Shown here one piece after another: positions 1 to 64,000 of a stretch of DNA of 64,000 nucleotides. The notes beneath the pieces are model-generated. The model saw nothing but the letters and a program-made list of their open reading frames with translations. It ran no database searches and had not been told where the DNA came from. The translations under genes were made by a program, and so were the position numbers. Every line of letters begins with the position of its first letter. Within the stretch, counting starts at the first letter, position 1. The stretch comes from Lampropedia aestuarii. Lineage in GTDB: Bacteria; Pseudomonadota; Gammaproteobacteria; Burkholderiales; Burkholderiaceae_C. Location of the stretch: assembly GCF_004803635.1 (NCBI RefSeq), contig NZ_SSWX01000008.1, forward strand, positions 1 through 64,000, given 5' to 3'.

Positions 1-569
1 TAAAATAGGGGGAAAAATGGCCTCAGTTGTACTGCAGTCGCATCAGTTAAACAATTGTTCCTTAGTTCTACACACAAACCCTTATACGGCGTACAGCAAG
101 GCGCAAGCATATGGCCTGGCCTCCATCCACGCTGCGAACGCCACTGCCATATTCGACCATCTTAAGCCACTGACACGTTATGAAGGGGCAAGGCGCCGCC
201 CCGCAAGTGTGGTCCAGCCCACAGGGCTGCCCGCATGGCGGCTATCGATCGAATGGTCTATGTTGTTCCTGATCAGCGGCTCTTTCGCGGCTCTTGCAAG
301 CAACAGGCATCCGCCTGCGAGAAGGGTTGCCAAGAGCCACATGCGCGCTCCGTCACTGAGATGCCAAGGGCATGGCGACTTCCCAAGCGGCACTGGGAAG
401 AGGTGTGGCAGCGTATTGAATGATTGAATACCTGCAAGGCCTGCAGACAGTGGGCTTAGAGCCTGTTCAAAATCTCGGCGCAGTCGCGCAAGGCACAAAA
501 AAGAGGCAGCGCAGTCATGCGCTTTTTTTGGGCTCCAACGCGGTCTGTAAAAAGATCGTAAGCACGTTC
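1..569. other. No confident gene; ends in an intergenic repeat
   Basis: Several overlapping frames are open here on both strands (for example 17-427 plus and 235-423 plus), but they overlap each other and none shows a recognisable motif. A GGGGG run four bases before the ATG at 17 could serve as a ribosome binding site, but the predicted protein looks like random translation. The right-hand part (456-573) is a palindromic repeat listed separately. The left edge may be cut from a gene lying outside the window. Confidence 0.5.
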
Positions 570-573
570 TTAT
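456..573. repeat. Palindromic intergenic repeat, long form (copy 1)
   Basis: The outer arms TTAGAGCCTGTTCA and AGCACGTTCTTATA face each other, with AAAATCTC next to one arm and AAGATCG next to the other. The middle contains a second stretch with GGCACAAAAAA and GCGCTTTTTTTGGGC. Related copies lie at 8332-8458, 22280-22300, 22809-22863, 31498-31549 and 55420-55470. The right end covers the TAA stop of the MarC-family gene. It may act as a bidirectional terminator or be a non-autonomous mobile repeat. Confidence 0.75.
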
Positions 574-1292
574 AACGGCTGCGCAGGCACAGGCACTTTG
601 GCAATGCCGTTGTGGATGGCGTCGGACAGCAAATTGCCCGCACCATCCCAGAAAATCTGGATGCCCAAGCACAGCAAAATAAAGGCCGAGAGACGCAAGA
701 ACACGACCGTGCCGTTATCGCCGAGCAAACGCAGCAAATATTCGGCATAGCGATAGCTCAGAAACACGATCATCGCAATGATGGCCAAGCCCACTACCGC
801 TCCCGCAGTGCGCACCACAGACATGGTGATCGTGGGGGAGGCCAAACTCACCCCCACGGTGATGGCCGCAGAAATCGTACCTGGCCCGCAAGAGATCGGA
901 AACGACAGCGGAAAAAAAGCTTGTGAGCGCACCATTTCGGGCGTGTAGCTCTCGGCGATTTTTGCCGCTCTGGGTGACTCGCCGCCATTGCTGGTCAGCA
1001 TGCGCCAGCCAATATTGACCACAATCAAACCGCCTGCTGCGCGCACGATATCAAGGGAGATGCCAAATACATCCAGCACAATCGAGCCCAACAGGGTCGC
1101 GCCCACCATCAACAAAAACACATTGCGGGCGATGCGCTTGGCCAATTCCTGGCGGGTTTTCTCAGACGCACCTTCTGTCAGCGACAGGAAAATTGGCGCC
1201 GTGCTGGTCGGATTGGCGATTGGCAAAAGCGCTGCCAATGCCAGCAATGCGCTGGTGCCAAATGCCGCAAAATAGGTGGAGAGATCATCCAT
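570..1292 (-). CDS. MarC/NAAT-family integral membrane protein
   Basis: The 240-residue product has about six hydrophobic segments. Its early segment carries the PIANPTSTAPIFLSLT signature typical of the MarC (UPF0056) family, which normally runs 200-220 residues. These inner-membrane proteins are proposed transporters, but no substrate is settled, and the old link to multiple antibiotic resistance was not upheld for MarC itself. The ATG at 1292 begins the conserved first helix. The stop codon TAA is embedded in a palindromic repeat. argC lies 103 bases upstream on the same strand, so co-transcription is possible. Family assignment is firm; function is open. Confidence 0.88.
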   Translation of the reverse strand: MDDLSTYFAAFGTSALLALAALLPIANPTSTAPIFLSLTEGASEKTRQELAKRIARNVFLLMVGATLLGSIVLDVFGISLDIVRAAGGLIVVNIGWRMLTSNGGESPRAAKIAESYTPEMVRSQAFFPLSFPISCGPGTISAAITVGVSLASPTITMSVVRTAGAVVGLAIIAMIVFLSYRYAEYLLRLLGDNGTVVFLRLSAFILLCLGIQIFWDGAGNLLSDAIHNGIAKVPVPAQPL

Positions 1293-1395
1293 GATCGGCT
1301 CAATGCTGTTTTTAATATGTGGCTACAGCTTAACCCACAAGCGAGCTGTATTTCAAATGGCCAATGCAGCCATAAAGGCTGACGGCCATGCAAGC

Positions 1396-2331
1396 TTAGG
1401 CAATCTGCAGCATCAGCTTGAGGTTTTGCACTGCAGCACCACTGGCGCCTTTGCCCAGATTGTCCAAACGGGCAATCACCACCGCTTGGCGCTGGGCGTC
1501 ATTGCTGTAGACACGGATTTCAAGATTGTTCGTGTCGTTGAGCGCCTGAGGCTCTAGCTTGCCACTGTCATCGGGCGTCACCACGCGCACATACTGCTCT
1601 GGCGTATTGGTTTTTGCATAGTGTGCCGCCAGCGCCTGGTGCAGGTCTTGCGCCGTGACCTTGCCAGGCAAGGCATCAAGATGCAGTGGCAACTGCACCA
1701 GCATGCCTTGGCGGAAATTGCCCACCGAAGGCACAAACAATGGCCGCGCCTTCAAACCGGTACAAGCCAGAATTTCTGGAATATGTTTGTGCGCCAGGCC
1801 CAAGGCATACAGCTCAAAGGCTGGGGCTTGGCCTGATTCGTAGGCTTCAATCATGCTGCGGCCACCACCAGAGTAGCCGCTGACAGCTGGCAAACTCACC
1901 GCAAAGTCAGCAGGCACAAGGCCAGCATCGACCAACGGGCGCAGCATGGCAATCGCGCCGGTCGCGTAGCAACCAGGGTTGGCCACGCGCGAGGCTGTTT
2001 GGATGCGCTCAATCTGGCCCTCGGCCAGCTCTGGAAAACCATACACCCAACCCGGCGCAATGCGGTGGGCTGTTGAAGCATCGACGACACGAATGACCTT
2101 GCCGGTTGCTTGCTCAATCGTCTCCACCATCGCCACGGTTTCACGCGCGGCATCGTCATGCAAGCACAAAACCACCAGATCTACGCCAGCAATCAAGGCT
2201 TTCTTCGCTGCAGGATCTTTGCGCAACTCAGGCGCAATGCTCACCACCTCAACTGCACTGAGATTGGCCAGTCGCTCGCGAATTTGCAAACCGGTTGTAC
2301 CTGCTTCACCATCAATAAAGACTTTTGCCAT
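1396..2331 (-). CDS. argC: N-acetyl-gamma-glutamyl-phosphate reductase (type 2)
   Basis: This cytosolic enzyme makes N-acetylglutamate semialdehyde from N-acetylglutamyl phosphate with NADPH, the third step of arginine biosynthesis. The 311-residue protein has the short type 2 length. It begins with a nucleotide-binding segment ([14 protein letters not shown], residues 4-17) and carries the catalytic cysteine in NPGCYATG (Cys121), followed by a glycine-rich SGYSGGG loop. The ATG at 2331 starts the beta strand of the Rossmann fold, so no upstream start is needed, although no strong ribosome binding site is visible. No other arg gene lies nearby. Confidence 0.95.
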
Positions 2332-2460
2332 GGGATTATCTGTAGTGGTTTTCCCTAGATTTCTAGGGACATTCGATCAATTCTAACGGGGACGCCTTGG
2401 GAAAACCCGCAACCAGCGCCGCTCTCACCAGCAATGCTGCGTTCTGCAACGAATTGTGCA

Positions 2461-2490
2461 TTGCACACCAAGCAAAGGGAACGTTACAAT
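2461..2490 (+). promoter_or_regulatory. Candidate sigma-70 promoter for sucCD
   Basis: TTGCAC (2461-2466) and TACAAT (2485-2490) are separated by 18 bases, close to the sigma-70 consensus. Transcription would start near 2497 and give a leader of about 175 bases before sucC. This is a pattern match only. Confidence 0.4.
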
Positions 2491-2498
2491 GCGCCCGC

Positions 2499-2610
2499 TT
2501 AGCTTCGTCATCTAGGGGTGCATCGCATGGCGATGCGCAAGCTAGGCATGATACATGAGCTGCTTCCGATCAGGGCTAATGCGCCTGCACTCGGATTGCG
2601 CCCATAATCA
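2499..2610 (+). promoter_or_regulatory. Structured leader upstream of sucC
   Basis: The leader contains a nested helix: TAGCTT (2500-2505) can pair with AAGCTA (2539-2544), and inside it GCATCGC (2520-2526) pairs perfectly with GCGATGC (2530-2536) across an ATG loop. Further GC-rich segments follow to about 2610. The arrangement suggests a folded 5' untranslated region, possibly regulatory. It does not match a riboswitch class that I can name. Helices are read directly; function is inferred. Confidence 0.35.
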
Positions 2611-2671
2611 CCGCTGCAAGTTTGCTCTGCAGCTCTTTTTTTCAATCCATCCCCTCCCAAAGAGATCCCTC

Positions 2672-3835
2672 ATGAAGATTCACGAGTACCAAGGCAAGGA
2701 AATCTTGCGTAAGTTTGGGGTGCCTGTGCCCCGTGGAATCCCTGCATTCACCGTGCAAGAAGCCGTTGAAGCAGCACAGAAGCTGGGCGGCCCTGTATGG
2801 GTGGTCAAGGCACAAATTCACGCTGGTGGTCGCGGTAAAGGCGGCGGCGTTAAAGTGGCCAAAACAATCGACGACGTCAAAGCACTGTCCGAGCAAATCC
2901 TGGGCATGCAGTTGGTCACACACCAAACTGGCCCTGAAGGCCAAAAAGTGCGCCGCCTCTACATCGAAGAAGGCGCGGACATTCAAAAAGAATACTACCT
3001 GTCTGTCGTCACCGACCGTGCAACGCAAAAAGTCGCGTTCATCGCTTCCAGCGAAGGCGGTATGGACATCGAGGAAGTGGCCCACAGCACTCCTGAGAAA
3101 ATCATCACTGTGTTTGTTGACCCGCTGGTCGGCTTGACAGACGCACAAGGCAAAGAACTGGCCCAAGGCATCCAATTGCCAGCCGAGTCTGAAGCCCAAT
3201 TCATCGACATCGCCAAAAAGCTGTACCAGTGCTACATGGACACCGACGCTGCGTTGGTGGAAATCAACCCACTGAACCGCGACAGCAAAGGCAATCTGAT
3301 TGCTCTGGACGCCAAGTTCAACTTCGACGCCAACGCGCTGTTCCGCCTGCCAGAAATCGTGGCTTTGCGTGACCTGGACGAAGAAGATGCAGCCGAAGTA
3401 GAAGCTTCCAAGTTCGACCTGGCTTACATCAGCCTGGACGGCAACATTGGTTGCTTGGTGAACGGCGCCGGTTTGGCCATGGCCACCATGGACACCATCA
3501 AGCTGTTTGGCGGCGAGCCAGCCAACTTCCTGGACGTGGGCGGCGGTGCGACTCCTGAGAAAGTCACCGAAGCTTTCAAAATCATGTTGCAAAACCCCAA
3601 AGTGGAGGCCATCCTGGTCAACATCTTCGGTGGCATCATGAAGTGCGACACCATCGCCACTGGCGTGATCACTGCCAGCCGCGCAGTGGATCTGAAAGTG
3701 CCACTGGTTGTGCGCATGAAAGGCACCAACGAAGAGCTGGGCAAACAAATGCTCAAAGACTCTGGCCTGCCAATCATCAGTGCCGACACCATGGCCGAAG
3801 CCGCTGAAAAAGTGGTGGCTGCCGTCAAGAAGTAA
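2672..3835 (+). CDS. sucC: Succinyl-CoA synthetase, ADP-forming, beta subunit
   Basis: The beta subunit binds the nucleotide and, with SucD, interconverts succinyl-CoA and succinate with formation of ATP or GTP in the TCA cycle. The ATG at 2672 gives [10 protein letters not shown], the conserved family start, and a 387-residue protein as in E. coli (388). The frame is open further upstream to 2555, but that part is the leader. An AGAG stretch lies eight bases before the start. The ATP-grasp region includes [15 protein letters not shown] near residue 45, and the C-terminal half contains [11 protein letters not shown] and FLDVGGGA. sucD follows after nine bases. Confidence 0.97.
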
Positions 3836-3844
3836 GGAATTGCC

Positions 3845-4738
3845 ATGTCCATCTATATCAATAAAGACACCCGAGTCATCACCCAAGGGATTACTGGCAA
3901 AACTGGCCAGTTCCACACTGAAAAGTGCATTGAGTACGCGAACGGCAAAAACTGCTTCGTCGCTGGCGTGAACCCGAAAAAAGCCGGCGAAAAGATTTTC
4001 GACGTGCCAATTTTCGCGACAGTGAAAGACGCTGCTGCCGAAACTGGCGCCACTGTGTCCGTGATCTACGTGCCACCAGCAGGTGCAGCAGCCGCCATTT
4101 GGGAAGCTGTGGAAGCCGACCTGGATCTGGCCATCTGTATCACTGAAGGCATCCCAGTGCGCGACATGCTGGAAGTGCGCAATCGCATGCGTGCCAAGGA
4201 AGCTGCTGGCGGCAAGAAAACCTTGCTGTTGGGCCCTAACTGCCCAGGTTTGATCACGCCTGACGAGATCAAAATCGGCATCATGCCTGGCCACATCCAC
4301 AAAAAAGGCCGCGTTGGCGTGGTGTCCCGCTCCGGTACACTGACATACGAAGCCGTGGCGCAATTGACTGAACTGGGCATTGGCCAGTCGTCTGCCGTCG
4401 GTATCGGTGGTGACCCGATCAACGGTTTGAAGCACATCGACGTGATGAAGGCTTTCAACGACGATCCAGAAACCGACGCCGTGATCATGATCGGTGAAAT
4501 CGGCGGTCCAGACGAGGCAGAAGCTGCGCGCTGGTGCAAAGAGCACATGAAAAAACCAGTCGTTGGCTTTATCGCTGGCGTGACTGCTCCTCCAGGCAAA
4601 CGCATGGGCCACGCAGGTGCCTTGATCTCCGGTGGCGAAGACACCGCAGATGCCAAATTGGCCGTGATGGAAGAGTCTGGCTTTATCGTGACACGCAACC
4701 CGTCCGAAATGGGCCGTTTGCTCAAAGGTCTGCTGTAA
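3845..4738 (+). CDS. sucD: Succinyl-CoA synthetase, alpha subunit
   Basis: The alpha subunit binds CoA and carries the phosphohistidine intermediate. The 297-residue protein has the CoA-binding N-terminal segment ([12 protein letters not shown], residues 14-25), the PNCPG turn near 131, and the active-site histidine in [10 protein letters not shown] (His256). TAAGGA just before the ATG supplies a ribosome binding site that overlaps the sucC stop region, so the two genes are translationally close. The usual sucAB genes of the TCA operon are not adjacent. A Rho-independent terminator follows at 4790. Confidence 0.97.
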
Positions 4739-4789
4739 GCACAGGCTGTTTGGCAATCTACTGCCTAGCAGCTTGATGCGCCAAACCCC

Positions 4790-4817
4790 AAAAACCGCTC
4801 TTTTGAGCGGTTTTTTT
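4790..4817 (+). terminator. Rho-independent terminator of sucCD
   Basis: AAAAACCGCTC and GAGCGGTTTTTTT form a perfect stem around a TTTT loop and end in a run of T. It lies about 50 bases after the sucD stop. Confidence 0.9.
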
Positions 4818-5241
4818 ACGACTGCACCAGTCAACCACGGCGGCAATGGATTGCTGTGCGGCAACGGCTTGCGCATGAAAGGCACACATCCGAGCCGCTA
4901 AAGAAAGGGGCTGAGCAAGGCGCCTGCTGCAGCCCATGCGTCTTGATGGACAAAACAGACAACGCCGCCATGCACTTTTTTATGCCTTGCGCGGCAGCTT
5001 GCGTGTGCACCAGCACAACCGCCAAGCAACACCATGGTGCTCTCCCAGGACACCCGCCGCACACGCAATGCCATAGCCGCAGCAAAGCCTTACCCCCACA
5101 AAGCGTTCCAAAAGGGTATGATTTCCGGTTGCTTTTTCTTGGCCTGTGCGCAATGCGCCGTATTTTCTTGGGCTGGATTGGGCACTACACCATGACTTCA
5201 CTGAGGACTGCGCGGCACCGCGCAGGCCTTGGCCACTCCCA
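4818..5241. other. Intergenic region upstream of uvrA, nothing recognised
   Basis: About 420 bases between the sucCD terminator and uvrA. Short frames are open on both strands, but none has a motif or a convincing start. It presumably holds the uvrA promoter. A SOS/LexA box was not clearly identified by eye. Confidence 0.5.
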
Positions 5242-8200
5242 ATGACTGACGATTCCAAAGCCACTGCAGCAACCTCCCCGATCTCCTCCAGCACCCCCGC
5301 TGATGGCGACAGCGCGGGCGCTTACCTGCCACCACGCCAAGGCAGTGGCGTCATCAGCATTCGCGGCGCACGCACGCACAACCTCAAAAACATCGACCTG
5401 GACTTGCCACGCCACCAACTGGTGGTCATTACCGGCATGTCCGGCTCAGGCAAATCCTCACTGGCGTTTGACACCTTGTATGCCGAAGGCCAGCGGCGCT
5501 ATGTGGAGAGCCTGTCGGCTTATGCGCGCCAATTTTTGGGACGCCTGGACAAACCCGATGTGGATTTGATCGAAGGCCTGTCACCCGCCATCAGCATCGA
5601 GCAAAAAGCCACCAGCCACAACCCACGCTCCACCGTGGGCACGGTGACCGAAATCAATGACTACCTGCGCCTGCTGTACGCGCGCGCTGGCACGCCCCAC
5701 TGCCCCGAACACAAAGTGCCACTGTCCTCGCAAACCGTCAGCCAAATGGTGGATGCGGTGCTGGCCTTGCCAGAGGACACCAAGCTGATGATCCTCGCGC
5801 CCGTGGCGCGCGGCAAGAAAGGCGAATTCCACGACTTGTTTGAAGCCATGCAAGCGCGTGGCTATATGCGTTTTCGCATTGATGGGCGCATCGTCACCGA
5901 GGACGAATTGCCCGAGCTGAAAAAAAATGAACGCCACGACATCGATGTCGTCGTCGACCGCCTCAAAGTGCGCCAAGACATGCGCCAGCGCCTGGCCGAA
6001 AGTTTTGAGGCAGCCCTCGCCATCGGCGGGGCCAACGCCAGCGGCCGTGTGATTGCGCTGGAGATGGACACCGACATCGAGCACGGCTACAGCGCCAAGT
6101 TTGCCTGCCCGCACTGCGACTACACGCTGCCCGAATTGGAGCCGCGCCTGTTCTCATTCAACGCGCCCATGGGCGCCTGCCCGGCCTGCGATGGCCTGGG
6201 CCAGCAAGAGGTGTTTGACCCAGCCCGCATCGTCGCCTTTCCTACGCTCAGCTTAGGCTCTGGCGCGATCAAAGGCTGGGACAGGCGCAATAGCTACTAC
6301 TTCAGCCAATTCCAAAGCCTGGCGGCCTACTACGACTTCAATGCCGAAGACACGCCGTTTGAAGAGCTGCCAGAGCGCATTCGACAGATCGTCTTGTACG
6401 GCTCGGGCGACGAAGAAATTGCCTTCACCTATGTGACCGAAAGCGGCCCCAACAAAGGCAAACCGGTTGTGCGCACGCACCCGTTTGAGGGCGTGGTGCC
6501 CAATATCGAGCGGCGCTACCGCGAAACCGACTCCAACGTCGTGCGCGACGAGTTGGCCAAATACCGCGCGACGCAAATCTGCCCCGTCTGCGAAGGTGCA
6601 CGCCTGCGCCGCGAAGCGCTGAACGTGATGATTGGCGAGGGCGCGCAAGCGCGTCCGATTCACCACGTCAGCCATGACACCCTGGGCGATGCCCAGCACT
6701 GGTTTGAAACCCTGCAACTGCAAGGCGCCAAAGCCGATATTGCCGCCAAGGTCGTGCGCGAGATTGCCACGCGCCTGCGCTTTCTCAACGACGTCGGCCT
6801 GAACTACCTGAGCCTGGACCGCAGCGCCGACACGCTCTCGGGCGGCGAGGCCCAGCGCATTCGCCTGGCCAGCCAGATTGGCTCGGGCCTGACGGGCGTG
6901 ATGTATGTGCTGGACGAGCCCAGCATTGGCCTGCACCAGCGCGACAACGACCGCCTGATTGCCACCTTGCAGCACCTGCGCAATATTGGCAACAGCGTGA
7001 TTGTGGTCGAACACGACGAAGACATGATGCGCGCGGCCGATCAAATCATCGACATGGGCCCCGGCGCGGGGGTGCACGGTGGCCAGGTGGTCGCGCAAGG
7101 CGACTACGCAGCCATTTGCAACCACGCTGACTCGCTGACCGGCAAATACCTCAGTGGCCGTTTGGCGATTGCGGTGCCCAAGCGCCGCACGCCGTGGCTG
7201 CCCCTGCACAACAGTGCCAGCAAGGCAGAGGCCCATGCGGCCAGCAGCACAGGCTTTCCTAGCGCCTCAGAGCGCAAAAGTGCGACCGCCCAAGCCAGCC
7301 CCCCATTGGCTGGGTCTGCTGCCAAAGACAATCTGCAAAAACTCAGCATCATTGGCGCGCGGGGCAATAATTTGCGCCATGTCAACATCGACATCCCGGT
7401 CGGTCTGCTGACCTGCGTGACCGGCGTGTCCGGCTCGGGCAAAAGCACCCTGGTCAACGACACCTTGTACGCCGCCGTCGCGCAGCGCCTGTACCGCTCG
7501 CACACCGAGCCCGAAGCGCATGACGAGATCGAAGGCATCGACCAGTTCGACAAAGTCATCAACGTCGACCAGGCACCGATTGGCCGCACGCCGCGCAGCA
7601 ACCCGGCCACCTATACCGGACTGATGACACCGATTCGTGAGCTGCTGGCCGAAGTCAACACCGCCAAAGAGCGCGGCTACGGCCCTGGGCGCTTTTCCTT
7701 CAACGTTGCCGGTGGCCGCTGCGAAGCCTGCCAGGGCGATGGCGTGATGAAGGTGGAGATGCACTTCTTGCCCGACGTTTATGTGCCCTGCGATGTCTGC
7801 CACGGCCGCCGCTACAACCGCGAAACGCTGGAGGTGCTGTGGAAAGGCAAGAATATCTCCGACATTCTGGGCATGACGGTGGAAGATGCCCTGGCCTTTT
7901 TCAAAGACGTGCCAGGCATTGCGCGCAAGCTGCAAACCTTGATGGATGTGGGCCTGTCTTACATCCGCCTGGGTCAGAGCGCGACCACGCTGTCTGGCGG
8001 TGAGGCGCAGCGCGTCAAACTCGCGCTGGAGCTGTCCAAACGCGACACCGGCCGCACGCTGTACATCCTCGATGAGCCCACCACCGGCCTGCACTTTGCC
8101 GATATTGCCCTGCTGATCCAGGTGCTGCAACAGCTGCGCGATGCGGGCAACACCATCGTCATCATTGAGCACAACCTCGACGTCATCAAAACCGCTGACT

Positions 8201-8331
8201 GGGTGATTGACATGGGGCCAGAAGGCGGCAAAGGTGGCGGACAAGTGGTCGCAATGGGCACGCCTGAAGACGTGGCTGCCAACCCGGCCAGCCACACCGG
8301 CCATTACCTGAAAAGCTATTTGACAGCGCGC

Positions 8332-8334
<3 letters not shown>
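5242..8334 (+). CDS. uvrA: Excinuclease ABC subunit A
   Basis: UvrA recognises bulky DNA lesions and loads UvrB in nucleotide excision repair. The protein has two ABC ATPase halves: Walker A motifs GMSGSGKSS and GVSGSGKST, two signature motifs LSGGEAQR, and zinc-binding cysteine pairs (CPHC/CPAC in the first half, CEAC/CDVC in the second). With the ATG at 5242 it has 1030 residues, about 90 more than E. coli UvrA. The excess is an approximately 35-residue N-terminal extension before the conserved [11 protein letters not shown] and an Ala/Ser-rich linker (about 7190-7330) before the second ATPase half. Its stop codon abuts a palindromic repeat. Confidence 0.97.
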
Positions 8335-9906
<1,572 letters not shown>

Positions 9907-9921
9907 GCCCAGTCCATTGCC

Positions 9922-9955
9922 AAGCCGCATGGGCCTAGGCTGCATGCGGCTTTTT
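9922..9955 (+). terminator. Rho-independent terminator after purB
   Basis: AAGCCGCATG (9922-9931) pairs with CATGCGGCTT (9943-9952), followed by a short T run to 9955. It lies 15 bases after the purB stop. Confidence 0.85.
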
Positions 9956-10067
9956 GCCGCCTGATCGGGCACCCAAAGTGCCCCAATCGCGCAGCATGCA
10001 CTGAACTTTTATCTTGTCCTGACTAGCGGGACAAGCGCAGTTGTGGTCTAATTGCGGCTTCGAAAAA

Positions 10068-10232
10068 ATTCGAAGGGGAGTATCCCGAAACCATGCATTG
10101 GCGCGCAGCCAGTGTTTTTGGTGATATCCAGTCCGTCAATACGGGGGCATGACAAGGCCCTCCGGGCTGGGTGCCGATGGCTTGGAGCTGGTTTGCACCA
10201 GTGGCCGCATTGGGGGAGAGACTTTCGAGCTG
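10068..10232 (+). promoter_or_regulatory. yybP-ykoY family manganese riboswitch
   Basis: The leader carries the class hallmarks: TCGAAGGGGAGTA at 10070-10082 and, about 130 bases later, GGGGGAGAGACTTTCGA at 10212-10228, whose ends pair to close the outer helix. In this class the two conserved loops form the Mn2+ site, and Mn2+ binding usually turns on an efflux gene. It lies immediately upstream of terC, the usual target. The terC start (10262) follows after about 30 bases, which would suit translational control. Class identity rests on the conserved blocks read by eye. Confidence 0.8.
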
Positions 10233-10261
10233 TTGTAACCGCGCACCCTTAAAGGTATTGC

Positions 10262-11248
10262 ATGGAACTCGCTCTCCCCTGGAAGTTTGAGGTCGCCTCA
10301 TTCGTAGTGCTGACCCTCATCTTGATCGCAGATTTGCTGCTGGTCGTCAAACGCCCCCATATCCCGTCAATGCGTGAATCGTCCCTCTGGGTCGGGTTCT
10401 ACGTCAGTTTGGCCTTGATTTTTGCCGCCTTGATGTGGCAGTTTGCTGGCAAAGAATATGCCGGTCAGTTTGTTGCTGGTTGGCTCACCGAATACTCGCT
10501 GTCCATCGACAACCTGTTTGTCTTTGTGCTGTTGATGGCGCAATTCAGAGTCCCGCGTCAGTACCAGCAGCAAGTGCTGATGGTCGGGATTATCTTGGCG
10601 CTGGTGCTGCGCGGTATTTTCATTGTGCTGGGCGCCGCGCTGATTCAGAACTTCAGCTGGGTCTTCTACATCTTCGGTGCGTTCCTGGTCTACACCGCCT
10701 ACCACCAGGCCTTCCCTGGCAATGACGACGAAGAAGAAGACCTGGAGCCGGGCGTGGTGCGCTGGGCCCGCAAGCACATCAATATTGCGCCAGACTACGA
10801 TGGTGCCAAAGTGCGCACGATGATCGATGGCCGCAAGGTCTGGACCCCCATGCTGATGGTGTTCATCGCCATTGGCTTTACCGACCTGATCTTCGCGATT
10901 GACTCGATTCCTGCCATCTTTGGTATCACCCAAAGCCCATTCATCGTATTCACAGCCAACATCTTTGCGTTGATGGGTCTGCGCCAGCTGTACTTCCTGC
11001 TCGGTGGCTTGCTTGACCGCCTCAAGTACCTGCAATACGGTATTGCGTTTATCCTGGCCTTTATCGGCGTGAAACTGGTCTTGCATGCAATGAGCACCAA
11101 TGAGCTGCCGTTCATCAATGGCGGCGAGCCACTGGCCTGGGTGCCGCACATCTCGACCTGGGTTTCCTTAGGGGTGATTGTGGCCTCGATGGTCATTGCC
11201 ACTGTCGCCAGTTTGGCGATCAAGGATAAGCCTGAAAGCGCGGCATAA
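10262..11248 (+). CDS. TerC/Alx-family membrane protein, probable manganese exporter
   Basis: The 328-residue integral membrane protein has about nine hydrophobic helices. It shows the two acidic signatures of the TerC family, SIDNLFVF (residues 81-88) and AIDSIPAIFGIT (212-223). An acidic loop (DDEEEDLEPG, about 155-164) follows the fourth to fifth helices. Family members such as E. coli Alx are linked to Mn2+ export, and the Mn riboswitch in the leader supports that role here. AAAGG lies six bases before the ATG. Tellurite resistance, which gave the family its name, is not implied. Confidence 0.92.
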   Translation: MELALPWKFEVASFVVLTLILIADLLLVVKRPHIPSMRESSLWVGFYVSLALIFAALMWQFAGKEYAGQFVAGWLTEYSLSIDNLFVFVLLMAQFRVPRQYQQQVLMVGIILALVLRGIFIVLGAALIQNFSWVFYIFGAFLVYTAYHQAFPGNDDEEEDLEPGVVRWARKHINIAPDYDGAKVRTMIDGRKVWTPMLMVFIAIGFTDLIFAIDSIPAIFGITQSPFIVFTANIFALMGLRQLYFLLGGLLDRLKYLQYGIAFILAFIGVKLVLHAMSTNELPFINGGEPLAWVPHISTWVSLGVIVASMVIATVASLAIKDKPESAA

Positions 11249-11297
11249 GACCGCGGTCATAACGCATGTAAGGCCACGCTCTGGCCACCACATGCTG

Positions 11298-11333
11298 GCT
11301 GGCTGGCTGGCGCTAGATGGTGAGCCAGCCAGC
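11298..11333. terminator. Hairpin between convergent terC and blh-like gene
   Basis: GCTGGCTGGCT (11298-11308) pairs perfectly with AGCCAGCCAGC (11323-11333). The gene pair is convergent, so the hairpin could stop transcription from both sides, although no T run follows. The GGCT units on the left arm are tandemly repeated. Confidence 0.4.
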
Positions 11334-11373
11334 GCCAGCTATCAAACAGCGTTCAACCAGCAGTATGCGCGCT

Positions 11374-12300
11374 TCAACACAGCGCTTGCTTGGTCTGCCA
11401 GACCCCATCAGGGGCTTGGCCGCTGTCCTCAAGAAACGCATTGACTGGCACCTCCAGATACGTACGGCCATCTGACTGTGCAGGCGGCAAGCGCCCTGCT
11501 CTCACATTCACCTGCACCGCTGGCAAGATCAAGGTCGGCATCGCCAAGCTGGCATCGCGCTGATTGCGCATCTCAACAAACTGCGCTTGTGTGATGCCAT
11601 CGCGCACATGGATATTCTGCGCCCGCTGCTCGGCCACCGTGCACATGGACGCAGGCGCTCGATGCGCAGGCGGATAGTCATGGCAGACGTGGATGCGCGT
11701 CTGTAAAGGCAAGCGCAAGATGCGTCCAATCGAGCTAAAAAGTGCCACGGCATCCCCACCTGGAAAATCAGCACGGGCGGTACCCACATCTGGCATGAAC
11801 AAGGTATCGCCAACAAAAATATCATCGCCTACCATAAAGGCCATGTCCGCTGGCGTGTGGCCAGGCACAGACAGCGCCGTCACAGACAAACGGCCTAACT
11901 GCAGCACCTGCCCATCTTCGAGCAAACAATCGAACTGGCTGCCATCGGGCAAAAAATCACGCTCGAAGCGAAACACCGTGCGAAAAATCTTCTGCACCTG
12001 GCAGATTGCAGCACTGATGGCGATACGACCGCCCGCATGGTGGCGTATGTGTTGCGCGCCAGACAAATGGTCAGCGTGTGCATGGGTCTCCAAAATCCAC
12101 TGCACTTGCCAATGGTGCTTGCGGATATGGTCCAGCACACGGTCACTGCTGGCACTGGTCAGGCTGCCTGACTTGGGATCAAAGTCCAACACCGGATCAA
12201 TGACCGCGGCCTGGCCTGTCTCTGTATCAGCGAGCACATAGCTGAATGTGCCGGTGGCCTCATCAAAAAAAGACTGGATATGGGGTGAAGTCATGGCCAT
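11374..12300 (-). CDS. blh: Metallo-beta-lactamase fold persulfide dioxygenase (Blh/ETHE1-like)
   Basis: The 308-residue protein has the metallo-beta-lactamase metal motif THAHADH near residue 70. PGHTPADM and GDTLF follow, and CHDYPP lies further on, an order seen in ETHE1/Blh persulfide dioxygenases that oxidise glutathione or protein persulfides to sulfite. The start at 12300 is chosen because AGGAG lies five bases upstream; the frame is open to 12333. The gene is divergent from a BigR-type repressor and shares its AT-rich control region, matching the known bigR-blh arrangement of sulfide detoxification. No rhodanese domain is fused. Confidence 0.85.
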   Translation of the reverse strand: MAMTSPHIQSFFDEATGTFSYVLADTETGQAAVIDPVLDFDPKSGSLTSASSDRVLDHIRKHHWQVQWILETHAHADHLSGAQHIRHHAGGRIAISAAICQVQKIFRTVFRFERDFLPDGSQFDCLLEDGQVLQLGRLSVTALSVPGHTPADMAFMVGDDIFVGDTLFMPDVGTARADFPGGDAVALFSSIGRILRLPLQTRIHVCHDYPPAHRAPASMCTVAEQRAQNIHVRDGITQAQFVEMRNQRDASLAMPTLILPAVQVNVRAGRLPPAQSDGRTYLEVPVNAFLEDSGQAPDGVWQTKQALC

Positions 12301-12350
12301 GGGAACTCCTATAAGGGCAAAGCACTGTCGCACGACAAGTAGTATACTTT

Positions 12351-12365
12351 TTTATATAATATAAA
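12351..12365. promoter_or_regulatory. AT-rich palindrome, candidate BigR operator
   Basis: TTTATAT-A-ATATAAA is a perfect 15-base palindrome in the 106-base region between the divergent blh-like and bigR genes. It is embedded in a longer AT-only stretch (about 12344-12374). ArsR-type BigR/SqrR repressors bind AT-rich inverted repeats that overlap the promoters of the genes they control. Binding here is inferred from position. Confidence 0.5.
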
Positions 12366-12406
12366 AATATATTTCATCATACAACCCTCATACGGAGAAT
12401 GGCGAC

Positions 12407-12772
12407 ATGCCCAATCCAACCCTTTCAGAGCCTCTTGCTCCAGTCAGCGACGCGCCAGACTTCAGCAGCATGCGCGAGCACGCCGGTGCGGCCGCTGCCA
12501 TGCTCAGGCTGCTTGGCAATGAAGACCGTTTGATGCTGTTATGCCAAATGGCCGAGCAAGCGCGCACCGTTGCCCAATTAGAGCAATTGACTGGCATCCG
12601 CCAGCCATCCCTGTCGCAGCAGTTGGGCGTACTGCGCCGTGAAGGACTGGTATCGACCCAGCGTGAAGGCAAATTCATTTGGTACCAATTGGCAGATGCA
12701 CGTGCCTGGGAATTGATGCAAGTGGTGCATCAACTGTTTTGCGGCGCGGCTGCAGGGAGTAAACAGCCATGA
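12407..12772 (+). CDS. bigR: BigR/SqrR-type ArsR-family persulfide-sensing repressor
   Basis: The 121-residue winged-helix protein has the ArsR helix-turn-helix region (LTGIRQPSLSQQLGVLRREGLV, about residues 61-82, shown here only as its span) followed by the wing. It lacks the metal-binding ELCVCDL box. Instead it has Cys46 in the alpha-2 region and Cys112 near the C terminus, 66 residues apart, the same spacing as the redox cysteines Cys42 and Cys108 of BigR. Such cysteines form a di- or tetrasulfide with persulfides and release DNA. GGAG lies nine bases before the ATG. The stop overlaps the next gene's start. Confidence 0.9.
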   Translation: MPNPTLSEPLAPVSDAPDFSSMREHAGAAAAMLRLLGNEDRLMLLCQMAEQARTVAQLEQLTGIRQPSLSQQLGVLRREGLVSTQREGKFIWYQLADARAWELMQVVHQLFCGAAAGSKQP

Positions 12773-13236
12773 ACATTCAATGGGCCGCATTCACACCCGG
12801 AGCCGCCTTGGCAGGCGGTCTTTTAATTGGCCTGGCCGCCTCAGCGATGGTGCTTTTTCTCGGGCGCATAGCCGGCATCAGCGGCATCGTCGGTGCTTTA
12901 TTGCAACGTGCCAGCTGGCGCAACCGCAGCCAATGGGGCTGGCGACTGGCGTTTACAGTGGGCCTATTGTCGGCACCCCTGCTGTGGCAACTTTTTGCCG
13001 CATTACCGGCCATACAGCTGCAAGCGGCACCAGCTACCATCGTGCTGGCGGGCTTGTTGGTTGGATTTGGGTCCCGTTTGGGCTCTGGATGCACCAGCGG
13101 CCATGGCGTATGTGGGATCGCACGCCTGTCCATGCGCTCTGTCGTCGCCACGCTGGTCTTCATGGCCACAGCTGCATTGACTGTGTTTCTGGTGCGCCAC
13201 GCCCTGCCCTTGATCGCCCCTGGAGTGTCCTCATGA
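12769..13236 (+). CDS. YeeE/YedE transporter half, first part
   Basis: The 155-residue protein has about four membrane helices and the YeeE/YedE sulfur-transport signature GSGCTSGHGVCG (about residues 105-116), whose cysteines are implicated in handling reduced sulfur. The ATG at 12769 overlaps the bigR stop (ATGA), so it is translationally coupled to the repressor. With the next gene it forms the two-part module seen in bigR operons. It probably moves sulfide, thiosulfate or a related sulfur species across the inner membrane; the exact substrate and direction are not shown. Confidence 0.88.
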   Translation: MNIQWAAFTPGAALAGGLLIGLAASAMVLFLGRIAGISGIVGALLQRASWRNRSQWGWRLAFTVGLLSAPLLWQLFAALPAIQLQAAPATIVLAGLLVGFGSRLGSGCTSGHGVCGIARLSMRSVVATLVFMATAALTVFLVRHALPLIAPGVSS

Positions 13237-13661
13237 TCACCTTGATTGCCTATATTGCCGGCTTGCTATTTGGCCTGGGTCTGCTTATATCTGGTTTGGG
13301 AAACCCTGAAAAAGTCCTGAATTTTCTGGATTTCTTCGGCCAATGGGATCCGTCGTTGCTGCTTGTGATGGTCGCAGCGATTGGCAGCAGCTCGCTGGCC
13401 TTTGCATGGGCCAAGCGCCGCAGCAGCTCCTTGCTCAAAGAGCCGATGCACTGGCCCGCCTCAAACGCCATAGACCGCAAGCTGCTCAGCGGCGCCGCAC
13501 TATTTGGCGTAGGCTGGGGTTTGACGGGATTGTGCCCTGGGCCTGCCCTGATGAACTTGGCCACTTTGCAAATCGAGGTGTACTGGTTTGTCGCTGCCAT
13601 GGTGCTGGGCATGCTGCTTGCGCATCGCTATACCCAGCAGCGAACCCAGGCAAACAGATAA
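13233..13661 (+). CDS. YeeE/YedE-like transporter half, second part (DUF6691 type)
   Basis: This 142-residue membrane protein begins MITLIAYIAGLLFGLGL. It has the short signatures ISGLGNPEKVLNFLDFFG near residue 20 and GWGLTGLCPGPA near 95. These match the second half of split YeeE/YedE transporters, with a conserved cysteine in GLCPGPA. The ATG at 13233 overlaps the stop of the first half. The two halves are usually about 140-150 residues each, as here, and are expected to assemble into one transporter. It is the last clear member of the bigR operon. Confidence 0.88.
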   Translation: MITLIAYIAGLLFGLGLLISGLGNPEKVLNFLDFFGQWDPSLLLVMVAAIGSSSLAFAWAKRRSSSLLKEPMHWPASNAIDRKLLSGAALFGVGWGLTGLCPGPALMNLATLQIEVYWFVAAMVLGMLLAHRYTQQRTQANR

Positions 13662-13680
13662 ACAACCGCTGGCCGTTATG

Positions 13681-13705
13681 CCAATAACCAATAACCAGTA
13701 ACCAG
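13681..13705 (+). repeat. Short tandem repeat CCAATAA/CCAGTAA
   Basis: Three and a half units of a seven-base repeat (CCAATAA, CCAATAA, CCAGTAA, CCAG) lie in the 60-base gap between the bigR operon and the next gene. Such arrays can change length by slippage; here it is upstream of a start codon. Confidence 0.6.
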
Positions 13706-13721
13706 AAAAGCCTGTGACTGT

Positions 13722-14327
13722 ATGGACCATCAACTATGGCCTGTAGGCCTGACTTTAAGCTTGGCGCTGGTCTACTTTGCCAAGCAGTGGTTTTGGCCTG
13801 CGCCAGCCACACGCCAGCATGAACAACTGCGCCTGGACTGGCTACTGTCCTTGTCTGCCACACCTGGAACCGAAGTGCTGGGCGTGCAGACCATTCGCAA
13901 CTCGCTGATGTCCTGCACCATGACGGCAACGGCCACCACGCTGGCCTTCATGGGGAGCGTGAGCCTGCTCTACAACAGCTGGCAACCCCCAGCGGCGGCA
14001 TTGCACACGCCCACGCTGCTCTCACTCTTGGCCATTTTGGTGTTGCTGGGCTTGTCGTTTATTTTTTCGATCCTGTCTGCGCGCCAATGGCACCACGCAG
14101 GCTTTGTGGCTGGCATGCCCGTTGGCAGCGCCCAACGCCAGCATTGGCTACCTGTAGGACACACCTGCCTGCGCAAAGCAGGCCACTACTACGCGCTGTC
14201 CGTACGCTTGCTGATGTGGTGCGTGCCACTGGTCGTGGTGGGGCTGTTTGCTTGGATCGGCCTGATCGCTGCCCTGGTGCTACTGGTCCTATTGTGCTTG
14301 GGCCTGGACCGCTTTCACCAGCTGTAA
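13722..14327 (+). CDS. DUF599-like integral membrane protein
   Basis: The 201-residue product has about four hydrophobic helices: near 5-22, 64-85, 98-118 and 160-195. The segment IRNSLMSCTMTATATTLAF resembles the conserved QRNSLMxxxxFASTT region of DUF599 proteins, which usually have 200-240 residues and no assigned role. It follows the bigR operon by 60 bases on the same strand and could be read through, but it is not a known part of sulfide operons. Family assignment is from motif resemblance. Confidence 0.6.
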   Translation: MDHQLWPVGLTLSLALVYFAKQWFWPAPATRQHEQLRLDWLLSLSATPGTEVLGVQTIRNSLMSCTMTATATTLAFMGSVSLLYNSWQPPAAALHTPTLLSLLAILVLLGLSFIFSILSARQWHHAGFVAGMPVGSAQRQHWLPVGHTCLRKAGHYYALSVRLLMWCVPLVVVGLFAWIGLIAALVLLVLLCLGLDRFHQL

Positions 14328-14751
14328 CTGCGTCACCGCACGCCAGCGACAACCTGCGCCCCACCGCCACTAAGCCGCCTCCTGTGCATACGCGCTGGGC
14401 AGATGGCCCCTCCTGCTGGCCCTACGCGCAACTGCCCACTCTTGTATCCAACGGCCCGGTTTGCCCAAGTAGAGGCAGCATCCTCCAGATGCCACACGTA
14501 CGCCATGTGCGCCGTCCGCTCACGAACAAATACGCGGTTTTTTTGCAATTTGCTACCAAGCCTGTACGTCAACCCAAAGCCCCAGACCGCGTTTGGATAA
14601 TAGTGAACCAATTGTAAAAAATAAACAGGACACGCTTTACATCGCGACATACACGCTTACGCAGCAGACACCTTGGCTTTGCTTAAGCGCATCACTATCG
14701 AGTTGATTCATCAGTGAAACAAATCGATTGCAGCAACTACCGGAGATTCTC
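14328..14751. other. Intergenic region, no gene recognised
   Basis: About 420 bases with only short overlapping frames that lack motifs. The right part, from about 14590, is AT-richer than its surroundings (AATAGTGAACCAATTGTAAA and following) and probably holds the promoter of the secreted protein at 14752. Confidence 0.5.
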
Positions 14752-15126
14752 ATGCCCATACGACACACTGCGCTTTCATCCCTTCCGTCAGGCAAAGCCC
14801 TGTTGCTTTGCGCGATGGGCCTGGTCGCATGGTGCCTGTCTGGCACCGCCCAGGCAGGCGATATTCAATGGTCGGTGGGAGTCAATTCCGGCGGCTATTA
14901 CGCACCGCAGCCGGGCGTGCAAGTGCAAATCGGCAATGGCCGCCACTACCAGCCTGCCCCACAGGTGATTGTCGTGCCGCCAGCAGCCCCAGTCTATGTG
15001 GCACCAGCGCCTGTTTATGTGACCCCGGCACCAGTCTATAAGCCTGGCCGCGGCAATTACCACCGTCCGCACCCACGCCATGGCCACCGTGGTCATGACA
15101 GAGACAGACACCACCACCGCCACTAA
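14752..15126 (+). CDS. Secreted Pro/Val-rich protein with His-rich tail
   Basis: The 124-residue protein starts at the ATG preceded by GGAG six bases upstream. A signal peptide is clear: a charged start, a hydrophobic core (ALLLCAMGLVAWCL) and a likely cleavage after AQA near residue 36. The mature part has a short Gly/Tyr region, then repeated PVYVAPAP/PVYVTPAP units, and ends in about twenty residues dominated by His, Arg and Asp. No known enzymatic motif is visible. The tail could bind divalent metals or polyanions; this is inference from composition. Confidence 0.7.
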   Translation: MPIRHTALSSLPSGKALLLCAMGLVAWCLSGTAQAGDIQWSVGVNSGGYYAPQPGVQVQIGNGRHYQPAPQVIVVPPAAPVYVAPAPVYVTPAPVYKPGRGNYHRPHPRHGHRGHDRDRHHHRH

Positions 15127-15206
15127 GTCATTACCAGCGGCTGGCCGCCACACACAGCGCAAAAAAGCGGCCTATCAAGGCCACTTTGTACAAGCCACTA
15201 TGGCTA

Positions 15207-15962
15207 TCAGCCACGTCCCACAAACGGCATCTTGGTCGCCATCACCGTGTGGAACAAAACATTGGCCTCCAGTGGCAAGCTGGCCATGTACAGCACCGAC
15301 TGGGCCACCGTATTGACATCCATCATGGCTTCAACTGCAATCTCGCCATTGGCTTGCGGCACGCCTGTGGACATGCGCGCAGCCAGCTCTGTGTAAGCAT
15401 TGCCAACATCAATCTGACCCACGGCAATATCGTAGGCGCGGCCATCGAGGCTGGCGCTTTTGGTCAAACCGGACACCGCGTGCTTGGTGGCGGTGTAAGC
15501 CATCGAATTGGGGCGTGGCGCATACGCTGAGATCGAGCCGTTATTGATGATGCGACCACCGCGTGGACTTTGGCTGCGCATGGCCTTGAAAGCGTGCTGA
15601 ATGCAATAGAACATGCCATTGAGGTTCACACCCACAACGTCCTGCCACTGCTCAGCGGTCCAATCCACAAAATCACCCGGCGGGTTGCTGCGCCCGGCGT
15701 TGTTAAACAACAAGTCCACGCGGCCCCATTGCGCCACGACGGTATCAAACAATTGCGCCACTTCGGCTGGGTTGGTCACATCCGTGGCGACCGGCAACAC
15801 CCCGTGCGCCGCGCCTTGGGCTTCTTGCGCCACTTGCTGCAGTGCATCGGCACGCCGACCGGCAATGGCCACGCGATAACCGGCCTGGGCCAAAGTCAGC
15901 GCCACCGCCTTGCCAATACCGGAGCCTCCACCGGTCACAATCGCCACAGGAGCTTGCGTCAT
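15207..15962 (-). CDS. SDR-family oxidoreductase
   Basis: The 251-residue protein is a classical short-chain dehydrogenase. It has the nucleotide-binding TGGGSGIG motif at residues 10-17, NNAG at 87-90, a serine in NNGSISAY, and catalytic Tyr156 and Lys160 in YTATK. AAGGA lies five bases before the ATG at 15962. The basic residues GRR after the second strand (about 35-37) favour NADP(H). Substrate cannot be told from the sequence, and no pathway partners are adjacent; the next gene is a drug exporter on the same strand. Confidence 0.9.
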
Positions 15963-16269
15963 ACGATTCCTTTTCTATTCTTTGCGGGATGGTCAAAAAA
16001 GCATTATCTGTGCATTCCTGCGCCTGTGCTGGCTGGCAATGGGAATAGACAGCAAGCAGGGGACACACCTGCGCTTGCACAATCACTGCATGTCAAACCT
16101 GCATGGCGATAAGCCCTGTTGTTGAATACATTCAGCCTTTTGGCATACCAGTACCCCAAGATCGAAACGGGCGAGGCGAGCTGGCGTGCGCGGCGTAATT
16201 TGGATGCCTGCAGCCACCCAATACCGTCTTCAAAGTGCCTTGTAGCCAAGTGCCAGCTGCACCAGCTAA
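15963..16269. other. Intergenic region, nothing recognised
   Basis: About 300 bases between two minus-strand genes. It should hold the promoter of the SDR gene at its left end and the 3' end of the mdtD-like transcript at its right end. No hairpin with a T run and no convincing frame were seen. Confidence 0.45.
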
Positions 16270-17715
16270 TCAATGGTCATGCTCACCAGGCCCGATGGCC
16301 TTTTTCGCCAGCGCATCGCCGGGTTCGCCCGGAGCATGGTCGTCTTCCAACTGCCAAAACACCCAGGCCGACAGCACGGTCACTATGCCGATGCAGACAA
16401 ACGCGCCGCGAAACGCATTGGCACTGCCGGTGATCTCGGTGACCCCCAGCCATTGCTGGAAGCTGGCAATCAAGGCGGCAGCAACGGCCACGCCCATGCC
16501 CATCGAGAGCATTTGCACCATGGACAGCATGCTGTTGCCGCTGCTGGCTTGGTGCGACTCCAGGTCCTTGAGCGTTACGGTGTTCATGCAGGTGAACTGC
16601 AGCGAATTCACGGCGCCAAACAAGGCCATTTGCACAATCCGCAGCCACAAAGGCTGCTCGGGCGTCATCAATGCAAAGCCCATGATCAGCATGCCCAACA
16701 CCACCGTGTTGACACTCAGCACATAGCGGTAGCCATAGCGGTGAATCAAGCGCGTGGCCAGCGGCTTGATGGTGATACTGGCCAAGGCCATTGGCAGCAT
16801 CAGCATACCTGCCTGCGCGGGGCTGTAACCCATACTCAGCTGCATCAGCAGCGGAATCATATAAGGCATGGCACCAGAGCCAATGCGGGCGAACAAATTG
16901 CCCAAAATTCCGACCCTGAAACTGGGCACGCTGAACAAATGGGGCGAGAACAAGGGCTGGCTGACCTTGTTGGCGTGCAGCCAGTACGCCGTTAATCCAG
17001 CCAGTCCGGCCAGCAGCAGCACCAGCACGGTGACGTGCTGAAAGCCCAAGCCCCCCAGGCCGTCAAGTGACAGCGACATGCAGACCATCGCCACCGTCAG
17101 CATCAAATAGCCCGAGCCATCAAGCGGGCCGACCTTTGCATCGCGCAAATCGGGCATTAAGCGCTTGGCCGCAAAAGCACCAACCAAACCAATGGGTACA
17201 TTGATCAGGAAAATCCAATGCCAGCTGACTGCTTCGACTAGGATCCCGCCCAGGGTCGGGCCAATCAACTGCCCCATCAAGCCTGGCACAGCGACAAAGC
17301 TCATCGCTTCCAAAAATTTGTCTTTGGGAAAGCTGCGCAGCACTGCCAGACGCCCGACCGGCAGCAGCAAAGCCCCACCCAAGCCCTGCAACACCCTTGC
17401 GGCAATCAGCATGTTCAAGGTGGGCGCCAGCGCACAAGCCAGTGAACCCAAGGCGAACAAGACCGCTGCCGTCATGAAAATACGCCGCGTGCCAAAACGG
17501 TCAGCCAGCCAACCCGAGGCCGGAATCACCACCGCCATCGTCAACGCATACGCCACCACCGCCGTCTGCATGCGCAGTGGACTTTCATTCAGACTGTGTG
17601 CAATCGCCGGCAAAGCCGTGTTGACGATGGTGCCGTCCAGCGACTGCATGAAAAAACCGATGGCCACCAGCCACAGCAAAGTACGCTCGGGAGCAGTGAA
17701 ATGTGTTTTGGCCAT
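16270..17715 (-). CDS. mdtD: MFS multidrug exporter, MdtD-like (DHA2 family)
   Basis: The 481-residue protein has about 14 membrane helices. The start FFMQSLDGTIVNTALPAIA, the motif A equivalent GWLADRFGTRRIF, the RVLQGLGGALLLPVGRL helix and the SWHWIFLINVPIG block closely follow E. coli MdtD. DHA2 exporters use the proton gradient to expel varied compounds. MdtD in E. coli is encoded with MdtABC, but no RND partner is found here; it stands alone. The C terminus is acidic and histidine-containing. Actual substrate is unknown. Confidence 0.88.
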   Translation of the reverse strand: MAKTHFTAPERTLLWLVAIGFFMQSLDGTIVNTALPAIAHSLNESPLRMQTAVVAYALTMAVVIPASGWLADRFGTRRIFMTAAVLFALGSLACALAPTLNMLIAARVLQGLGGALLLPVGRLAVLRSFPKDKFLEAMSFVAVPGLMGQLIGPTLGGILVEAVSWHWIFLINVPIGLVGAFAAKRLMPDLRDAKVGPLDGSGYLMLTVAMVCMSLSLDGLGGLGFQHVTVLVLLLAGLAGLTAYWLHANKVSQPLFSPHLFSVPSFRVGILGNLFARIGSGAMPYMIPLLMQLSMGYSPAQAGMLMLPMALASITIKPLATRLIHRYGYRYVLSVNTVVLGMLIMGFALMTPEQPLWLRIVQMALFGAVNSLQFTCMNTVTLKDLESHQASSGNSMLSMVQMLSMGMGVAVAAALIASFQQWLGVTEITGSANAFRGAFVCIGIVTVLSAWVFWQLEDDHAPGEPGDALAKKAIGPGEHDH

Positions 17716-17841
17716 GGCTCGGACGTGGTGAAATCAGGGTGCTAGCTATTGTGCCAGCTCGATCACGCCTTGTGCTTTGCCCTTTATTCCTGCCAGCGCC
17801 GTCCTCTTCCGTCTTGGGCACCAGGCCCGCCAGACCATGCC

Positions 17842-18552
17842 ATGAACCACCTTACCCACCCCCACTCGCCACCCAACCCGGCATTGCAGCCGCTGCAACA
17901 CGCGCTGTCACAGCAGCTGCATGACGCCCGCCTGGTGCTGACGCACTTACCCAACTCGCCGATCCAGTTGTGGTTGCTGGATGCCGCACCCTTGCGGCGT
18001 GCATTCACCGACGCAGAAGTGCAGCGCATCCAGAATGAGCCGCTGTACTGGTGTTTTTGCTGGGCCAGCGGCCAGGTGATGGCGCAGTGGCTGCTGGAGC
18101 ATCCCGACCGCGTGCGCGGCAAAACCCTGCTGGACTTTGGCGCGGGCTCAGGCGTCGTGGCAATTGCCGCGGCGTTGGCTGGGGCGGCCCGAGTGATCGC
18201 CTGCGACATCGACCCGCTAGCGCGTCAGGCCTGCGTGGCCAATGCGGCGGCCAACGGCGTGACGCTGGAGATTTGCGACAACTTTGACACGGCCCCCAAG
18301 GCTGACTGGATTGTCGCCGCCGATGTGCTGTACGACCGCGCCAACCTGTGCTGGCTGGACCGCTTTGCGCAGGCCGCAGACGAGGTCATGGTGGCCGACT
18401 CGCGCGTGCGCGACTTCCAGCACCCGCATTACCAGCGCCTTGGGCAAGCACCGGCCACGACCTGGCCCGATCTGGAAGAGTCAGCTGAATTTCGGCATGT
18501 CTCGCTCTACTACGGCCACGCCATTAGAATAGCGGCCACCGATTCACACTGA
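17842..18552 (+). CDS. Class I SAM-dependent methyltransferase (COG3897, ETFB-lysine methyltransferase-like)
   Basis: The 236-residue protein has the SAM-binding motif LDFGAGSGVVAIAAA near residue 100, then ACDIDPLARQACVANAAANG, and the DWIVAADVLYDR segment typical of the METTL20/Nnt1-like group that methylates lysines in electron-transfer flavoprotein beta or other proteins. Bacterial members are often labelled L11 methyltransferase-like. The ATG at 17842 opens the conserved part; an upstream frame to 17749 is unlikely because it lacks conserved sequence. It is followed by valS but no functional link is evident. Confidence 0.8.
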   Translation: MNHLTHPHSPPNPALQPLQHALSQQLHDARLVLTHLPNSPIQLWLLDAAPLRRAFTDAEVQRIQNEPLYWCFCWASGQVMAQWLLEHPDRVRGKTLLDFGAGSGVVAIAAALAGAARVIACDIDPLARQACVANAAANGVTLEICDNFDTAPKADWIVAADVLYDRANLCWLDRFAQAADEVMVADSRVRDFQHPHYQRLGQAPATTWPDLEESAEFRHVSLYYGHAIRIAATDSH

Positions 18553-18649
18553 TTCGCCCCTGATTCTAGGCATTTCGCCGCGCCCAAGCCCTGCATGACT
18601 GGCTTGGCTGCCATGGCTATATGCCACTGTCCCTTAGCAGATTGCACCT

Positions 18650-21577
18650 ATGAGCACACAAGCCCCCGCCCAGCCAGGCCTAGAGAGTCTGGCCAAATCT
18701 TTTGAACCTGCTGCCATTGAAGCGCAATGGGGCCCTGAATGGGAGGCGCGTGGCTATGGCCGTGCTGGTTATCGTGGCACCGGAGTCCCTAACGCCGAAG
18801 CCGCGGCAGCGGGCAAGAACTTCTCGATCCAGCTGCCACCACCGAACGTAACCGGCACCTTGCACATGGGCCATGCGTTCAACCAGACGGTGATGGATGC
18901 GCTGACCCGCTACCACCGCATGCGTGGCTACAACACGGCCTGGATTCCAGGCACGGACCACGCCGGTATTGCCACGCAAATCGTGGTCGAGCGCCAGCTG
19001 CAGGCGCAGGGCATTAGCCGCCACGACATGGGCCCTACGCCTGAGGAAGCACGCAAGAATTTCGTGGCCAAAGTGTGGGAATGGAAAGAGCATTCGGGCA
19101 ACACAATTACCAACCAAATGCGCCGCATTGGCGCCACCGTTGACTGGAGCCGCGAGTACTTCACGATGGACGAGCCGCGCTCCAAAGCCGTGGTCGAAGT
19201 GTTTGTACAACTCTACCAACAGGGCCTGATTTACCGTGGCAAACGCCTGGTGAACTGGGACCCGGTGCTGCAATCGGCCGTGTCTGATCTGGAAGTAGAG
19301 AACGAAGAAAAAGACGGCAGCCTCTGGCATATCGCCTACCAGCTCGAAGACGGCAGCGGCCACTTGGTTGTTGCCACGACCCGTCCAGAAACCATGCTGG
19401 GCGACTCGGCCTTGATGGTGCATCCAGAAGACGAGCGCTACCAGCACCTGATTGGCAAACAAGCCATCTTGCCTTTGGTGGGCCGCGCCATTCCAGTGAT
19501 TGCCGATGAATACGTGGACCGTGAATTCGGCACCGGCGTGGTCAAAGTCACGCCTGCGCACGACTACAACGATTACGCCGTTGGCCAACGCCACCAGTTG
19601 CCCTTGATTGGTGTGCTGACGCTGGATGCCAAAATCAAAACGGCAGCCGCCTATCCCGACGATGCCAATATCGCCGCGATTCCTGCCGCCTACCAGGGCC
19701 TGGACCGTTTTGCCGCACGCAAAGCCATTGTGGCCGACCTGGAAGCCCAAGGTGCTTTGGTAGAAACCAAAAAGCACAAGCTGACGGTGCCGATCTGCGA
19801 TCGCACCGGCCAAGTGATTGAGCCGATGCTGACCGACCAATGGTTTGTCGCCATGAGCAAAGCCGATGCCAACGGCAGCAGCATCACGGACAAGGCCATT
19901 GCCGCCGTGCAATCGGGTCGCACCCAATTCGTGCCAGAAAACTGGATCAACACCTACAACCAGTGGATGAACAACATCCAAGACTGGACTATCTCGCGCC
20001 AGCTGTGGTGGGGCCACCAAATCCCGGCTTGGTACGATGAAGCAGGCAATGTGTACGTTGCCAAGAGCGAAGCCGAAGCACAAGCCCAAGCGCCAGGCCA
20101 AATACTGCGCCGCGATCCAGACGTGCTCGACACCTGGTTCTCCTCCGCGTTGGTACCACTGTCTACGACAGGCTGGCCAGGCAACGAAGCCAAAGACGAC
20201 CCACTGTCCGACTTCAATCTGTACCTGCCCTCGTCCGTGCTGGTCACAGGCTACGACATCATCTTCTTCTGGGTCGCCCGGATGATCATGATGACCGAGC
20301 AATTCGCCGGTGTGGAGCCGTTCAAGGACGTGTACATGCACGGCCTGGTGCGCGACTCACAGGGCAAGAAAATGTCCAAGTCAGAAGGCAATGTGCTGGA
20401 TCCAGTGGATTTGATCGACGGCATCGCGCTGGAGCCCTTGCTGGAGAAACGCACGACCGGCCTGCGCAAGCCTGAGACTGCACCGCAAGTCATCAAAAAC
20501 ACCAAAAAAGAATTCCCCGAAGGCATTCCAGCCTACGGCGCCGACGCGCTGCGCTTTACCTTTGCCGCGCTGGCTTCTTTGGGTCGCAATATCAACTTCG
20601 ACTCCAAGCGCTGCGAAGGCTATCGCAACTTCTGCAACAAGCTCTGGAACGCCAGCCGCTTTGTGCTGATGAACTGCGAAGGCTACGACTGCGGCGTAGG
20701 CACGGAAGCGGCCGAAATTGCCAAGGCACGCAGTAGCGCCGACCAATGGATCATCTCGATCTTGCAAAAAGTCGAAGCCGACGTGGCCCAAGGCTTTGCC
20801 GAATACCGCCTCGACAACGTGGCCAACGCCATGTATGAGTTCGTCTGGAACGAATTCTGCGACTGGTATTTGGAAATCGCCAAAACCCAGCTGCAAACCG
20901 GCAACGAAGCCCAGCAGCGCGCCACCCGCGCCACGCTGATCCGCGTGCTCGAAGCGATTTTGCGCTTGGCCCACCCGCTGATTCCGTTCGTCACGGAAGC
21001 GCTGTGGCAGGTGGTGGCCCCAGTCGCAGGTAAAACCGGCGACTCAGTAGCCATTGCCGTTTACCCAGAGAGCCAGGCCGAGAACATCAACGAAGCGGCC
21101 GAGGCCGAAGTCGCACACATCAAAGCCCTGGTCGATGCCTGCCGCAATTTGCGCGGCGAAATGGCCATCAGCCCAGCGCAACGCGTGCCCCTGTACGCCA
21201 CCGCCAGCGATGCCGCCACACTGGCACGCCTGGAAGCCGCAGCCCCAGCCCTCAAAGCCTTGGCCAAACTCAGCGAAGTGCAAGTCTTCGCCGACGAAGC
21301 CGCCTGGGCCCAAGCCGCTGCCGCTGCACCGGTGGCCGTGTTTGGCGATGCGCGTTTGTGCTTGTTTGTCGAAGTCGATGTGGCTGCTGAAAAAGCCCGT
21401 TTGGCCAAAGAAATCGCCAAATTGGAGGGCGAAGTCAAAAAAGCCCAGGCCAAGCTGGGCAACGAAGCCTTTGTGGCCAAAGCCCCGCCAGCCGTGATTG
21501 AGCAGGAAAAAGAGCGCGTGGCCAACTTTGGCACCACGCTGGCCCGCTTGCGCGATCAACTGGCGCGTTTGGGCTGA
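18650..21577 (+). CDS. valS: Valyl-tRNA synthetase
   Basis: The class I synthetase charges tRNA-Val and edits threonyl-tRNA. The 975-residue protein has [15 protein letters not shown] near residue 65 (the HIGH motif as HMGH), the editing domain, the KMSKSEGN motif near 575, the anticodon-binding region around the [11 protein letters not shown] stretch, and a C-terminal coiled-coil arm ([19 protein letters not shown]). Length agrees with the 950-residue E. coli enzyme. The ATG at 18650 is the first in frame. The next gene begins 15 bases after its stop. Confidence 0.98.
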
Positions 21578-21592
21578 TCCACGCGCTGCGCC

Positions 21593-22282
21593 ATGAACAC
21601 TGCCCACCCAGCGCAGCGCCAACAAGGCCGCCTAGACCAATGGAATGACGACAAAGGCTTTGGCTTTGTGATTCCGGAGGGCGGCGGCCCCAAGGCCTTT
21701 GTGCATATCAAAGCGTTTGCCAACCGCCCGCGCCGCCCTGTGGCGGGCGACCGCCTGTCTTACCTGCTAGAGCGCGACGCACAAGGGCGCTGGCAAGCCA
21801 CGCAAGCGCTGCTGATGGGAGAGCCCACCACGGCGCAAGGCCGCCAAGCCAAGCAACCAGCCGCACGCCATCAAAAGCATGGCGCTTTGCCGGTGTGGGG
21901 CTGGCCACTGGGCTTGGCAGTAGCGGCCTTGCTGCTAGGCCTGGGCCTGGCCGCATTTGGCGTACTGCCCCATCTACTGGGTCTGTGGCTGCTGGTGGTC
22001 AACGTAATCACTTTTGGCGTCTACGCGGTCGACAAATCAGCCGCGCAACAAGGTGCTTGGCGCACCAAAGAAACCACGCTGCATATTTTGTCTTTGCTGG
22101 GCGGCTGGCCGGCGGCCTTGCTCGCGCAGCGCCACTTGCGCCACAAGTCCAGCAAGCAAAGCTTTCAAGCGGTGTTCTGGCTCACCGTCGTGGGCAATGT
22201 GCTGCTGATGGGTTTGCTCAGTGGCGCAGAGGGGCAAGCACTGTTCCAGTCGATGTTCCTGCCCTTGCTACGCAATCTCTAA
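21593..22282 (+). CDS. Cold-shock-like domain fused to DUF1294 membrane domain
   Basis: The 229-residue protein has an N-terminal cold-shock/OB-like part (LDQWNDDKGFGFVIPEGGGPKAF, residues 14-36 by span, with the RNP1-like KGFGFV). A linker leads to a DUF1294 part of three to four helices (LLVVNVITFGVYAVDKSAA, ILSLLGGWPAALLAQ and HKSSKQSFQAVFWL). This two-domain form is common in proteobacteria, and the role of the membrane part is unknown. The gene closely follows valS. Its stop codon TAA lies at the beginning of a repeat half-element. Confidence 0.88.
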   Translation: MNTAHPAQRQQGRLDQWNDDKGFGFVIPEGGGPKAFVHIKAFANRPRRPVAGDRLSYLLERDAQGRWQATQALLMGEPTTAQGRQAKQPAARHQKHGALPVWGWPLGLAVAALLLGLGLAAFGVLPHLLGLWLLVVNVITFGVYAVDKSAAQQGAWRTKETTLHILSLLGGWPAALLAQRHLRHKSSKQSFQAVFWLTVVGNVLLMGLLSGAEGQALFQSMFLPLLRNL

Positions 22283-22300
22283 GAACGTGTTTACGATCTA
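22280..22300. repeat. Half copy of the palindromic repeat (copy 3)
   Basis: TAAGAACGTGTTTACGATCT is identical in its first 20 bases to the start of copy 4 at 22809. Only one arm is present; the second arm has been lost. The TAA is the stop codon of the DUF1294 gene. Confidence 0.75.
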
Positions 22301-22316
22301 ACTGCGAATCCTGCTG

Positions 22317-22811
22317 ATGACCCCCACCACTGAGGCCAGCGCCGCGCCCGGCATGGCCCCCGAAACCCAGCCCAGAGGGCTGATTCTGGACACCAATATC
22401 GTGCTCGACTATTTGCTGTTTGGCGACCCTTCTGCCCAGCAATTGCAAGCACAGGTCAACACGGCCTTGGCCGATAGCGCGCAATGGCGCTGGATTGCCA
22501 CGCAACGCATGCGCGATGAACTCGCCCGTGTGCTGCTCTACCCGCATTTGCAAGCGAGTCTGGCGTTTTACCAGCGCACGGCCGAGGCCATTCTGGCGCA
22601 GTTTGACCTGCGCACGCACTTGGTCGATACCGCCGCCGCTTGTACGATTTTGTGCCGGGACAAAGACGACCAGCCTTTTATTGATCTGGCTGTCGCCCAG
22701 CAAGCGGTGCTGCTGTCCAAGGACAAACAAGTGCTCAAACTCAAAAAACGCATGGCGCGTGTGGGCGCCTGGGCAGACACCCGCGTGCCAGAGACTGCGG
22801 CCAGCGTCTAA
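22317..22811 (+). CDS. PIN-domain ribonuclease-like protein
   Basis: The 164-residue protein has the PIN acidic pattern: Asp in ILDTNIVLDYLL near residue 25, Asp residues in DKDDQPFIDLAVA near 120, and a following LSKDKQVLKLKKRM. These acids bind Mg2+ or Mn2+ in PIN ribonucleases. It matches the group annotated as putative PIN toxin, yet no antitoxin frame is found on either side: the gene lies 34 bases after a DUF1294 gene and ends in a repeat. It may be a housekeeping-like solo PIN protein common in Burkholderiales. RNA target is unknown. Confidence 0.85.
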   Translation: MTPTTEASAAPGMAPETQPRGLILDTNIVLDYLLFGDPSAQQLQAQVNTALADSAQWRWIATQRMRDELARVLLYPHLQASLAFYQRTAEAILAQFDLRTHLVDTAAACTILCRDKDDQPFIDLAVAQQAVLLSKDKQVLKLKKRMARVGAWADTRVPETAASV

Positions 22812-22863
22812 GAACGTGTTTACGATCTCGGCGCAGCCGCGTGGAGATCATGAACAGGTTTTA
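22809..22863. repeat. Palindromic intergenic repeat, short form (copy 4)
   Basis: The left arm TAAGAACGTGTTTACGATCTC and the right arm GAGATCATGAACAGGTTTTAA are imperfect inverse complements around a GC-rich centre (GGCGCAGCCGCGTG). This 55-base copy defines the short form. The TAA at its left end is the stop of the PIN gene, and the right end faces the 3' end of the convergent phosphatase gene. Confidence 0.8.
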
Positions 22864-22883
22864 AGCCACACAGGATTCTTGAC

Positions 22884-23579
22884 TCAGGTCATCGTCACCA
22901 AATCACGCTCGGCCAAGGCCGCCAGATGCGGGATGCCGTTAAAACTGTGCAAGTTGATACGCTTGGGAGTAATGCCCAACTCCGTCACCGCCGTATTGCG
23001 GATTCGCATATTCAGGCCGATCATCTGCTCGGCAGGTGCACCCATCACCGCGGCCACCGCAGTGGCAATCGGCCCACCACTAGAGACCAGCAAAACATTC
23101 TGGCCCTGGTGCTGGGCCTGAATGTCCTGCAAAACCTGCATCACGCCGCCTTGAAACTCAGGCCAAGCCGGCATGCCAACCGGGCTGATGCTGCCGTCCA
23201 TCCATTGCGCCATCGCCGTGCACAAAGTGCGAAAGTGCAGGCGAATCGTCTCTGGCGTATCGGCCTTGGGCAAAGTCACCTGCAAAGCGCCCAGCAACGC
23301 ATCGGGGTCGTACTCGTTGAGCAAACGGCTTTGCGTATGCGGCAGGGCCGCGCCGGTAGCGGCGACTACCCCCAAGCTGCCAAGGCCCTTGAGCAAGCCT
23401 GACAAGGTCTGTTGGTGGCGTTTGAGCGTGCCGCTGTAGACCGCGTCAAACACCAGCCCCTGCTCGCGCCAATAAGACCCAAGCTGCTCGGCCTGTACAA
23501 AGCCTTTGTCGCTGAGTTGGTCGTAATCGGCAGCACCAAACGATGCCTGACCATGCCGCACTAAATAAATGGTTCCCAT
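22884..23579 (-). CDS. Histidine phosphatase (phosphoglycerate mutase-like) family protein
   Basis: The start at 23579 gives MGTIYLVRHGQASFG, in which RHGQ carries the catalytic phosphohistidine. A second histidine-region, LLVSSGGPIATAV, replaces the usual VSHGG, so the normal second histidine appears to be a serine. The 231-residue length and the DAVYSGTLKRHQQT segment fit the branch that includes SixA/CobC-like phosphatases. The frame extends upstream to 23675 but that part lacks conservation. Substrate is unknown. Lack of the second catalytic His could reduce activity or reflect a subfamily variant. Confidence 0.82.
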   Translation of the reverse strand: MGTIYLVRHGQASFGAADYDQLSDKGFVQAEQLGSYWREQGLVFDAVYSGTLKRHQQTLSGLLKGLGSLGVVAATGAALPHTQSRLLNEYDPDALLGALQVTLPKADTPETIRLHFRTLCTAMAQWMDGSISPVGMPAWPEFQGGVMQVLQDIQAQHQGQNVLLVSSGGPIATAVAAVMGAPAEQMIGLNMRIRNTAVTELGITPKRINLHSFNGIPHLAALAERDLVTMT

Positions 23580-23886
23580 ACAGCGATTGTGCAGAGCCGC
23601 CGCCGCGCACGATGTCTCCCGCACGACTGTGTCGCGCCCAGATGACAGGCCACCGCAAGCCCAAGCGCACCTCAAAGCCTGCTCTCAGGTTTACCCTAGG
23701 CCTGGGCTTGCAGACATGATCTGCCCAATGCAACCAAAAACACATAAAACATTAAAAAACAAGATGTTGCAAACTTGGCCAGACACAAACACGCTCAGGC
23801 TGATGCGCCACATCAAAAAATATGATTGGGCCAAAGCAAGGGCGCTGGGTATTGTGACAAAACTATTACAGTACTAGGAGACTCTC
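23580..23886. other. Divergent control region of the phosphatase and ABC importer genes
   Basis: About 300 bases between the phosphatase gene (minus) and the binding-protein gene (plus). The part from 23735 is AT-rich (ACACATAAAACATTAAAAAA) and probably carries promoters. No palindrome that could be tied to the LysR regulator downstream was clearly identified. AGGAG (23876-23880) is the ribosome binding site of the next gene. Confidence 0.45.
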
Positions 23887-25251
23887 ATGTTGAGCACAAT
23901 GGCATCGCCACGCCGTCCTTCGATTCGCACAGCACTGACTCGCAGTGCACAAGCGGCCCTGCTGGTCGCCAGCGCCTGGAGCCTGGCCGCACAAGCGGGC
24001 ACGGTTACCGTGATCACCTCCTTCCCCAAAGAATTGACCGGGGCCTACAAAACCGCATTTGAAAAGGCCAACCCTGGCATCAAGCTGGAGATTCTGAACA
24101 AGAACACGGTCGCTGGCATCGCCTATGTGCGCGAATCCTCCGAAGGCAAGCGCCCTGAAGTGTTCTGGGCCAGCGCCCCGGATGCATTTGAGGTCTTGGC
24201 GCAAAACGAATTGCTGGAGCCGATCAACGACATTGCCAACCCGGCTGTGCCTGCCACGATTGGCGCATTCCCGGTCAACAATCCCGAGGGCCTGTTCCTG
24301 GGCCAGGCCTTGGCTGGTTACGGCATCATGTACAACACCCGTGTGCTCAAGGCCAAAAGGCTCGAAGCGCCTACCACCTGGGCCGATTTGCTCAAGCCTG
24401 AATGGTTTGGCAATGTGGGCCTGACCTCGCCATCGCGCTCAGGCACGACCCATTTGACCGTCGAGACCATTTTGCAGGGCGAAGGCTGGGACAAGGGCTG
24501 GAACACGATGCTGCGCATGAGTGGCAATGCCGCAGCCATGACCGACCGCTCGTTTGGTGTGCCCGATGGCGTCAACAACGGCCAGTTTGGCGCCGGCCCG
24601 GTGATCGACTTCTTTGGCTTGTCGAGCAAATACTCGAAATTCCCGGTGGAATTTGTCTACCCGGAAGAGACCTCGATTGTGCCGGCCAATATCGCGCTGA
24701 TCAAAGGCGCCAGCAATACCGAAGAAGGCAAGAAGTTCATCGAGTACTCGCTGTCCAAAGAAGGCCAGGAGCTCTTGTTCAAGAACGACATCTCGCGCCT
24801 GCCCGTGCTGCCCTATGACCAGCTCAGCGGCGTGCCAGAAGGCTACCCAAACCCCCAGGAAATTGCTGCACGCAGCAAAGTGGCGTTTGATGTCGATGTC
24901 TCGAAAAACCGCTATTTCATCGTGCAGTCGCTGTTCGACCAAACCATCACCTTCCGCCTAGACGATTTGCGCGCAGCGACCAAGGCCATTTTTGAAGCCG
25001 AGGCCAAGTTGGCCAAAAACCCGAACGCCAAAGGCCAGGCACTGCTGGACGAAGCCAAGCAACTGGCCTGGTCGCCTGTGCTGACGGCTGAGCAAGCGGC
25101 GTCGGCCGAATTGCAAGCGCTGTTTGCCGCTGACAAAACCGACTCGGCCGTGAACCAGCAGCTCTCCAAACTGCAGGGCGAATGGAATAGCCAGGCCAAA
25201 GCCAACTACGAAAAAGCCGTGGCACTGGCCAAACAGGCTGGCTCGCAGTAA
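23887..25251 (+). CDS. ABC importer periplasmic binding protein (family 1/6, unusually long)
   Basis: The 454-residue protein begins with a signal peptide (cleavage likely after AQA near residue 37) and then VTVITSFPKELTGAYKTAFE, the start of the Fe3+/2-aminoethylphosphonate/thiamine-like binding-protein group. Usual length is about 340 residues; a helical C-terminal extension of about 100 residues, rich in Ala, Glu and Lys, follows the conserved lobe. The Tyr-Tyr pair of iron-binding FbpA is not seen, so iron is not supported. AGGAG lies six bases before the ATG. It heads an operon with a double permease and an ATPase. Confidence 0.87.
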   Translation: MLSTMASPRRPSIRTALTRSAQAALLVASAWSLAAQAGTVTVITSFPKELTGAYKTAFEKANPGIKLEILNKNTVAGIAYVRESSEGKRPEVFWASAPDAFEVLAQNELLEPINDIANPAVPATIGAFPVNNPEGLFLGQALAGYGIMYNTRVLKAKRLEAPTTWADLLKPEWFGNVGLTSPSRSGTTHLTVETILQGEGWDKGWNTMLRMSGNAAAMTDRSFGVPDGVNNGQFGAGPVIDFFGLSSKYSKFPVEFVYPEETSIVPANIALIKGASNTEEGKKFIEYSLSKEGQELLFKNDISRLPVLPYDQLSGVPEGYPNPQEIAARSKVAFDVDVSKNRYFIVQSLFDQTITFRLDDLRAATKAIFEAEAKLAKNPNAKGQALLDEAKQLAWSPVLTAEQAASAELQALFAADKTDSAVNQQLSKLQGEWNSQAKANYEKAVALAKQAGSQ

Positions 25252-25267
25252 TCACGCAGCCACACCA

Positions 25268-25302
25268 CCCGGCCAGCCAACCGAAGCGGTTCGCAGGCCG
25301 GG
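25268..25302 (+). terminator. Intercistronic hairpin between binding protein and permease genes
   Basis: CCCGGCC (25268-25274) pairs with GGCCGGG (25296-25302), and an inner AACCG/CGGTT stem adds to it. No T run follows. Hairpins at this position in ABC import operons often stabilise the binding-protein message or weaken read-through, giving more binding protein than permease. Confidence 0.55.
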
Positions 25303-25410
25303 TCTTTGGGCCTTGGCTCGCGCAGCGCGCACAGGCCCGTTTCTTCACCGCCTTCACCCGCCCCACGATTGCACGATGGTTAAGGCGGCGGGCGAACTTG
25401 GTCATTTGAC

Positions 25411-27114
25411 ATGCTTTCCTCAATCTCACGCTCATTCCCCAAAGGGCTGGCGCTGGTGGCCTTGCTGGTACTGGCCTTCCTGACCCTGTTTCTGGTGATT
25501 CCGGTCGGCACGGTGTTCTACACCGCCTTCGTCAATACCGACGGCTCGCCGACGCTGGGTCACTTTGGTGCTTTCTTGCAGCAGCCCTTGCTCAAAGAAG
25601 CCTTTTTCAACAGCTTGTACGTGGCGCTGATGGCGACTGTGATGTCGTCGCTGATTGCCGTGCCACTGGCCTATTTCACCGTGCGTTTTCGCTTCAAGGG
25701 CGCGCTGATGATCCAGACCCTGGGCATCTTGCCGCTGATCATGCCGCCCTTTGTGGGCGCCGTGGCCTTGCAGCTGATTTTTGGCCGCGCTGGCAGCGTC
25801 AACCTGCTGCTCGACGAATACCTGGGCTTCACCATTCCAGTGATGGAGGGGCTCAACGGCATTATCTTTGTCGAATCCCTGCACTACTTCCCGTTCATTT
25901 TGATGAACCTGACCATGGCGCTGCGCAACATCGACGGTGCCATGGAAGAGGCCGCACTGAACCTGGGCGCCAAAGGCTGGCGCTTGTTCTGGCGGGTGAT
26001 TTTTCCGCTGAGTCTGCCCGGCTATATCGCTGGCGCCTCGCTGGTGTTCGTCAAGGTGTTTGATGACCTGGGCACACCGCTGGTGATGGGCGTGACGAAT
26101 ATGCTGGCGCCGCAAGCCTATTTGCGTATTACCCAAGTGGGTCTGGACGACCCACTGGGCTATGTGATCAGCGTGATCATGATTGCGTTCTCGATTCTGG
26201 CGCTGTGGCTGTCGGCCCGCGTAATGAAAGGACGCGACTACTCGACGCTGCAAAAAGGCGGCGGCTCGATCCAGCAGCGCGCGCTGAGCAAATGGCAAAG
26301 CATTGGTGCTTACATCTGGATTGGTTTGGTGCTGCTCTTGGTGCTGTCACCGCATATTGGTGTGCTGCTGCTGTCCTTTGCCACCGTGTGGAGCTACGCG
26401 CCACTGCCTGATGCCTACACACTGGCGCATTACGCAGCGGTGTTTGAAGAGTCCAAAGGCATGATTGGCAATACCTTGCTGTACTGCGGTTTGGCAGCGG
26501 GTCTGGATGTGATCTTGGGCACGGCGATTGCCTACATCATGCTGCGCTCGTCGCTGCGTGCGCGCCAATGGCTGGACTGGATTGCCTCTGCCGCGCTGGC
26601 CGTGCCGGGCATCGTGCTGGCCATTGGCTATATGCGCACCTTCCGCGACGTGAACATTCCCTTCACCGACATCGGCATCACCAGCACCTGGCTGCTGATC
26701 ATGATTGCCTACGCGGTGCGGCGGCTGCCCTATGCGCTGCGCTCATGCGTGGCAGCGCTGCAGCAGGTGCATATCTCGCTGGAAGAGGCCGCAGCCTCGG
26801 TCGGTGCAAACCGCATCCGCACCATCCAGCGCGTCGTGATCCCGCTGATGGCAGGCGGCATTCTGGCAGGCTTTGTCACCAGCTTCATCACCGCCGCTGT
26901 CGAGCTGTCAGCCACCATCATGCTGGTCACACGCGACAGCGACGCGCCCATGAGTTACGGCATTTATCTGTATATGCAAAGCGCCTCCGGGCGTGGCCCA
27001 GGCGCAGCCCTGGGGGTCCTGGCCGTGATCGCTGTGGCGATCGGCACCTATGTATCGCATGTGATTGTGGAGCGCACATCGTCACGTTTTCGTCCTGTGC
27101 GCAGTGAGGAATAA
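25411..27114 (+). CDS. ABC importer permease, fused double domain (FbpB-like)
   Basis: The 567-residue protein has about 12 membrane helices in two homologous halves. Each half carries the EAA loop that contacts the ATPase: EEAALNLGAKGWRLFWRVIF near residue 175 and EEAAASVGANRIRTIQRVVI near 455. This fused architecture is typical of the FbpB/ThiP/AfuB type importers, so the gene supplies the whole membrane channel. The ATG at 25411 begins the first cytoplasmic segment. The ATPase gene starts five bases after the stop. The substrate follows that of the binding protein, which is unknown. Confidence 0.93.
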   Translation: MLSSISRSFPKGLALVALLVLAFLTLFLVIPVGTVFYTAFVNTDGSPTLGHFGAFLQQPLLKEAFFNSLYVALMATVMSSLIAVPLAYFTVRFRFKGALMIQTLGILPLIMPPFVGAVALQLIFGRAGSVNLLLDEYLGFTIPVMEGLNGIIFVESLHYFPFILMNLTMALRNIDGAMEEAALNLGAKGWRLFWRVIFPLSLPGYIAGASLVFVKVFDDLGTPLVMGVTNMLAPQAYLRITQVGLDDPLGYVISVIMIAFSILALWLSARVMKGRDYSTLQKGGGSIQQRALSKWQSIGAYIWIGLVLLLVLSPHIGVLLLSFATVWSYAPLPDAYTLAHYAAVFEESKGMIGNTLLYCGLAAGLDVILGTAIAYIMLRSSLRARQWLDWIASAALAVPGIVLAIGYMRTFRDVNIPFTDIGITSTWLLIMIAYAVRRLPYALRSCVAALQQVHISLEEAAASVGANRIRTIQRVVIPLMAGGILAGFVTSFITAAVELSATIMLVTRDSDAPMSYGIYLYMQSASGRGPGAALGVLAVIAVAIGTYVSHVIVERTSSRFRPVRSEE

Positions 27115-27119
27115 AAACC

Positions 27120-28205
<1,086 letters not shown>

Positions 28206-28266
28206 GATGGTGCTGCACCCGTTCAGCCGCGCGCTTGTGAGCGCTGCATGGCGATAATCGGCGCTT

Positions 28267-29154
28267 ATGGAGATCTACCAGATTCGTGCCTTTGTCACGG
28301 TGGCCCGCTTGGGCCACCTCACGCGTGCGGCCGAAGCCCTGCATTTGACCCAACCGGCGGTGACCGCACAAATCAAGGCGCTGGAGCAAAGCCTGGGCGT
28401 GAGCCTGTTCCAGCGCAGCGGCGGAAAACTGAGTTTGGACAAAGCCGGTGAATCGCTGCTGCCGACAGCCGAGGCGCTGCTGAAGCTGGGCTCTGAACTC
28501 AAAGCCCAGGCCACCCAATTGCATGGCCAGTTGCAAGGGCAGTTTGAGCTGGGCATTCCCAGCGAACGCATGGATTTTTTGCGCTTGGGACCCTTTACCC
28601 AGGCCATCACCAATAGCCTGCCACTGGTGCATTTGCACACCCGCGTGCTGCCAGCCGAGCAGCTGAGCGAATACGTCAGCACCGGGCGCTTGACTGCCGC
28701 ATTTGCCATTGCCGCCCACCCACCACGCGATGTGCAATGGCTGCCACTGCGCAGCGTGGTCTACCGCATTGCCGTGCCCAATGGCCTGCATGAGCAATTG
28801 CAAGCAGCCAACTGGCGCGAGCTGGCAGCCCTGCCCTGGCTCGATGGGCCATCTGGCAGCCACAGCCATTGGCTGCTGCGCGACATGTTTGAAAAACGCG
28901 GCCAGTCGCCGCGCATCGTGATGCAAATCGACGACCTGGCCAATATCGACAGCCTGGTGATGGCCAAAACCGGCTGCGCCTTGCTACGCGAAGAGGTGGC
29001 GCTCGAAGGCTTTAAGCGCCAGGCCTTTAGCCTGTGGGGCAATGTGCGCGTCAATGCGACGCTGGGGTTTGCCTACCCGTCGGAGACCGAGGCGCAGCCG
29101 CTGTTGATTGCGGTGATTTCACTGCTCAAACAGCTGTGGAAAATCGATGACTGA
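28267..29154 (+). CDS. LysR-family transcriptional regulator
   Basis: The 295-residue protein has the N-terminal winged helix (IYQIRAFVTVARLGHLTRAAEALHLTQPAVTAQI, residues 3-37 by span) with the LysR signature, then a periplasmic-binding-like effector domain from about residue 90. It follows the ABC importer genes on the same strand and may respond to the imported compound. LysR proteins usually bind upstream of a divergent gene, whereas this one is co-oriented and downstream, so direct control of the importer is inferred only. Confidence 0.92.
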   Translation: MEIYQIRAFVTVARLGHLTRAAEALHLTQPAVTAQIKALEQSLGVSLFQRSGGKLSLDKAGESLLPTAEALLKLGSELKAQATQLHGQLQGQFELGIPSERMDFLRLGPFTQAITNSLPLVHLHTRVLPAEQLSEYVSTGRLTAAFAIAAHPPRDVQWLPLRSVVYRIAVPNGLHEQLQAANWRELAALPWLDGPSGSHSHWLLRDMFEKRGQSPRIVMQIDDLANIDSLVMAKTGCALLREEVALEGFKRQAFSLWGNVRVNATLGFAYPSETEAQPLLIAVISLLKQLWKIDD

Positions 29155-29168
29155 GCAGCAGGCTGGAT

Positions 29169-29972
29169 TTAGTATTGGATCGACCACTCAACCATTTGGC
29201 GCTCACGCAAACGCCGGCCCAGATCCTTGCAGGCCACATCGAGGATCTTGGCTGTCGCCTCAATGCGCTGCGACGTCATGCGCTGTGACAAGGCAGCCAC
29301 ACTCAAAGCGCCCATCGGCTGGCCAACGCTGCTGTAGAACACCTGGCCAACCGCCGTCACACCGAGATTGATGGTGCTTTTAATCAACGAATAGCCGCGC
29401 TTGCGGGTTTGCATGCAGGCCTCTTGCAGCACCACCGCATCCAGTCCCTCAAAGGTTGCCAGCATAGGGGCCACGCGCTCAATGATCGCGCTGCGCTCGG
29501 CATCTTCCATCGCTGCCAGCAGCGCCAAACCACCAGCGCCCACACCCAGCGGGCGGCGGCTGCCAACATCCAAAATCAGCGTGCGGATCGGGAACGAGCC
29601 TTCGCGCCGGTGCATGCACACGGCCTCAAAACCGCTGCGCACCACCAGGTAGGTTGTGTCTTCAGAGGCACCTGCCAAATTCACCATCGCGGCATCGCAT
29701 AAATCGCGAATATCGTAGAACGTTGCGCTGGCCAAACCCAGCTCAAAGGCCAACGGCCCTAAGCGGTAACGTCGCAACTCAGGGTGGCGGTCGACCAAAC
29801 GCTCGGCCACCAATTGCTGCAAGACGCGGTGCACGGTCGGATGCGGAATGCCTGCCTTCACCGCAATATCGGTCAATGCCATGCCACGCACACCAGCCGT
29901 CGCCAGCAGTTTGAGCAAGGCCACGCCGCGGCTGAGTGAGCCGGGTGCACCTGCATTCACAAGTTTGTCCAT
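29169..29972 (-). CDS. IclR-family transcriptional regulator
   Basis: The ATG at 29972 gives a 267-residue protein, the normal IclR length. An N-terminal winged helix (LSRGVALLKLLATAG through IPHPTVHRVLQQLVAERLV) is followed by the effector domain with RSGFEAVCMHRREGSFPIRT and GSRRPLGVGAGGLALLA. The frame runs upstream to 30170 but that part is not IclR-like. No ribosome binding site is obvious before 29972. The gene is divergent from the SDR/YitT-like fusion gene and could control it. Confidence 0.88.
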   Translation of the reverse strand: MDKLVNAGAPGSLSRGVALLKLLATAGVRGMALTDIAVKAGIPHPTVHRVLQQLVAERLVDRHPELRRYRLGPLAFELGLASATFYDIRDLCDAAMVNLAGASEDTTYLVVRSGFEAVCMHRREGSFPIRTLILDVGSRRPLGVGAGGLALLAAMEDAERSAIIERVAPMLATFEGLDAVVLQEACMQTRKRGYSLIKSTINLGVTAVGQVFYSSVGQPMGALSVAALSQRMTSQRIEATAKILDVACKDLGRRLRERQMVEWSIQY

Positions 29973-30194
29973 ATATTGAAATTGAATAGTGGATGCGTAT
30001 TTTTCTTCGCAGTCTTTCAAATAGAAACTAGGGTTTATTCCTAAAAATTGCTGTCCGTTTAATGAACAAAGCAAAGACGGCATGGCAGTGGCAACGATAA
30101 CCTGCAGCTCTTTCTTGGACGTGCTGATGCGCTGCTCACCAGTGCTTGGTGCCTGGCCTGCACGGTCCAACTTTTTGCCAAACAGACCCTAGTC

Positions 30195-31445
30195 ATGAAC
30201 GCACTCAACAACCAAGTCGCCGTCATTACCGGAGCCAGCAGTGGCATCGGTGCAGCCTGCGCCAAAGCCCTGGCAGCGCAAGGCGCCAGCATTGTGCTGG
30301 GCTACCACAGCGGCCATGCACGCGCCCAGGCACTGCTCGAACAATTGCCTGGCCACGGCCACCGCATTGCTGCGATTAACCTGCAAAACGCAAGCACCCA
30401 CGAGGCCTTGGCCCATCTGCTGACCAATGAGATCGGCCACATCGACCTGCTGGTCAATTCCGCCGGTTTTACGCAGCGCATCGCCCACACCGATACGGCC
30501 ACGCTTGAGCCCGCGTTGTTCGATCAGATTCTCAGTGCCAATGTGACCGGCCCTTACGCGATCACCCGCGCCTTGCTGCCTTTGCTGCAGCGCAGCGCCA
30601 ACGGCTTGGTGGTGAATATTTCCTCTGTCTCGGCGTTTACCGGTTCGGGCAGCAATATCGCCTACTGCGCGGCCAAAGCGGCGCTCGATACGATGACCCA
30701 GTCACTGGCGCGGGCGTTCGGGCCAGTGCGATTCTTGAGCGTCTCACCGGCCTCAGTAGACACTGAATTCGTTGCAGGCCGCAGCCGTGAAGAACTGCAA
30801 AGCAAAGCCGCCAAAACCCCGCTGGGCCGCATTGTCAGCCCGGAAGATGTGGCTGATGCGGTACTGGCCTGCGCAACGCATTTGCGCACTGCCACCGGCA
30901 CGCTGTTTGTCTCCATCACCTTGATGCTGTTCGCCCAGGCTGGGCTGATGACCGGAGGCACTGCCGGCATTGCCTTGCTCGTGCACTACTGGAGCGGCCT
31001 GCCGCTTGGCACCGTGTTCTTTGCAATTAATCTGCCCTTTTACTGGTTTTCCTGGAAGCACATGGGGCCAGAGTTCACGGTCAAAACCTTCATCGCAGTT
31101 GGCTTGTTGTCGCTGCTGACCGATTGGGGGCCGCAGGTCATCCACGTCGACTACCTCAACCCCTTGTTTGCCGCTGTGCTCGGTGGCCTGCTCTTGGGCA
31201 CTGGCTGCTTGTTTTTGGCACGCCACCGCGCCAGCCTGGGCGGTGCCGCGATTTTGGCTTTGTACCTGCAAGAGCGCTATGGCATTGCCGCTGGCAAGGT
31301 GCAGTTGCTGGTGGACTGCAGCGTGGTCGCACTGGCCTTGTTCATGGTGCCGGTGCAAAACGTGCTTTATTCCATTTTGGCCGCAGTGGTGATGGGCGTG
31401 TTCTTGTGGATCAGCCACCGGCCTGGGCGCTATGTCAGCCAATAA
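30195..31445 (+). CDS. Chimeric protein: SDR oxidoreductase joined to YitT-like membrane domain
   Basis: Residues 1-236 form a nearly complete short-chain dehydrogenase with TGASSGIG (12-19), NSAG (88-91) and Tyr157/Lys161 in YCAAK. The usual C-terminal VDGG end is missing. From residue 235 the chain continues as a YitT-family membrane protein (LFVSITLMLFAQAGLMTGGTAG and LNPLFAAVLGGLLLGTG, about five helices), which lacks its own N-terminal residues. Both families have a GTLFV-like segment at this point, so a deletion across a short shared sequence (near 30894-30914) may have joined two genes. The product may work, but both partners are truncated. Confidence 0.75.
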   Translation: MNALNNQVAVITGASSGIGAACAKALAAQGASIVLGYHSGHARAQALLEQLPGHGHRIAAINLQNASTHEALAHLLTNEIGHIDLLVNSAGFTQRIAHTDTATLEPALFDQILSANVTGPYAITRALLPLLQRSANGLVVNISSVSAFTGSGSNIAYCAAKAALDTMTQSLARAFGPVRFLSVSPASVDTEFVAGRSREELQSKAAKTPLGRIVSPEDVADAVLACATHLRTATGTLFVSITLMLFAQAGLMTGGTAGIALLVHYWSGLPLGTVFFAINLPFYWFSWKHMGPEFTVKTFIAVGLLSLLTDWGPQVIHVDYLNPLFAAVLGGLLLGTGCLFLARHRASLGGAAILALYLQERYGIAAGKVQLLVDCSVVALALFMVPVQNVLYSILAAVVMGVFLWISHRPGRYVSQ

Positions 31446-31497
31446 CTCTGCAGGCTCTGTCTGGCTTGCATGACAGGCCCACGATCGCCGTCTTGTA

Positions 31498-31549
31498 CCC
31501 TGTTGATCATCTCCACGCAGTCGCGTCGAGATGATGAACCGGCTCTAAC
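31498..31549. repeat. Palindromic intergenic repeat, short form (copy 5)
   Basis: CCCTGTTGATCATCTC and GAGATGATGAACCGGCTCTAAC are inverse complements around CACGCAGTCGCGTC. The CTA at 31545-31547 is the stop codon (TAG) of pilE read on the minus strand. This copy separates the convergent SDR/YitT fusion and pilE genes. Confidence 0.78.
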
Positions 31550-31991
31550 GATTCCAGCACAGCTCCACTGTTTGCGTGGAGTCTTTGAGTCCTTTCTGGC
31601 CGTTCTCCGTCAAGGTGAAATCTCCGCATCTGTCATGGCGCTGTGGTCCTTGTCGGCTGGCCGTCAAGGTGTAAGTGGAGCCGGTGTCATTGGGCGCATA
31701 CCCGATGCCATAAGTGCCAGAAGGCACAGACTGCATACTGCTGGGAAACCCCTCAGCCTGCGGATAACGGCCCATGGCTGTTGCTGCCCGCTCCAACCAC
31801 TGCGCCGCTTGCAGCAAGCCAGTGCGCGCCTCAGCGCGGCGGCCGCGCTGGATGTACTCCTGGTAATTGGGATAGGCGATGGCGGCCAAGATACCGACAA
31901 TCACCACCACCACCATGACTTCAATCAGCGTAAAGCCCTTGGGCTTGCGCGCCATGGCGCGGCGCGGCAGGGTTGGGCCAAATTGCAGCAT
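31545..31991 (-). CDS. pilE: Type IV minor pilin, PilE-type
   Basis: The 148-residue pilin has the prepilin cleavage site [24 protein letters not shown], the family's most conserved helix. The C-terminal part has two cysteines (CGDFTL and VELCWNR) that can form the D-region disulfide. The start at 31991 is preferred because GGAG lies seven bases upstream; a later ATG at 31955 has no such site. The leader of 19 residues is long but acceptable. It is the last gene of the minor pilin operon, and its stop codon lies in the repeat. Confidence 0.88.
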
Positions 31992-32070
31992 GCGATTACT
32001 CCACTGAAAAAACAACGAAACAGTCCAACAAGGGCTGGGCCTGAGCAAGGAGCTGGCTGTCATGCACGGT

Positions 32071-35000
32071 TTAGCGAATAGGCCGCCATGAAGGCGTCAA
32101 AGGCATGATGGAGAACAAGGGCTCGGGCTCGGCAACACCTGGACTCCACAGCTGGCCATCGCCCATCAAGTATTGGGAGCGGTACTCTCTTTGGTCAGGT
32201 TTGATTAAAGGATCTTGCAGCCAGTCCTTGCAATTGCCGCCATTGGCATCGCACTGCGCGGGAGGCAGTACCGGAGCTGCGGTGCGAATAGCCAAATTGG
32301 CCTGGTAGTATTGACCGGCAGCAAACTCAACGTCGCAGGTTTCCTTGACCTCTAGGCTGCCGCCTTGTACTGGCAGCTCAATTGGCACGCGGAATTGCTC
32401 CCCAATGGTCCACACGCTGTTCTCAAGCACCCGCGAGCCGATAACCGGCAACTGGAAGAACCAGCCCTTTTTGCTGCTGTAATCCACCGGCGTATTCGAC
32501 AGATTCCAGCTGTCACCGTTGAGCGTGGTCTGTATCTCGACCAAGTCCTGCCAGTCGACTTGGTCGCTGCTGTTGTCTACCAGTTCGACAGTGCCCAGAG
32601 TGTTCGCAACGCCACCGGCCAAAACCGGTGTGCTGGAATAGTTGGCGGCATCGCGAATGGCCAGCACGTATTCCTTGTCGATGCTGCTGCGGTCGGCATT
32701 GCTCAGCAGGCGGCCAGTGCCAAACATCAGCATGATCCCGCCATCGGGGTGAAACGCAAACGCGGGTGCCGTGGTAATAGCGGGCCTGCTTTGCGCTGCG
32801 CCAGCGCCCACACGCTGGGCCTGGAACAAGGGCGTGCCAGAGAACGAGGCTTTCCAGTCGGCTGGGCTGGCTGAGCTCAGGTCAAACTTCCAGACGTTGC
32901 CCAGCAAATCTCCGGCATAGGCAACATCCACTGCACCATCGCCATTGAGGTCAATCAAGCGCGGCGCGGCCAAGCCATTGCTATTGCCAAGCGGCTCGGT
33001 AGCACTGGCAGGGATCACCTTCAACTCCTTGGCCCCTTCGAGAAACTGGACCAGGAGCGCGGCCTGCTCATTCTGGCTGTTGTAGCCATTGCCCATCACC
33101 AGAGCCCAGCGGCCATCGTTCATGCGCACCAGTTGATTGGACAAGCGCGTATCGACTTGATCAACTACAGGCTGGGCCATGATGTGACCCAGCCAGGCTC
33201 GGGCATCGGTGGATTCAAATTGCTCTGAGGGATCCAGCGTTTGGTCCAGTACCAGCACCTCGCCAGGCTGGGCAGTGGCAAAATCCTGCGGCGCGGTCAC
33301 ATCCAAGACAAAATAACCTCGGCCACCGGCACCTAAAAAGCCGGCCAGATAGCTTTTGGGAAGTGCTGTATTGGTTGAGCCATCGCTGTTTTTCTGGTGT
33401 GTGAAAACATCGCCGGTGAATGCCGAGCCATCGACAAAATACCGGTGCCGAATCGCATAGCCGGGCTCAGTCAGCAAAGGCAGCTGGCTGATCAAGCCCT
33501 TGGGCACATAGGCCAGCATTTCCCTGCCCGTCGAGGCATTGAACGCATGGAGCATGCCGTCGTTGGCGCCCACATACAACATATCGGGCCGGTCAGGTTT
33601 TTTCGTTGCGGTTCTGTAGTGGTTGCCGGGCATAAACCAGATTTGCGAATTGACCACATCGCCATGAATCGATTCGCGCTGGCGAAACACCCCGCCGCTC
33701 TTGCCAAGCTCTTTGGACTGGTCACCACGCAGGTAGAGAAGCCGGTTTTGGCCGAGTTGGTCCGTGCTGTTGAGCAGCGCTTGCTGGCTCGCATCGAGCT
33801 CTGACCACTTCCACTCAATCGCCTGCCCATTGCTGTTGGCACTGACTATCTTGCGCTGGTTAAACCAATTGGCACCCTGGGCCGACATGATTTGCGCCGT
33901 GTTTTTACCGCCCCATGCCTGGTTATTGGCATCAATGGCCGCATTGCCTGCCTTGACAGTTTGCGCCTGCACATAACCAGACCAAGTGGCCGGATTGTAG
34001 GAGGCGGTGAACATCAGCGAATCAGCACGGGTGGTGGCAGCGCTCAAGGCGACCGAAGTCATCGGCAATTGCGAGTCAACAATGATTTCATTCAAAATAT
34101 CGCGAAAGGCTGGCGTCAGGTCTTCGGCCCTGGTGACCGGGATGTATTTGCCCCGGCTATTGATCGCCATATGCCATAGCTCAGGCATTCTGAGCACTGC
34201 ATTGGTGGTGCTGTAAGGGTCAATCCAACGCTTGCTGCCAGAGAGCAGGTCATCGTAGTCACCGCCATTCCAGGTATCACTGCCAAACACCGGCCGCGCG
34301 CCCAAAGGAGCCCAGTTGGCGCCAACCCCAAAGCCGACGGAGTACACCGTCATGTGCTGCCAAGTCGCAACATTATTGGCCGGGTTCCAATAGGGCTCAA
34401 GGCTCCAGCTCGCTCCCTTGATTGGGCGTGCAACGCGCTCAACCATCTTGGGCTCGACCTGCCTGCCTTGGCCGCTCAGATCATTCGCCCAAAAATAAAA
34501 GGCCAAATCTGACAAGGTCGGCCAATTCCAGGCACTAGACCCGGTACCGGGTACAAAACCATTGGGGAATCGGCTGCGGTCGCGGTAGATATTGAGCTGC
34601 GGATTGCTAATATCGTAACTGGTGCCGTCTGGCAATTGCAGGGGCTGGCGCCGGTTGCTGTAATTGCCAATCATGCCCGCAGCTGGCAAAACCGCCTGGT
34701 TATTCCAGCCCCCATCAGACATGAAAATATTGTAGGTTCTGCGGCAAGCCAATGCACCTGAGTTACTCACACTGGGATCGTTGAGCCAGGGCTGCCGGTT
34801 GCTCTTTAAATAATTGCCTGCATTAAATAGCATTCTGAGAGCGGGTGTGTTCCCCCCTGCTGTCAAGCTGCCCCCGGTCGTCTTGCCACTGACCCAGTCA
34901 AGGAATCGCTTGCGATGCGCGGCATCCAGGATTCTCATGCCATTGGTGTTACTGCAACCGCCCGCGGCACTGGGGATATTGGGGCAGCCGTTCATGGACA

Positions 35001-35340
35001 TCCAGGCCAGGCGAATCGCGCCATTGGGAATATTCTCTTCTGAGAATGCCTGTAACAGCGAGGCCCTTAAAATGGCCATGCGTGTGTCTGCCGTCTCGCG
35101 CTGCTTGCTGTCTGCATACTTCTCCGCATCGACCCGATACAGCATGCTGCCAGAGTCATCTATCGAGACAATCACATTGGGCGCAGGCGGTCTGCCCATA
35201 TTCACCGCCGGTATTTGCATCAGTGGTATCGGCTCAGCCCCTGACTCAGCAACCAGGCTGACCAGCACCGCAGCGCAGGCCAGCAGTTTGAGGCCCATTG
35301 GTACTGGGCCGATTCGACGGTTTTGGCTGATGCGTGACAT
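32071..35340 (-). CDS. pilY1: Type IV pilus tip adhesin/assembly factor PilY1
   Basis: The ATG at 35340 (GAGGAG six bases upstream) gives 1089 residues with a signal peptide. The N-terminal part has a von Willebrand A-like domain with the metal site DDSGSM near residue 63. The C-terminal half is the beta-propeller Neisseria_PilC-like domain, with [16 protein letters not shown] and a calcium loop DLNGDGAVD. PilY1 promotes pilus extension, adhesion and surface sensing at the outer membrane or pilus tip, with calcium controlling retraction. It lies between pilX and pilE in one operon. Confidence 0.94.
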
Positions 35341-35409
35341 CCTCAACTCCTCACTCCTACAAGTATTCCAATTGCTCATGGCGTAAAGCCGATCTGGTGT
35401 TGGCCCCAT

Positions 35410-36246
35410 TCATCCCCCCGATGGCCTGGCCGCAATCACGGCCTGGGCTTGTGGCACCAGAATCGACTGCACAATCGCCTGCGTGCCAGGCTTGCGCCCA
35501 CGAGCAACCGCTGTGATGCGGTAGACGATGCCATTGATGGAGTTCATGCCCACACTCTGGCCAATGGGCGCGTAGCGCTGTCCAATCGCACTGTTAGCGT
35601 TGAATTCCAGCGGCTCAATCCAGTACCAGGCATTGGCGAGTGTGCGGTTTTGGCGCATGTCTGCGGTCACCAGCAAGCGGGAATTGCCCATGCTGGCGTC
35701 CTGCACCGCTCCGGTAAACTCGCCATAGAGCGCTGCGCTTGCCTGCATGGCTTCAAGGGTGTCCGCATCGAGCCAGAAGCGCGCGGGCAAGCGTCCGTCG
35801 TCAAAGCACAGCCCCTGGCGGCAAGGCACAGCCAAACCTTGCACCGCCCGCTCAAGCACCAAAAAATCACCACCATCGCTGTCAAGCAGGCTAAAACTCT
35901 GCGGCACTTGCAGCATGCCAGGATTGTTTTTTCGACATCCCTGCAGGCAAGCACTGCCATCGGCCGTGATACCCAGCGCGTCCAGCTCAGCATCAGCCAA
36001 CATGGCCTGCGCGGCCTCAAAGGCCAGCAAGTAGTCGGCCTCGTTGCCGGTGACGCGTTCGCTGAACAGCGCAGCGCGGCTGGACCAGGCCACCAGCAAG
36101 GCCCCCAGCAGCATCACCACCATCACAATCACAATGGCTGCGCCCTGCTGGCGTCGCAGGGCAGGATGCCGCAAGCCGGCGGTAGTTTGGGCAGACGCGT
36201 GGCGTACTCGGTGGCCTGCGCGGCTGCTGTGTTCAGACATAGACAT
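35410..36246 (-). CDS. pilX: Minor pilin-like protein PilX
   Basis: The 278-residue protein has a basic start, QQGAAIVIVMVVMLLGALLVAWSSR as the pilin-like hydrophobic helix (about residues 33-57), and a long periplasmic part. The usual prepilin GF is replaced by QGAA, as in many PilX proteins. AAGGAG lies nine bases before the ATG. Cysteines in SACLQGCRK and PCRQGLC could form disulfides. PilX joins PilVW and FimU-like proteins in the priming complex that nucleates the pilus and holds PilY1. It lies directly before pilY1. Confidence 0.9.
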   Translation of the reverse strand: MSMSEHSSRAGHRVRHASAQTTAGLRHPALRRQQGAAIVIVMVVMLLGALLVAWSSRAALFSERVTGNEADYLLAFEAAQAMLADAELDALGITADGSACLQGCRKNNPGMLQVPQSFSLLDSDGGDFLVLERAVQGLAVPCRQGLCFDDGRLPARFWLDADTLEAMQASAALYGEFTGAVQDASMGNSRLLVTADMRQNRTLANAWYWIEPLEFNANSAIGQRYAPIGQSVGMNSINGIVYRITAVARGRKPGTQAIVQSILVPQAQAVIAARPSGG

Positions 36247-36276
36247 GCAAAGCGGCTCCTTGATCGTATGCGGTGG

Positions 36277-37110
36277 CTACGCCGTACGCAGGTAAAACAC
36301 ATTGCGGTAAACACGCCGCAAACGCTGCTGTAATTCGACCGACTCGCCTGCGCAATTGGTCCAGCTGCCTGCAACGCCCTGGAGGCGCTCGTTGCCCTCC
36401 ATCTCCAGGCACAACTCCACGGCCACGACCCGTGGCGCCCCCACAAGAGTGGAACTCGGCGGTGGCTCGCTGGCCATCGACAGGCTGTCACGGCCTGCCG
36501 CATCGCGCTGGGCAATGCGGTAGCGCACTTGCAGCTTGCTGACATTGGCCACCAGCGGCTGCGCAGCAGCGAGCGCCTTGCCATCCACCACGGTTTGGCA
36601 GGTCAGCTGCTGGCTGTCGTTGACTGCAAATACAGCGCTGAATTCGCGCGCTGACACGGTATTGCCAAAGCAATCCACATTCACGCCCACGCGACTGCCC
36701 GACTGCGTTGCAACGGTCAAACTGTCCGACTCGTTGCCGCCTCCCTGACGGCCGGTCACTATCGGCACTGCACGGTCTTCAAATGCCATCATGGGCAAAC
36801 CCGCAAATGGGCTTTCTTGCACAGGCTCAAGCGCGCCAGCTTGCCGAATCAGCCGCCCCATCACGGTCAATGCGTAAGCGGCGTCTTGCTGCAAACTGGC
36901 CACCTCGCCCGTGGTCGAAGTCACGGCCCTGGACATCAGCAAGGTGCCCAAAGCCGCCGCAATCACCATTACCCCAAGGGTGATGGCCACCAGCAACTCC
37001 AGCAGGCTCAGACCGTGTTGCTGCAGGCGATGCGGGAGGCTGGCAGCCGGCCAGCTTGGTGCTGGTCGGTTGGGGCCACGCGTCAATAAAGGGGGCAGTC
37101 GATGAAACAT
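36277..37110 (-). CDS. pilW: Minor pilin PilW
   Basis: The hydrophobic pilin helix begins HGLSLLELLVAITLGVMVIAAALG, preceded by a Pro-rich 30-residue leader. The start at 37110 is chosen because AAAGG lies six bases upstream; a start at 37116 would touch the ribosome binding site. The remaining 220 residues are typical of PilW, with GRLIRQAGALEPV and two cysteines late in the chain. PilW belongs to the minor pilin priming complex. It is the third gene of the operon, with pilV 10 bases upstream. Confidence 0.9.
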   Translation of the reverse strand: MFHRLPPLLTRGPNRPAPSWPAASLPHRLQQHGLSLLELLVAITLGVMVIAAALGTLLMSRAVTSTTGEVASLQQDAAYALTVMGRLIRQAGALEPVQESPFAGLPMMAFEDRAVPIVTGRQGGGNESDSLTVATQSGSRVGVNVDCFGNTVSAREFSAVFAVNDSQQLTCQTVVDGKALAAAQPLVANVSKLQVRYRIAQRDAAGRDSLSMASEPPPSSTLVGAPRVVAVELCLEMEGNERLQGVAGSWTNCAGESVELQQRLRRVYRNVFYLRTA

Positions 37111-37119
37111 GGGCATCCT

Positions 37120-37782
37120 TTATGGCTGTATGTAGGCCAAGTGGCAGATCATGTTGGCAGGGCATGCCAACGCAGCCGTGCCAGAGCCTTCTACAATCTC
37201 AAACGGCATGGAGAACGCTGCATTGCCTGCATGCTCGGCACGCTCGTTGTAAGGCCAGGCCAGCAACACGCCCAGTTGGCGCCGATTGGCCTCATTGCTC
37301 GACTCGCTTTGCGACAGGAACGTCATGGCCTGGGCCCCCGGCAAACCCAGCGGCACGTTGCTGCGCCACACCTGAATGTCCCAGACAGCTTGCTGCTCAG
37401 CACTGCACACCATGGCGCTACAGTTGTACGTGGGTGCGTTATCAGGCGCGCTCCAATCGGGCAAAGCATAGGCACTGAGCACCGAGAATCGGCCGGGATT
37501 GCTTTTGAGCCGCTCTGACAAGTCTTCAATCATGCGAATGGCTTGGGCGCGCTGTACGCTATTGCGGGTGTCTGAGAGAATGCCCAGTTGCATGCCCAGC
37601 ATGCCAAGCACACCAAATGCCACAATCAGCAAGGCCACCAGCGCTTCAATGAGGGACATGCCGCGCTGCCTGGCCGCTATCGGATGCAGACCGGGCTGCG
37701 GACAACCCAAGCGCAAGGGTTGCTGTACGCGTTGCTGGCGGGCGATGGAATGTTTGCATTGCATACTTTGAATCACGTGCAT
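37120..37782 (-). CDS. pilV: Minor pilin PilV
   Basis: The helix QRGMSLIEALVALLIVAFGVLGMLGMQ (about residues 39-65) shows the PilV/T2SS GspI-like start with Glu at position 5 after the cleavage site. The leader of about 40 residues is long. GAGG lies seven bases before the ATG at 37782. The start overlaps the end of fimT by 10 bases, suggesting translational coupling. PilV is part of the minor pilin complex needed to start pilus assembly. Length is typical (about 200). Confidence 0.9.
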   Translation of the reverse strand: MHVIQSMQCKHSIARQQRVQQPLRLGCPQPGLHPIAARQRGMSLIEALVALLIVAFGVLGMLGMQLGILSDTRNSVQRAQAIRMIEDLSERLKSNPGRFSVLSAYALPDWSAPDNAPTYNCSAMVCSAEQQAVWDIQVWRSNVPLGLPGAQAMTFLSQSESSNEANRRQLGVLLAWPYNERAEHAGNAAFSMPFEIVEGSGTAALACPANMICHLAYIQP

Positions 37783-38330
37783 TGTGTGGTGCCTCGCACG
37801 GTGCGCACCCGCCCTGCCGAAGACACGCAGACCGTGATCGCTTTGCTGCTATCACCCTGGTTGGCCTGGTGTACCACCACAAAGCTATACGCCCCCAGAC
37901 CATTGACCTGGCCAAACTGGTTAAAGCTGGTGGTGTTGGTCTCGGGTCTGCGCATAATCACCATGCTTTTGATGGCTTCAACCGTTTGCAGTGTCACCCC
38001 ATCCTGACCCAGGGTTTGCACGCGCCAGCCACATTGCCACAGGCCTGCAGTCTGGCACTCCGGCCCGTCAATACGCGCCATCTGAACGCCACCAAAACGA
38101 GCGGCTTCGCTGCGCGCCAGATAAATACCAGAGACCAGGTTTTCAGCCGCCGTTTTGGTACGCCATCGCTTGACCATGCTGTCAAAGCTGGGCAAGGCCA
38201 GCGCCGCCAAAATCGCCGCAATGGCCAATACCACCATCAGCTCAAGCAGGGTGAAGCCGCACTGGCTTGTGCTGCGGGAAACGGATGGGCAGTGCTGGTT
38301 CATGGCGAGCATGGTAAAAACGGCTACCAT
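37773..38330 (-). CDS. fimT: Minor pilin FimT/FimU (GspH-like)
   Basis: The 185-residue protein has the cleavage site region CGFTLLELMVVLAIAAILAALALPSF near residue 24. The following fold, with RSEAARFGG and CGWRV, matches the GspH/FimT domain, and two cysteine pairs are present. FimT/FimU are minor pilins that help start pilus assembly, and FimT proteins in some bacteria bind DNA during natural transformation. Which subtype applies cannot be settled by eye. Later in-frame ATGs (38312 and 38303) are possible starts. First gene of the fimT-pilVWXY1-pilE operon. Confidence 0.87.
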   Translation of the reverse strand: MVAVFTMLAMNQHCPSVSRSTSQCGFTLLELMVVLAIAAILAALALPSFDSMVKRWRTKTAAENLVSGIYLARSEAARFGGVQMARIDGPECQTAGLWQCGWRVQTLGQDGVTLQTVEAIKSMVIMRRPETNTTSFNQFGQVNGLGAYSFVVVHQANQGDSSKAITVCVSSAGRVRTVRGTTQCT

Positions 38331-38478
38331 TGACCATGACCTGCGCTGGATAACCGGCAGGTTTCACACGAGCAACGGGCTAAATTGCGTTTCTTTTGTT
38401 AAAAAACAATACGGAAACCGTCTTCAAACTGTAGATAGACGATGCACGCCTCACTACAACACCAATCAGGAGTCAAAA

Positions 38479-39573
38479 TTGAGTCAACAAACAGATGTTG
38501 TGTCCGAAATTCGCGGACAAGTCGGCTTTATCACCTTGAACCGCCCCAAGGCGCTGAACGCGCTGTCGCTGGGCATGGTGCGCGAGCTCAACCGCATCTT
38601 GCTGGACTGGCGCGATAACGCCCAGGTCCTGGCCATTGCCATCCGCGGTCAAGGCCGCGAAGGCGCTTTTGGGGCGTTTTGTGCTGGTGGCGACATCCGT
38701 TTTCTGCACCAGGCAGGCAGCGATGGCAATCCCCAGCTGGAAGACTTTTTCACCGAAGAGTACGCACTCAACCACCTGACCCACCACTTGGGCAAGCCCT
38801 ATATCGCCTTCATGGATGGCGTGGTGATGGGCGGCGGCATGGGCATCTCGCAAGGCGCGAGCCTGCGCGTGGTGACGGAAAACACCAAAATGGCCATGCC
38901 AGAAACTGCCATCGGCCTGTTTCCCGATGTGGGAGGCGGCTACTTTCTCAGCCGCACACCGGGCCACATGGGCGAGTACCTGGGCCTGACTGGCCAAGTC
39001 TTTCACGCGGCAGACGCCGTCGCCGTACAACTGGCCGATGGCGTAGTGCCTGCTGCGCAATTGCCTGCGCTGTGGGATGGTTTGGCCGGTCAGTTTGACA
39101 GCGGCGCAGCCGTCGAAGCTTTTGTGCGCAAACACTTTGTCGAACACACCTCCGCACTGGCCGCTCAGCGCGGCGAGATTGACCAGGTGTTTGGCCTGGA
39201 ATCGGTCGCAGCCATCATCAACGCACTCGAGAGCCGCAGCGACAGCTGGGCACAAGAGACCGCCAGCCTGTTGCGCAAGCGCTCGCCCCTGATGCTGCAT
39301 GTGGTGCTTGAGCAAATTCGCCGGGGCCGTGGCATGAGCCTGGCAGACGACCTGCGCATGGAGCGCGACCTGGTGCGCCACTGCTTTTATCTGCGTGCTG
39401 AACGGCAAAAAAACAGCGAAACCATCGAAGGCATTCGTGCCTTGGCGGTTGATAAAGACCACCAGCCGCAATGGAAGCCTGCGCGCATTGAAGAGGTCAA
39501 TGCCGATGAAGTCGCGGCATTTTTTGTCAGCCCCTGGCCGGCTGCCTCGCATCCACTGGCTGCCTTGAATTAA
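38479..39573 (+). CDS. Enoyl-CoA hydratase/isomerase family protein, 3-hydroxyisobutyryl-CoA hydrolase type
   Basis: The 364-residue crotonase-fold protein has the oxyanion segments FCAGGDIRFL and GVVMGGGMGISQG, and ETAIGLFPDVGGGYFLSR, a strong sign of the 3-hydroxyisobutyryl-CoA hydrolase subgroup (valine catabolism) rather than ordinary hydratases. A C-terminal extension (LEQIRRGRGMSLADDLRME and on) fits the ECH_2 domain. The start is probably the TTG at 38479, with AGGAG six bases upstream. The frame is open to 38155 through the divergent fimT region, which is not used. No other valine-pathway gene is near. Confidence 0.85.
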   Translation: MSQQTDVVSEIRGQVGFITLNRPKALNALSLGMVRELNRILLDWRDNAQVLAIAIRGQGREGAFGAFCAGGDIRFLHQAGSDGNPQLEDFFTEEYALNHLTHHLGKPYIAFMDGVVMGGGMGISQGASLRVVTENTKMAMPETAIGLFPDVGGGYFLSRTPGHMGEYLGLTGQVFHAADAVAVQLADGVVPAAQLPALWDGLAGQFDSGAAVEAFVRKHFVEHTSALAAQRGEIDQVFGLESVAAIINALESRSDSWAQETASLLRKRSPLMLHVVLEQIRRGRGMSLADDLRMERDLVRHCFYLRAERQKNSETIEGIRALAVDKDHQPQWKPARIEEVNADEVAAFFVSPWPAASHPLAALN

Positions 39574-39702
39574 GAACCCACCGCCAGCGCCGCGCCCATA
39601 GCCTTGGGTGCGGCCCCTTTTTGCGACTTCAAAAGCCGACTGACACCGTTGGCGGTTTCACGATGGCTTTGCCGCTGCACAGCTGCGCTTGAACTGGTGC
39701 GG

Positions 39703-39739
39703 CAAAAAAATACCCCCCGATGCACACAATCGGGGGTAT
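39703..39739 (-). terminator. Rho-independent terminator for the minus-strand transporter operon
   Basis: On the minus strand ATACCCCCGAT pairs with ATCGGGGGGTAT and is followed by TTTTTTT (39703-39709 on the plus strand as A). It lies about 100 bases after the stop of the MHS symporter gene. Confidence 0.8.
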
Positions 39740-39749
39740 CAGCCATCTG

Positions 39750-39773
39750 GAACAGTGGCCAAAGCCACTGTTC
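39750..39773. repeat. Perfect hairpin GAACAGTGGC/GCCACTGTTC
   Basis: Ten-base arms pair perfectly around a CAAA loop. The hairpin lies between the transporter stop and the terminator at 39703-39739. It could assist termination or protect the 3' end of the message. Confidence 0.55.
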
Positions 39774-39842
39774 ACAAGTCAATCGCCTTGCTTGGTACGT
39801 GTTCGCCACAGGCATGGCCGCACGCTCCCTACAACGCAGTGC

Positions 39843-41144
39843 TTAGTTGTCACTGTCTGACGCACTCTTGGCGTAAGCGATAGCGACCAAAGAAATCACC
39901 GCTGTGGCAATGATGTAGCAGGCCACCGGCACCCAAGAACCATCGTAGGTTGTGAGCAGCCAGGTCGCCACCAGTGGTGCAGTACCACCAGCCAGCGCAG
40001 CGCCAATCTGGTAGCCCAAGGTGATGCCGGTATAGCGCACGCGGGTCGAGAAAATTTCCGAGAACAAGGTGCCCAGGACCGCAGTGATCGGAGCCCAGAT
40101 CAGACCCAGGCCAATCACCGTCGCAATCACCAAGGTGGTGGTGGTGCGTTGCTCCAGCAGCATGAAGTACGGGAAGGTAAACAGCCCCATCAGCACCGTG
40201 CCAATCACAAACATGCGTCGACGGCCAATGCTGTCGGACAGGCGGCCCATGATAGGAATCATCGCCGTGGTGACCAGGGTGGCCACCATCACCGCATTGA
40301 GCACCGTGATGCGCTCAAATTTCAACGCGCTGGTGGCGTAGCTGACGATGAAGGTTGAAAAAATATAAAACGGCGCGGTTTCTACAAACTTGATGCCAAC
40401 TGCCACCAGCACCGAGCGCCAGTGGTAGCGCAAGGTCTCCACAATCGGCATTTTGGCCACATTGCCAGTCGCCTTGGCTTTTTTGAATTCAGGCGTTTCA
40501 TCAATGCCTTTGCGAATCCACAAACCCAAAAATACCAGCACCGCGCTCAGCAAAAACGGCACGCGCCAGCCCCAGGACAGGAACTGGTCGTCTGGCAACA
40601 GGCTCATGAGCATCATCGCCAGTGTGGCCATCACCATGCCAATCGTCACGCCCATTTGCGGCACGCTACCAAACAGGCCTTTGCGGTTCTTGGGCGCGTA
40701 TTCATAGGCCAGCAGCAAAGCACCGCCCCACTCACCGCCAATGCCCAGGCCTTGAATCAGGCGCAGGACAATCAGCAAAATCGGCGCCCAAATGCCAATC
40801 GTGTCGTAGCCAGGCAGCAAGCCAATCGCCACCGTCGCACCGCCCATCAGCGACAGCGTCATCACCAGGGTTTTCTTGCGGCCAATCCGATCGCCAATGT
40901 GGGCGAAGATAAAGCCGCCCAGCGGCCGAATGAAAAAGGTCAGCGAGAACGTCAGATACGACAGCATCAAACCCACGACCGGGTCGGTCATCGGGAAAAA
41001 GACTTTGTTAAACACCAGCGCCGCGGTCGTGGCGTATAAAAAGTAGTCAAACCATTCGATGGAGCTGCCCATCAGGCTGGCAGCCAGTACCCGTTTATTG
41101 GTCGCACCTGAAGAAGGTGCTGCAGTGGTCGTGCTTGCAGTCAT
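39843..41144 (-). CDS. MHS-family MFS symporter (organic acid or osmolyte type)
   Basis: The 433-residue protein has 12 predicted membrane helices. MHS signatures are present: SSIEWFDYFLYATTAALVF in helix 1, FFIRPLGGFIFAHIGDRIGRKKTL in the loop after helix 2, and RLIQGLGIGGEWGGALL in helix 4. MHS transporters import organic acids, betaines and related compounds with protons. It is in one operon with the ornithine cyclodeaminase-family gene (39-base gap), so its substrate may be an amino acid or imino acid. No strong ribosome binding site precedes its ATG. Confidence 0.9.
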   Translation of the reverse strand: MTASTTTAAPSSGATNKRVLAASLMGSSIEWFDYFLYATTAALVFNKVFFPMTDPVVGLMLSYLTFSLTFFIRPLGGFIFAHIGDRIGRKKTLVMTLSLMGGATVAIGLLPGYDTIGIWAPILLIVLRLIQGLGIGGEWGGALLLAYEYAPKNRKGLFGSVPQMGVTIGMVMATLAMMLMSLLPDDQFLSWGWRVPFLLSAVLVFLGLWIRKGIDETPEFKKAKATGNVAKMPIVETLRYHWRSVLVAVGIKFVETAPFYIFSTFIVSYATSALKFERITVLNAVMVATLVTTAMIPIMGRLSDSIGRRRMFVIGTVLMGLFTFPYFMLLEQRTTTTLVIATVIGLGLIWAPITAVLGTLFSEIFSTRVRYTGITLGYQIGAALAGGTAPLVATWLLTTYDGSWVPVACYIIATAVISLVAIAYAKSASDSDN

Positions 41145-41183
41145 GCTAGAGAGAGGTCAAGGGTTAAAGGAAAGAATACGCAA

Positions 41184-42119
41184 TCAAGTGACGGGGCTGT
41201 TTTGCAGCAGTTGGCGTGCCAGGCGGCAAGCAGCCAAGTCCCAAGCGGCGGTGCCGACGCTTTTGAATACGATGGGGCGTGTGTGATCAGCGGCCTGGTC
41301 CAAGGCGCTGGCCAGACTGCGCACCTGGGCCCAATCAACGCCGGCCTGTATCAGGTCGCCCGCTTCATGTGGCGCGCCGACGATGTCGTCGGCATACAGC
41401 ACACTGCCAGCCAGGGTGTTCGGGCCAATTTCGGCCATTTCTGGGCGGAATGCGCCCACGCCAATCACCAAACGGCCAGCCAGGGCTGGCAAGTCGTAAA
41501 TAGCCTGCAAGCTGGTGGTCACGGTGATGACTGCATCCATGGTGTCAGGCAGCGTTTGGTCCACTGCCAGCAATTGCAGGGGCAGCTGGGCGTGCTCGGC
41601 GCAGAACGCCTGGGCCTCGGCCAGCTCACGCGCTTTGATGTGCACGGTGCAGCCTGGGTAGCAGTCGGCCAGCGCCTGCAGGTGGTAGCGCGCCTGTGTG
41701 CCCGTGCCGTACAACAACACATCGCGCACCTGGCTGGGACCGAGCGTGCGCAGGCCCAGCATCGACACGGCCGCTGTGCGGCGACCCGTGACTTCAGGGC
41801 CATCGAGCACAAACAGCGGAATGCCGGTGACCGAATCAAATGCAGTGACCAAGCCGTGAATCGCTGGCAAGGCCCGTGCCGAATTGGCCGGTTGCACGGT
41901 GATCAATTTGTGAGCAACGAGGTCTGCAGCAACGGCAGGCATGCTCAGCAAGACCGCGCTGTCGAACGGCACAACCATGCGCTCAGGGCTGTGGATGGCA
42001 CCGGCTTCATAGTCGCGCATGGTCTGCGCCAATGCATCGATCAAGGCTGGAAAAGGCAGCAGGGCGGCGGTTTGTGCTGCGCTATAGACCTGCAATGGGG
42101 CGGTTAATGAGGCGGCCAT
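41184..42119 (-). CDS. Ornithine cyclodeaminase/mu-crystallin family enzyme
   Basis: The ATG at 42119 has GGAG about seven bases upstream and gives 311 residues. The family fold shows PAVAADLVAHKLITVQPAN, the NAD(P)-binding LYGTGTQARYHLQAL (about residue 125) and VIGVGAFRPEMAEIG near 220. The family includes ornithine cyclodeaminase, alanine dehydrogenase-like enzymes and delta-1-pyrroline-2-carboxylate reductase (LhpI). Closeness to putA makes the pyrroline-2-carboxylate reductase role attractive, since it yields L-proline for PutA, but this is inference. It leads an operon with an MHS symporter, divergent from a GntR gene. Confidence 0.88.
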   Translation of the reverse strand: MAASLTAPLQVYSAAQTAALLPFPALIDALAQTMRDYEAGAIHSPERMVVPFDSAVLLSMPAVAADLVAHKLITVQPANSARALPAIHGLVTAFDSVTGIPLFVLDGPEVTGRRTAAVSMLGLRTLGPSQVRDVLLYGTGTQARYHLQALADCYPGCTVHIKARELAEAQAFCAEHAQLPLQLLAVDQTLPDTMDAVITVTTSLQAIYDLPALAGRLVIGVGAFRPEMAEIGPNTLAGSVLYADDIVGAPHEAGDLIQAGVDWAQVRSLASALDQAADHTRPIVFKSVGTAAWDLAACRLARQLLQNSPVT

Positions 42120-42149
42120 CGTCATACTCCGTTCTAAAAGTGTGTTTTC

Positions 42150-42433
42150 GGTTCTTTTTCGAACCAAAATCTCTCATCAATGGGAGAAAAGGCAAATTAC
42201 ATGCCAACAAAATGCAAAAAGTTTCGCTTTATAACCAATTTTGGTTTTAAAAATTTACCAAAATGGTGCTTTTGAAGAAAAACCAAGGGTAAACACCGAC
42301 CCCATTTGGTGCATTTCGCAAAACGGCCGCCACAAAAGTGACTTTGGTTTGCTGGAAAGACCAATTGCTTTCTTTATTGTTATTGCTTGGGCCACAATTG
42401 GGTGGTCACACGCCCTTTCCACACGCAAAAACT
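42150..42433. promoter_or_regulatory. Divergent control region with ACCA/TGGT palindromes
   Basis: The region between the ornithine cyclodeaminase-like gene and the GntR gene is AT-rich. It holds ACCAA-TT-TTGGT (42234-42245), ACCA-AAA-TGGT (42257-42267) and an overlapping inverted repeat TTTTGGT/ACCAAAA (42239-42245 and 42257-42263). GGTTC/GAACC lies at 42150-42165. FadR-group GntR regulators bind TGGT/ACCA inverted repeats, so these are candidate operators for the adjacent regulator. Confidence 0.5.
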
Positions 42434-43174
42434 ATGACCACGGAGATGTCAACCGACGCCAATGGCGTCTTTCGCCCTAAACAGGTCTACGAGCAAGTGG
42501 CCGATGAAATTCGGCGCGCGATTGACGAAGGCACGCTGGCCTTGGGCAGTCGGCTGCCGGCCGAGCGCGAGTTGGCCAAGCGCTTCAATGTCAGCCGCCC
42601 AGCGGTGCGCGAAGCCATTGGTGCCCTGCAAAACGAAGGCCTGATTGCGACCCGGCAAGGCTCAGGCTCGTATGTCACCGCGCCCCAGTGGCAGATTGCG
42701 CCAGAAGGCCAGGCCGAGTTTGGCGCCCACCCTGCCGATATGAGCCCCGTGGCCATTTTGGAGGTGCGCATGATGATTGAGCCAGCCATCATCCAACTGG
42801 CTTGCCGCCACCCAGCCAGAGACCTGCAGGCCGAGCGCTACCTGGAGCAAATGGCCGGTATCCGTGACATCAACGACCCACAGCAGCAGCTGCTGTGGAG
42901 CGATACCGACCGGCTGTTTCACCGCCAAATCGCCTACATGAGCCGGGACTTGCTGGTGATGAAGCTGGCCGATGAAATCGCCCAAAGCATGGACCAGCCG
43001 CTGTGGAAACGCTTGCGCGATGACGGCATATACGAGCCCAAGCGCATCCAGCTGTATGTGGCCGAGCACACGCTGATTTACGACTCGGTGGTGCAAGGCG
43101 ATGCAGAAGCGGCGAGCTTTTATGTGCGCAAACACCTGGAGCGTGTGCGCGCTGATATTGCGCCAAGCGATTAA
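42434..43174 (+). CDS. GntR-family regulator, FadR subgroup
   Basis: The 246-residue protein has the GntR winged helix (YEQVADEIRRAIDEGTLALGSRLPAERELAKRFNVSRPAVREAI region, about residues 14-60 by span) and a C-terminal FCD helical domain with DTDRLFHRQIAYMS. FCD domains bind a metal and a carboxylic acid effector. The start is uncertain: ATG 42434 has no ribosome binding site, while GGAG abuts an ATG at 42446. It is divergent from the cyclodeaminase-like/symporter operon and probably controls it. Confidence 0.9.
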   Translation: MTTEMSTDANGVFRPKQVYEQVADEIRRAIDEGTLALGSRLPAERELAKRFNVSRPAVREAIGALQNEGLIATRQGSGSYVTAPQWQIAPEGQAEFGAHPADMSPVAILEVRMMIEPAIIQLACRHPARDLQAERYLEQMAGIRDINDPQQQLLWSDTDRLFHRQIAYMSRDLLVMKLADEIAQSMDQPLWKRLRDDGIYEPKRIQLYVAEHTLIYDSVVQGDAEAASFYVRKHLERVRADIAPSD

Positions 43175-43182
43175 GCGCCTGT

Positions 43183-43202
43183 TGCAGGTGCTCACACCTG
43201 CA
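43183..43202. terminator. Hairpin between convergent GntR and Lrp genes
   Basis: TGCAGGTG (43183-43190) pairs perfectly with CACCTGCA (43195-43202) around a CTCA loop, which contains the Lrp-gene stop (43192-43194). The genes are 17 bases apart and convergent; the hairpin could end both transcripts, although no T run is present. Confidence 0.45.
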
Positions 43203-43674
43203 CAAACAGTTTGCTGGAGCTTTTGACCTCATCCATCACCGCGTAAGTGCGGGTCTCTCGCACGCCGGGCAGGCTCCACAACACGCGCGAAGCAAAGTCG
43301 CGGTAGGCATCCATATCGGCCACGCGCGTTTTGACCAGGTAATCAAAGCCGCCCGCGACCATATGGCATTCGAGCACCTGCGGATGCGCTTGAATCGCCG
43401 CATTGAAGGACTCAAACACATGCGGCGTCGTGCGGTCCAGCAACACCTCGACAAACACCAGCATGCCAATGCCCAGAAGGCGCGGGTTCAGGCGCGCTTC
43501 ATAACCCAAAATATATTGCTCACGCGTTAAACGCTGCACGCGCGCCAGCGCGGCCGTGGGTGAGAGCGCGACCTCTTCGGCCAATTTCAGATTGGAAATG
43601 CGACCATCGTCTTGCAAAGTGCGCAAAATGCGGCGGTCGGTACGGTCTAACGGGTGGACAGAGTCAGAGTGCAT
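43192..43674 (-). CDS. putR: Lrp/AsnC-family regulator of proline catabolism (PutR-like)
   Basis: The 160-residue protein has the Lrp helix-turn-helix (LDRTDRRILRTLQDDGRISNLKLAEEVALSPTAALARV, residues 9-46 by span) and the RAM effector domain with VLECHMVAGGFDYLVKTRVADM. The ATG at 43674 is preferred over an upstream GTG at 43713. The gene is divergent from putA, the arrangement used by PutR/BkdR-type activators that turn on proline degradation when proline is present. Two inverted repeats lie between the genes. Symbol is by context. Confidence 0.85.
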   Translation of the reverse strand: MHSDSVHPLDRTDRRILRTLQDDGRISNLKLAEEVALSPTAALARVQRLTREQYILGYEARLNPRLLGIGMLVFVEVLLDRTTPHVFESFNAAIQAHPQVLECHMVAGGFDYLVKTRVADMDAYRDFASRVLWSLPGVRETRTYAVMDEVKSSSKLFVQV

Positions 43675-43719
43675 GGCAGGACGAGGTGCTGATGGGCAGG
43701 TTTGGTCGAGCACAGAGCG

Positions 43720-43771
43720 TTTTTGAGCAATTCCTCAAAAATACCATTTTTTTAGTTTTAAACACTAAAAA
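43720..43771. promoter_or_regulatory. Two inverted repeats in the putR-putA control region
   Basis: TTTTTGAG (43720-43727) pairs with CTCAAAAA (43734-43741), and TTTTTAGT (43749-43756) pairs with ACTAAAAA (43764-43771). The two centres are about 29.5 bases apart, close to three helical turns, as expected for neighbouring Lrp-type dimers on one DNA face. The repeats lie in a strongly AT-rich stretch before putA. Confidence 0.55.
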
Positions 43772-43852
43772 TTTGCGCATAAACGAAACAAAAAATTATT
43801 TAAAACGGAGATTATTGCGCACATTCACCAACCACTTTTTTTATTTGCTTGT

Positions 43853-46800
43853 ATGTGCCCTACCCCTGTGTCTGCATCCAACCCTTTTGCCGACTTCATC
43901 CAGCCTGCAGGCCTGGGGAATGCGCGCTTGCGCACTGCCATTACGCAGGCCTGGCGCCAGCCTGAGCCTGAGGCCGTCGCCCTGGTCACCCAAGGCGCAC
44001 GCCTGCCAGCCGATGTCGCGCAAGCCAGCAGCCGCTTGGCCAGCCGCCTGGCACAGACCCTGCGCGAGCGCAAAAGCCAAGGCGGGCGGGCGGGCCTGGT
44101 GCAAAGCCTGCTGCAGGAATACGCTCTGTCGTCCCAAGAAGGCGTGGCGCTGATGTGCCTGGCCGAAGCGCTGCTGCGCATCCCCGATGTGGCCACACGC
44201 GACGCCCTGATCCGTGACAAAGTCGCCAATGGCCAGTGGGCCGCCCACCTGGGCCATAGCCGCTCAATGTTTGTCAACGCCGCCACCTGGGGCCTGCTGA
44301 TCACTGGCAAGCTGGTGGGCACACACAGCGAAACCGGCTTGTCGTCGGCCTTGGGCCGCTTGATCAATGTGGGCGGTGAGCCCTTGATTCGCAAAAGCGT
44401 CGACATGGCCATGCGCATGATGGGCGAGCAGTTCGTCACTGGCGAGACCATTGCGCAAGCGCTCGCCAACGGCCAAACCCATGAAGCCCAAGGCTTTCGT
44501 TATTCGTATGACATGCTGGGCGAAGCGGCTGTGAACGCCCGCGATGCTGAGCGTTATCTGCGTGACTATGAGCAGGCCATCCATGCGATTGGCAAAGCCT
44601 CCAATGGGCGCGGCGTGTACGAGGGGCCGGGCATCTCCATCAAGCTCTCGGCCTTGCACCCACGCTACAGCCGTGCCCAGTACGACCGCGTCATGGCCGA
44701 GCTGTATGTAGTGCTGGTGCGCCTGTGTGCGCTGGCCAAGCGCTACGACATTGGCCTGAACATCGATGCCGAAGAGGCCGACCGTCTGGAGATCTCGCTG
44801 GACCTGCTGGAGCAGCTCGCATTTGAGCCGCAACTGCAAGGCTGGCAAGGCCTGGGCTTTGTGATCCAGGCCTACCAAAAACGCTGCCCTTACGTGATCG
44901 ACTATCTGGTGGACTTGGCCCAGCGCAGCCAGCGCCGCCTGATGGTGCGGCTGGTCAAAGGCGCCTACTGGGACTCGGAGATCAAACGCGCCCAAGTCGA
45001 TGGCCAGGCCGACTACCCGGTCTACACCCGCAAAGCCTATACCGACGCCTCCTACCTGCATTGCGCACGCAAGCTGCTGGCCGAGCCCCAGGCAATTTAC
45101 CCGCAGTTTGCCACCCACAACGCGCACTCGGTCGCCGCTATTTACACCTTGGCAGATCCAGCCAGCTACTACCCAGGCCAGTATGAATTCCAGTGCCTGC
45201 ACGGCATGGGCGAGCCCTTGTACGAGCAAGTCGTAGGTGCTGCCACCGCTGGCAAACTGGGCAGACCTTGCCGCATTTACGCCCCGGTCGGCACACACGA
45301 AACCTTGCTGGCCTATCTGGTGCGGCGCTTGCTGGAAAACGGCGCGAACACCTCGTTTGTCAACCGCATAGCCGATACCCGCATTCCGATTGCCGAGCTG
45401 GTGCAAGACCCGATCACCACCATCGATGCCTACACCCAACAAGAAGGCACACAAGGCCTGCCCCACCCAGCCATTGCCCTGCCACGCCAGCTGTATGGCC
45501 AGGCACGCCTGAATTCAAAGGGCCTGGATTTGAGCGACGAGCTGGCCCTGGAGCGCTTGCACCACAGCCTGAGCAGCCGCGCCACGGAGATGCTGCTGGC
45601 CGAGCCCATGCTGGCAGAAGGCATGCACACAGACACGCAGCAAGCGCCACACCCCATCGTGAACCCAGCGAACCACCAGGACATCGTCGGCCATAGCCGC
45701 GATGCGACGCAGGCTGAAGTGGGCTATGCGTTGGCAGCCGCCCAAGCCGAGGCTGCCGCTTGGGCGAGCACACCGGCAGCAGAGCGCGCAGCCATGCTGC
45801 AGCGCGCTGCCGACGCGCTGGAAGCAGACATGCCAGGCCTGATGGCCATCTTGATGCGCGAAGCAGGTAAAACCGCCTCCAACGCGATTGCCGAAGTGCG
45901 CGAAGCGGTGGACTTTTTGCGCTATTACGCGCTGCAAGTGCACAACCAGTGGGATGCAAGCACCCATGTACCGCTGGGGCCTGTGGTCTGTATCAGCCCC
46001 TGGAACTTCCCATTGGCGATTTTTCTGGGCCAAATTTCAGCGGCACTGGCAGCCGGCAACGTAGTCCTGGCCAAGCCTGCCGAGCAAACGCCGTTGATTG
46101 CAGCGCAAGGCGTGCGCGCCTTGTGGGCCGCAGGCGTGCCCCGTGCGGCGCTGCAACTGCTGCCCGGTGATGGCGCCAGCGTAGGCGCGCAACTGGTCGC
46201 TGATGCGCGCGTGCAAGGCGTGTTGTTCACCGGCTCGACCGAAGTTGCGCGCCTGCTGCAACGCAATCTGGCCGAACGCACTGGCGCACATGGCCGCGCC
46301 ATCCCGCTGATTGCCGAGACCGGTGGGCAAAACGCGATGCTGGTTGACTCATCGGCCCTGCTGGAGCAGGTCGCAGGCGATGTACTCAACTCGGCGTTTG
46401 ACAGCGCCGGCCAACGTTGCTCGGCCTTGCGCGTGTTGTGCGTACAAGACGATGTGGCCGACCGCCTGCTGGAGATGCTGCTGGGCGCAATGGACGAGTT
46501 GCGCGTGGGCAACCCTGCCGCGCTGGCCTGCGACGTCGGCCCGGTGATCGACCAGGACGCACAAGCGGTGATCGAGCAACATATCGCCAACATGCGCAGC
46601 CAGGGCCGCAAAGTCCACCGTGCCCACCGCGTGGCCAAAGGCGAGGCCGCACCACTGGCCCAAGGCACTTATGTGTTGCCAACGGTGATCGAGATCGCCA
46701 ACATCCACGAATTACAGCGCGAAGTGTTTGGCCCGGTCGTGCATTTCTTGCGCTACCGCCGCGAAGACTTGCCTGGCCTCATGGCACAAATCAACGGCAC

Positions 46801-47674
46801 AGGCTACGGCCTGACGATGGGCTTGCACACCCGCATTGACGAAACCATCGCCCAAGTCACCGCCGCCGCGCACGCAGGCAACCTCTACGTCAACCGCAAT
46901 ATGGTCGGCGCCGTGGTGGGCGTGCAACCGTTTGGTGGTGAGGGCCTGTCTGGCACCGGCCCCAAAGCCGGTGGCCCGCTGTACCTGTACCGCCTGCTTG
47001 CCCAGGCACCGGCGCAGGTGCTGCGCGCAGCGGCCGCGCACACGGCAGCAGCTCCGGCCACACCACCAGTGCCAGCCGTTGCAGCGACCAAGCAGCCAGC
47101 ATCAGAAGCCTTCAAGGCCTTGTTGGCTTGGGCACTGCAGCGCGGTGCAGGACAGCCCCAGCAGACTGCAGCCACTGACTGGCAGGCATGGCACAACACC
47201 TTGCCCACCACCTGGCAACACGCATTGACAGGCCCGACAGGAGAAAACAACCTCTACCGCTGGCTGCCGCGTGAGCGCGTGCTGTGCTTGGCAGAGCAAG
47301 AGGCGGATCTGTTGGCCCAACTCGCAGCCGTGCTGCTGGTGGGCAGCAAAGCAGTCTGGCCAGCGCAATGGCAAGCGCTGTGGCACAACTTGCCTGCCGC
47401 AGTGCAGGCTCAGGTGGTGCTGGCACAAGCCTGGCAAGGGCCTGAGGTGCAGATTGATTTGGCGCTGTTGCATGGCAAACAGCAAGATCTGCTGGCCGTG
47501 CAGCGCCAGCTGGCGCAGCGCCCAGGCGCCATTGTGGCGGTCGAGTTCTGGGATATTGACGCAGCCGCCAACAAGCCATGGACACCCCCATTCGAGCGAT
47601 TGGTGGTGGAGCGTGCGCTGAGCGTGAATACGGCAGCGGCTGGGGGCAATGCGTCGTTGATGGCGATGGCGTAA
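43853..47674 (+). CDS. putA: Bifunctional proline dehydrogenase / L-glutamate gamma-semialdehyde dehydrogenase
   Basis: PutA oxidises proline to pyrroline-5-carboxylate with FAD, then to glutamate with NAD. The 1273-residue chain has an alpha-helical N terminus, the proline dehydrogenase barrel (YEGPGISIKLSALHPRY near 260, LMVRLVKGAYWD near 365), and the aldehyde dehydrogenase domain (PWNFPLAIFLGQ near 725, ETGGQNAM, and the cysteine in AFDSAGQRCSALRVL near 860). A further C-terminal region follows, and channelling can be expected. The N-terminal ribbon-helix-helix repressor domain of E. coli PutA is absent. No clear ribosome binding site precedes the ATG. Confidence 0.95.
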   Translation: MCPTPVSASNPFADFIQPAGLGNARLRTAITQAWRQPEPEAVALVTQGARLPADVAQASSRLASRLAQTLRERKSQGGRAGLVQSLLQEYALSSQEGVALMCLAEALLRIPDVATRDALIRDKVANGQWAAHLGHSRSMFVNAATWGLLITGKLVGTHSETGLSSALGRLINVGGEPLIRKSVDMAMRMMGEQFVTGETIAQALANGQTHEAQGFRYSYDMLGEAAVNARDAERYLRDYEQAIHAIGKASNGRGVYEGPGISIKLSALHPRYSRAQYDRVMAELYVVLVRLCALAKRYDIGLNIDAEEADRLEISLDLLEQLAFEPQLQGWQGLGFVIQAYQKRCPYVIDYLVDLAQRSQRRLMVRLVKGAYWDSEIKRAQVDGQADYPVYTRKAYTDASYLHCARKLLAEPQAIYPQFATHNAHSVAAIYTLADPASYYPGQYEFQCLHGMGEPLYEQVVGAATAGKLGRPCRIYAPVGTHETLLAYLVRRLLENGANTSFVNRIADTRIPIAELVQDPITTIDAYTQQEGTQGLPHPAIALPRQLYGQARLNSKGLDLSDELALERLHHSLSSRATEMLLAEPMLAEGMHTDTQQAPHPIVNPANHQDIVGHSRDATQAEVGYALAAAQAEAAAWASTPAAERAAMLQRAADALEADMPGLMAILMREAGKTASNAIAEVREAVDFLRYYALQVHNQWDASTHVPLGPVVCISPWNFPLAIFLGQISAALAAGNVVLAKPAEQTPLIAAQGVRALWAAGVPRAALQLLPGDGASVGAQLVADARVQGVLFTGSTEVARLLQRNLAERTGAHGRAIPLIAETGGQNAMLVDSSALLEQVAGDVLNSAFDSAGQRCSALRVLCVQDDVADRLLEMLLGAMDELRVGNPAALACDVGPVIDQDAQAVIEQHIANMRSQGRKVHRAHRVAKGEAAPLAQGTYVLPTVIEIANIHELQREVFGPVVHFLRYRREDLPGLMAQINGTGYGLTMGLHTRIDETIAQVTAAAHAGNLYVNRNMVGAVVGVQPFGGEGLSGTGPKAGGPLYLYRLLAQAPAQVLRAAAAHTAAAPATPPVPAVAATKQPASEAFKALLAWALQRGAGQPQQTAATDWQAWHNTLPTTWQHALTGPTGENNLYRWLPRERVLCLAEQEADLLAQLAAVLLVGSKAVWPAQWQALWHNLPAAVQAQVVLAQAWQGPEVQIDLALLHGKQQDLLAVQRQLAQRPGAIVAVEFWDIDAAANKPWTPPFERLVVERALSVNTAAAGGNASLMAMA

Positions 47675-47679
47675 TCATC

Positions 47680-47714
47680 TTGCCCACTGTGTGCATTGCG
47701 CACCCAGTGGGCAA
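47680..47714. terminator. Strong hairpin between convergent putA and secreted-protein genes
   Basis: TTGCCCACTG (47680-47689) pairs perfectly with CAGTGGGCAA (47705-47714), and TGTGC/GCGCA inside adds an inner stem. It lies six bases after the putA stop and 22 before the end of the convergent gene. No T run; probably a bidirectional stop signal. Confidence 0.55.
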
Positions 47715-47735
47715 GCGCATGAATCAGCCGCAACC

Positions 47736-49307
47736 TCAGTCCAGCGGCACATTCCCTAAGCCAGTCAAATTACCATGGCGATCACGCACGCGTACAAAGT
47801 TGTGCGACATCACAAACTCATCAGAAAAATCAATATCGTAAACGCCATCGCTCGACCGATTGAATAAACACCGAGCGCGCTGTGTCTCTGCATTCAACTG
47901 GCAGCGCACTGAGCCCTCCTCATTCCTTGCCACATCCCCATCCATGCGGTTGAGAGTGACAGTCAAAGGCCCACCAAGCCTTGCAAACGATGGAACATAC
48001 CACTCGCCAAAGAACCTGTCCTCCAAGCTCTGTGGAGACTCCAATGGAATGCGTTGCATCAACTTGGCTTCTTCACCTGGAAACTGCACCATGGCTTGTG
48101 CCAAGGTAGCGCTCCGGGCACCCGAGACGCTCACCAAGACGTCTCCTGCATCTTGCACTAAATATGCACTGGCGGGATCCCCACCTACACTGCGGCCACC
48201 ACCATACTGCTGCAGGCTAAAACGGGTGCTGCTAGTATCACTGTATTCGGATTCCGCTGCATAGCTGCCGACCCCCATATGGAAGGTCGGCTGTCCATTC
48301 GCTTGGTAGCCAAAAACCTGCATGACCATCTTGCCGCCCTGCACATCTAAGCTAATGCCCCGGCCTGGTTTACTTGTCAATTCATCTTTTATCACCCAGG
48401 TGCCATTGCTGGGCAAATAACTTGGTTGCTGGCCATAAGGAACAGATCCTTGACCATACGTTTCTACGCCACGACTGCAACAGCCTCCAAGAATCACTGC
48501 GCCGGGGGGAAAGAAAGCTTCGGTATTGACGCCCTGCAGCTGTAATGGCGCAGCGCCTTCGGCTTGCAGCGTGAGGATGCCTGTCACTTGGGCTCCAACC
48601 AATCGAAACTCAGCCTCCTTGACTACAGGTGAGCTCGTCTGACTCACTGCAATACAGTGGATGCTTTGCGTTTGTGCTGGACGCGTGCATTCCAAATTGC
48701 TCCTGCTAGATTCATTGCTCAGGCTCAGCTGCATAGGATCAGTAGCGCCCCACTGAAGCATCGCCCGCCAAGCATTGACCACCTGCCCTTGTTCATTCAA
48801 ACCAAGCCAACGGGCATCGCGAGTCACCCCTTGCCACTGTTCGGTCTTGTAATGGGGAGCATCACGCTGTGCAAAAAGAAAACGCTCAATCTCGCGTTCT
48901 GGCTCACCGGGCAATTGAATCGTGCCCTGTAGTCCATTGCTAAAACGCAGTATCACATCGCCCAAGCTGTGGTCTTCTACTGCATCGCGCGGCCCACTGC
49001 CAAAGCTGCGCCCTCCCGTGTAGCGCACCAACGGAGCGGTGACCGTATCGCCCTGCATTTGGCCTACTGCGGTATAGAACGTGGCGTCACCGTTTTGTTC
49101 GTAGCCGTAGACCTGCATGATGAAGGTATTGCCTTGCACATCAATGGCTAAGCCACGGCCAGGATTGCCATCGACCTCTTCACTGATGACCCAAGTGCCC
49201 GCTTGGGGCGTGAAATCACGCGCGGCCCAACTGGCCACGCTGGCGAGTGCAAGCACAGATGCCAGTACGGTACTGCGTAAGATTTGAATGCGGGTGGTAT
49301 GCGTCAC
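47736..49307 (-). CDS. Secreted protein of unknown function with internal duplication
   Basis: The start is taken as the GTG at 49307, since AGGAG lies five bases upstream and it gives a clear signal peptide (ILRSTVLASVLALASVASWA). The 523-residue protein has two related halves. Each begins with GTWVI, then PGRG, DVQG, MQVYGY or MQVFGY, TF, and a GGRS turn (first about residues 35-140, second about 300-410 of the mature chain). Each ends in a FPGE or LPGE segment followed by basic residues. No known enzyme motif is visible. The fold is unknown. Confidence 0.82.
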   Translation of the reverse strand: MTHTTRIQILRSTVLASVLALASVASWAARDFTPQAGTWVISEEVDGNPGRGLAIDVQGNTFIMQVYGYEQNGDATFYTAVGQMQGDTVTAPLVRYTGGRSFGSGPRDAVEDHSLGDVILRFSNGLQGTIQLPGEPEREIERFLFAQRDAPHYKTEQWQGVTRDARWLGLNEQGQVVNAWRAMLQWGATDPMQLSLSNESSRSNLECTRPAQTQSIHCIAVSQTSSPVVKEAEFRLVGAQVTGILTLQAEGAAPLQLQGVNTEAFFPPGAVILGGCCSRGVETYGQGSVPYGQQPSYLPSNGTWVIKDELTSKPGRGISLDVQGGKMVMQVFGYQANGQPTFHMGVGSYAAESEYSDTSSTRFSLQQYGGGRSVGGDPASAYLVQDAGDVLVSVSGARSATLAQAMVQFPGEEAKLMQRIPLESPQSLEDRFFGEWYVPSFARLGGPLTVTLNRMDGDVARNEEGSVRCQLNAETQRARCLFNRSSDGVYDIDFSDEFVMSHNFVRVRDRHGNLTGLGNVPLD

Positions 49308-49775
49308 TGTGACTCCTGATTGTGAATCCATGGCAAAGGGTGTTGATGTCTCACTCCAACGGTTGCTTCGCCTGCAATCCATAACTGCAGACAAAGAATC
49401 AAGCTCCCACGGCGATTACAGCATGATCAAGTGCGACGCTGCAACCAACACTCAATATCTCTGCCGGTTGAGACGCACCATGCGACTGAAACGCGCGCGC
49501 AATGTGGTGTTCTTTTCTCAACAAGACACGCTAAGCCAGAAGTACTGGCATGGTGAGCGATGTGGGGATTGGCTTACAAATTCGCTTGGCGCGTAGCAAT
49601 GAAGCCATTCGACACAAACAGATCAGCGGTATTGAAAACAGCGCCCCAGAGCTAGCCACCATCTACGATGGCGGTCGACGGCATAATCAAAAAGTGAAGT
49701 TTGTCAGTACCATATAAAAAACGCGCTCAAAGATTGTGCTGTACGCGCCAGCAAGCGGTGCGTCTGCACTGCGGC
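49308..49775. other. Intergenic region with only weak reading frames
   Basis: The region separates the secreted-protein gene and the kinase gene, both minus strand. One short frame (49550-49717 plus, 55 residues starting MVSDVGIGLQIRLARSNE) has no recognised motif and may be chance. No clear repeats or hairpins were found. Confidence 0.4.
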
Positions 49776-51149
49776 TCACGCCTGCCCACTACTGTCTGCC
49801 CAGTCCTGGGAACTGTGCTGTGCATGCGTTATTGGCAGGACAATCTCAGCCCGCAGGCCGCCGCCCGGGCGTGGCTTGAATGCCAATGAGCCACCAAACC
49901 GCGCAACAATCGCATGCACAATCGAAATGCCCAGGCCTGCGCCATCCTGGCTGCTGCGCCCCTGATCGCCGCGCCAGAAACGCTGGCCAATCTGGCCGAC
50001 TTGCGCACTGGTCAGGCCTGGGCCTCGATCCAGCACCGCAATCGTGCAATGCTGCAACGCCTGATCGACCGATACCTGCAGCTCGACTGCAGCGTCTGTG
50101 CTGGAGTATCGCAGTGCGTTATCCACTAAGTTGCGCACTGCCGTCTCCAGCATCGACCTAGGCACAGCAACGCTGGTGTCTTGATCGAGTTGCACAGACA
50201 GCCGTTGGTAGTCCTCACCGCGGCACTGCTGCAGCGCAGCGTGCACCGCAGCAGAGACGGCGCTGAAGCCCTGCTCCGAATCGGCGCCGGCCTCTGCGCG
50301 GGCCAATACCATCATTTGGTCAAGCGTGCGTCGCAACCGCTTGACGCCTTGCTCTGCGCTGGCCAGGGCCAGTGCCACATCCTCACCCTCGCTGAGCTGG
50401 GCAACCTGAAGATGCGTATCGATCACCGTCAAAGGTGTGCGCAACTCATGTGCTGCGCCATCGGTGAATGCACGCTGGCTCGCCAGTGCGCCGGCCAGGC
50501 GGTGCAGCAATCCATTCATCGCGGCCAGCACCGGCTGCAGCTCAGCAGGAGAATGCCTGAGAACGATCGGCGAAGTGTCATCCGCATGCTTGTCGCGCAA
50601 CTGTTGTGACAAGGCCTTGAGCGGCACCAGGCCACGCCCGATGCCGATCCACAAAGCGGCGAGTCCGCCAAGAAAGGCAATCAGAAAAGGCACACCTGCA
50701 ACACGCAATAGCTCATGGATCAGCACATCGCGCTCATCCAAGCGGTCTGCGGTAGTGACTTGGTAACCATTGGCACGGTGCACATACATGCGCCACAGAT
50801 GGCCTTGCACATTGCGCGTACTAAAGCCTGTGGGCAAACTCTCGAATTCCGAATGCGGGCCTGCAGTGGTGCGCGCCAAGACTTCGCCCCGCAAGGAGCG
50901 GATCTCGCAGGCAATGCCTTCTTCACCACTGACACGCACGGCCTCGGCAAAATCGCCCGTCACCGTGCTCGGCGCCAAGGCCGCACGCTCAAGCAAGCCT
51001 GACACCATGCGCGCTGACATCGCCAGGCGGCCATCGAGTGTGCGGTCCAGATTGGCATGCACGCCGCGCACCATCCAGCCAGCCGCCCCCGCCCAGAGCG
51101 CCAACAGCGCAATCCCCGTGATTATCACGGCACGCAGACGCAAGCTCAT
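49776..51149 (-). CDS. Two-component sensor histidine kinase
   Basis: The 457-residue inner-membrane kinase has a first membrane helix (VIITGIALLALWAGAAGWMV), a periplasmic part of about 120 residues, and a second helix (VAGVPFLIAFLGGLAALWIG). The cytoplasmic side has a HisKA domain with the phosphohistidine in DGAAHELRTPLTV, then HATPase motifs RNLVDNALRYSS, LDRGPGL and GAGLGISIVHAI. It resembles QseC/TctE-type sensors. The start overlaps the stop of the regulator gene (ATGA), so the pair is translationally coupled. The signal is unknown. Confidence 0.93.
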   Translation of the reverse strand: MSLRLRAVIITGIALLALWAGAAGWMVRGVHANLDRTLDGRLAMSARMVSGLLERAALAPSTVTGDFAEAVRVSGEEGIACEIRSLRGEVLARTTAGPHSEFESLPTGFSTRNVQGHLWRMYVHRANGYQVTTADRLDERDVLIHELLRVAGVPFLIAFLGGLAALWIGIGRGLVPLKALSQQLRDKHADDTSPIVLRHSPAELQPVLAAMNGLLHRLAGALASQRAFTDGAAHELRTPLTVIDTHLQVAQLSEGEDVALALASAEQGVKRLRRTLDQMMVLARAEAGADSEQGFSAVSAAVHAALQQCRGEDYQRLSVQLDQDTSVAVPRSMLETAVRNLVDNALRYSSTDAAVELQVSVDQALQHCTIAVLDRGPGLTSAQVGQIGQRFWRGDQGRSSQDGAGLGISIVHAIVARFGGSLAFKPRPGGGLRAEIVLPITHAQHSSQDWADSSGQA

Positions 51150-51814
51150 GGTGTCAGCCTCCAGCCGAGGCGGTAGCCCAGTCCCCTGGCGGTCTCAATG
51201 GCATCGCCGCCCAGTTTGCGGCGGATATTATGGATATGCACGTTCAGCGCATTGCGGCCAATTTCTGCCTCCAGACCAAACAGGCGCTCGTTGAGCGTCT
51301 CCACAGAGACCCAGCGCCCAGAGGCATTGGCCAGCTGCGCCAGCACATCGACCTCACGGCGTGACAAGCTGACTGGCACACCATCCAACCAAGCCAGACC
51401 GCTGTCTGGCTCCAGCTGCAGTGGGCCCGCCTCGATCCGTTGTGCGGCACGTCCTTGCGTGCGCCTGACCAAGGCGTGCAAGCGCGCTGCCAGCTCACGC
51501 AAATCAAAGGGCTTGACCATATAATCATCTGCACCACCATGCAGGCCCTTGAGTCGGTGCTCTATGGCGTCGCGGGCTGTCAGAATCAATACAGGCAAAT
51601 CAGGCTCAACTGCACGCATGCTGGCCAATAAATCCAAGCCATCCCGATCCGGCAAGCCCAGGTCCAGCACCAGCACATGAAAGCTCTGCTGGGCCTGTGC
51701 GGCTTCCGCCTCTTGTGCAGAACCCACGTGCCGAACCTCCATGCCATGTTGGCGCAAGCCCACGACAACCCCCTTGCCAATCAGCTCGTCATCCTCTACC
51801 AGCAGCACCCGCAT
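51146..51814 (-). CDS. OmpR-family response regulator
   Basis: The ATG at 51814 gives 222 residues. The receiver domain has the acidic pair in VEDDE, phospho-acceptor Asp51 in LVLDLGLPDRDG, and Lys in MVKPFDL. The C-terminal winged helix shows LSRREVDVLAQL and NVHIHNIRRKLG. The family activates or represses promoters of outer-membrane, redox or transport genes. It is divergent from dsbD across 148 bases, so the thiol-disulfide genes are plausible targets. A GTG two codons upstream is a less likely start. Confidence 0.93.
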   Translation of the reverse strand: MRVLLVEDDELIGKGVVVGLRQHGMEVRHVGSAQEAEAAQAQQSFHVLVLDLGLPDRDGLDLLASMRAVEPDLPVLILTARDAIEHRLKGLHGGADDYMVKPFDLRELAARLHALVRRTQGRAAQRIEAGPLQLEPDSGLAWLDGVPVSLSRREVDVLAQLANASGRWVSVETLNERLFGLEAEIGRNALNVHIHNIRRKLGGDAIETARGLGYRLGWRLTP

Positions 51815-51962
51815 CTTCACCCCATTTGGACTTGATCAGACGCTGATGGTATGCAAAAAAAACACTTTGTACAGCGGTAGCAAATACTGGCTCAGTGCTT
51901 TAGTCTCGCTTAAGTTAGGCCATGCATGATCCGGCACTCTTGATTTAAAGGATGCAGATCTG

Positions 51963-53813
51963 ATGCTCTATCGGCGATTACTGACCATCGTTGTGCTGTG
52001 TTCATGCGCGCTCAGCAGCGCGTGGGCGCAAGGCATATTCTCGTCGTGGAATGGCGGTGAGAATCAATTTCTGGACGCAGCCGAGGTTCTCACACTCAAG
52101 CCTGCACAGCAGCAAGGTGATGTATTCACCATTGACAGCCAGATTGCTGAGAACTACTACGTGTATCGCCATGCGATCAAGCTGGTAGATCACGCTGGCA
52201 ATGAGATTGCCCTGGACCTGCCGGCAGGGCGCAATCAATATGACGAGTTTTTTGGCAATACAGAAATCTATACCGACCAAGCACTCGCACTGTCTTTTCC
52301 CGATACCGTCACAGGTCCGCTGACCTTGCACTGGCAAGGCTGTGCGGAAGCGGGCATTTGCTATCCACCGCAAACCACCGAGCTGCGCTTGCCAGCCAGC
52401 GAAGCAGTCAGCGCAGCAGCCAGCAGCATGCCCATGTCCGTGTCCATGTCTACGGCCGAGGCCGCGCCACAAGCTGCAGCGCCAGCGCCCAGCCCCCCAG
52501 AGGCCCTGGCCGAAGACCAGGCCGCCGCACAACAACTGGCCACGCTGGGCCCCTTCTGGGGAATCTTGCTGTTTTTCGGCTTTGGCTTGCTGCTGGCCTT
52601 TACGCCGTGCTCGCTGCCAATGATCCCAATCATCTCCAGCATGGTCGTAGGCAGTCAGGCCAAGCCACGCCGCGCCTTTGCCCTCAGCCTGTCGTATGTC
52701 GTCGCCATGGCAGGCACTTACGCCATCGTAGGTGTAGCAGCAGCCATGGCCGGTGCCAACCTGCAAGCCACGCTGCAATCGCCCTGGCTTTTGAGCGCCT
52801 TTGCGGTGTTGTTCCTGGTACTGGCCAGCTCCTTGTTTGGTCTGTTCGAGTTGCGACTGCCCGCATTTTTGATGAACCGGCTTCAATCTGCAGGCCAAGG
52901 CCAGTCAGGTGGTAGTTGGACGGGCGCGGCCATGCTGGGCGTTTTATCGGCTCTGCTGGTCGGTCCCTGCATGACCGCACCACTGGCTGGAGCCTTGCTG
53001 TACATTGGACAAACCGGCAGCGCCGCTTATGGCGCGATGGTCTTATTTGCGCTGGGCCTGGGCATGGGCTTGCCTTTGCTGGCGATTGCCGTATTTGGTG
53101 CCCAGGTTCTGCCTCGCCCCGGCGCGTGGATGGACCGCGTACGGGTGGCCTTTGGCTATGTCATGGTCGGCATGGCGCTGATGATGCTGGCGCGTTTCTT
53201 ACCCGCTACGCTCAGCCTGGCGCTTTGGGGTGCATGGCTCTTGTCGATCGCAATCGGGCTGCTGGCCTGGGGCCAGGCCCTGGTCAACCAATACCGGCTG
53301 GTCTGGACGCTGCGACTGGGCGCGGTCTTGACCAGCCTATGGGGCACACTGATGGTGGTTGGCGCAGCAGCCGGGGGCGACTCCTTGCTGCAACCCTTGG
53401 CCCAGCTGCGCAATCCATCCAACACCAACGCCCCCTCCTCCCCAGCGTTCACTTATCTCCAGGCCAAAACCATTGAAGATGTGCAGGCCCATATCACGCA
53501 AGCAGGCGCCAAAGGGCAATGGACACTGCTGGACTTTTATGCCGACTGGTGTGTCAGCTGCCATGTGATTGAGCGCCAGGTCTTTGGTGACCCCACGGTG
53601 GCAGCTCGCCTGGCCCGCATGCAGGTCGTCAGACCCGATGTGACCCGCAATGACGCAGACGACCAGGCCCTGCTCAAACACTGGGGCGTATTGGGCCCGC
53701 CCACACTCATTCTGATCGGGCCAGATGGCAAGGAAAGACGTGAGTTGCGCAGTATTGGCGAGCTTGACGCCCGCGCCTTTTTAGCGCGCTTGGACCAGGC
53801 AGGCACCCCATGA
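51963..53813 (+). CDS. dsbD: Thiol:disulfide interchange protein DsbD
   Basis: DsbD carries electrons from cytosolic thioredoxin across the inner membrane to periplasmic partners. The 616-residue protein has a signal peptide, an N-terminal alpha domain with the cysteine pair in GCAEAGICYPP (about residue 127), an eight-helix beta domain with cysteines in FTPCSLPMIPI and LVGPCMTAPL, and a C-terminal thioredoxin domain with WCVSC. All six redox cysteines are present. AAGGA is ten bases before the ATG. It heads an operon with a TlpA-like and a DsbG-like gene, with ATGA overlap. Confidence 0.95.
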   Translation: MLYRRLLTIVVLCSCALSSAWAQGIFSSWNGGENQFLDAAEVLTLKPAQQQGDVFTIDSQIAENYYVYRHAIKLVDHAGNEIALDLPAGRNQYDEFFGNTEIYTDQALALSFPDTVTGPLTLHWQGCAEAGICYPPQTTELRLPASEAVSAAASSMPMSVSMSTAEAAPQAAAPAPSPPEALAEDQAAAQQLATLGPFWGILLFFGFGLLLAFTPCSLPMIPIISSMVVGSQAKPRRAFALSLSYVVAMAGTYAIVGVAAAMAGANLQATLQSPWLLSAFAVLFLVLASSLFGLFELRLPAFLMNRLQSAGQGQSGGSWTGAAMLGVLSALLVGPCMTAPLAGALLYIGQTGSAAYGAMVLFALGLGMGLPLLAIAVFGAQVLPRPGAWMDRVRVAFGYVMVGMALMMLARFLPATLSLALWGAWLLSIAIGLLAWGQALVNQYRLVWTLRLGAVLTSLWGTLMVVGAAAGGDSLLQPLAQLRNPSNTNAPSSPAFTYLQAKTIEDVQAHITQAGAKGQWTLLDFYADWCVSCHVIERQVFGDPTVAARLARMQVVRPDVTRNDADDQALLKHWGVLGPPTLILIGPDGKERRELRSIGELDARAFLARLDQAGTP

Positions 53814-54646
53814 TCAGTGCAGGACCATTTCCCATTCAATTGCTCGTTGTTGTCGCTTGTGCATTGCTGGCCTGGCTGACTGCTTATCTGACCGCCAGGC
53901 GCCTGCCCAATGGCGGCGGCAAGGCAACTGGCGCGCTGATGTTCGATGTTCTGCTGTGGGGGCTTGTCGCCGCACGCATCGGCTACATCATTGCATGGTG
54001 GCCAGAGTATGCTGCAGCCCCTTGGTCGATGATCGCCATTGGTGACCAGGGCTTTTTGTGGTGGGTAGGCGCTCTGGCTGCATTGCTGTACGTGCTTTGG
54101 CGCACGCGTTTGCAACGCCGGCTGCGCCTGCCGCTGCTGGTGGGCCTGTGCGCAGGACTGGTGTGCTGGTGGGCCGCCAGTGCCTCACTGGAGCACATGC
54201 GCCGCGCCATGCCACCATTGCCCGCGTTGCAGCTGGCCAAGCTCGACGGACAACCAGTAGCGCTCGACAGCTATCTTGGCCAGCCTGTGGTTCTGAACCT
54301 GTGGGCAACGTGGTGCCCTCCGTGTCGCCGCGAAATGCCGGTCTTTGAACAGGCCCAAGCCGAATATCCAGGCATCGCCTTTGTGTTGGTCAACCAAGGC
54401 GAAAGCGCCCAGCAAGCACATGCATTTTTGACGGCACAAGGCCTGCAACTGAGCGATGTCTTGCTAGATCCGCGCTCTCAAACCATGCAGGCGATAGGCT
54501 CACAAGGGCTGCCCACGACCTTGTTCTTTGATGCCACTGGGCGTCTGGTGGACAGCCATATGGGCGAGCTCTCAATGGCCAGCCTCAAAAGCACCCTCAC
54601 ACGCCGCTTTGCACCACACCAACTTGCCAACCCTCACAAGGAATGA
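53810..54646 (+). CDS. TlpA/ResA-like thiol-disulfide protein with N-terminal membrane domain
   Basis: The 278-residue protein first has a membrane domain of about four helices (residues 1-125) whose ARIGYIIAWWPEY and QGFLWWVGALAALL segments resemble part of prolipoprotein diacylglyceryl transferase. A TlpA-like thioredoxin domain follows with catalytic WATWCPPCRREMP (about residue 160) and cis-proline in GLPTTLFF. The thioredoxin domain should face the periplasm. The start overlaps the dsbD stop by ATGA, so it probably receives electrons from DsbD. The membrane part likely only anchors or orients it. Confidence 0.88.
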   Translation: MISAGPFPIQLLVVVACALLAWLTAYLTARRLPNGGGKATGALMFDVLLWGLVAARIGYIIAWWPEYAAAPWSMIAIGDQGFLWWVGALAALLYVLWRTRLQRRLRLPLLVGLCAGLVCWWAASASLEHMRRAMPPLPALQLAKLDGQPVALDSYLGQPVVLNLWATWCPPCRREMPVFEQAQAEYPGIAFVLVNQGESAQQAHAFLTAQGLQLSDVLLDPRSQTMQAIGSQGLPTTLFFDATGRLVDSHMGELSMASLKSTLTRRFAPHQLANPHKE

Positions 54647-54648
54647 AT

Positions 54649-55422
54649 ATGCGTCTACGACAATCACACATCTGTTGCGCCATGATCGCCAGCCTCTTGC
54701 TGATGGGCAGCTTCTGCCGAGCCCAGGCGGGCGAGCAGCCACAGGTTCTTACCGCTTTGCAAGCACAAGGCCTGACCATCATGGATGAGTTTGAAGTCGG
54801 GGGTGGCCTGCGCGGCTTTGCCGCAGCCTCGGCAGATCGCCCCATGGCGGTCTATATCACCAGCGACGGCCATGCCATTGTCGGCACACGCTTGAACAGC
54901 CAAGGTGAAACAGTCGATCAAGCCATCTTGCACCAGCTGGCCAGCAAACCCCTCAGCGACATGCAATGGGCGCAACTGGAGGCGGCCAATTCAGTCCTGG
55001 ATGGACAAGCAGACGCGCCGCGCATTCTCTATACATTCACAGACCCCAATTGCCCTTATTGCCACAGCTTCTGGGAGGCAGCACGCCCCTGGGTTGATGC
55101 AGGCAAGGTGCAAATTCACCACATCATGGTGGGAATCATCAAACAGGACAGTGCTGGCAAAGCCGCAGCCATCCTCAGCGCCGCCGACCCATCGGCTGCG
55201 CTGCTCGAGCATGAACAAAACCACGCCAAAGGGGGTATTGCTGCGAGCCAGGATATTCCAGCAGATATTCTCCAGACCCTCAGCGACAACAAGCAGCTGA
55301 TGCTCAGCATGGGCTTTCGAGGCACGCCTGGCATTGTCGTGCGCGGCCCTGATGGCATTCTGACCAAATTCAGTGGCATGCCACAAGGCAATCAACTCGA
55401 GGAAGCGCTGGGGCCGCGCTAA
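54649..55422 (+). CDS. dsbG: DsbG/DsbC-like periplasmic thioredoxin-fold protein
   Basis: The 257-residue protein starts at 54649 with AAGGA six bases upstream; a start at 54643 would overlap the site. It has a signal peptide (CAMIASLLLMGSFCRAQA), an N-terminal dimerisation region, and a thioredoxin domain with CPYC in TDPNCPYCHSFWE (about residue 130) and the cis-proline loop RGTPGIVV. DsbG proteins reduce sulfenylated cysteines or isomerise disulfides and are kept reduced by DsbD, encoded in the same operon. The stop is the TAA at the head of repeat copy 6. Confidence 0.9.
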   Translation: MRLRQSHICCAMIASLLLMGSFCRAQAGEQPQVLTALQAQGLTIMDEFEVGGGLRGFAAASADRPMAVYITSDGHAIVGTRLNSQGETVDQAILHQLASKPLSDMQWAQLEAANSVLDGQADAPRILYTFTDPNCPYCHSFWEAARPWVDAGKVQIHHIMVGIIKQDSAGKAAAILSAADPSAALLEHEQNHAKGGIAASQDIPADILQTLSDNKQLMLSMGFRGTPGIVVRGPDGILTKFSGMPQGNQLEEALGPR

Positions 55423-55470
55423 GAACGTGTTCACCATCGCAACGCAGCCGCGTTGAAGCCCAAAAGGAGG
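55420..55470. repeat. Palindromic intergenic repeat, diverged long form (copy 6)
   Basis: TAAGAACGTGTT begins exactly at the dsbG stop, followed by CGCAGCCGCGTTGAAGCCCAAAA, close to the inner part of copy 1 read on the minus strand. The far arm is not recognisable, so the copy is partly decayed. The rest of the gap to 55727 shows no gene. Confidence 0.6.
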
Positions 55471-55727
55471 CCATGCGCGGCTCAAAAAATCGCATTGCGG
55501 CGTTGCCTCCGTTGCGCCCATACAGACGTATGCACTGCCCCAAGCCATAGGTGCGAGCACCAGGGGTGGTGCCTATCGACAACACAGTCCAACAGCGGCT
55601 GATTGAGCGGCAGGGCCATTGTTTGAACACATACGATGCCGATCTCCACATTCCCTACAAGAAAACTCGATAGTGTCACAAGATTCTTCTACCAAACTGG
55701 CGCTCTTCCTTCAGGAGCTTTTACGCT
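55423..55727. other. Intergenic region upstream of the aminotransferase cluster
   Basis: About 300 bases that include the decayed repeat and presumably the promoter of the class III aminotransferase operon. AGGAG (55713-55717) lies ten bases before its GTG start. No other feature was identified. Confidence 0.45.
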
Positions 55728-57104
55728 GTGACTCTCAATACTGCCCAATTACTGGCTGACGAAGCCAAGTACTGCTCGTTTGGCGACACCGTCCATTACG
55801 TCAATCCCCCCAAAATCTTCACCGGCTGCGAAGGCAGCTACATGTATGACGAAGAGGGCACGCCTTACCTCGATCTGCAGATGTGGTATTCGGCCGTGAA
55901 CTTTGGCTACAAGAACAAGCGTCTTGAAGACAGGATGATCGAGCAACTCAAAGAGTTGCCACAGGTAGCCAGCCAGTACCTGCACCCCACCAAGATCGAG
56001 CTGGCCAAATTCATCGCCGAAGATGCGAAGAAAAAATGGGGCCACGACGGCCGGGTGCATTTCAACGTCGGCGGTGCACAGGCGATTGAAGACTCGCTCA
56101 AAGTCGTGCGCAATGCCTCTGGCGGCAAAAGCCTGATGTTCGCTTTTGAAGGGGGCTACCACGGCCGCACCTTGGGCGCATCCAGCATCACCTCCAGCTA
56201 CCGCTACCGCCGCCGCTTTGGCCACTTCAGCGACCGCGCGCAATTCATTCCCTTCCCCTATCCGTTCCGTCGCCCCAAGGGCATGACCTCGGAAGAGTAT
56301 GCGGACTCCATCGTCAAGGAATTTGCGCGCAAATTCGAGAACGAATACCACGCAGTCTGGGACCCGAAAACCAACCAGTGCGAATACGCGGCCTTCTACA
56401 TCGAGCCCATTCAAGGCACGGGCGGTTATGTCGTGCCACCAGCGAACTTCTTCACTGGCCTGAAAAAAGTACTGGATGACCACGGCGTGCTGCTGGTCGT
56501 CGACGAAATCCAAATGGGTTTCTGGCGCACCGGCACACTGTGGTCGGTCGAGAACTTTGGCATCAAGCCCGATGTGCTGGTGTTTGCCAAGGCCCTGACA
56601 AACGGCTTGAACGCCTTGTCCGGTCTGTGGGCGCGTGAAGAGCTGATCAACCCGACCATTTTCCCACCAGGGTCGACACACTCGACCTTCGCCTCCAACC
56701 CGCTGGGCACAGCCTTGGGTCTGGAAGTGATGAAAATGACGCACGAGATCGACTTCGGCAAACAGGTGCGCGAAGCGGGCGCTTACTTCCTCGACGGTTT
56801 GAAGCAACTGCAAAAACGCCACAAGGAAATCGGCGATGTCGACGGCATGGGCCTGGCACTGCGTGCCGAGATCTGCACCGAAGATGGCTTCACGCCCAAT
56901 AAGGCGCTGCTGGACAAGATGGTCGATCTGGGCCTGGAGGCCAAGCTCGAATACCAGGGCCAAAAACGCGGCCTGGTACTGGATGTCGGCGGCTACTACA
57001 AAAACGTGATCACGTTTGCGCCTTCGTTGATGATCTCGCGCAGCGAAATCGACGAAGCTCTGGTACTGTTGGACCAGTTGATCACACTGGCCAAACAGGC
57101 TTGA
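55728..57104 (+). CDS. Class III (PLP-dependent) aminotransferase
   Basis: The 458-residue protein begins at a GTG and has the class III pattern: GGYHGRTLGASS near residue 140, YIEPIQGTGGYVV near 225, LLVVDEIQMGFWRTG near 255, and the PLP lysine in VFAKALTNGLN near 285. Related enzymes move amino groups from omega-amino acids, diamines or lysine to keto acids. The usual GxGR-type ends and length (430-460) are met. It is the first gene of a three-gene operon with a GNAT/FemAB-like and an arginase-fold gene. Substrate cannot be assigned. Confidence 0.9.
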   Translation: MTLNTAQLLADEAKYCSFGDTVHYVNPPKIFTGCEGSYMYDEEGTPYLDLQMWYSAVNFGYKNKRLEDRMIEQLKELPQVASQYLHPTKIELAKFIAEDAKKKWGHDGRVHFNVGGAQAIEDSLKVVRNASGGKSLMFAFEGGYHGRTLGASSITSSYRYRRRFGHFSDRAQFIPFPYPFRRPKGMTSEEYADSIVKEFARKFENEYHAVWDPKTNQCEYAAFYIEPIQGTGGYVVPPANFFTGLKKVLDDHGVLLVVDEIQMGFWRTGTLWSVENFGIKPDVLVFAKALTNGLNALSGLWAREELINPTIFPPGSTHSTFASNPLGTALGLEVMKMTHEIDFGKQVREAGAYFLDGLKQLQKRHKEIGDVDGMGLALRAEICTEDGFTPNKALLDKMVDLGLEAKLEYQGQKRGLVLDVGGYYKNVITFAPSLMISRSEIDEALVLLDQLITLAKQA

Positions 57105-57114
57105 TCCAAACCCA

Positions 57115-58188
57115 ATGACACCGGTTGAAACGGCTGGGCCGTCGCGCAACCAACTCGAGCCTTCGGCGCTGATCCGGCTGTTTGCCGTGCATCCGCCCGA
57201 GGGCTTTGTCGTGCATGCCGACTGGCCGGCAGTGGCCTTCACCGCGCCATTTGACCTGCTGACCACGGCCGATGACGCGCTCAAGCAAACCCTGCACAAA
57301 CTACCCGGTGGTGCTTGGCTCAGCAAGCGGCTCACACTGACCACCGATTTTGTCGGCACCACGGTGACCGAATACGCGGTGCTACCAGCAACGCCCAGCG
57401 CGCAGCAATTGGCTGCGCAACTGCGCCAGCGTGCTGGCCAGCGCATGCTGACCATCGTCAAGGATTTGCCGCAGGACTCGCCGCTGCTGCCACCGGCCGA
57501 CAATGAGGCCGCCAAAACACTGGCCCAAGCCTTGTCTGCGGCAGGTTTTTTGCTGGTCGAAGGCCAGGCGCTGGCCTATGTGCCGATTGACTTTTCCAGC
57601 ATCGACGAGTATCTGGGGCGGCTGTCCAAAAGCCGCCGCCAAAACCTGCGCCGCAAGCTCAAAAGCCGCGCGCAAATGGTGATTGAGCGCATCCCCACCG
57701 GCGAGGCCTTCGCCAGCGATGCGCAAGTCGACGCCTACTACGCCCTGTTCGAGGCGGTCTACGCACAAAGCGAGATCCACTTCGACAAACTCACGCGCAG
57801 TTTTTTTGCCGCCCTGCTACGCGATGCCAGCAACCACGGCATCGTGTTCGAGTACCGCGCAGAGGACACCGGCGCCTTGCTGGGCTGGAACCTGTGCTTT
57901 GAACATGAAGGCCGACTGATCGACAAATACATTGGCCTGGCCTACCCGCAGGCACGCGAAGTGAACCTGTACTTTGTCAGCTGGCTGGTCAATCTGGAGT
58001 ACGCCATCGAGCGCGGCCTAAGCCACTACGTGGCCGGCTGGACCGACCCCGAGGTCAAGGCCCAGCTGGGCGCCAGCTTCACCTTCACGCTGCATGCGGT
58101 ATTCATCCGCAACCCGCTGCTGCGCGCATTGGGCAAACGCTTTGCCAGCCATTTCGAGAGCGACAAGCAATGGAGCGAGCAAACATGA
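57115..58188 (+). CDS. GNAT/FemAB-like N-acyltransferase
   Basis: The 357-residue protein has the C-terminal FemAB-like acetyltransferase fold: LGRLSKSRRQNLRRKLKSRAQ near residue 165, RSFFAALLRDA near 225, and the GWNLCFEHEGRLIDKYIGLAYPQ core near 260, followed by NLYFVSWLVNLEYAIERGL. Proteins of this group join acyl or amino-acyl groups to amines or peptides. The N-terminal part is not recognised. It follows the aminotransferase by ten bases and its stop overlaps the next start (ATGA). Acyl donor and acceptor are unknown. Confidence 0.75.
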   Translation: MTPVETAGPSRNQLEPSALIRLFAVHPPEGFVVHADWPAVAFTAPFDLLTTADDALKQTLHKLPGGAWLSKRLTLTTDFVGTTVTEYAVLPATPSAQQLAAQLRQRAGQRMLTIVKDLPQDSPLLPPADNEAAKTLAQALSAAGFLLVEGQALAYVPIDFSSIDEYLGRLSKSRRQNLRRKLKSRAQMVIERIPTGEAFASDAQVDAYYALFEAVYAQSEIHFDKLTRSFFAALLRDASNHGIVFEYRAEDTGALLGWNLCFEHEGRLIDKYIGLAYPQAREVNLYFVSWLVNLEYAIERGLSHYVAGWTDPEVKAQLGASFTFTLHAVFIRNPLLRALGKRFASHFESDKQWSEQT

Positions 58189-59078
58189 TGCGCCCGTTGG
58201 TGCTGGATGTGGACCAGTCCGTTGGCCCACTGCCCAATGAACTGCGCCTGTCGCTCACCGAATGGCAAGAAGGCATTCGCTTTGGCTCGTCACTGGCGCG
58301 CTACCGGCGCTTTAGCGACCATGTGGCAGCGCAGCTGCCTGCGCAGTACGGCACGGCCTGGATGGGCAGCGGCGATTTCCACCACCTGTCGTGGCTGTTG
58401 ATTGAGCGCTGCATTGCACAAGGGGGCTACTCGGCAGCCAAGCCGCTGCGTATCGTGGTGCTGGACAACCACCCGGACAATATGCGCTTTCCCTGGGGCG
58501 TGCATTGCGGCTCCTGGGTGCGGCGCGTGGCCCTACACCCGGCGGTCTCGCATGTGCATGTTGCAGGCATCACCTCCAGCGACATTGGCGCAGGTCACGC
58601 CTGGGAAAACTATTTGGCCCCCCTGCGCCAAGGCAAGCTCAGTTACTGGAGCTGCGGCGTAGACACCGGCTGGAGCCGTTGGGTGCAGGCGCAGTCGGCA
58701 TTTCGCAATTTTGACAGCGTCAGCGCACTGGCCAAGGCGCTAGGCCGCCTGCTGGCAACCGAACACCAGCCGACCTACCTCAGCATCGACAAGGATGTGT
58801 TCGCAGCCGATGTGGTCACAACCAACTGGGACCAAGGCCAGATGCGCGAGCAAGAAGGCATGGCCATCATCGCTGCGCTGCAAGGCCAATTGGTGGGCAG
58901 TGACATCACCGGCGATATCTCGTCATGGCGCTATGCCGCTTGGTGGAAACGGCTGATGAGCGCAGGCGACGGGCAAGACACCAGCGTGGATACCCAGACA
59001 CTGGCACACGCCCAAGTCGGCCAGCATGCGCTGAACCAGCGGCTATTGCAGGCCTTAGCATCCAGTCAGATCGCTTAA
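58185..59078 (+). CDS. Arginase-fold metal-dependent hydrolase-like protein
   Basis: The ATG at 58185 overlaps the previous stop and gives 297 residues. The arginase-type metal ligands are all found: His in GDFHH (63-67), Asp94, His96 and Asp98 in DNHPDN, and Asp202 and Asp204 in SIDKD. The spacing fits the arginase/agmatinase superfamily, but the surrounding motifs (GGDH and DAHxD) are altered, so this is a diverged branch. It may cleave an amidine, guanidine or amide made by the neighbouring aminotransferase and acyltransferase. A stretch of 10 bases separates it from the convergent DegT gene. Confidence 0.72.
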   Translation: MMRPLVLDVDQSVGPLPNELRLSLTEWQEGIRFGSSLARYRRFSDHVAAQLPAQYGTAWMGSGDFHHLSWLLIERCIAQGGYSAAKPLRIVVLDNHPDNMRFPWGVHCGSWVRRVALHPAVSHVHVAGITSSDIGAGHAWENYLAPLRQGKLSYWSCGVDTGWSRWVQAQSAFRNFDSVSALAKALGRLLATEHQPTYLSIDKDVFAADVVTTNWDQGQMREQEGMAIIAALQGQLVGSDITGDISSWRYAAWWKRLMSAGDGQDTSVDTQTLAHAQVGQHALNQRLLQALASSQIA

Positions 59079-59088
59079 GCGGGCGCGC

Positions 59089-60318
59089 TCAAGCCCTCTG
59101 CGTGAACTGCTGCAAGGCCTGCAGCAAGTCGGCAAACTGCGCATCGCTGAGCCAGGCGCTATTGCTCACCGCAACCAGTCGCTGCGCCCAATCGCGCGCC
59201 TGCCAGGCCGCATCGTGCCGGGCCGCGCCCAGCAATGGCGCATACTGCGCATAGTCGGGCAGCACATGCACAAACGGCAAGGACAAGCCCCAGCCCGAAG
59301 CCCAGTGCGACTGCATCAACGCATCGCGCATGGCCTGGTTGGGCATGCGCAGCGCGATCACTGGCCAAATGCCTTGTGCCTGTGCCGCGGCATCACCAAC
59401 GACCTCAATACCCGGCAAAGCCGCCAGCTGCGCGCTGCGGCGCAGCGCCTGCTGCTCGGCTGCCTGCCAATGCGCGGCAAGCCGTGCCAGGGCCCGAACG
59501 CCCACACGGCGGCGCCAGGCCCCCAATGTGTGCTGTGGAATCTGGGCGTCAAAATCATCGCCTGCGGCCTCGATCCAGTCGGCACGCGCCAGGCTCTTGC
59601 GCAGCGGCGCGCCATAAACCGCATCCATGGTCGCAGGGCGGAACAAGGCCGCATAGCCCAGCAACTCGGCACTGCGGCGGCATTCCCACCAGCGGCTCAC
59701 CCGCACCGTAGCCTGGTGCGTGGCACGCAGCGCCGCCAGCATCGCAGCATCACGCGCGACCAGTACGCCGCCTTCATAGGTCGTCAAGCCTTTGCCAACG
59801 GCCATGCTGAACAGGCCCACATCGCCTTGTAAACCAACGCTGTGGCCGTTGACCCGCGCGCCCAAGGCTTGCGCCGCATCTTCAATCACGTATGCGCCCA
59901 CAGCCTGCGCGCAATGCCGCGCCAGCGCCACATCGGCGACGCGTCCGGCCAAATGCGTGGGCAGCACCGCCAGCGTCTGCGCACTCAGCAGGCCACGCAG
60001 CGCGTCTGCATCCATATCCAGGCTGTCTTGGGCCAAATCACACAAGCGAATTTGCAGCCCACATTGCGCCACGGCCATGGCCACCAGCGGACAGGTATAA
60101 GCGGGCACAATGACTTCGCCGCGCGTGGGCTGCAGTTGCTGCAGCGTGCGCAAGGCCACCATCAGCGCCGACGTGCCAGAGCATTCCAGCAGCACGCCCG
60201 GCACGCCCAACCAGGCGGCCAGCGCGCGATCCAACTGGGCATCGCCCCAAGGCCATAGGTCGCGCCATTGCAAAGGCAGGCCTGCTGTAGGTGGGGTTGT
60301 GATACGGGCAGAAGTCAT
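59089..60318 (-). CDS. DegT/DnrJ/EryC1/StrS-family aminotransferase
   Basis: The ATG at 60318 gives 409 residues of a PLP aminotransferase: VIVPAYTCPLVAMAV near residue 80, THLAGRVADV near 130, EDAAQALGARVNG near 155, and the PLP lysine in FSMAVGKGLTTYEGG near 185. Such enzymes usually aminate keto-sugars but also act on other aldehydes and ketones. It is the last gene of a minus-strand operon and faces the class III aminotransferase operon. Upstream extension to 60465 is not conserved. The usual sugar epimerase or dehydrase partners are absent. Confidence 0.85.
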   Translation of the reverse strand: MTSARITTPPTAGLPLQWRDLWPWGDAQLDRALAAWLGVPGVLLECSGTSALMVALRTLQQLQPTRGEVIVPAYTCPLVAMAVAQCGLQIRLCDLAQDSLDMDADALRGLLSAQTLAVLPTHLAGRVADVALARHCAQAVGAYVIEDAAQALGARVNGHSVGLQGDVGLFSMAVGKGLTTYEGGVLVARDAAMLAALRATHQATVRVSRWWECRRSAELLGYAALFRPATMDAVYGAPLRKSLARADWIEAAGDDFDAQIPQHTLGAWRRRVGVRALARLAAHWQAAEQQALRRSAQLAALPGIEVVGDAAAQAQGIWPVIALRMPNQAMRDALMQSHWASGWGLSLPFVHVLPDYAQYAPLLGAARHDAAWQARDWAQRLVAVSNSAWLSDAQFADLLQALQQFTQRA

Positions 60319-60373
60319 GCAGGGATTGTCGCACTGTGGTGCAGGCGGGCCAGGCCGCCGGCATGAAACCCTG

Positions 60374-60829
60374 TTAGCGGGCAGACTCAGCGAGCTGGGC
60401 TGCGCTGGCGCTGGTAGAGCCAGCGCCAGCATGGCCAATGGCCTCGCCCTGCTCGTCGCTGTCATCGGTCTCGCTCAGCGCCAGGCAGGCAATACCGGCC
60501 ATGATGAACAAGCAGCCGACCACTTGCGGCCAACCAATGTCTTCGCTAAACAAATAGTGCGAGACCACCAGCACCGAGATAATTTCCAAGTGCGAGGCGG
60601 CAAAGGCCGGGCCAATCGGCGCGCGCTTGAGCAGACTCATCCAGGTGAAGAACGCGCCGATGTAGCCAACAAAAGCGCCATAAATCCACGGCTGGCTGAA
60701 CACCCGCCACAGCCACGCCGCCGAAAATTCCAGCGGCAGTGCGGCGTCGCCCGCCATCTTGAAGCTGATCTGGGCCAGTGTGTCAAAAGCCATCAGCACC
60801 AAAAAGCCGATGATGTAGAAACGTCTCAT
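60374..60829 (-). CDS. Small EamA/SMR-type membrane transporter, partner 2
   Basis: The 151-residue protein has four membrane helices (GFLVLMAFDTLAQISFK, WIYGAFVGYIGAFFTWM, AASHLEIISVLVVSHYLF and VVGCLFIMAGIACLAL), as in half-sized EamA/EmrE-like carriers. The C terminus is extended by an acidic and Ala/Ser-rich tail. The gene lies four bases after its partner, so the two may form a heterodimer. Small multidrug-type pairs export amines, polyamines or lipid-linked sugars. The actual cargo is unknown. Confidence 0.8.
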   Translation of the reverse strand: MRRFYIIGFLVLMAFDTLAQISFKMAGDAALPLEFSAAWLWRVFSQPWIYGAFVGYIGAFFTWMSLLKRAPIGPAFAASHLEIISVLVVSHYLFSEDIGWPQVVGCLFIMAGIACLALSETDDSDEQGEAIGHAGAGSTSASAAQLAESAR

Positions 60830-60833
60830 CGCA

Positions 60834-61208
60834 TCAGCCTTTCAGTCCCACTACGGCCACGCCAATCGACACCAAAATGATGCCGGCCACGCGCAGCGGC
60901 GCGAGTTTTTCCTTGAAGAAAATGCGCCCGGCGATCATGATCGCGACGATATTGATCGAGCCCAGCAGCACGCCGTCGGACAGCGGCACCAGCGATAAAA
61001 ACGCCAGCCAGGCCACAAACTCAACGATGTAGCACACCCCACCAATCCAGATCCAGGGTCTGGCCAGCATGAAGCGCCAGCGCGCCATGCCATCCAAGGC
61101 CAGCGGCGGCTCGCTGGCAGCGGCCTTGAACGCCAGCTGGCCGCCACTGTCGACCAGCACATTGAGCACCCACAGCGTGATGACCAGTGGAGACAAATCA
61201 CTTCCCAT
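60834..61208 (-). CDS. Small EamA/SMR-type membrane transporter, partner 1
   Basis: The 124-residue protein has four membrane helices (VITLWVLNVLVDSGGQLAFK, WIGGVCYIVEFVAWLAFLSL, LLGSINIVAIMIAGRIFF and VAGIILVSIGVAVVGL). The glutamate in the second helix (YIVEFVAW) is at a different place from the EmrE Glu14. The start overlaps the end of the hydrolase gene by 11 bases, and the second partner follows by four bases. Pairing suggests one heterodimeric flippase or exporter serving the cluster. Confidence 0.8.
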   Translation of the reverse strand: MGSDLSPLVITLWVLNVLVDSGGQLAFKAAASEPPLALDGMARWRFMLARPWIWIGGVCYIVEFVAWLAFLSLVPLSDGVLLGSINIVAIMIAGRIFFKEKLAPLRVAGIILVSIGVAVVGLKG

Positions 61209-62145
61209 GCGGCGCTACCTCACTCTGAATGCCCGCAATGCGCGCCACAAACGCGTTGACACGCGCAATCACCGTGCGGCGTTCGCGGTCAATCGTGATC
61301 ATGTGGTAGCTGTTGTCCAGCAGCACCAGCTCGACCGGTGCGTGCACAGCGCCGCGCTGGATGGCGTAGGCGTTGGCGACCGAAGAGATATCGTCTTCTT
61401 TCGCATGGATCACCAAACACGGCGCGCGCAGATCGCGCAAATGCGCCTTCACTTGCGCAGACAGGCGGTGCAGCTCAATCACCGACCACCATGGGTTGCC
61501 AGGTAGGCCAGCGGCTGCACTGTCGCCACTGTGCATTTGCTCAACAATGCGCGCGCGCAGTGCCTCGTCCTTGATGCCGTAAGGCGGCGCCTCCATGAAA
61601 ACACTTGTGCGACCAATGCCCAGCCAGCGGAACAAGGGCAGCAAAAACGACAATTTGGTGTAGCGCGGCATGCTCCAGCCGTCGTAGCGGAATGTGGTGG
61701 ACAGCGCTGCCACACCGGCCACCTGGCCCGGTTGCGATTGGGCCACGGCCAGCGACAGCAAAGCGCCCATCGACAGTCCGCCAACCACCACGCGGTCGAC
61801 CTGCTGGGCAAAACGCGCCAGGCCCGACTCGACGCTGGCGAGCCAATCGCGCCAGCTCACTTGCACCAAATCATCCATCGTGCCGCAATGACCGGCCAGT
61901 TGCACCGCATACACGCTAAAGCCCTGGCGGTTCAGCCCCTTGGCCAGCACGCGCATTTCGGCCGGCGTGCCAGTCAGACCATGCACCAGCAGCACACCGG
62001 TGCGCGCCGCAGGTCCAAAGCCCGGCATGACAAATTCGTGCTCGGTCACGCACAGCGCCTCCAGCGCTTGTGCATCAATGCCACTGCCCTGTGCATCCCC
62101 AGCTGCACTGCTGCGCTGGAGCTCGAATCCACTCTCAACCTTCAT
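61198..62145 (-). CDS. Alpha/beta hydrolase, carboxylesterase (Est30)-like
   Basis: The 315-residue protein has the oxyanion HG motif LVHGLTGTPAEM near residue 55, the nucleophile elbow GLSMG near 123, an acidic residue in HAKEDDISS near 250 and His in NSYHMITID near 280. The Est30/carboxylesterase group acts on medium-chain esters or monoacylglycerols. It overlaps the HAD gene by ATGA and the transporter gene by 11 bases, so it is inside the operon. Possible roles are removal of an acyl group or transfer of the product. Confidence 0.85.
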   Translation of the reverse strand: MKVESGFELQRSSAAGDAQGSGIDAQALEALCVTEHEFVMPGFGPAARTGVLLVHGLTGTPAEMRVLAKGLNRQGFSVYAVQLAGHCGTMDDLVQVSWRDWLASVESGLARFAQQVDRVVVGGLSMGALLSLAVAQSQPGQVAGVAALSTTFRYDGWSMPRYTKLSFLLPLFRWLGIGRTSVFMEAPPYGIKDEALRARIVEQMHSGDSAAAGLPGNPWWSVIELHRLSAQVKAHLRDLRAPCLVIHAKEDDISSVANAYAIQRGAVHAPVELVLLDNSYHMITIDRERRTVIARVNAFVARIAGIQSEVAPHGK

Positions 62146-62840
62146 GCCAGCGCCTCGTGGCCCAGCACGACTTTGTCCAGCAACGCAGTGGCTGCTTCAA
62201 AATTCGTGAACGGCGCATGCGCAATGCCCTGCTGCTCGCAATACGCGATCAGCTTGTACTTGGCCAGCACAAAATCGGCCTTGTGAGAGACACAGAAATC
62301 CGAGGTGCTGTCGCCCACATACAGCACGCGGCCATGCACAGCCTGCTGCTCGGCCAGGCGCTCGCACTTGCAGTTGCCACTGGCACGTGTGCAACGTGCA
62401 CTGGCCCACGGCGACTCCAGGCGCCAGCGGCGCTCACTGACTTGCACCAAGTGGTTGGCAATCACCTCCAGATGGCCCAGGCCATGGCGTTCCAACACAT
62501 GGCGAATCGCGTAATCGATGCCGTCGCTGACCACCTGCACCTGCATGCCATGCGCGGCAGCGGCGGCCACAAAGCCGGCAAAACCGGGATCGATCTCCAG
62601 CGTGTCCAGCAGCGCCTGCAATTGCGCCTCGTTCATGTCCAGCAGCGCGACCTGGCCCTTCATGCACTCGCGCGAGCCAATCTCGCCGCGCTCCCATTGC
62701 TCTTCAAGCTCAACCCAGCCGGGCAAGCCAAAGCGCGTAAGCAGGGTGTCGGTCACGTCGAGCACGCTGATCGTGCCGTCAAAATCCGATTGCACCATCC
62801 AGCCTGGAGCCACAGGCAACAGTGGGGTTGGCTCATTCAT
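62142..62840 (-). CDS. HAD-family phosphatase, MtnX/SerB-like
   Basis: The 232-residue protein has the HAD nucleophile motif SDFDGTISVLD near residue 18, motif II VVSDG near 103 and motif III/IV YVGDSTSDFCVSHKAD near 175. It has the small cap and spacing of the MtnX/phosphoserine phosphatase branch that removes phosphate from a small metabolite. It overlaps both neighbours (8 bases with the HlyD gene, 4 with the hydrolase gene). It probably dephosphorylates a pathway intermediate; the substrate is unknown. Confidence 0.87.
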   Translation of the reverse strand: MNEPTPLLPVAPGWMVQSDFDGTISVLDVTDTLLTRFGLPGWVELEEQWERGEIGSRECMKGQVALLDMNEAQLQALLDTLEIDPGFAGFVAAAAAHGMQVQVVSDGIDYAIRHVLERHGLGHLEVIANHLVQVSERRWRLESPWASARCTRASGNCKCERLAEQQAVHGRVLYVGDSTSDFCVSHKADFVLAKYKLIAYCEQQGIAHAPFTNFEAATALLDKVVLGHEALA

Positions 62841-63795
62841 AAAAAGTCACTCTCACGTTCTGCCCCACGCGCGCATTCGCCGGGGGCTGGTCAAACGCCA
62901 GCACGCTTTCAACAATGCGCACCGGGCCGCGTTGGGTATCGTCTTGCAAATTGGCCGGGCCATAGACTGGGCTGATGCGCAGCACCCTGGCCTCGGGCAG
63001 AGCAGCCGCCGCCGAGCTGGCGGCATCGCCATCGATCACGACAGTGGCACGCATGCCCTCGCGCACGGCACTGACATAGCTTTCATTGAGCTCGGCCCGC
63101 ACAATCAAGGGTTTATGCGGCAGCAGTGTGACCACTGGCTGCGCTGGGCTGACCTGGCTGCCCGCATGCGTGGCCACGTGCACCACCGTGCCCGCCTCAG
63201 GCGCGCGCAGCTCCAGGCGTTTTTGCAAGGCGCGCAGCTGCTCCATTCTGGCTTGCGCGACTTTGGCTTCGGCCTTGGCCAGACTGGCTTCGGCTTCGGC
63301 ATCGCGCAGTTGCTGCGCGGCTTCGTCCACACTGCGCGCATCGGCCGCACCTTCTTGCGCGGCCGTTTGCCAGCGCGTGAGCATGGCTTTGAGTGGCTCA
63401 ACACGCGCAGCTTTGGCCTTTTCACGTGCCTGGGCCAATTGCCATTCAGACTCGGCCACGCTCAGGTCTGCGCGCGAGATGTCATCGGCCAGGCGCAGCA
63501 GCACCTGCTCGCGCTGCACGCTTTGGCCATCCTTGACAGCCAGCTCCTGCACCAGGCCATCGACACTGGGGGCCAGCTCAATCAGGCCGCCTTCGACTTC
63601 AATTTTGCCGCGTGCGATGGCCACCGGGGCCTGGCTTTGCTGTGTGCTGGAGGCAGTTTGCGCCGCAGCAGCCGCTGGTGCCGCGGTAGCCGCCTCGGCC
63701 TTGTCAGAGGGCGAGCAGCCAGCCAATAGCGCGGCGGCCGCCACCAGCGCGATCGCACTGCCGATGGGTGTTGACAGCTTGTGGGACTGGTTCAT
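62833..63795 (-). CDS. HlyD-family periplasmic adaptor lipoprotein (DevB-like)
   Basis: The 320-residue protein has a lipoprotein signal (ALLAGC, lipidated Cys near 27). An Ala-rich linker follows, then a biotinyl-lipoyl-like piece (GKIEVEGGLIELAPSVDGLVQ), a long alpha-helical hairpin with coiled coil (about 110-195), and the second lipoyl half (LELRAPEAGTVVHVATH). This architecture matches adaptor proteins that join an ABC exporter to the outer envelope. Its start overlaps the stop of an ABC ATPase gene by ATGA, so the pair belongs to one exporter, as in DevBCA systems. Confidence 0.88.
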   Translation of the reverse strand: MNQSHKLSTPIGSAIALVAAAALLAGCSPSDKAEAATAAPAAAAAQTASSTQQSQAPVAIARGKIEVEGGLIELAPSVDGLVQELAVKDGQSVQREQVLLRLADDISRADLSVAESEWQLAQAREKAKAARVEPLKAMLTRWQTAAQEGAADARSVDEAAQQLRDAEAEASLAKAEAKVAQARMEQLRALQKRLELRAPEAGTVVHVATHAGSQVSPAQPVVTLLPHKPLIVRAELNESYVSAVREGMRATVVIDGDAASSAAAALPEARVLRISPVYGPANLQDDTQRGPVRIVESVLAFDQPPANARVGQNVRVTFYE

Positions 63796-64000
63796 TGCAT
63801 ATTTCCTTGGTCATTGCCCTGCGCAGCGCTTTGGCGCCAGTCGTTGCGAATCGCGCCATCTTCCATGCTCAGCACGCGATCGGCATGGCGCACCAGCCGC
63901 GGGTCATGGCTCACGCACAGCACGGTTGTGCCATGGCCGCGTGCGGCGCGGTGCAAGATATCGATGACACGCTGGCCGCTTTCGGCATCGAGCGCGCTGG
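63792..64000 (-). CDS. ABC exporter ATP-binding protein, C-terminal end (cut by window edge)
   Basis: The 68 readable residues begin with the D-loop SALDAESGQ, then the H-loop VLCVSHDPRLVRHADRVL and an ending GAIRNDWRQS. This is the last part of an ABC ATPase of the DevA/LolD/MacB type, transcribed toward the HlyD gene, whose start overlaps its stop. The Walker A and signature motifs lie beyond the window. A permease gene should lie further upstream, outside the window. Confidence 0.85.
   Translation of the reverse strand, partial: SALDAESGQRVIDILHRAARGHGTTVLCVSHDPRLVRHADRVLSMEDGAIRNDWRQSAAQGNDQGNMQ

Follow-up and report, generated by a model that had tools for sequence, protein, structure and literature searches.

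The conserved gene cluster at positions 55728-64000 of a 64,000-nt stretch of Lampropedia aestuarii DNA (assembly GCF_004803635.1, contig NZ_SSWX01000008.1, positions 1-64,000; hereafter 'the window') may encode one inducible pathway for an amphipathic product that contains an amine (most likely an aminolipid) and would be exported to the outer membrane or to the outside. We assign this reading a probability of about one half. It builds on the content, order and conservation of the genes, on the predicted folds of their products and on a conserved metal site. The original prediction had described one unit for biosynthesis and export, a view that the conserved gene set supports. It had also named no matching pathway, and we likewise did not find this gene set described in the open-licence full-text literature (preprints were outside the scope).

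The cluster is arranged as two convergent operons, with three genes running rightward (+ strand) and the others running leftward (- strand). Each of the nine genes initially proposed is present at its expected place and belongs to the expected family as judged by Pfam and curated profile matches. The proposed ATGA overlaps are also real, given that the letters ATGATG occur at 58185; the coordinates likewise yield 4-base overlaps between the phosphatase and hydrolase genes (62142-62145) and, beyond the window end, between the adaptor and ATPase genes and the permease and TolC genes. The export genes of the leftward operon were recognized at the outset, but only half of the export operon is visible in the window and its regulators were missed: on the contig, the operon runs past the window end through the ATPase, permease and TolC genes, followed by a divergent regulator and kinase. 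Counts of sigma-70-like sites (3 versus 2.7 expected) and terminator-like sites (19 versus 13.9 expected) provided nothing usable. We judge the arrangement to be more than chance because the same families recur in the same order in other species.

The rightward operon begins with a GTG-initiated gene (55728..57104, +) for a class III PLP aminotransferase (AT3; PF00202, E=4.3e-73), whose product is 77% identical to a Bartonella plasmid protein and 73.5% identical to a Xanthomonas sacchari plasmid protein. Of 80 related loci, 64 include AT3, with identities of 74-93%. The second gene (57115..58188, +) codes for a FemAB-like tandem GNAT acyl/aminoacyl transferase (Acetyltransf_6; PF04339 E=1.3e-12, with a score over the Pfam cut-off, and PF13480 E=4.8e-10), which is a stand-alone protein with no strongly hydrophobic segments in a simple hydropathy scan. 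Its predicted structure (pLDDT 90.1) has the tandem GNAT fold, and the top folds among the matches listed are Sba18 (Z 18.4, rmsd 3.1, 255 aligned), FemX (17.2) and MprF (17.1). This fold is shared with the aminoacyl-tRNA-dependent transferases FemX, MprF and Sba18 (Z 15.1-18.4), but identity to the cluster protein is only 7-16% in the aligned parts, and we know of no enzyme of this type that is encoded beside an arginase-fold protein. Among the matches listed, the nearest solved folds are aminoacyl-tRNA-dependent rather than fatty-acyl transferases, which counts against the lipid reading. PF04339 also matches, at the genome level, in Caulobacter among the control genomes.

An arginase-fold metallohydrolase is encoded by the third gene (58185..59078, +; PF00491 E=5.5e-4), which starts at ATG 58185 or 58188 in an ATGA overlap with the GNAT gene. 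The window protein scores 19.9 bits, just under the gathering cut-off of 22, while relatives from Rhizobium (37.8) and Roseomonas (28.2) score above it. The model (pLDDT 91.6) matches proclavaminate amidinohydrolase with Z 19.8 among the matches listed. When residues are numbered on the 296-aa form from ATG 58188 and aligned to arginases, the dinuclear metal ligands H65/H66, D93, H95, D97, D201 and D203 are invariant in 42 of 42 proteins and likewise in all ten members of a diverse set. H106 is histidine in all 42 and in nine of the 10 diverse proteins (N in Roseomonas), and we infer, rather than derive from the alignment, that it pairs with His141, the catalytic histidine of arginase I. Position 223, which a low-score sequence-profile alignment places opposite the guanidine-recognising acid of arginase (Glu277), is not a conserved acid: it varies among the 42 proteins (H 23, Q 8, E 6, G 3, D 2) and among the ten diverse ones (E, H, Q, Y, T, A, R, Y, Y, T). 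Because the metal site is kept and the guanidine-reading acid is not, the enzyme is probably not a ureohydrolase. It shares the fold and the dinuclear metal ligands, and possibly the catalytic histidine, with the arginase/agmatinase superfamily, but differs in that DKD replaces DxDxxDP, a TNWDQG motif is present, the guanidine-acid position varies and the window protein's score falls under the Pfam cut-off. Catabolism by a ureohydrolase and a transaminase (guanidino acid to amino acid to semialdehyde) is disfavoured by this variable position, and also by the flippase-like pair, the exporter and the recurring fatty-acid genes.

The leftward operon includes a DegT/DnrJ/EryC1 aminotransferase gene (59089..60318, -; PF01041 E=4.2e-40; 64 of 80 loci), whose listed ATG at 60465 would create a 92-base overlap with the neighbouring gene; the ATG at 60318 is the more likely start because a relative in X. 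sacchari has 417 aa. Two half-size EamA transporters are encoded next to it, one ArnF-like (60374..60829, -; PF00892 E=6.2e-8; ArnF model E=6e-5, below cut-off; 64 of 80 loci) and the other its ArnE-like partner (60834..61208, -; PF00892 E=5.4e-5 and ArnE E=1.6e-5, both below cut-off; 62 of 80 loci), with 1-4 hydrophobic segments by simple hydropathy scan. The adjacent gene (61198..62145, -; PF12146 E=8.3e-23; 63 of 80 loci) codes for an alpha/beta hydrolase resembling monoacylglycerol lipase and Est30, whose family profile matches the thermostable monoacylglycerol lipase 7e0n (E=1.1e-47) and whose catalytic residues by alignment are nucleophile S125, acid D251/D252 and H281. Beside it lies an MtnX-like HAD-IB phosphatase gene (62142..62840, -; 58 of 80 loci), with 99.6 bits to TIGR01489 (cut-off 81.55) and a family-profile match to 2fea (E=1.1e-28). 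Assignment as MtnX of methionine salvage was rejected, since the protein reaches 81.1 of the 303.2 bits required by the curated equivalog and passes only the wider models TIGR01489 and TIGR01488.

The export genes comprise an HlyD/DevB-type periplasmic adaptor (62833..63795, -; PF13437 E=9.1e-14; 53 of 80 loci), a DevA-like ABC ATPase (63792..64589, -, with its 3' part 63792..64000 in the window; DevA model E=3.2e-65, below the curated cut-off) and, beyond the window, a permease (64594..65739 of the contig, -) and a TolC-type channel (65736..67238 of the contig, -). With window and contig genes combined, adaptor, ATPase, permease and outer-membrane channel are therefore encoded together. A divergent regulator (67499..68224 of the contig; AdeR model E=4.7e-75) and a sensor kinase (68209..69381 of the contig; BaeS/SmeS model E=2.8e-48) match their models below the curated cut-offs. 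The machine resembles DevBCA-HgdD in having an adaptor, a separate ATPase, an FtsX/MacB-type permease and a TolC-type channel and, presumably, in exporting an envelope lipid. It differs in scoring below every curated cut-off (DevA 219.8 of 295.8, DevB 47.8 of 129, DevC 41.5 of 290.35 bits) and in being linked to amine chemistry rather than to glycolipid synthesis.

Conservation of gene order was the check suggested alongside the original prediction, and the order is indeed conserved in Comamonadaceae, Rhodanobacteraceae, Pseudomonas luteola and X. sacchari, and rearranged in rhizobia. Frame-based gene orders dropped genes lying under long overlapping frames, and we therefore counted genes with a tblastn tally (coverage >=35%, analyst-set bit-score floors). 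Among 80 loci of other genomes, the GNAT and arginase-like genes are each present in all, with the GNAT gene always immediately 5' of its partner; exporter parts occur in 46-53, and all twelve structural genes stand at one place in 40. Absences may reflect contig ends in the 21 loci shorter than 20,800 bases. The remaining 59 full-length loci carry GNAT and arginase-like genes in 59 each, hydrolase in 52, EamA in 51 and 51, AT3 and DegT in 50 each, HAD in 48, adaptor in 43, ATPase in 42, permease and TolC in 41 each, regulator in 16 and kinase in 11. The cluster occurs on both chromosomes and plasmids and in many genera associated with plants, soil or water. Across Burkholderiales its conservation is patchy, with hits at E<=1e-20 in 15 of 200 genomes of the family (the window's own included) and in none of nine congeners.

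Some genomes carry split versions. Where DegT is missing from the locus, a relative is found elsewhere in nine of 10 genomes searched, with none found in the tenth; AT3, when missing, has a counterpart elsewhere (75-76% identity) in seven of eight genomes searched, and was not found in the other. Gene content was examined for eight of these 16 second loci. Two from Xylophilus (L132 and L133) carry kinase, regulator, TolC, permease, ATPase, adaptor, HAD, hydrolase, EamA, EamA and DegT, which is the entire second operon of the window. Another (L135) extends from TolC to DegT without HAD, two (L134 and L139) hold hydrolase, EamA, EamA and DegT, and three from Dyella (L136-L138) hold AT3, HAD and the exporter. 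This retention of missing genes at a second locus in the same genomes argues for functional unity of the gene set.

Fatty-acid genes recur at the locus elsewhere and hint at a lipid, a feature that escaped the original prediction. Ketosynthase (KAS) and acyl carrier protein (ACP) genes occur together at 42 of 80 loci (32 of the 59 full-length loci), and in 12 of the 80 a CFA-type (cyclopropane-synthase-like) gene comes directly after the arginase-like one (13 of the 59 have a CFA gene). The wider count of 17 in 80 includes five loci from Dyella in which the CFA-like gene is a weaker match and lies some 9 kb off; we took it as a bystander and left it out. Desaturase and CFA synthase genes are present in four of six rhizobial versions examined. 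The window's own locus has no fatty-acid gene, and with KAS/ACP not found in 38 of 80 loci and in-cluster CFA not found in 68, the lipid clue comes from relatives. Together with the lipase-like hydrolase and the DevBCA-like exporter, these recurring genes suggest a lipid product. Heterocyst glycolipids are exported by DevBCA-HgdD, according to PMC6161253. An envelope link is also suggested by a MipA-family neighbour in 12 of 80 loci, by an ArnT-like transferase in 4 of 80, and by a PEtN-lipid A transferase and a diacylglycerol kinase next to one Agrobacterium version. MacAB-like exporters carry non-lipid cargo too, which counts against the lipid reading (compare PMC5985334).

From these features we infer substrates, step order, the lipid nature of the product, its outer-membrane destination and the regulation of the pathway, as follows. 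The compound aminated by AT3 would be a small oxo-compound, probably carrying a phosphate that the HAD-IB enzyme would then take off. The FemAB-like protein would then make an amide on that amine, using a fatty acyl or aminoacyl donor group, while the arginase-fold dinuclear metal enzyme may hydrolyse a C-N bond of the intermediate. A second amine would come from DegT, and the half-size EamA pair could form a heteromeric flippase. The monoacylglycerol-lipase-like hydrolase may trim or transfer an acyl group, and the adaptor-ATPase-permease-TolC machine would export the product under the control of the envelope-stress-type two-component pair. The order first proposed (amination, N-acylation, dephosphorylation, hydrolysis) is unproven, and the HAD step more plausibly comes after the aminotransferase, whose gene stands directly behind the HAD gene in 30 of 80 loci.

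Twelve genes plus regulators that recur so widely, and that genomes retain even after the set is broken up, are likely to yield a useful product. If that product is an outer-membrane aminolipid, the proteobacterial envelope would gain a lipid that tunes charge or barrier function, and some of the unidentified aminolipids reported from these bacterial groups might be accounted for; a search of open-licence papers (no preprints) for such aminolipids returned none, and no link to the cluster. A more speculative and rather unlikely reading is an undescribed class of proteobacterial envelope aminolipid: a transferase of the FemX/MprF fold would form its amide, perhaps with aminoacyl-tRNA as donor, and an arginase-fold enzyme that left guanidine chemistry would process it. 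If true, the two folds would meet in a new joint pathway, and the reactions of the ureohydrolase superfamily would extend to a new one linked to lipids.

The bacterial ceramide cluster (Spt, CerR, bCerS; E. coli yghO region) is comparable in its specialised ACP (42 of 80 loci here), N-acyltransferase and, presumably, outer-membrane product, but the window's cluster has no serine palmitoyltransferase. PMC9386255 names ECD_02850 as a possible N-acyltransferase for ceramide in E. coli, and neighbouring genes suggest that this is yghO. No Pfam family matches YghO at E<=0.01, and it aligns to the GNAT with hhalign probabilities of 0.45% and 0.10%; on this comparison with E. coli YghO, a ceramide N-acyltransferase was rejected at the sequence level.

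Instead, the cluster could build on a diamine to make a small natural product for secretion, such as an antibiotic, a signal or a metallophore, with the fatty-acid genes only decorating it and the tripartite pump exporting it. We regard this as somewhat unlikely, even though patchy spread (11 of 299 genomes phylum-wide at E<=1e-20, own genome counted; the 15 of 200 in the family; searched-for cluster genes in none of nine congeners) and the presence of the arginase-like gene on 47 plasmid records fit it, as does the GNAT's closest fold among the matches listed, a streptothricin-type peptide synthase (Z 18.4). No NRPS/PKS module was found among the window's cluster proteins, and a flippase-like pair, a lipase-like enzyme and adjoining envelope-stress-type regulators sit poorly with such a compound.

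A second alternative is an Arn- or MprF-like system that attaches an amine or amino acid to an envelope polymer or lipid already in place (lipid A, peptidoglycan or phospholipid), which would lower surface charge under envelope stress. Like the Arn system for 4-amino-4-deoxy-L-arabinose, the cluster has an ArnE/ArnF-like pair, albeit a weak match, and a DegT protein from the wide family that holds ArnB; an ArnT-like transferase occurs in 4 of 80 loci, one Agrobacterium version adjoins a PEtN-lipid A transferase, MprF and FemX are among the best GNAT folds, and the kinase is BaeS/AdeS-like. We nevertheless consider this decidedly unlikely. The scan of the window's cluster proteins found no relatives of ArnA, ArnC, ArnD or ArnT, leading us to reject the Arn pathway itself, and an ArnT-like match was not found in 76 of 80 loci. 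Moreover, the cluster adds AT3, the GNAT, the arginase-fold enzyme, HAD and a pump; a change to lipid A or phospholipid needs no export pump. Finally, a chance juxtaposition of two or more unrelated units, such as one small operon for catabolism and another for drug efflux, is highly improbable. The strands do form separate convergent operons that are apart in some genomes, but the genes are conserved over 80 loci, and those that have separated are kept in the same genomes in nine of 10 cases for DegT and seven of eight for AT3.

All nine genes listed in the original prediction were confirmed at the locus by their coordinates and by family scans. The host contig extends to 183,743 bases, and the leftward operon runs on beyond the end of the window with genes for an ABC ATPase (63792-64589; nearest DevA model E=3.2e-65, below the curated cut-off), a permease with FtsX and MacB_PCD domains (64594-65739) and a TolC-type channel (65736-67238). 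The TolC gene is flanked by a divergently oriented two-component pair, a response regulator (67499-68224; nearest AdeR, E=4.7e-75, below the curated cut-off) and a sensor kinase (68209-69381; nearest BaeS/SmeS and AdeS, below the curated cut-offs). A rightward operon encoding a class III aminotransferase (AT3, 55728-57104), a FemAB-like GNAT protein (57115-58188) and an arginase-like protein (58185-59078) thus converges on a leftward operon ordered TolC, permease, ATPase, adaptor, HAD phosphatase, hydrolase, EamA, EamA and DegT aminotransferase (59089 to ~60318). We consider the two operons together with the two-component pair to be the unit. Another kinase and response regulator are encoded upstream of the cluster (49776-51820), and three putative thioredoxin-type genes, named by reading their sequences, run divergently from them: DsbD-like (51963-53813), TlpA-like (53810-54646) and DsbC/G-like (54643-55422), the last of which gave only weak matches, in six of nine congeners. 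The genome also encodes a second, full-length PF04339 protein on another contig (C4:9922-11061, L096; 436.6 bits).

An alignment of the arginase-like protein, used as a query against one genome per species, matched at least 592 stretches, at least 499 of them coding for a relative at E<=1e-3; of these loci, the best 80 were retained. They derive mainly from Comamonas, Delftia, Acidovorax/Paracidovorax, Xylophilus, Variovorax, Rhodanobacter, Dyella, Luteibacter and Pseudomonas luteola/asuensis. Among these best 80 of at least 499 loci, the GNAT and arginase-like genes are present in 80 each, AT3 and DegT in 64 each, the two EamA transporters in 64 and 62, the hydrolase in 63, the HAD phosphatase in 58, the adaptor in 53, the ATPase in 49, the permease and TolC in 46 each, the regulator in 18 and the kinase in 13. 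On recounting the same best 80, the arginase-like gene is immediately preceded by the GNAT gene in all 80, the convergent DegT gene is the next one past it in 53, and the twelve structural genes from AT3 to TolC share one locus in 40. One Comamonas metagenome locus carries two extra genes over ~3 kb between a cyclopropane-synthase-like (CFA) gene and DegT (L028:12245-15300).

Plasmid versions were read directly in Xanthomonas sacchari, Rhizobium, Agrobacterium, Phyllobacterium, Roseomonas, Aureimonas and Bartonella. The annotation shows no DegT in the stretches from Rhizobium, Agrobacterium and Phyllobacterium, and in Roseomonas and Aureimonas AT3 is replaced by a different class III aminotransferase, labelled glutamate-1-semialdehyde aminomutase (family scan of the Roseomonas protein). 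The Bartonella plasmid retains only AT3, GNAT and arginase-like genes from the set, with no second operon annotated nearby; past this trio, on the opposite strand, are an AlgX-like SGNH hydrolase and an MBOAT acyltransferase (L004:15472-17999). In a further 20 kb stretch (L116), only a DegT relative was seen from the set beyond the GNAT/arginase-like pair, and a haem-oxygenase-like protein (PF14518; 6824-7498) is encoded 2.5 kb from that pair.

Nearer the host, the arginase-like protein has no match in the nine congeners or in 30 further relatives, and AT3 is absent from all nine congeners at E<=1e-150. One congener (G004) conserves the genes right of the cluster (83.5% over 69731-73399), and cluster DNA has no match within the 19.5 kb examined there. 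With the alignment query at E<=1e-20 and the host genome counted, the arginase-like gene occurs in at least 15 of 200 family genomes and at least 11 of 299 genomes in a phylum-wide draw, both counts being lower bounds in that scoring covered no more than 7 or 11 initial candidates per genome. This patchy pattern fits repeated gain and loss.

Whether the set represents one pathway or two neighbours can be judged from loci where its parts are separated. A DegT relative (49-67% identical) is encoded elsewhere in nine of the ten genomes whose first locus was without DegT, as is AT3 (75-76% identical) in seven of the eight whose locus was without AT3. Eight of these 16 second loci were read. Two, from Xylophilus, comprise the whole second operon with its regulators; their contigs match that of the first locus in length, and by coordinates they lie ~11-13 kb from it. 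One Luteibacter genome has TolC to HAD, AT3, a ketosynthase, an acyl carrier protein (ACP), GNAT and the arginase-like gene in one place, and hydrolase-EamA-EamA-DegT ~108 kb from it; in three Dyella genomes, AT3, HAD and the exporter lie on contigs that differ in length from that of the first locus. That the parts are retained in the genome although split apart makes a good case for their all serving the same product.

Several recurring neighbours suggest a lipid product. Ketosynthases, ACPs, CFA synthases and desaturases make or alter acyl chains. Among the best 80 of at least 499 loci, a FabF-like ketosynthase and an ACP occur at the same 42, and a CFA-type synthase at 17, directly after the arginase-like gene in 12. 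Of the six rhizobial versions read, four encode a desaturase and a CFA synthase within the operon and two do not. A MipA-family protein is encoded near the cluster in 12 of the best 80 of at least 499 loci, and an ArnT-like transferase inside or beside it in four, all from Rhodanobacter (L044:11081-12721, L049:10870-12588, L059:10892-12532 and L079:5722-7317); in the first three its immediate neighbours are the arginase-like gene on one side and DegT on the other, and the match of the L044 protein to the ArnT model (E=4.4e-29) falls below the cut-off. The exporter also resembles DevBCA, which exports heterocyst glycolipids with HgdD (PMC6161253). Two points speak against a lipid: the window's own version of the locus has no acyl-chain gene, and exporters of this class handle other cargo too. 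We give a general lipid and export reading of the cluster a probability of about one half. Within the open-licence full-text literature, no relevant description of the gene set was found, nor any relevant paper on aminolipids; papers on ceramides (PMC11324152, PMC9386255, PMC11087976) serve as background, and PMC7688217 proved irrelevant. The cluster is built from known enzyme families and is a widespread, apparently uncharacterised biosynthesis-export set. The initial observation of the cluster is confirmed, and is extended by further exporter genes, regulators and conservation among the 80 loci. Its reading as a system for making and exporting an amine-containing product is right in outline and tentative in its chemistry.

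The FemAB-like protein is modelled as a tandem GNAT (pLDDT 90.1), and the solved structures most similar to it in fold are aminoacyl-tRNA-dependent transferases (Sba18 of streptothricin synthesis, Z 18.4; FemX, 17.2; MprF, 17.1), followed further down by mycothiol synthase (15.0) and N-myristoyltransferases (~13). Given this list, the modelled fold fits either aminoacyl or acyl donors. The arginase-fold model (pLDDT 91.6) matches proclavaminate amidinohydrolase with Z 19.8. All metal ligands are kept, together with a histidine that is possibly the counterpart of the catalytic one, but where the guanidine-reading acid would align, the close family has H, Q, E, G or D and the wide set varies freely. 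We infer that the protein is probably a C-N hydrolase other than a ureohydrolase, and it probably catalyses a new reaction.

AT3 is 74-93% identical across the 64 loci that carry it among the best 80 of at least 499, and 69-73% identical in the X. sacchari, Rhizobium, Agrobacterium and Phyllobacterium versions; this high conservation makes it probable that the AT3 product is the invariant portion of the molecule. The HAD-IB phosphatase exceeds cut-offs at subfamily level only, and its gene immediately precedes AT3 in 30 of the best 80 of at least 499 loci, which together suggest a phosphorylated amine as an intermediate. The alpha/beta hydrolase comes closest to monoacylglycerol lipase. At its nucleophile position, three of seven aligned proteins, from Rhizobium, Agrobacterium and Phyllobacterium (L006:15538-16350, L008:14814-15575 and L013:11959-12774), have cysteine (GICVG), and the remaining four have serine (GLSMG).
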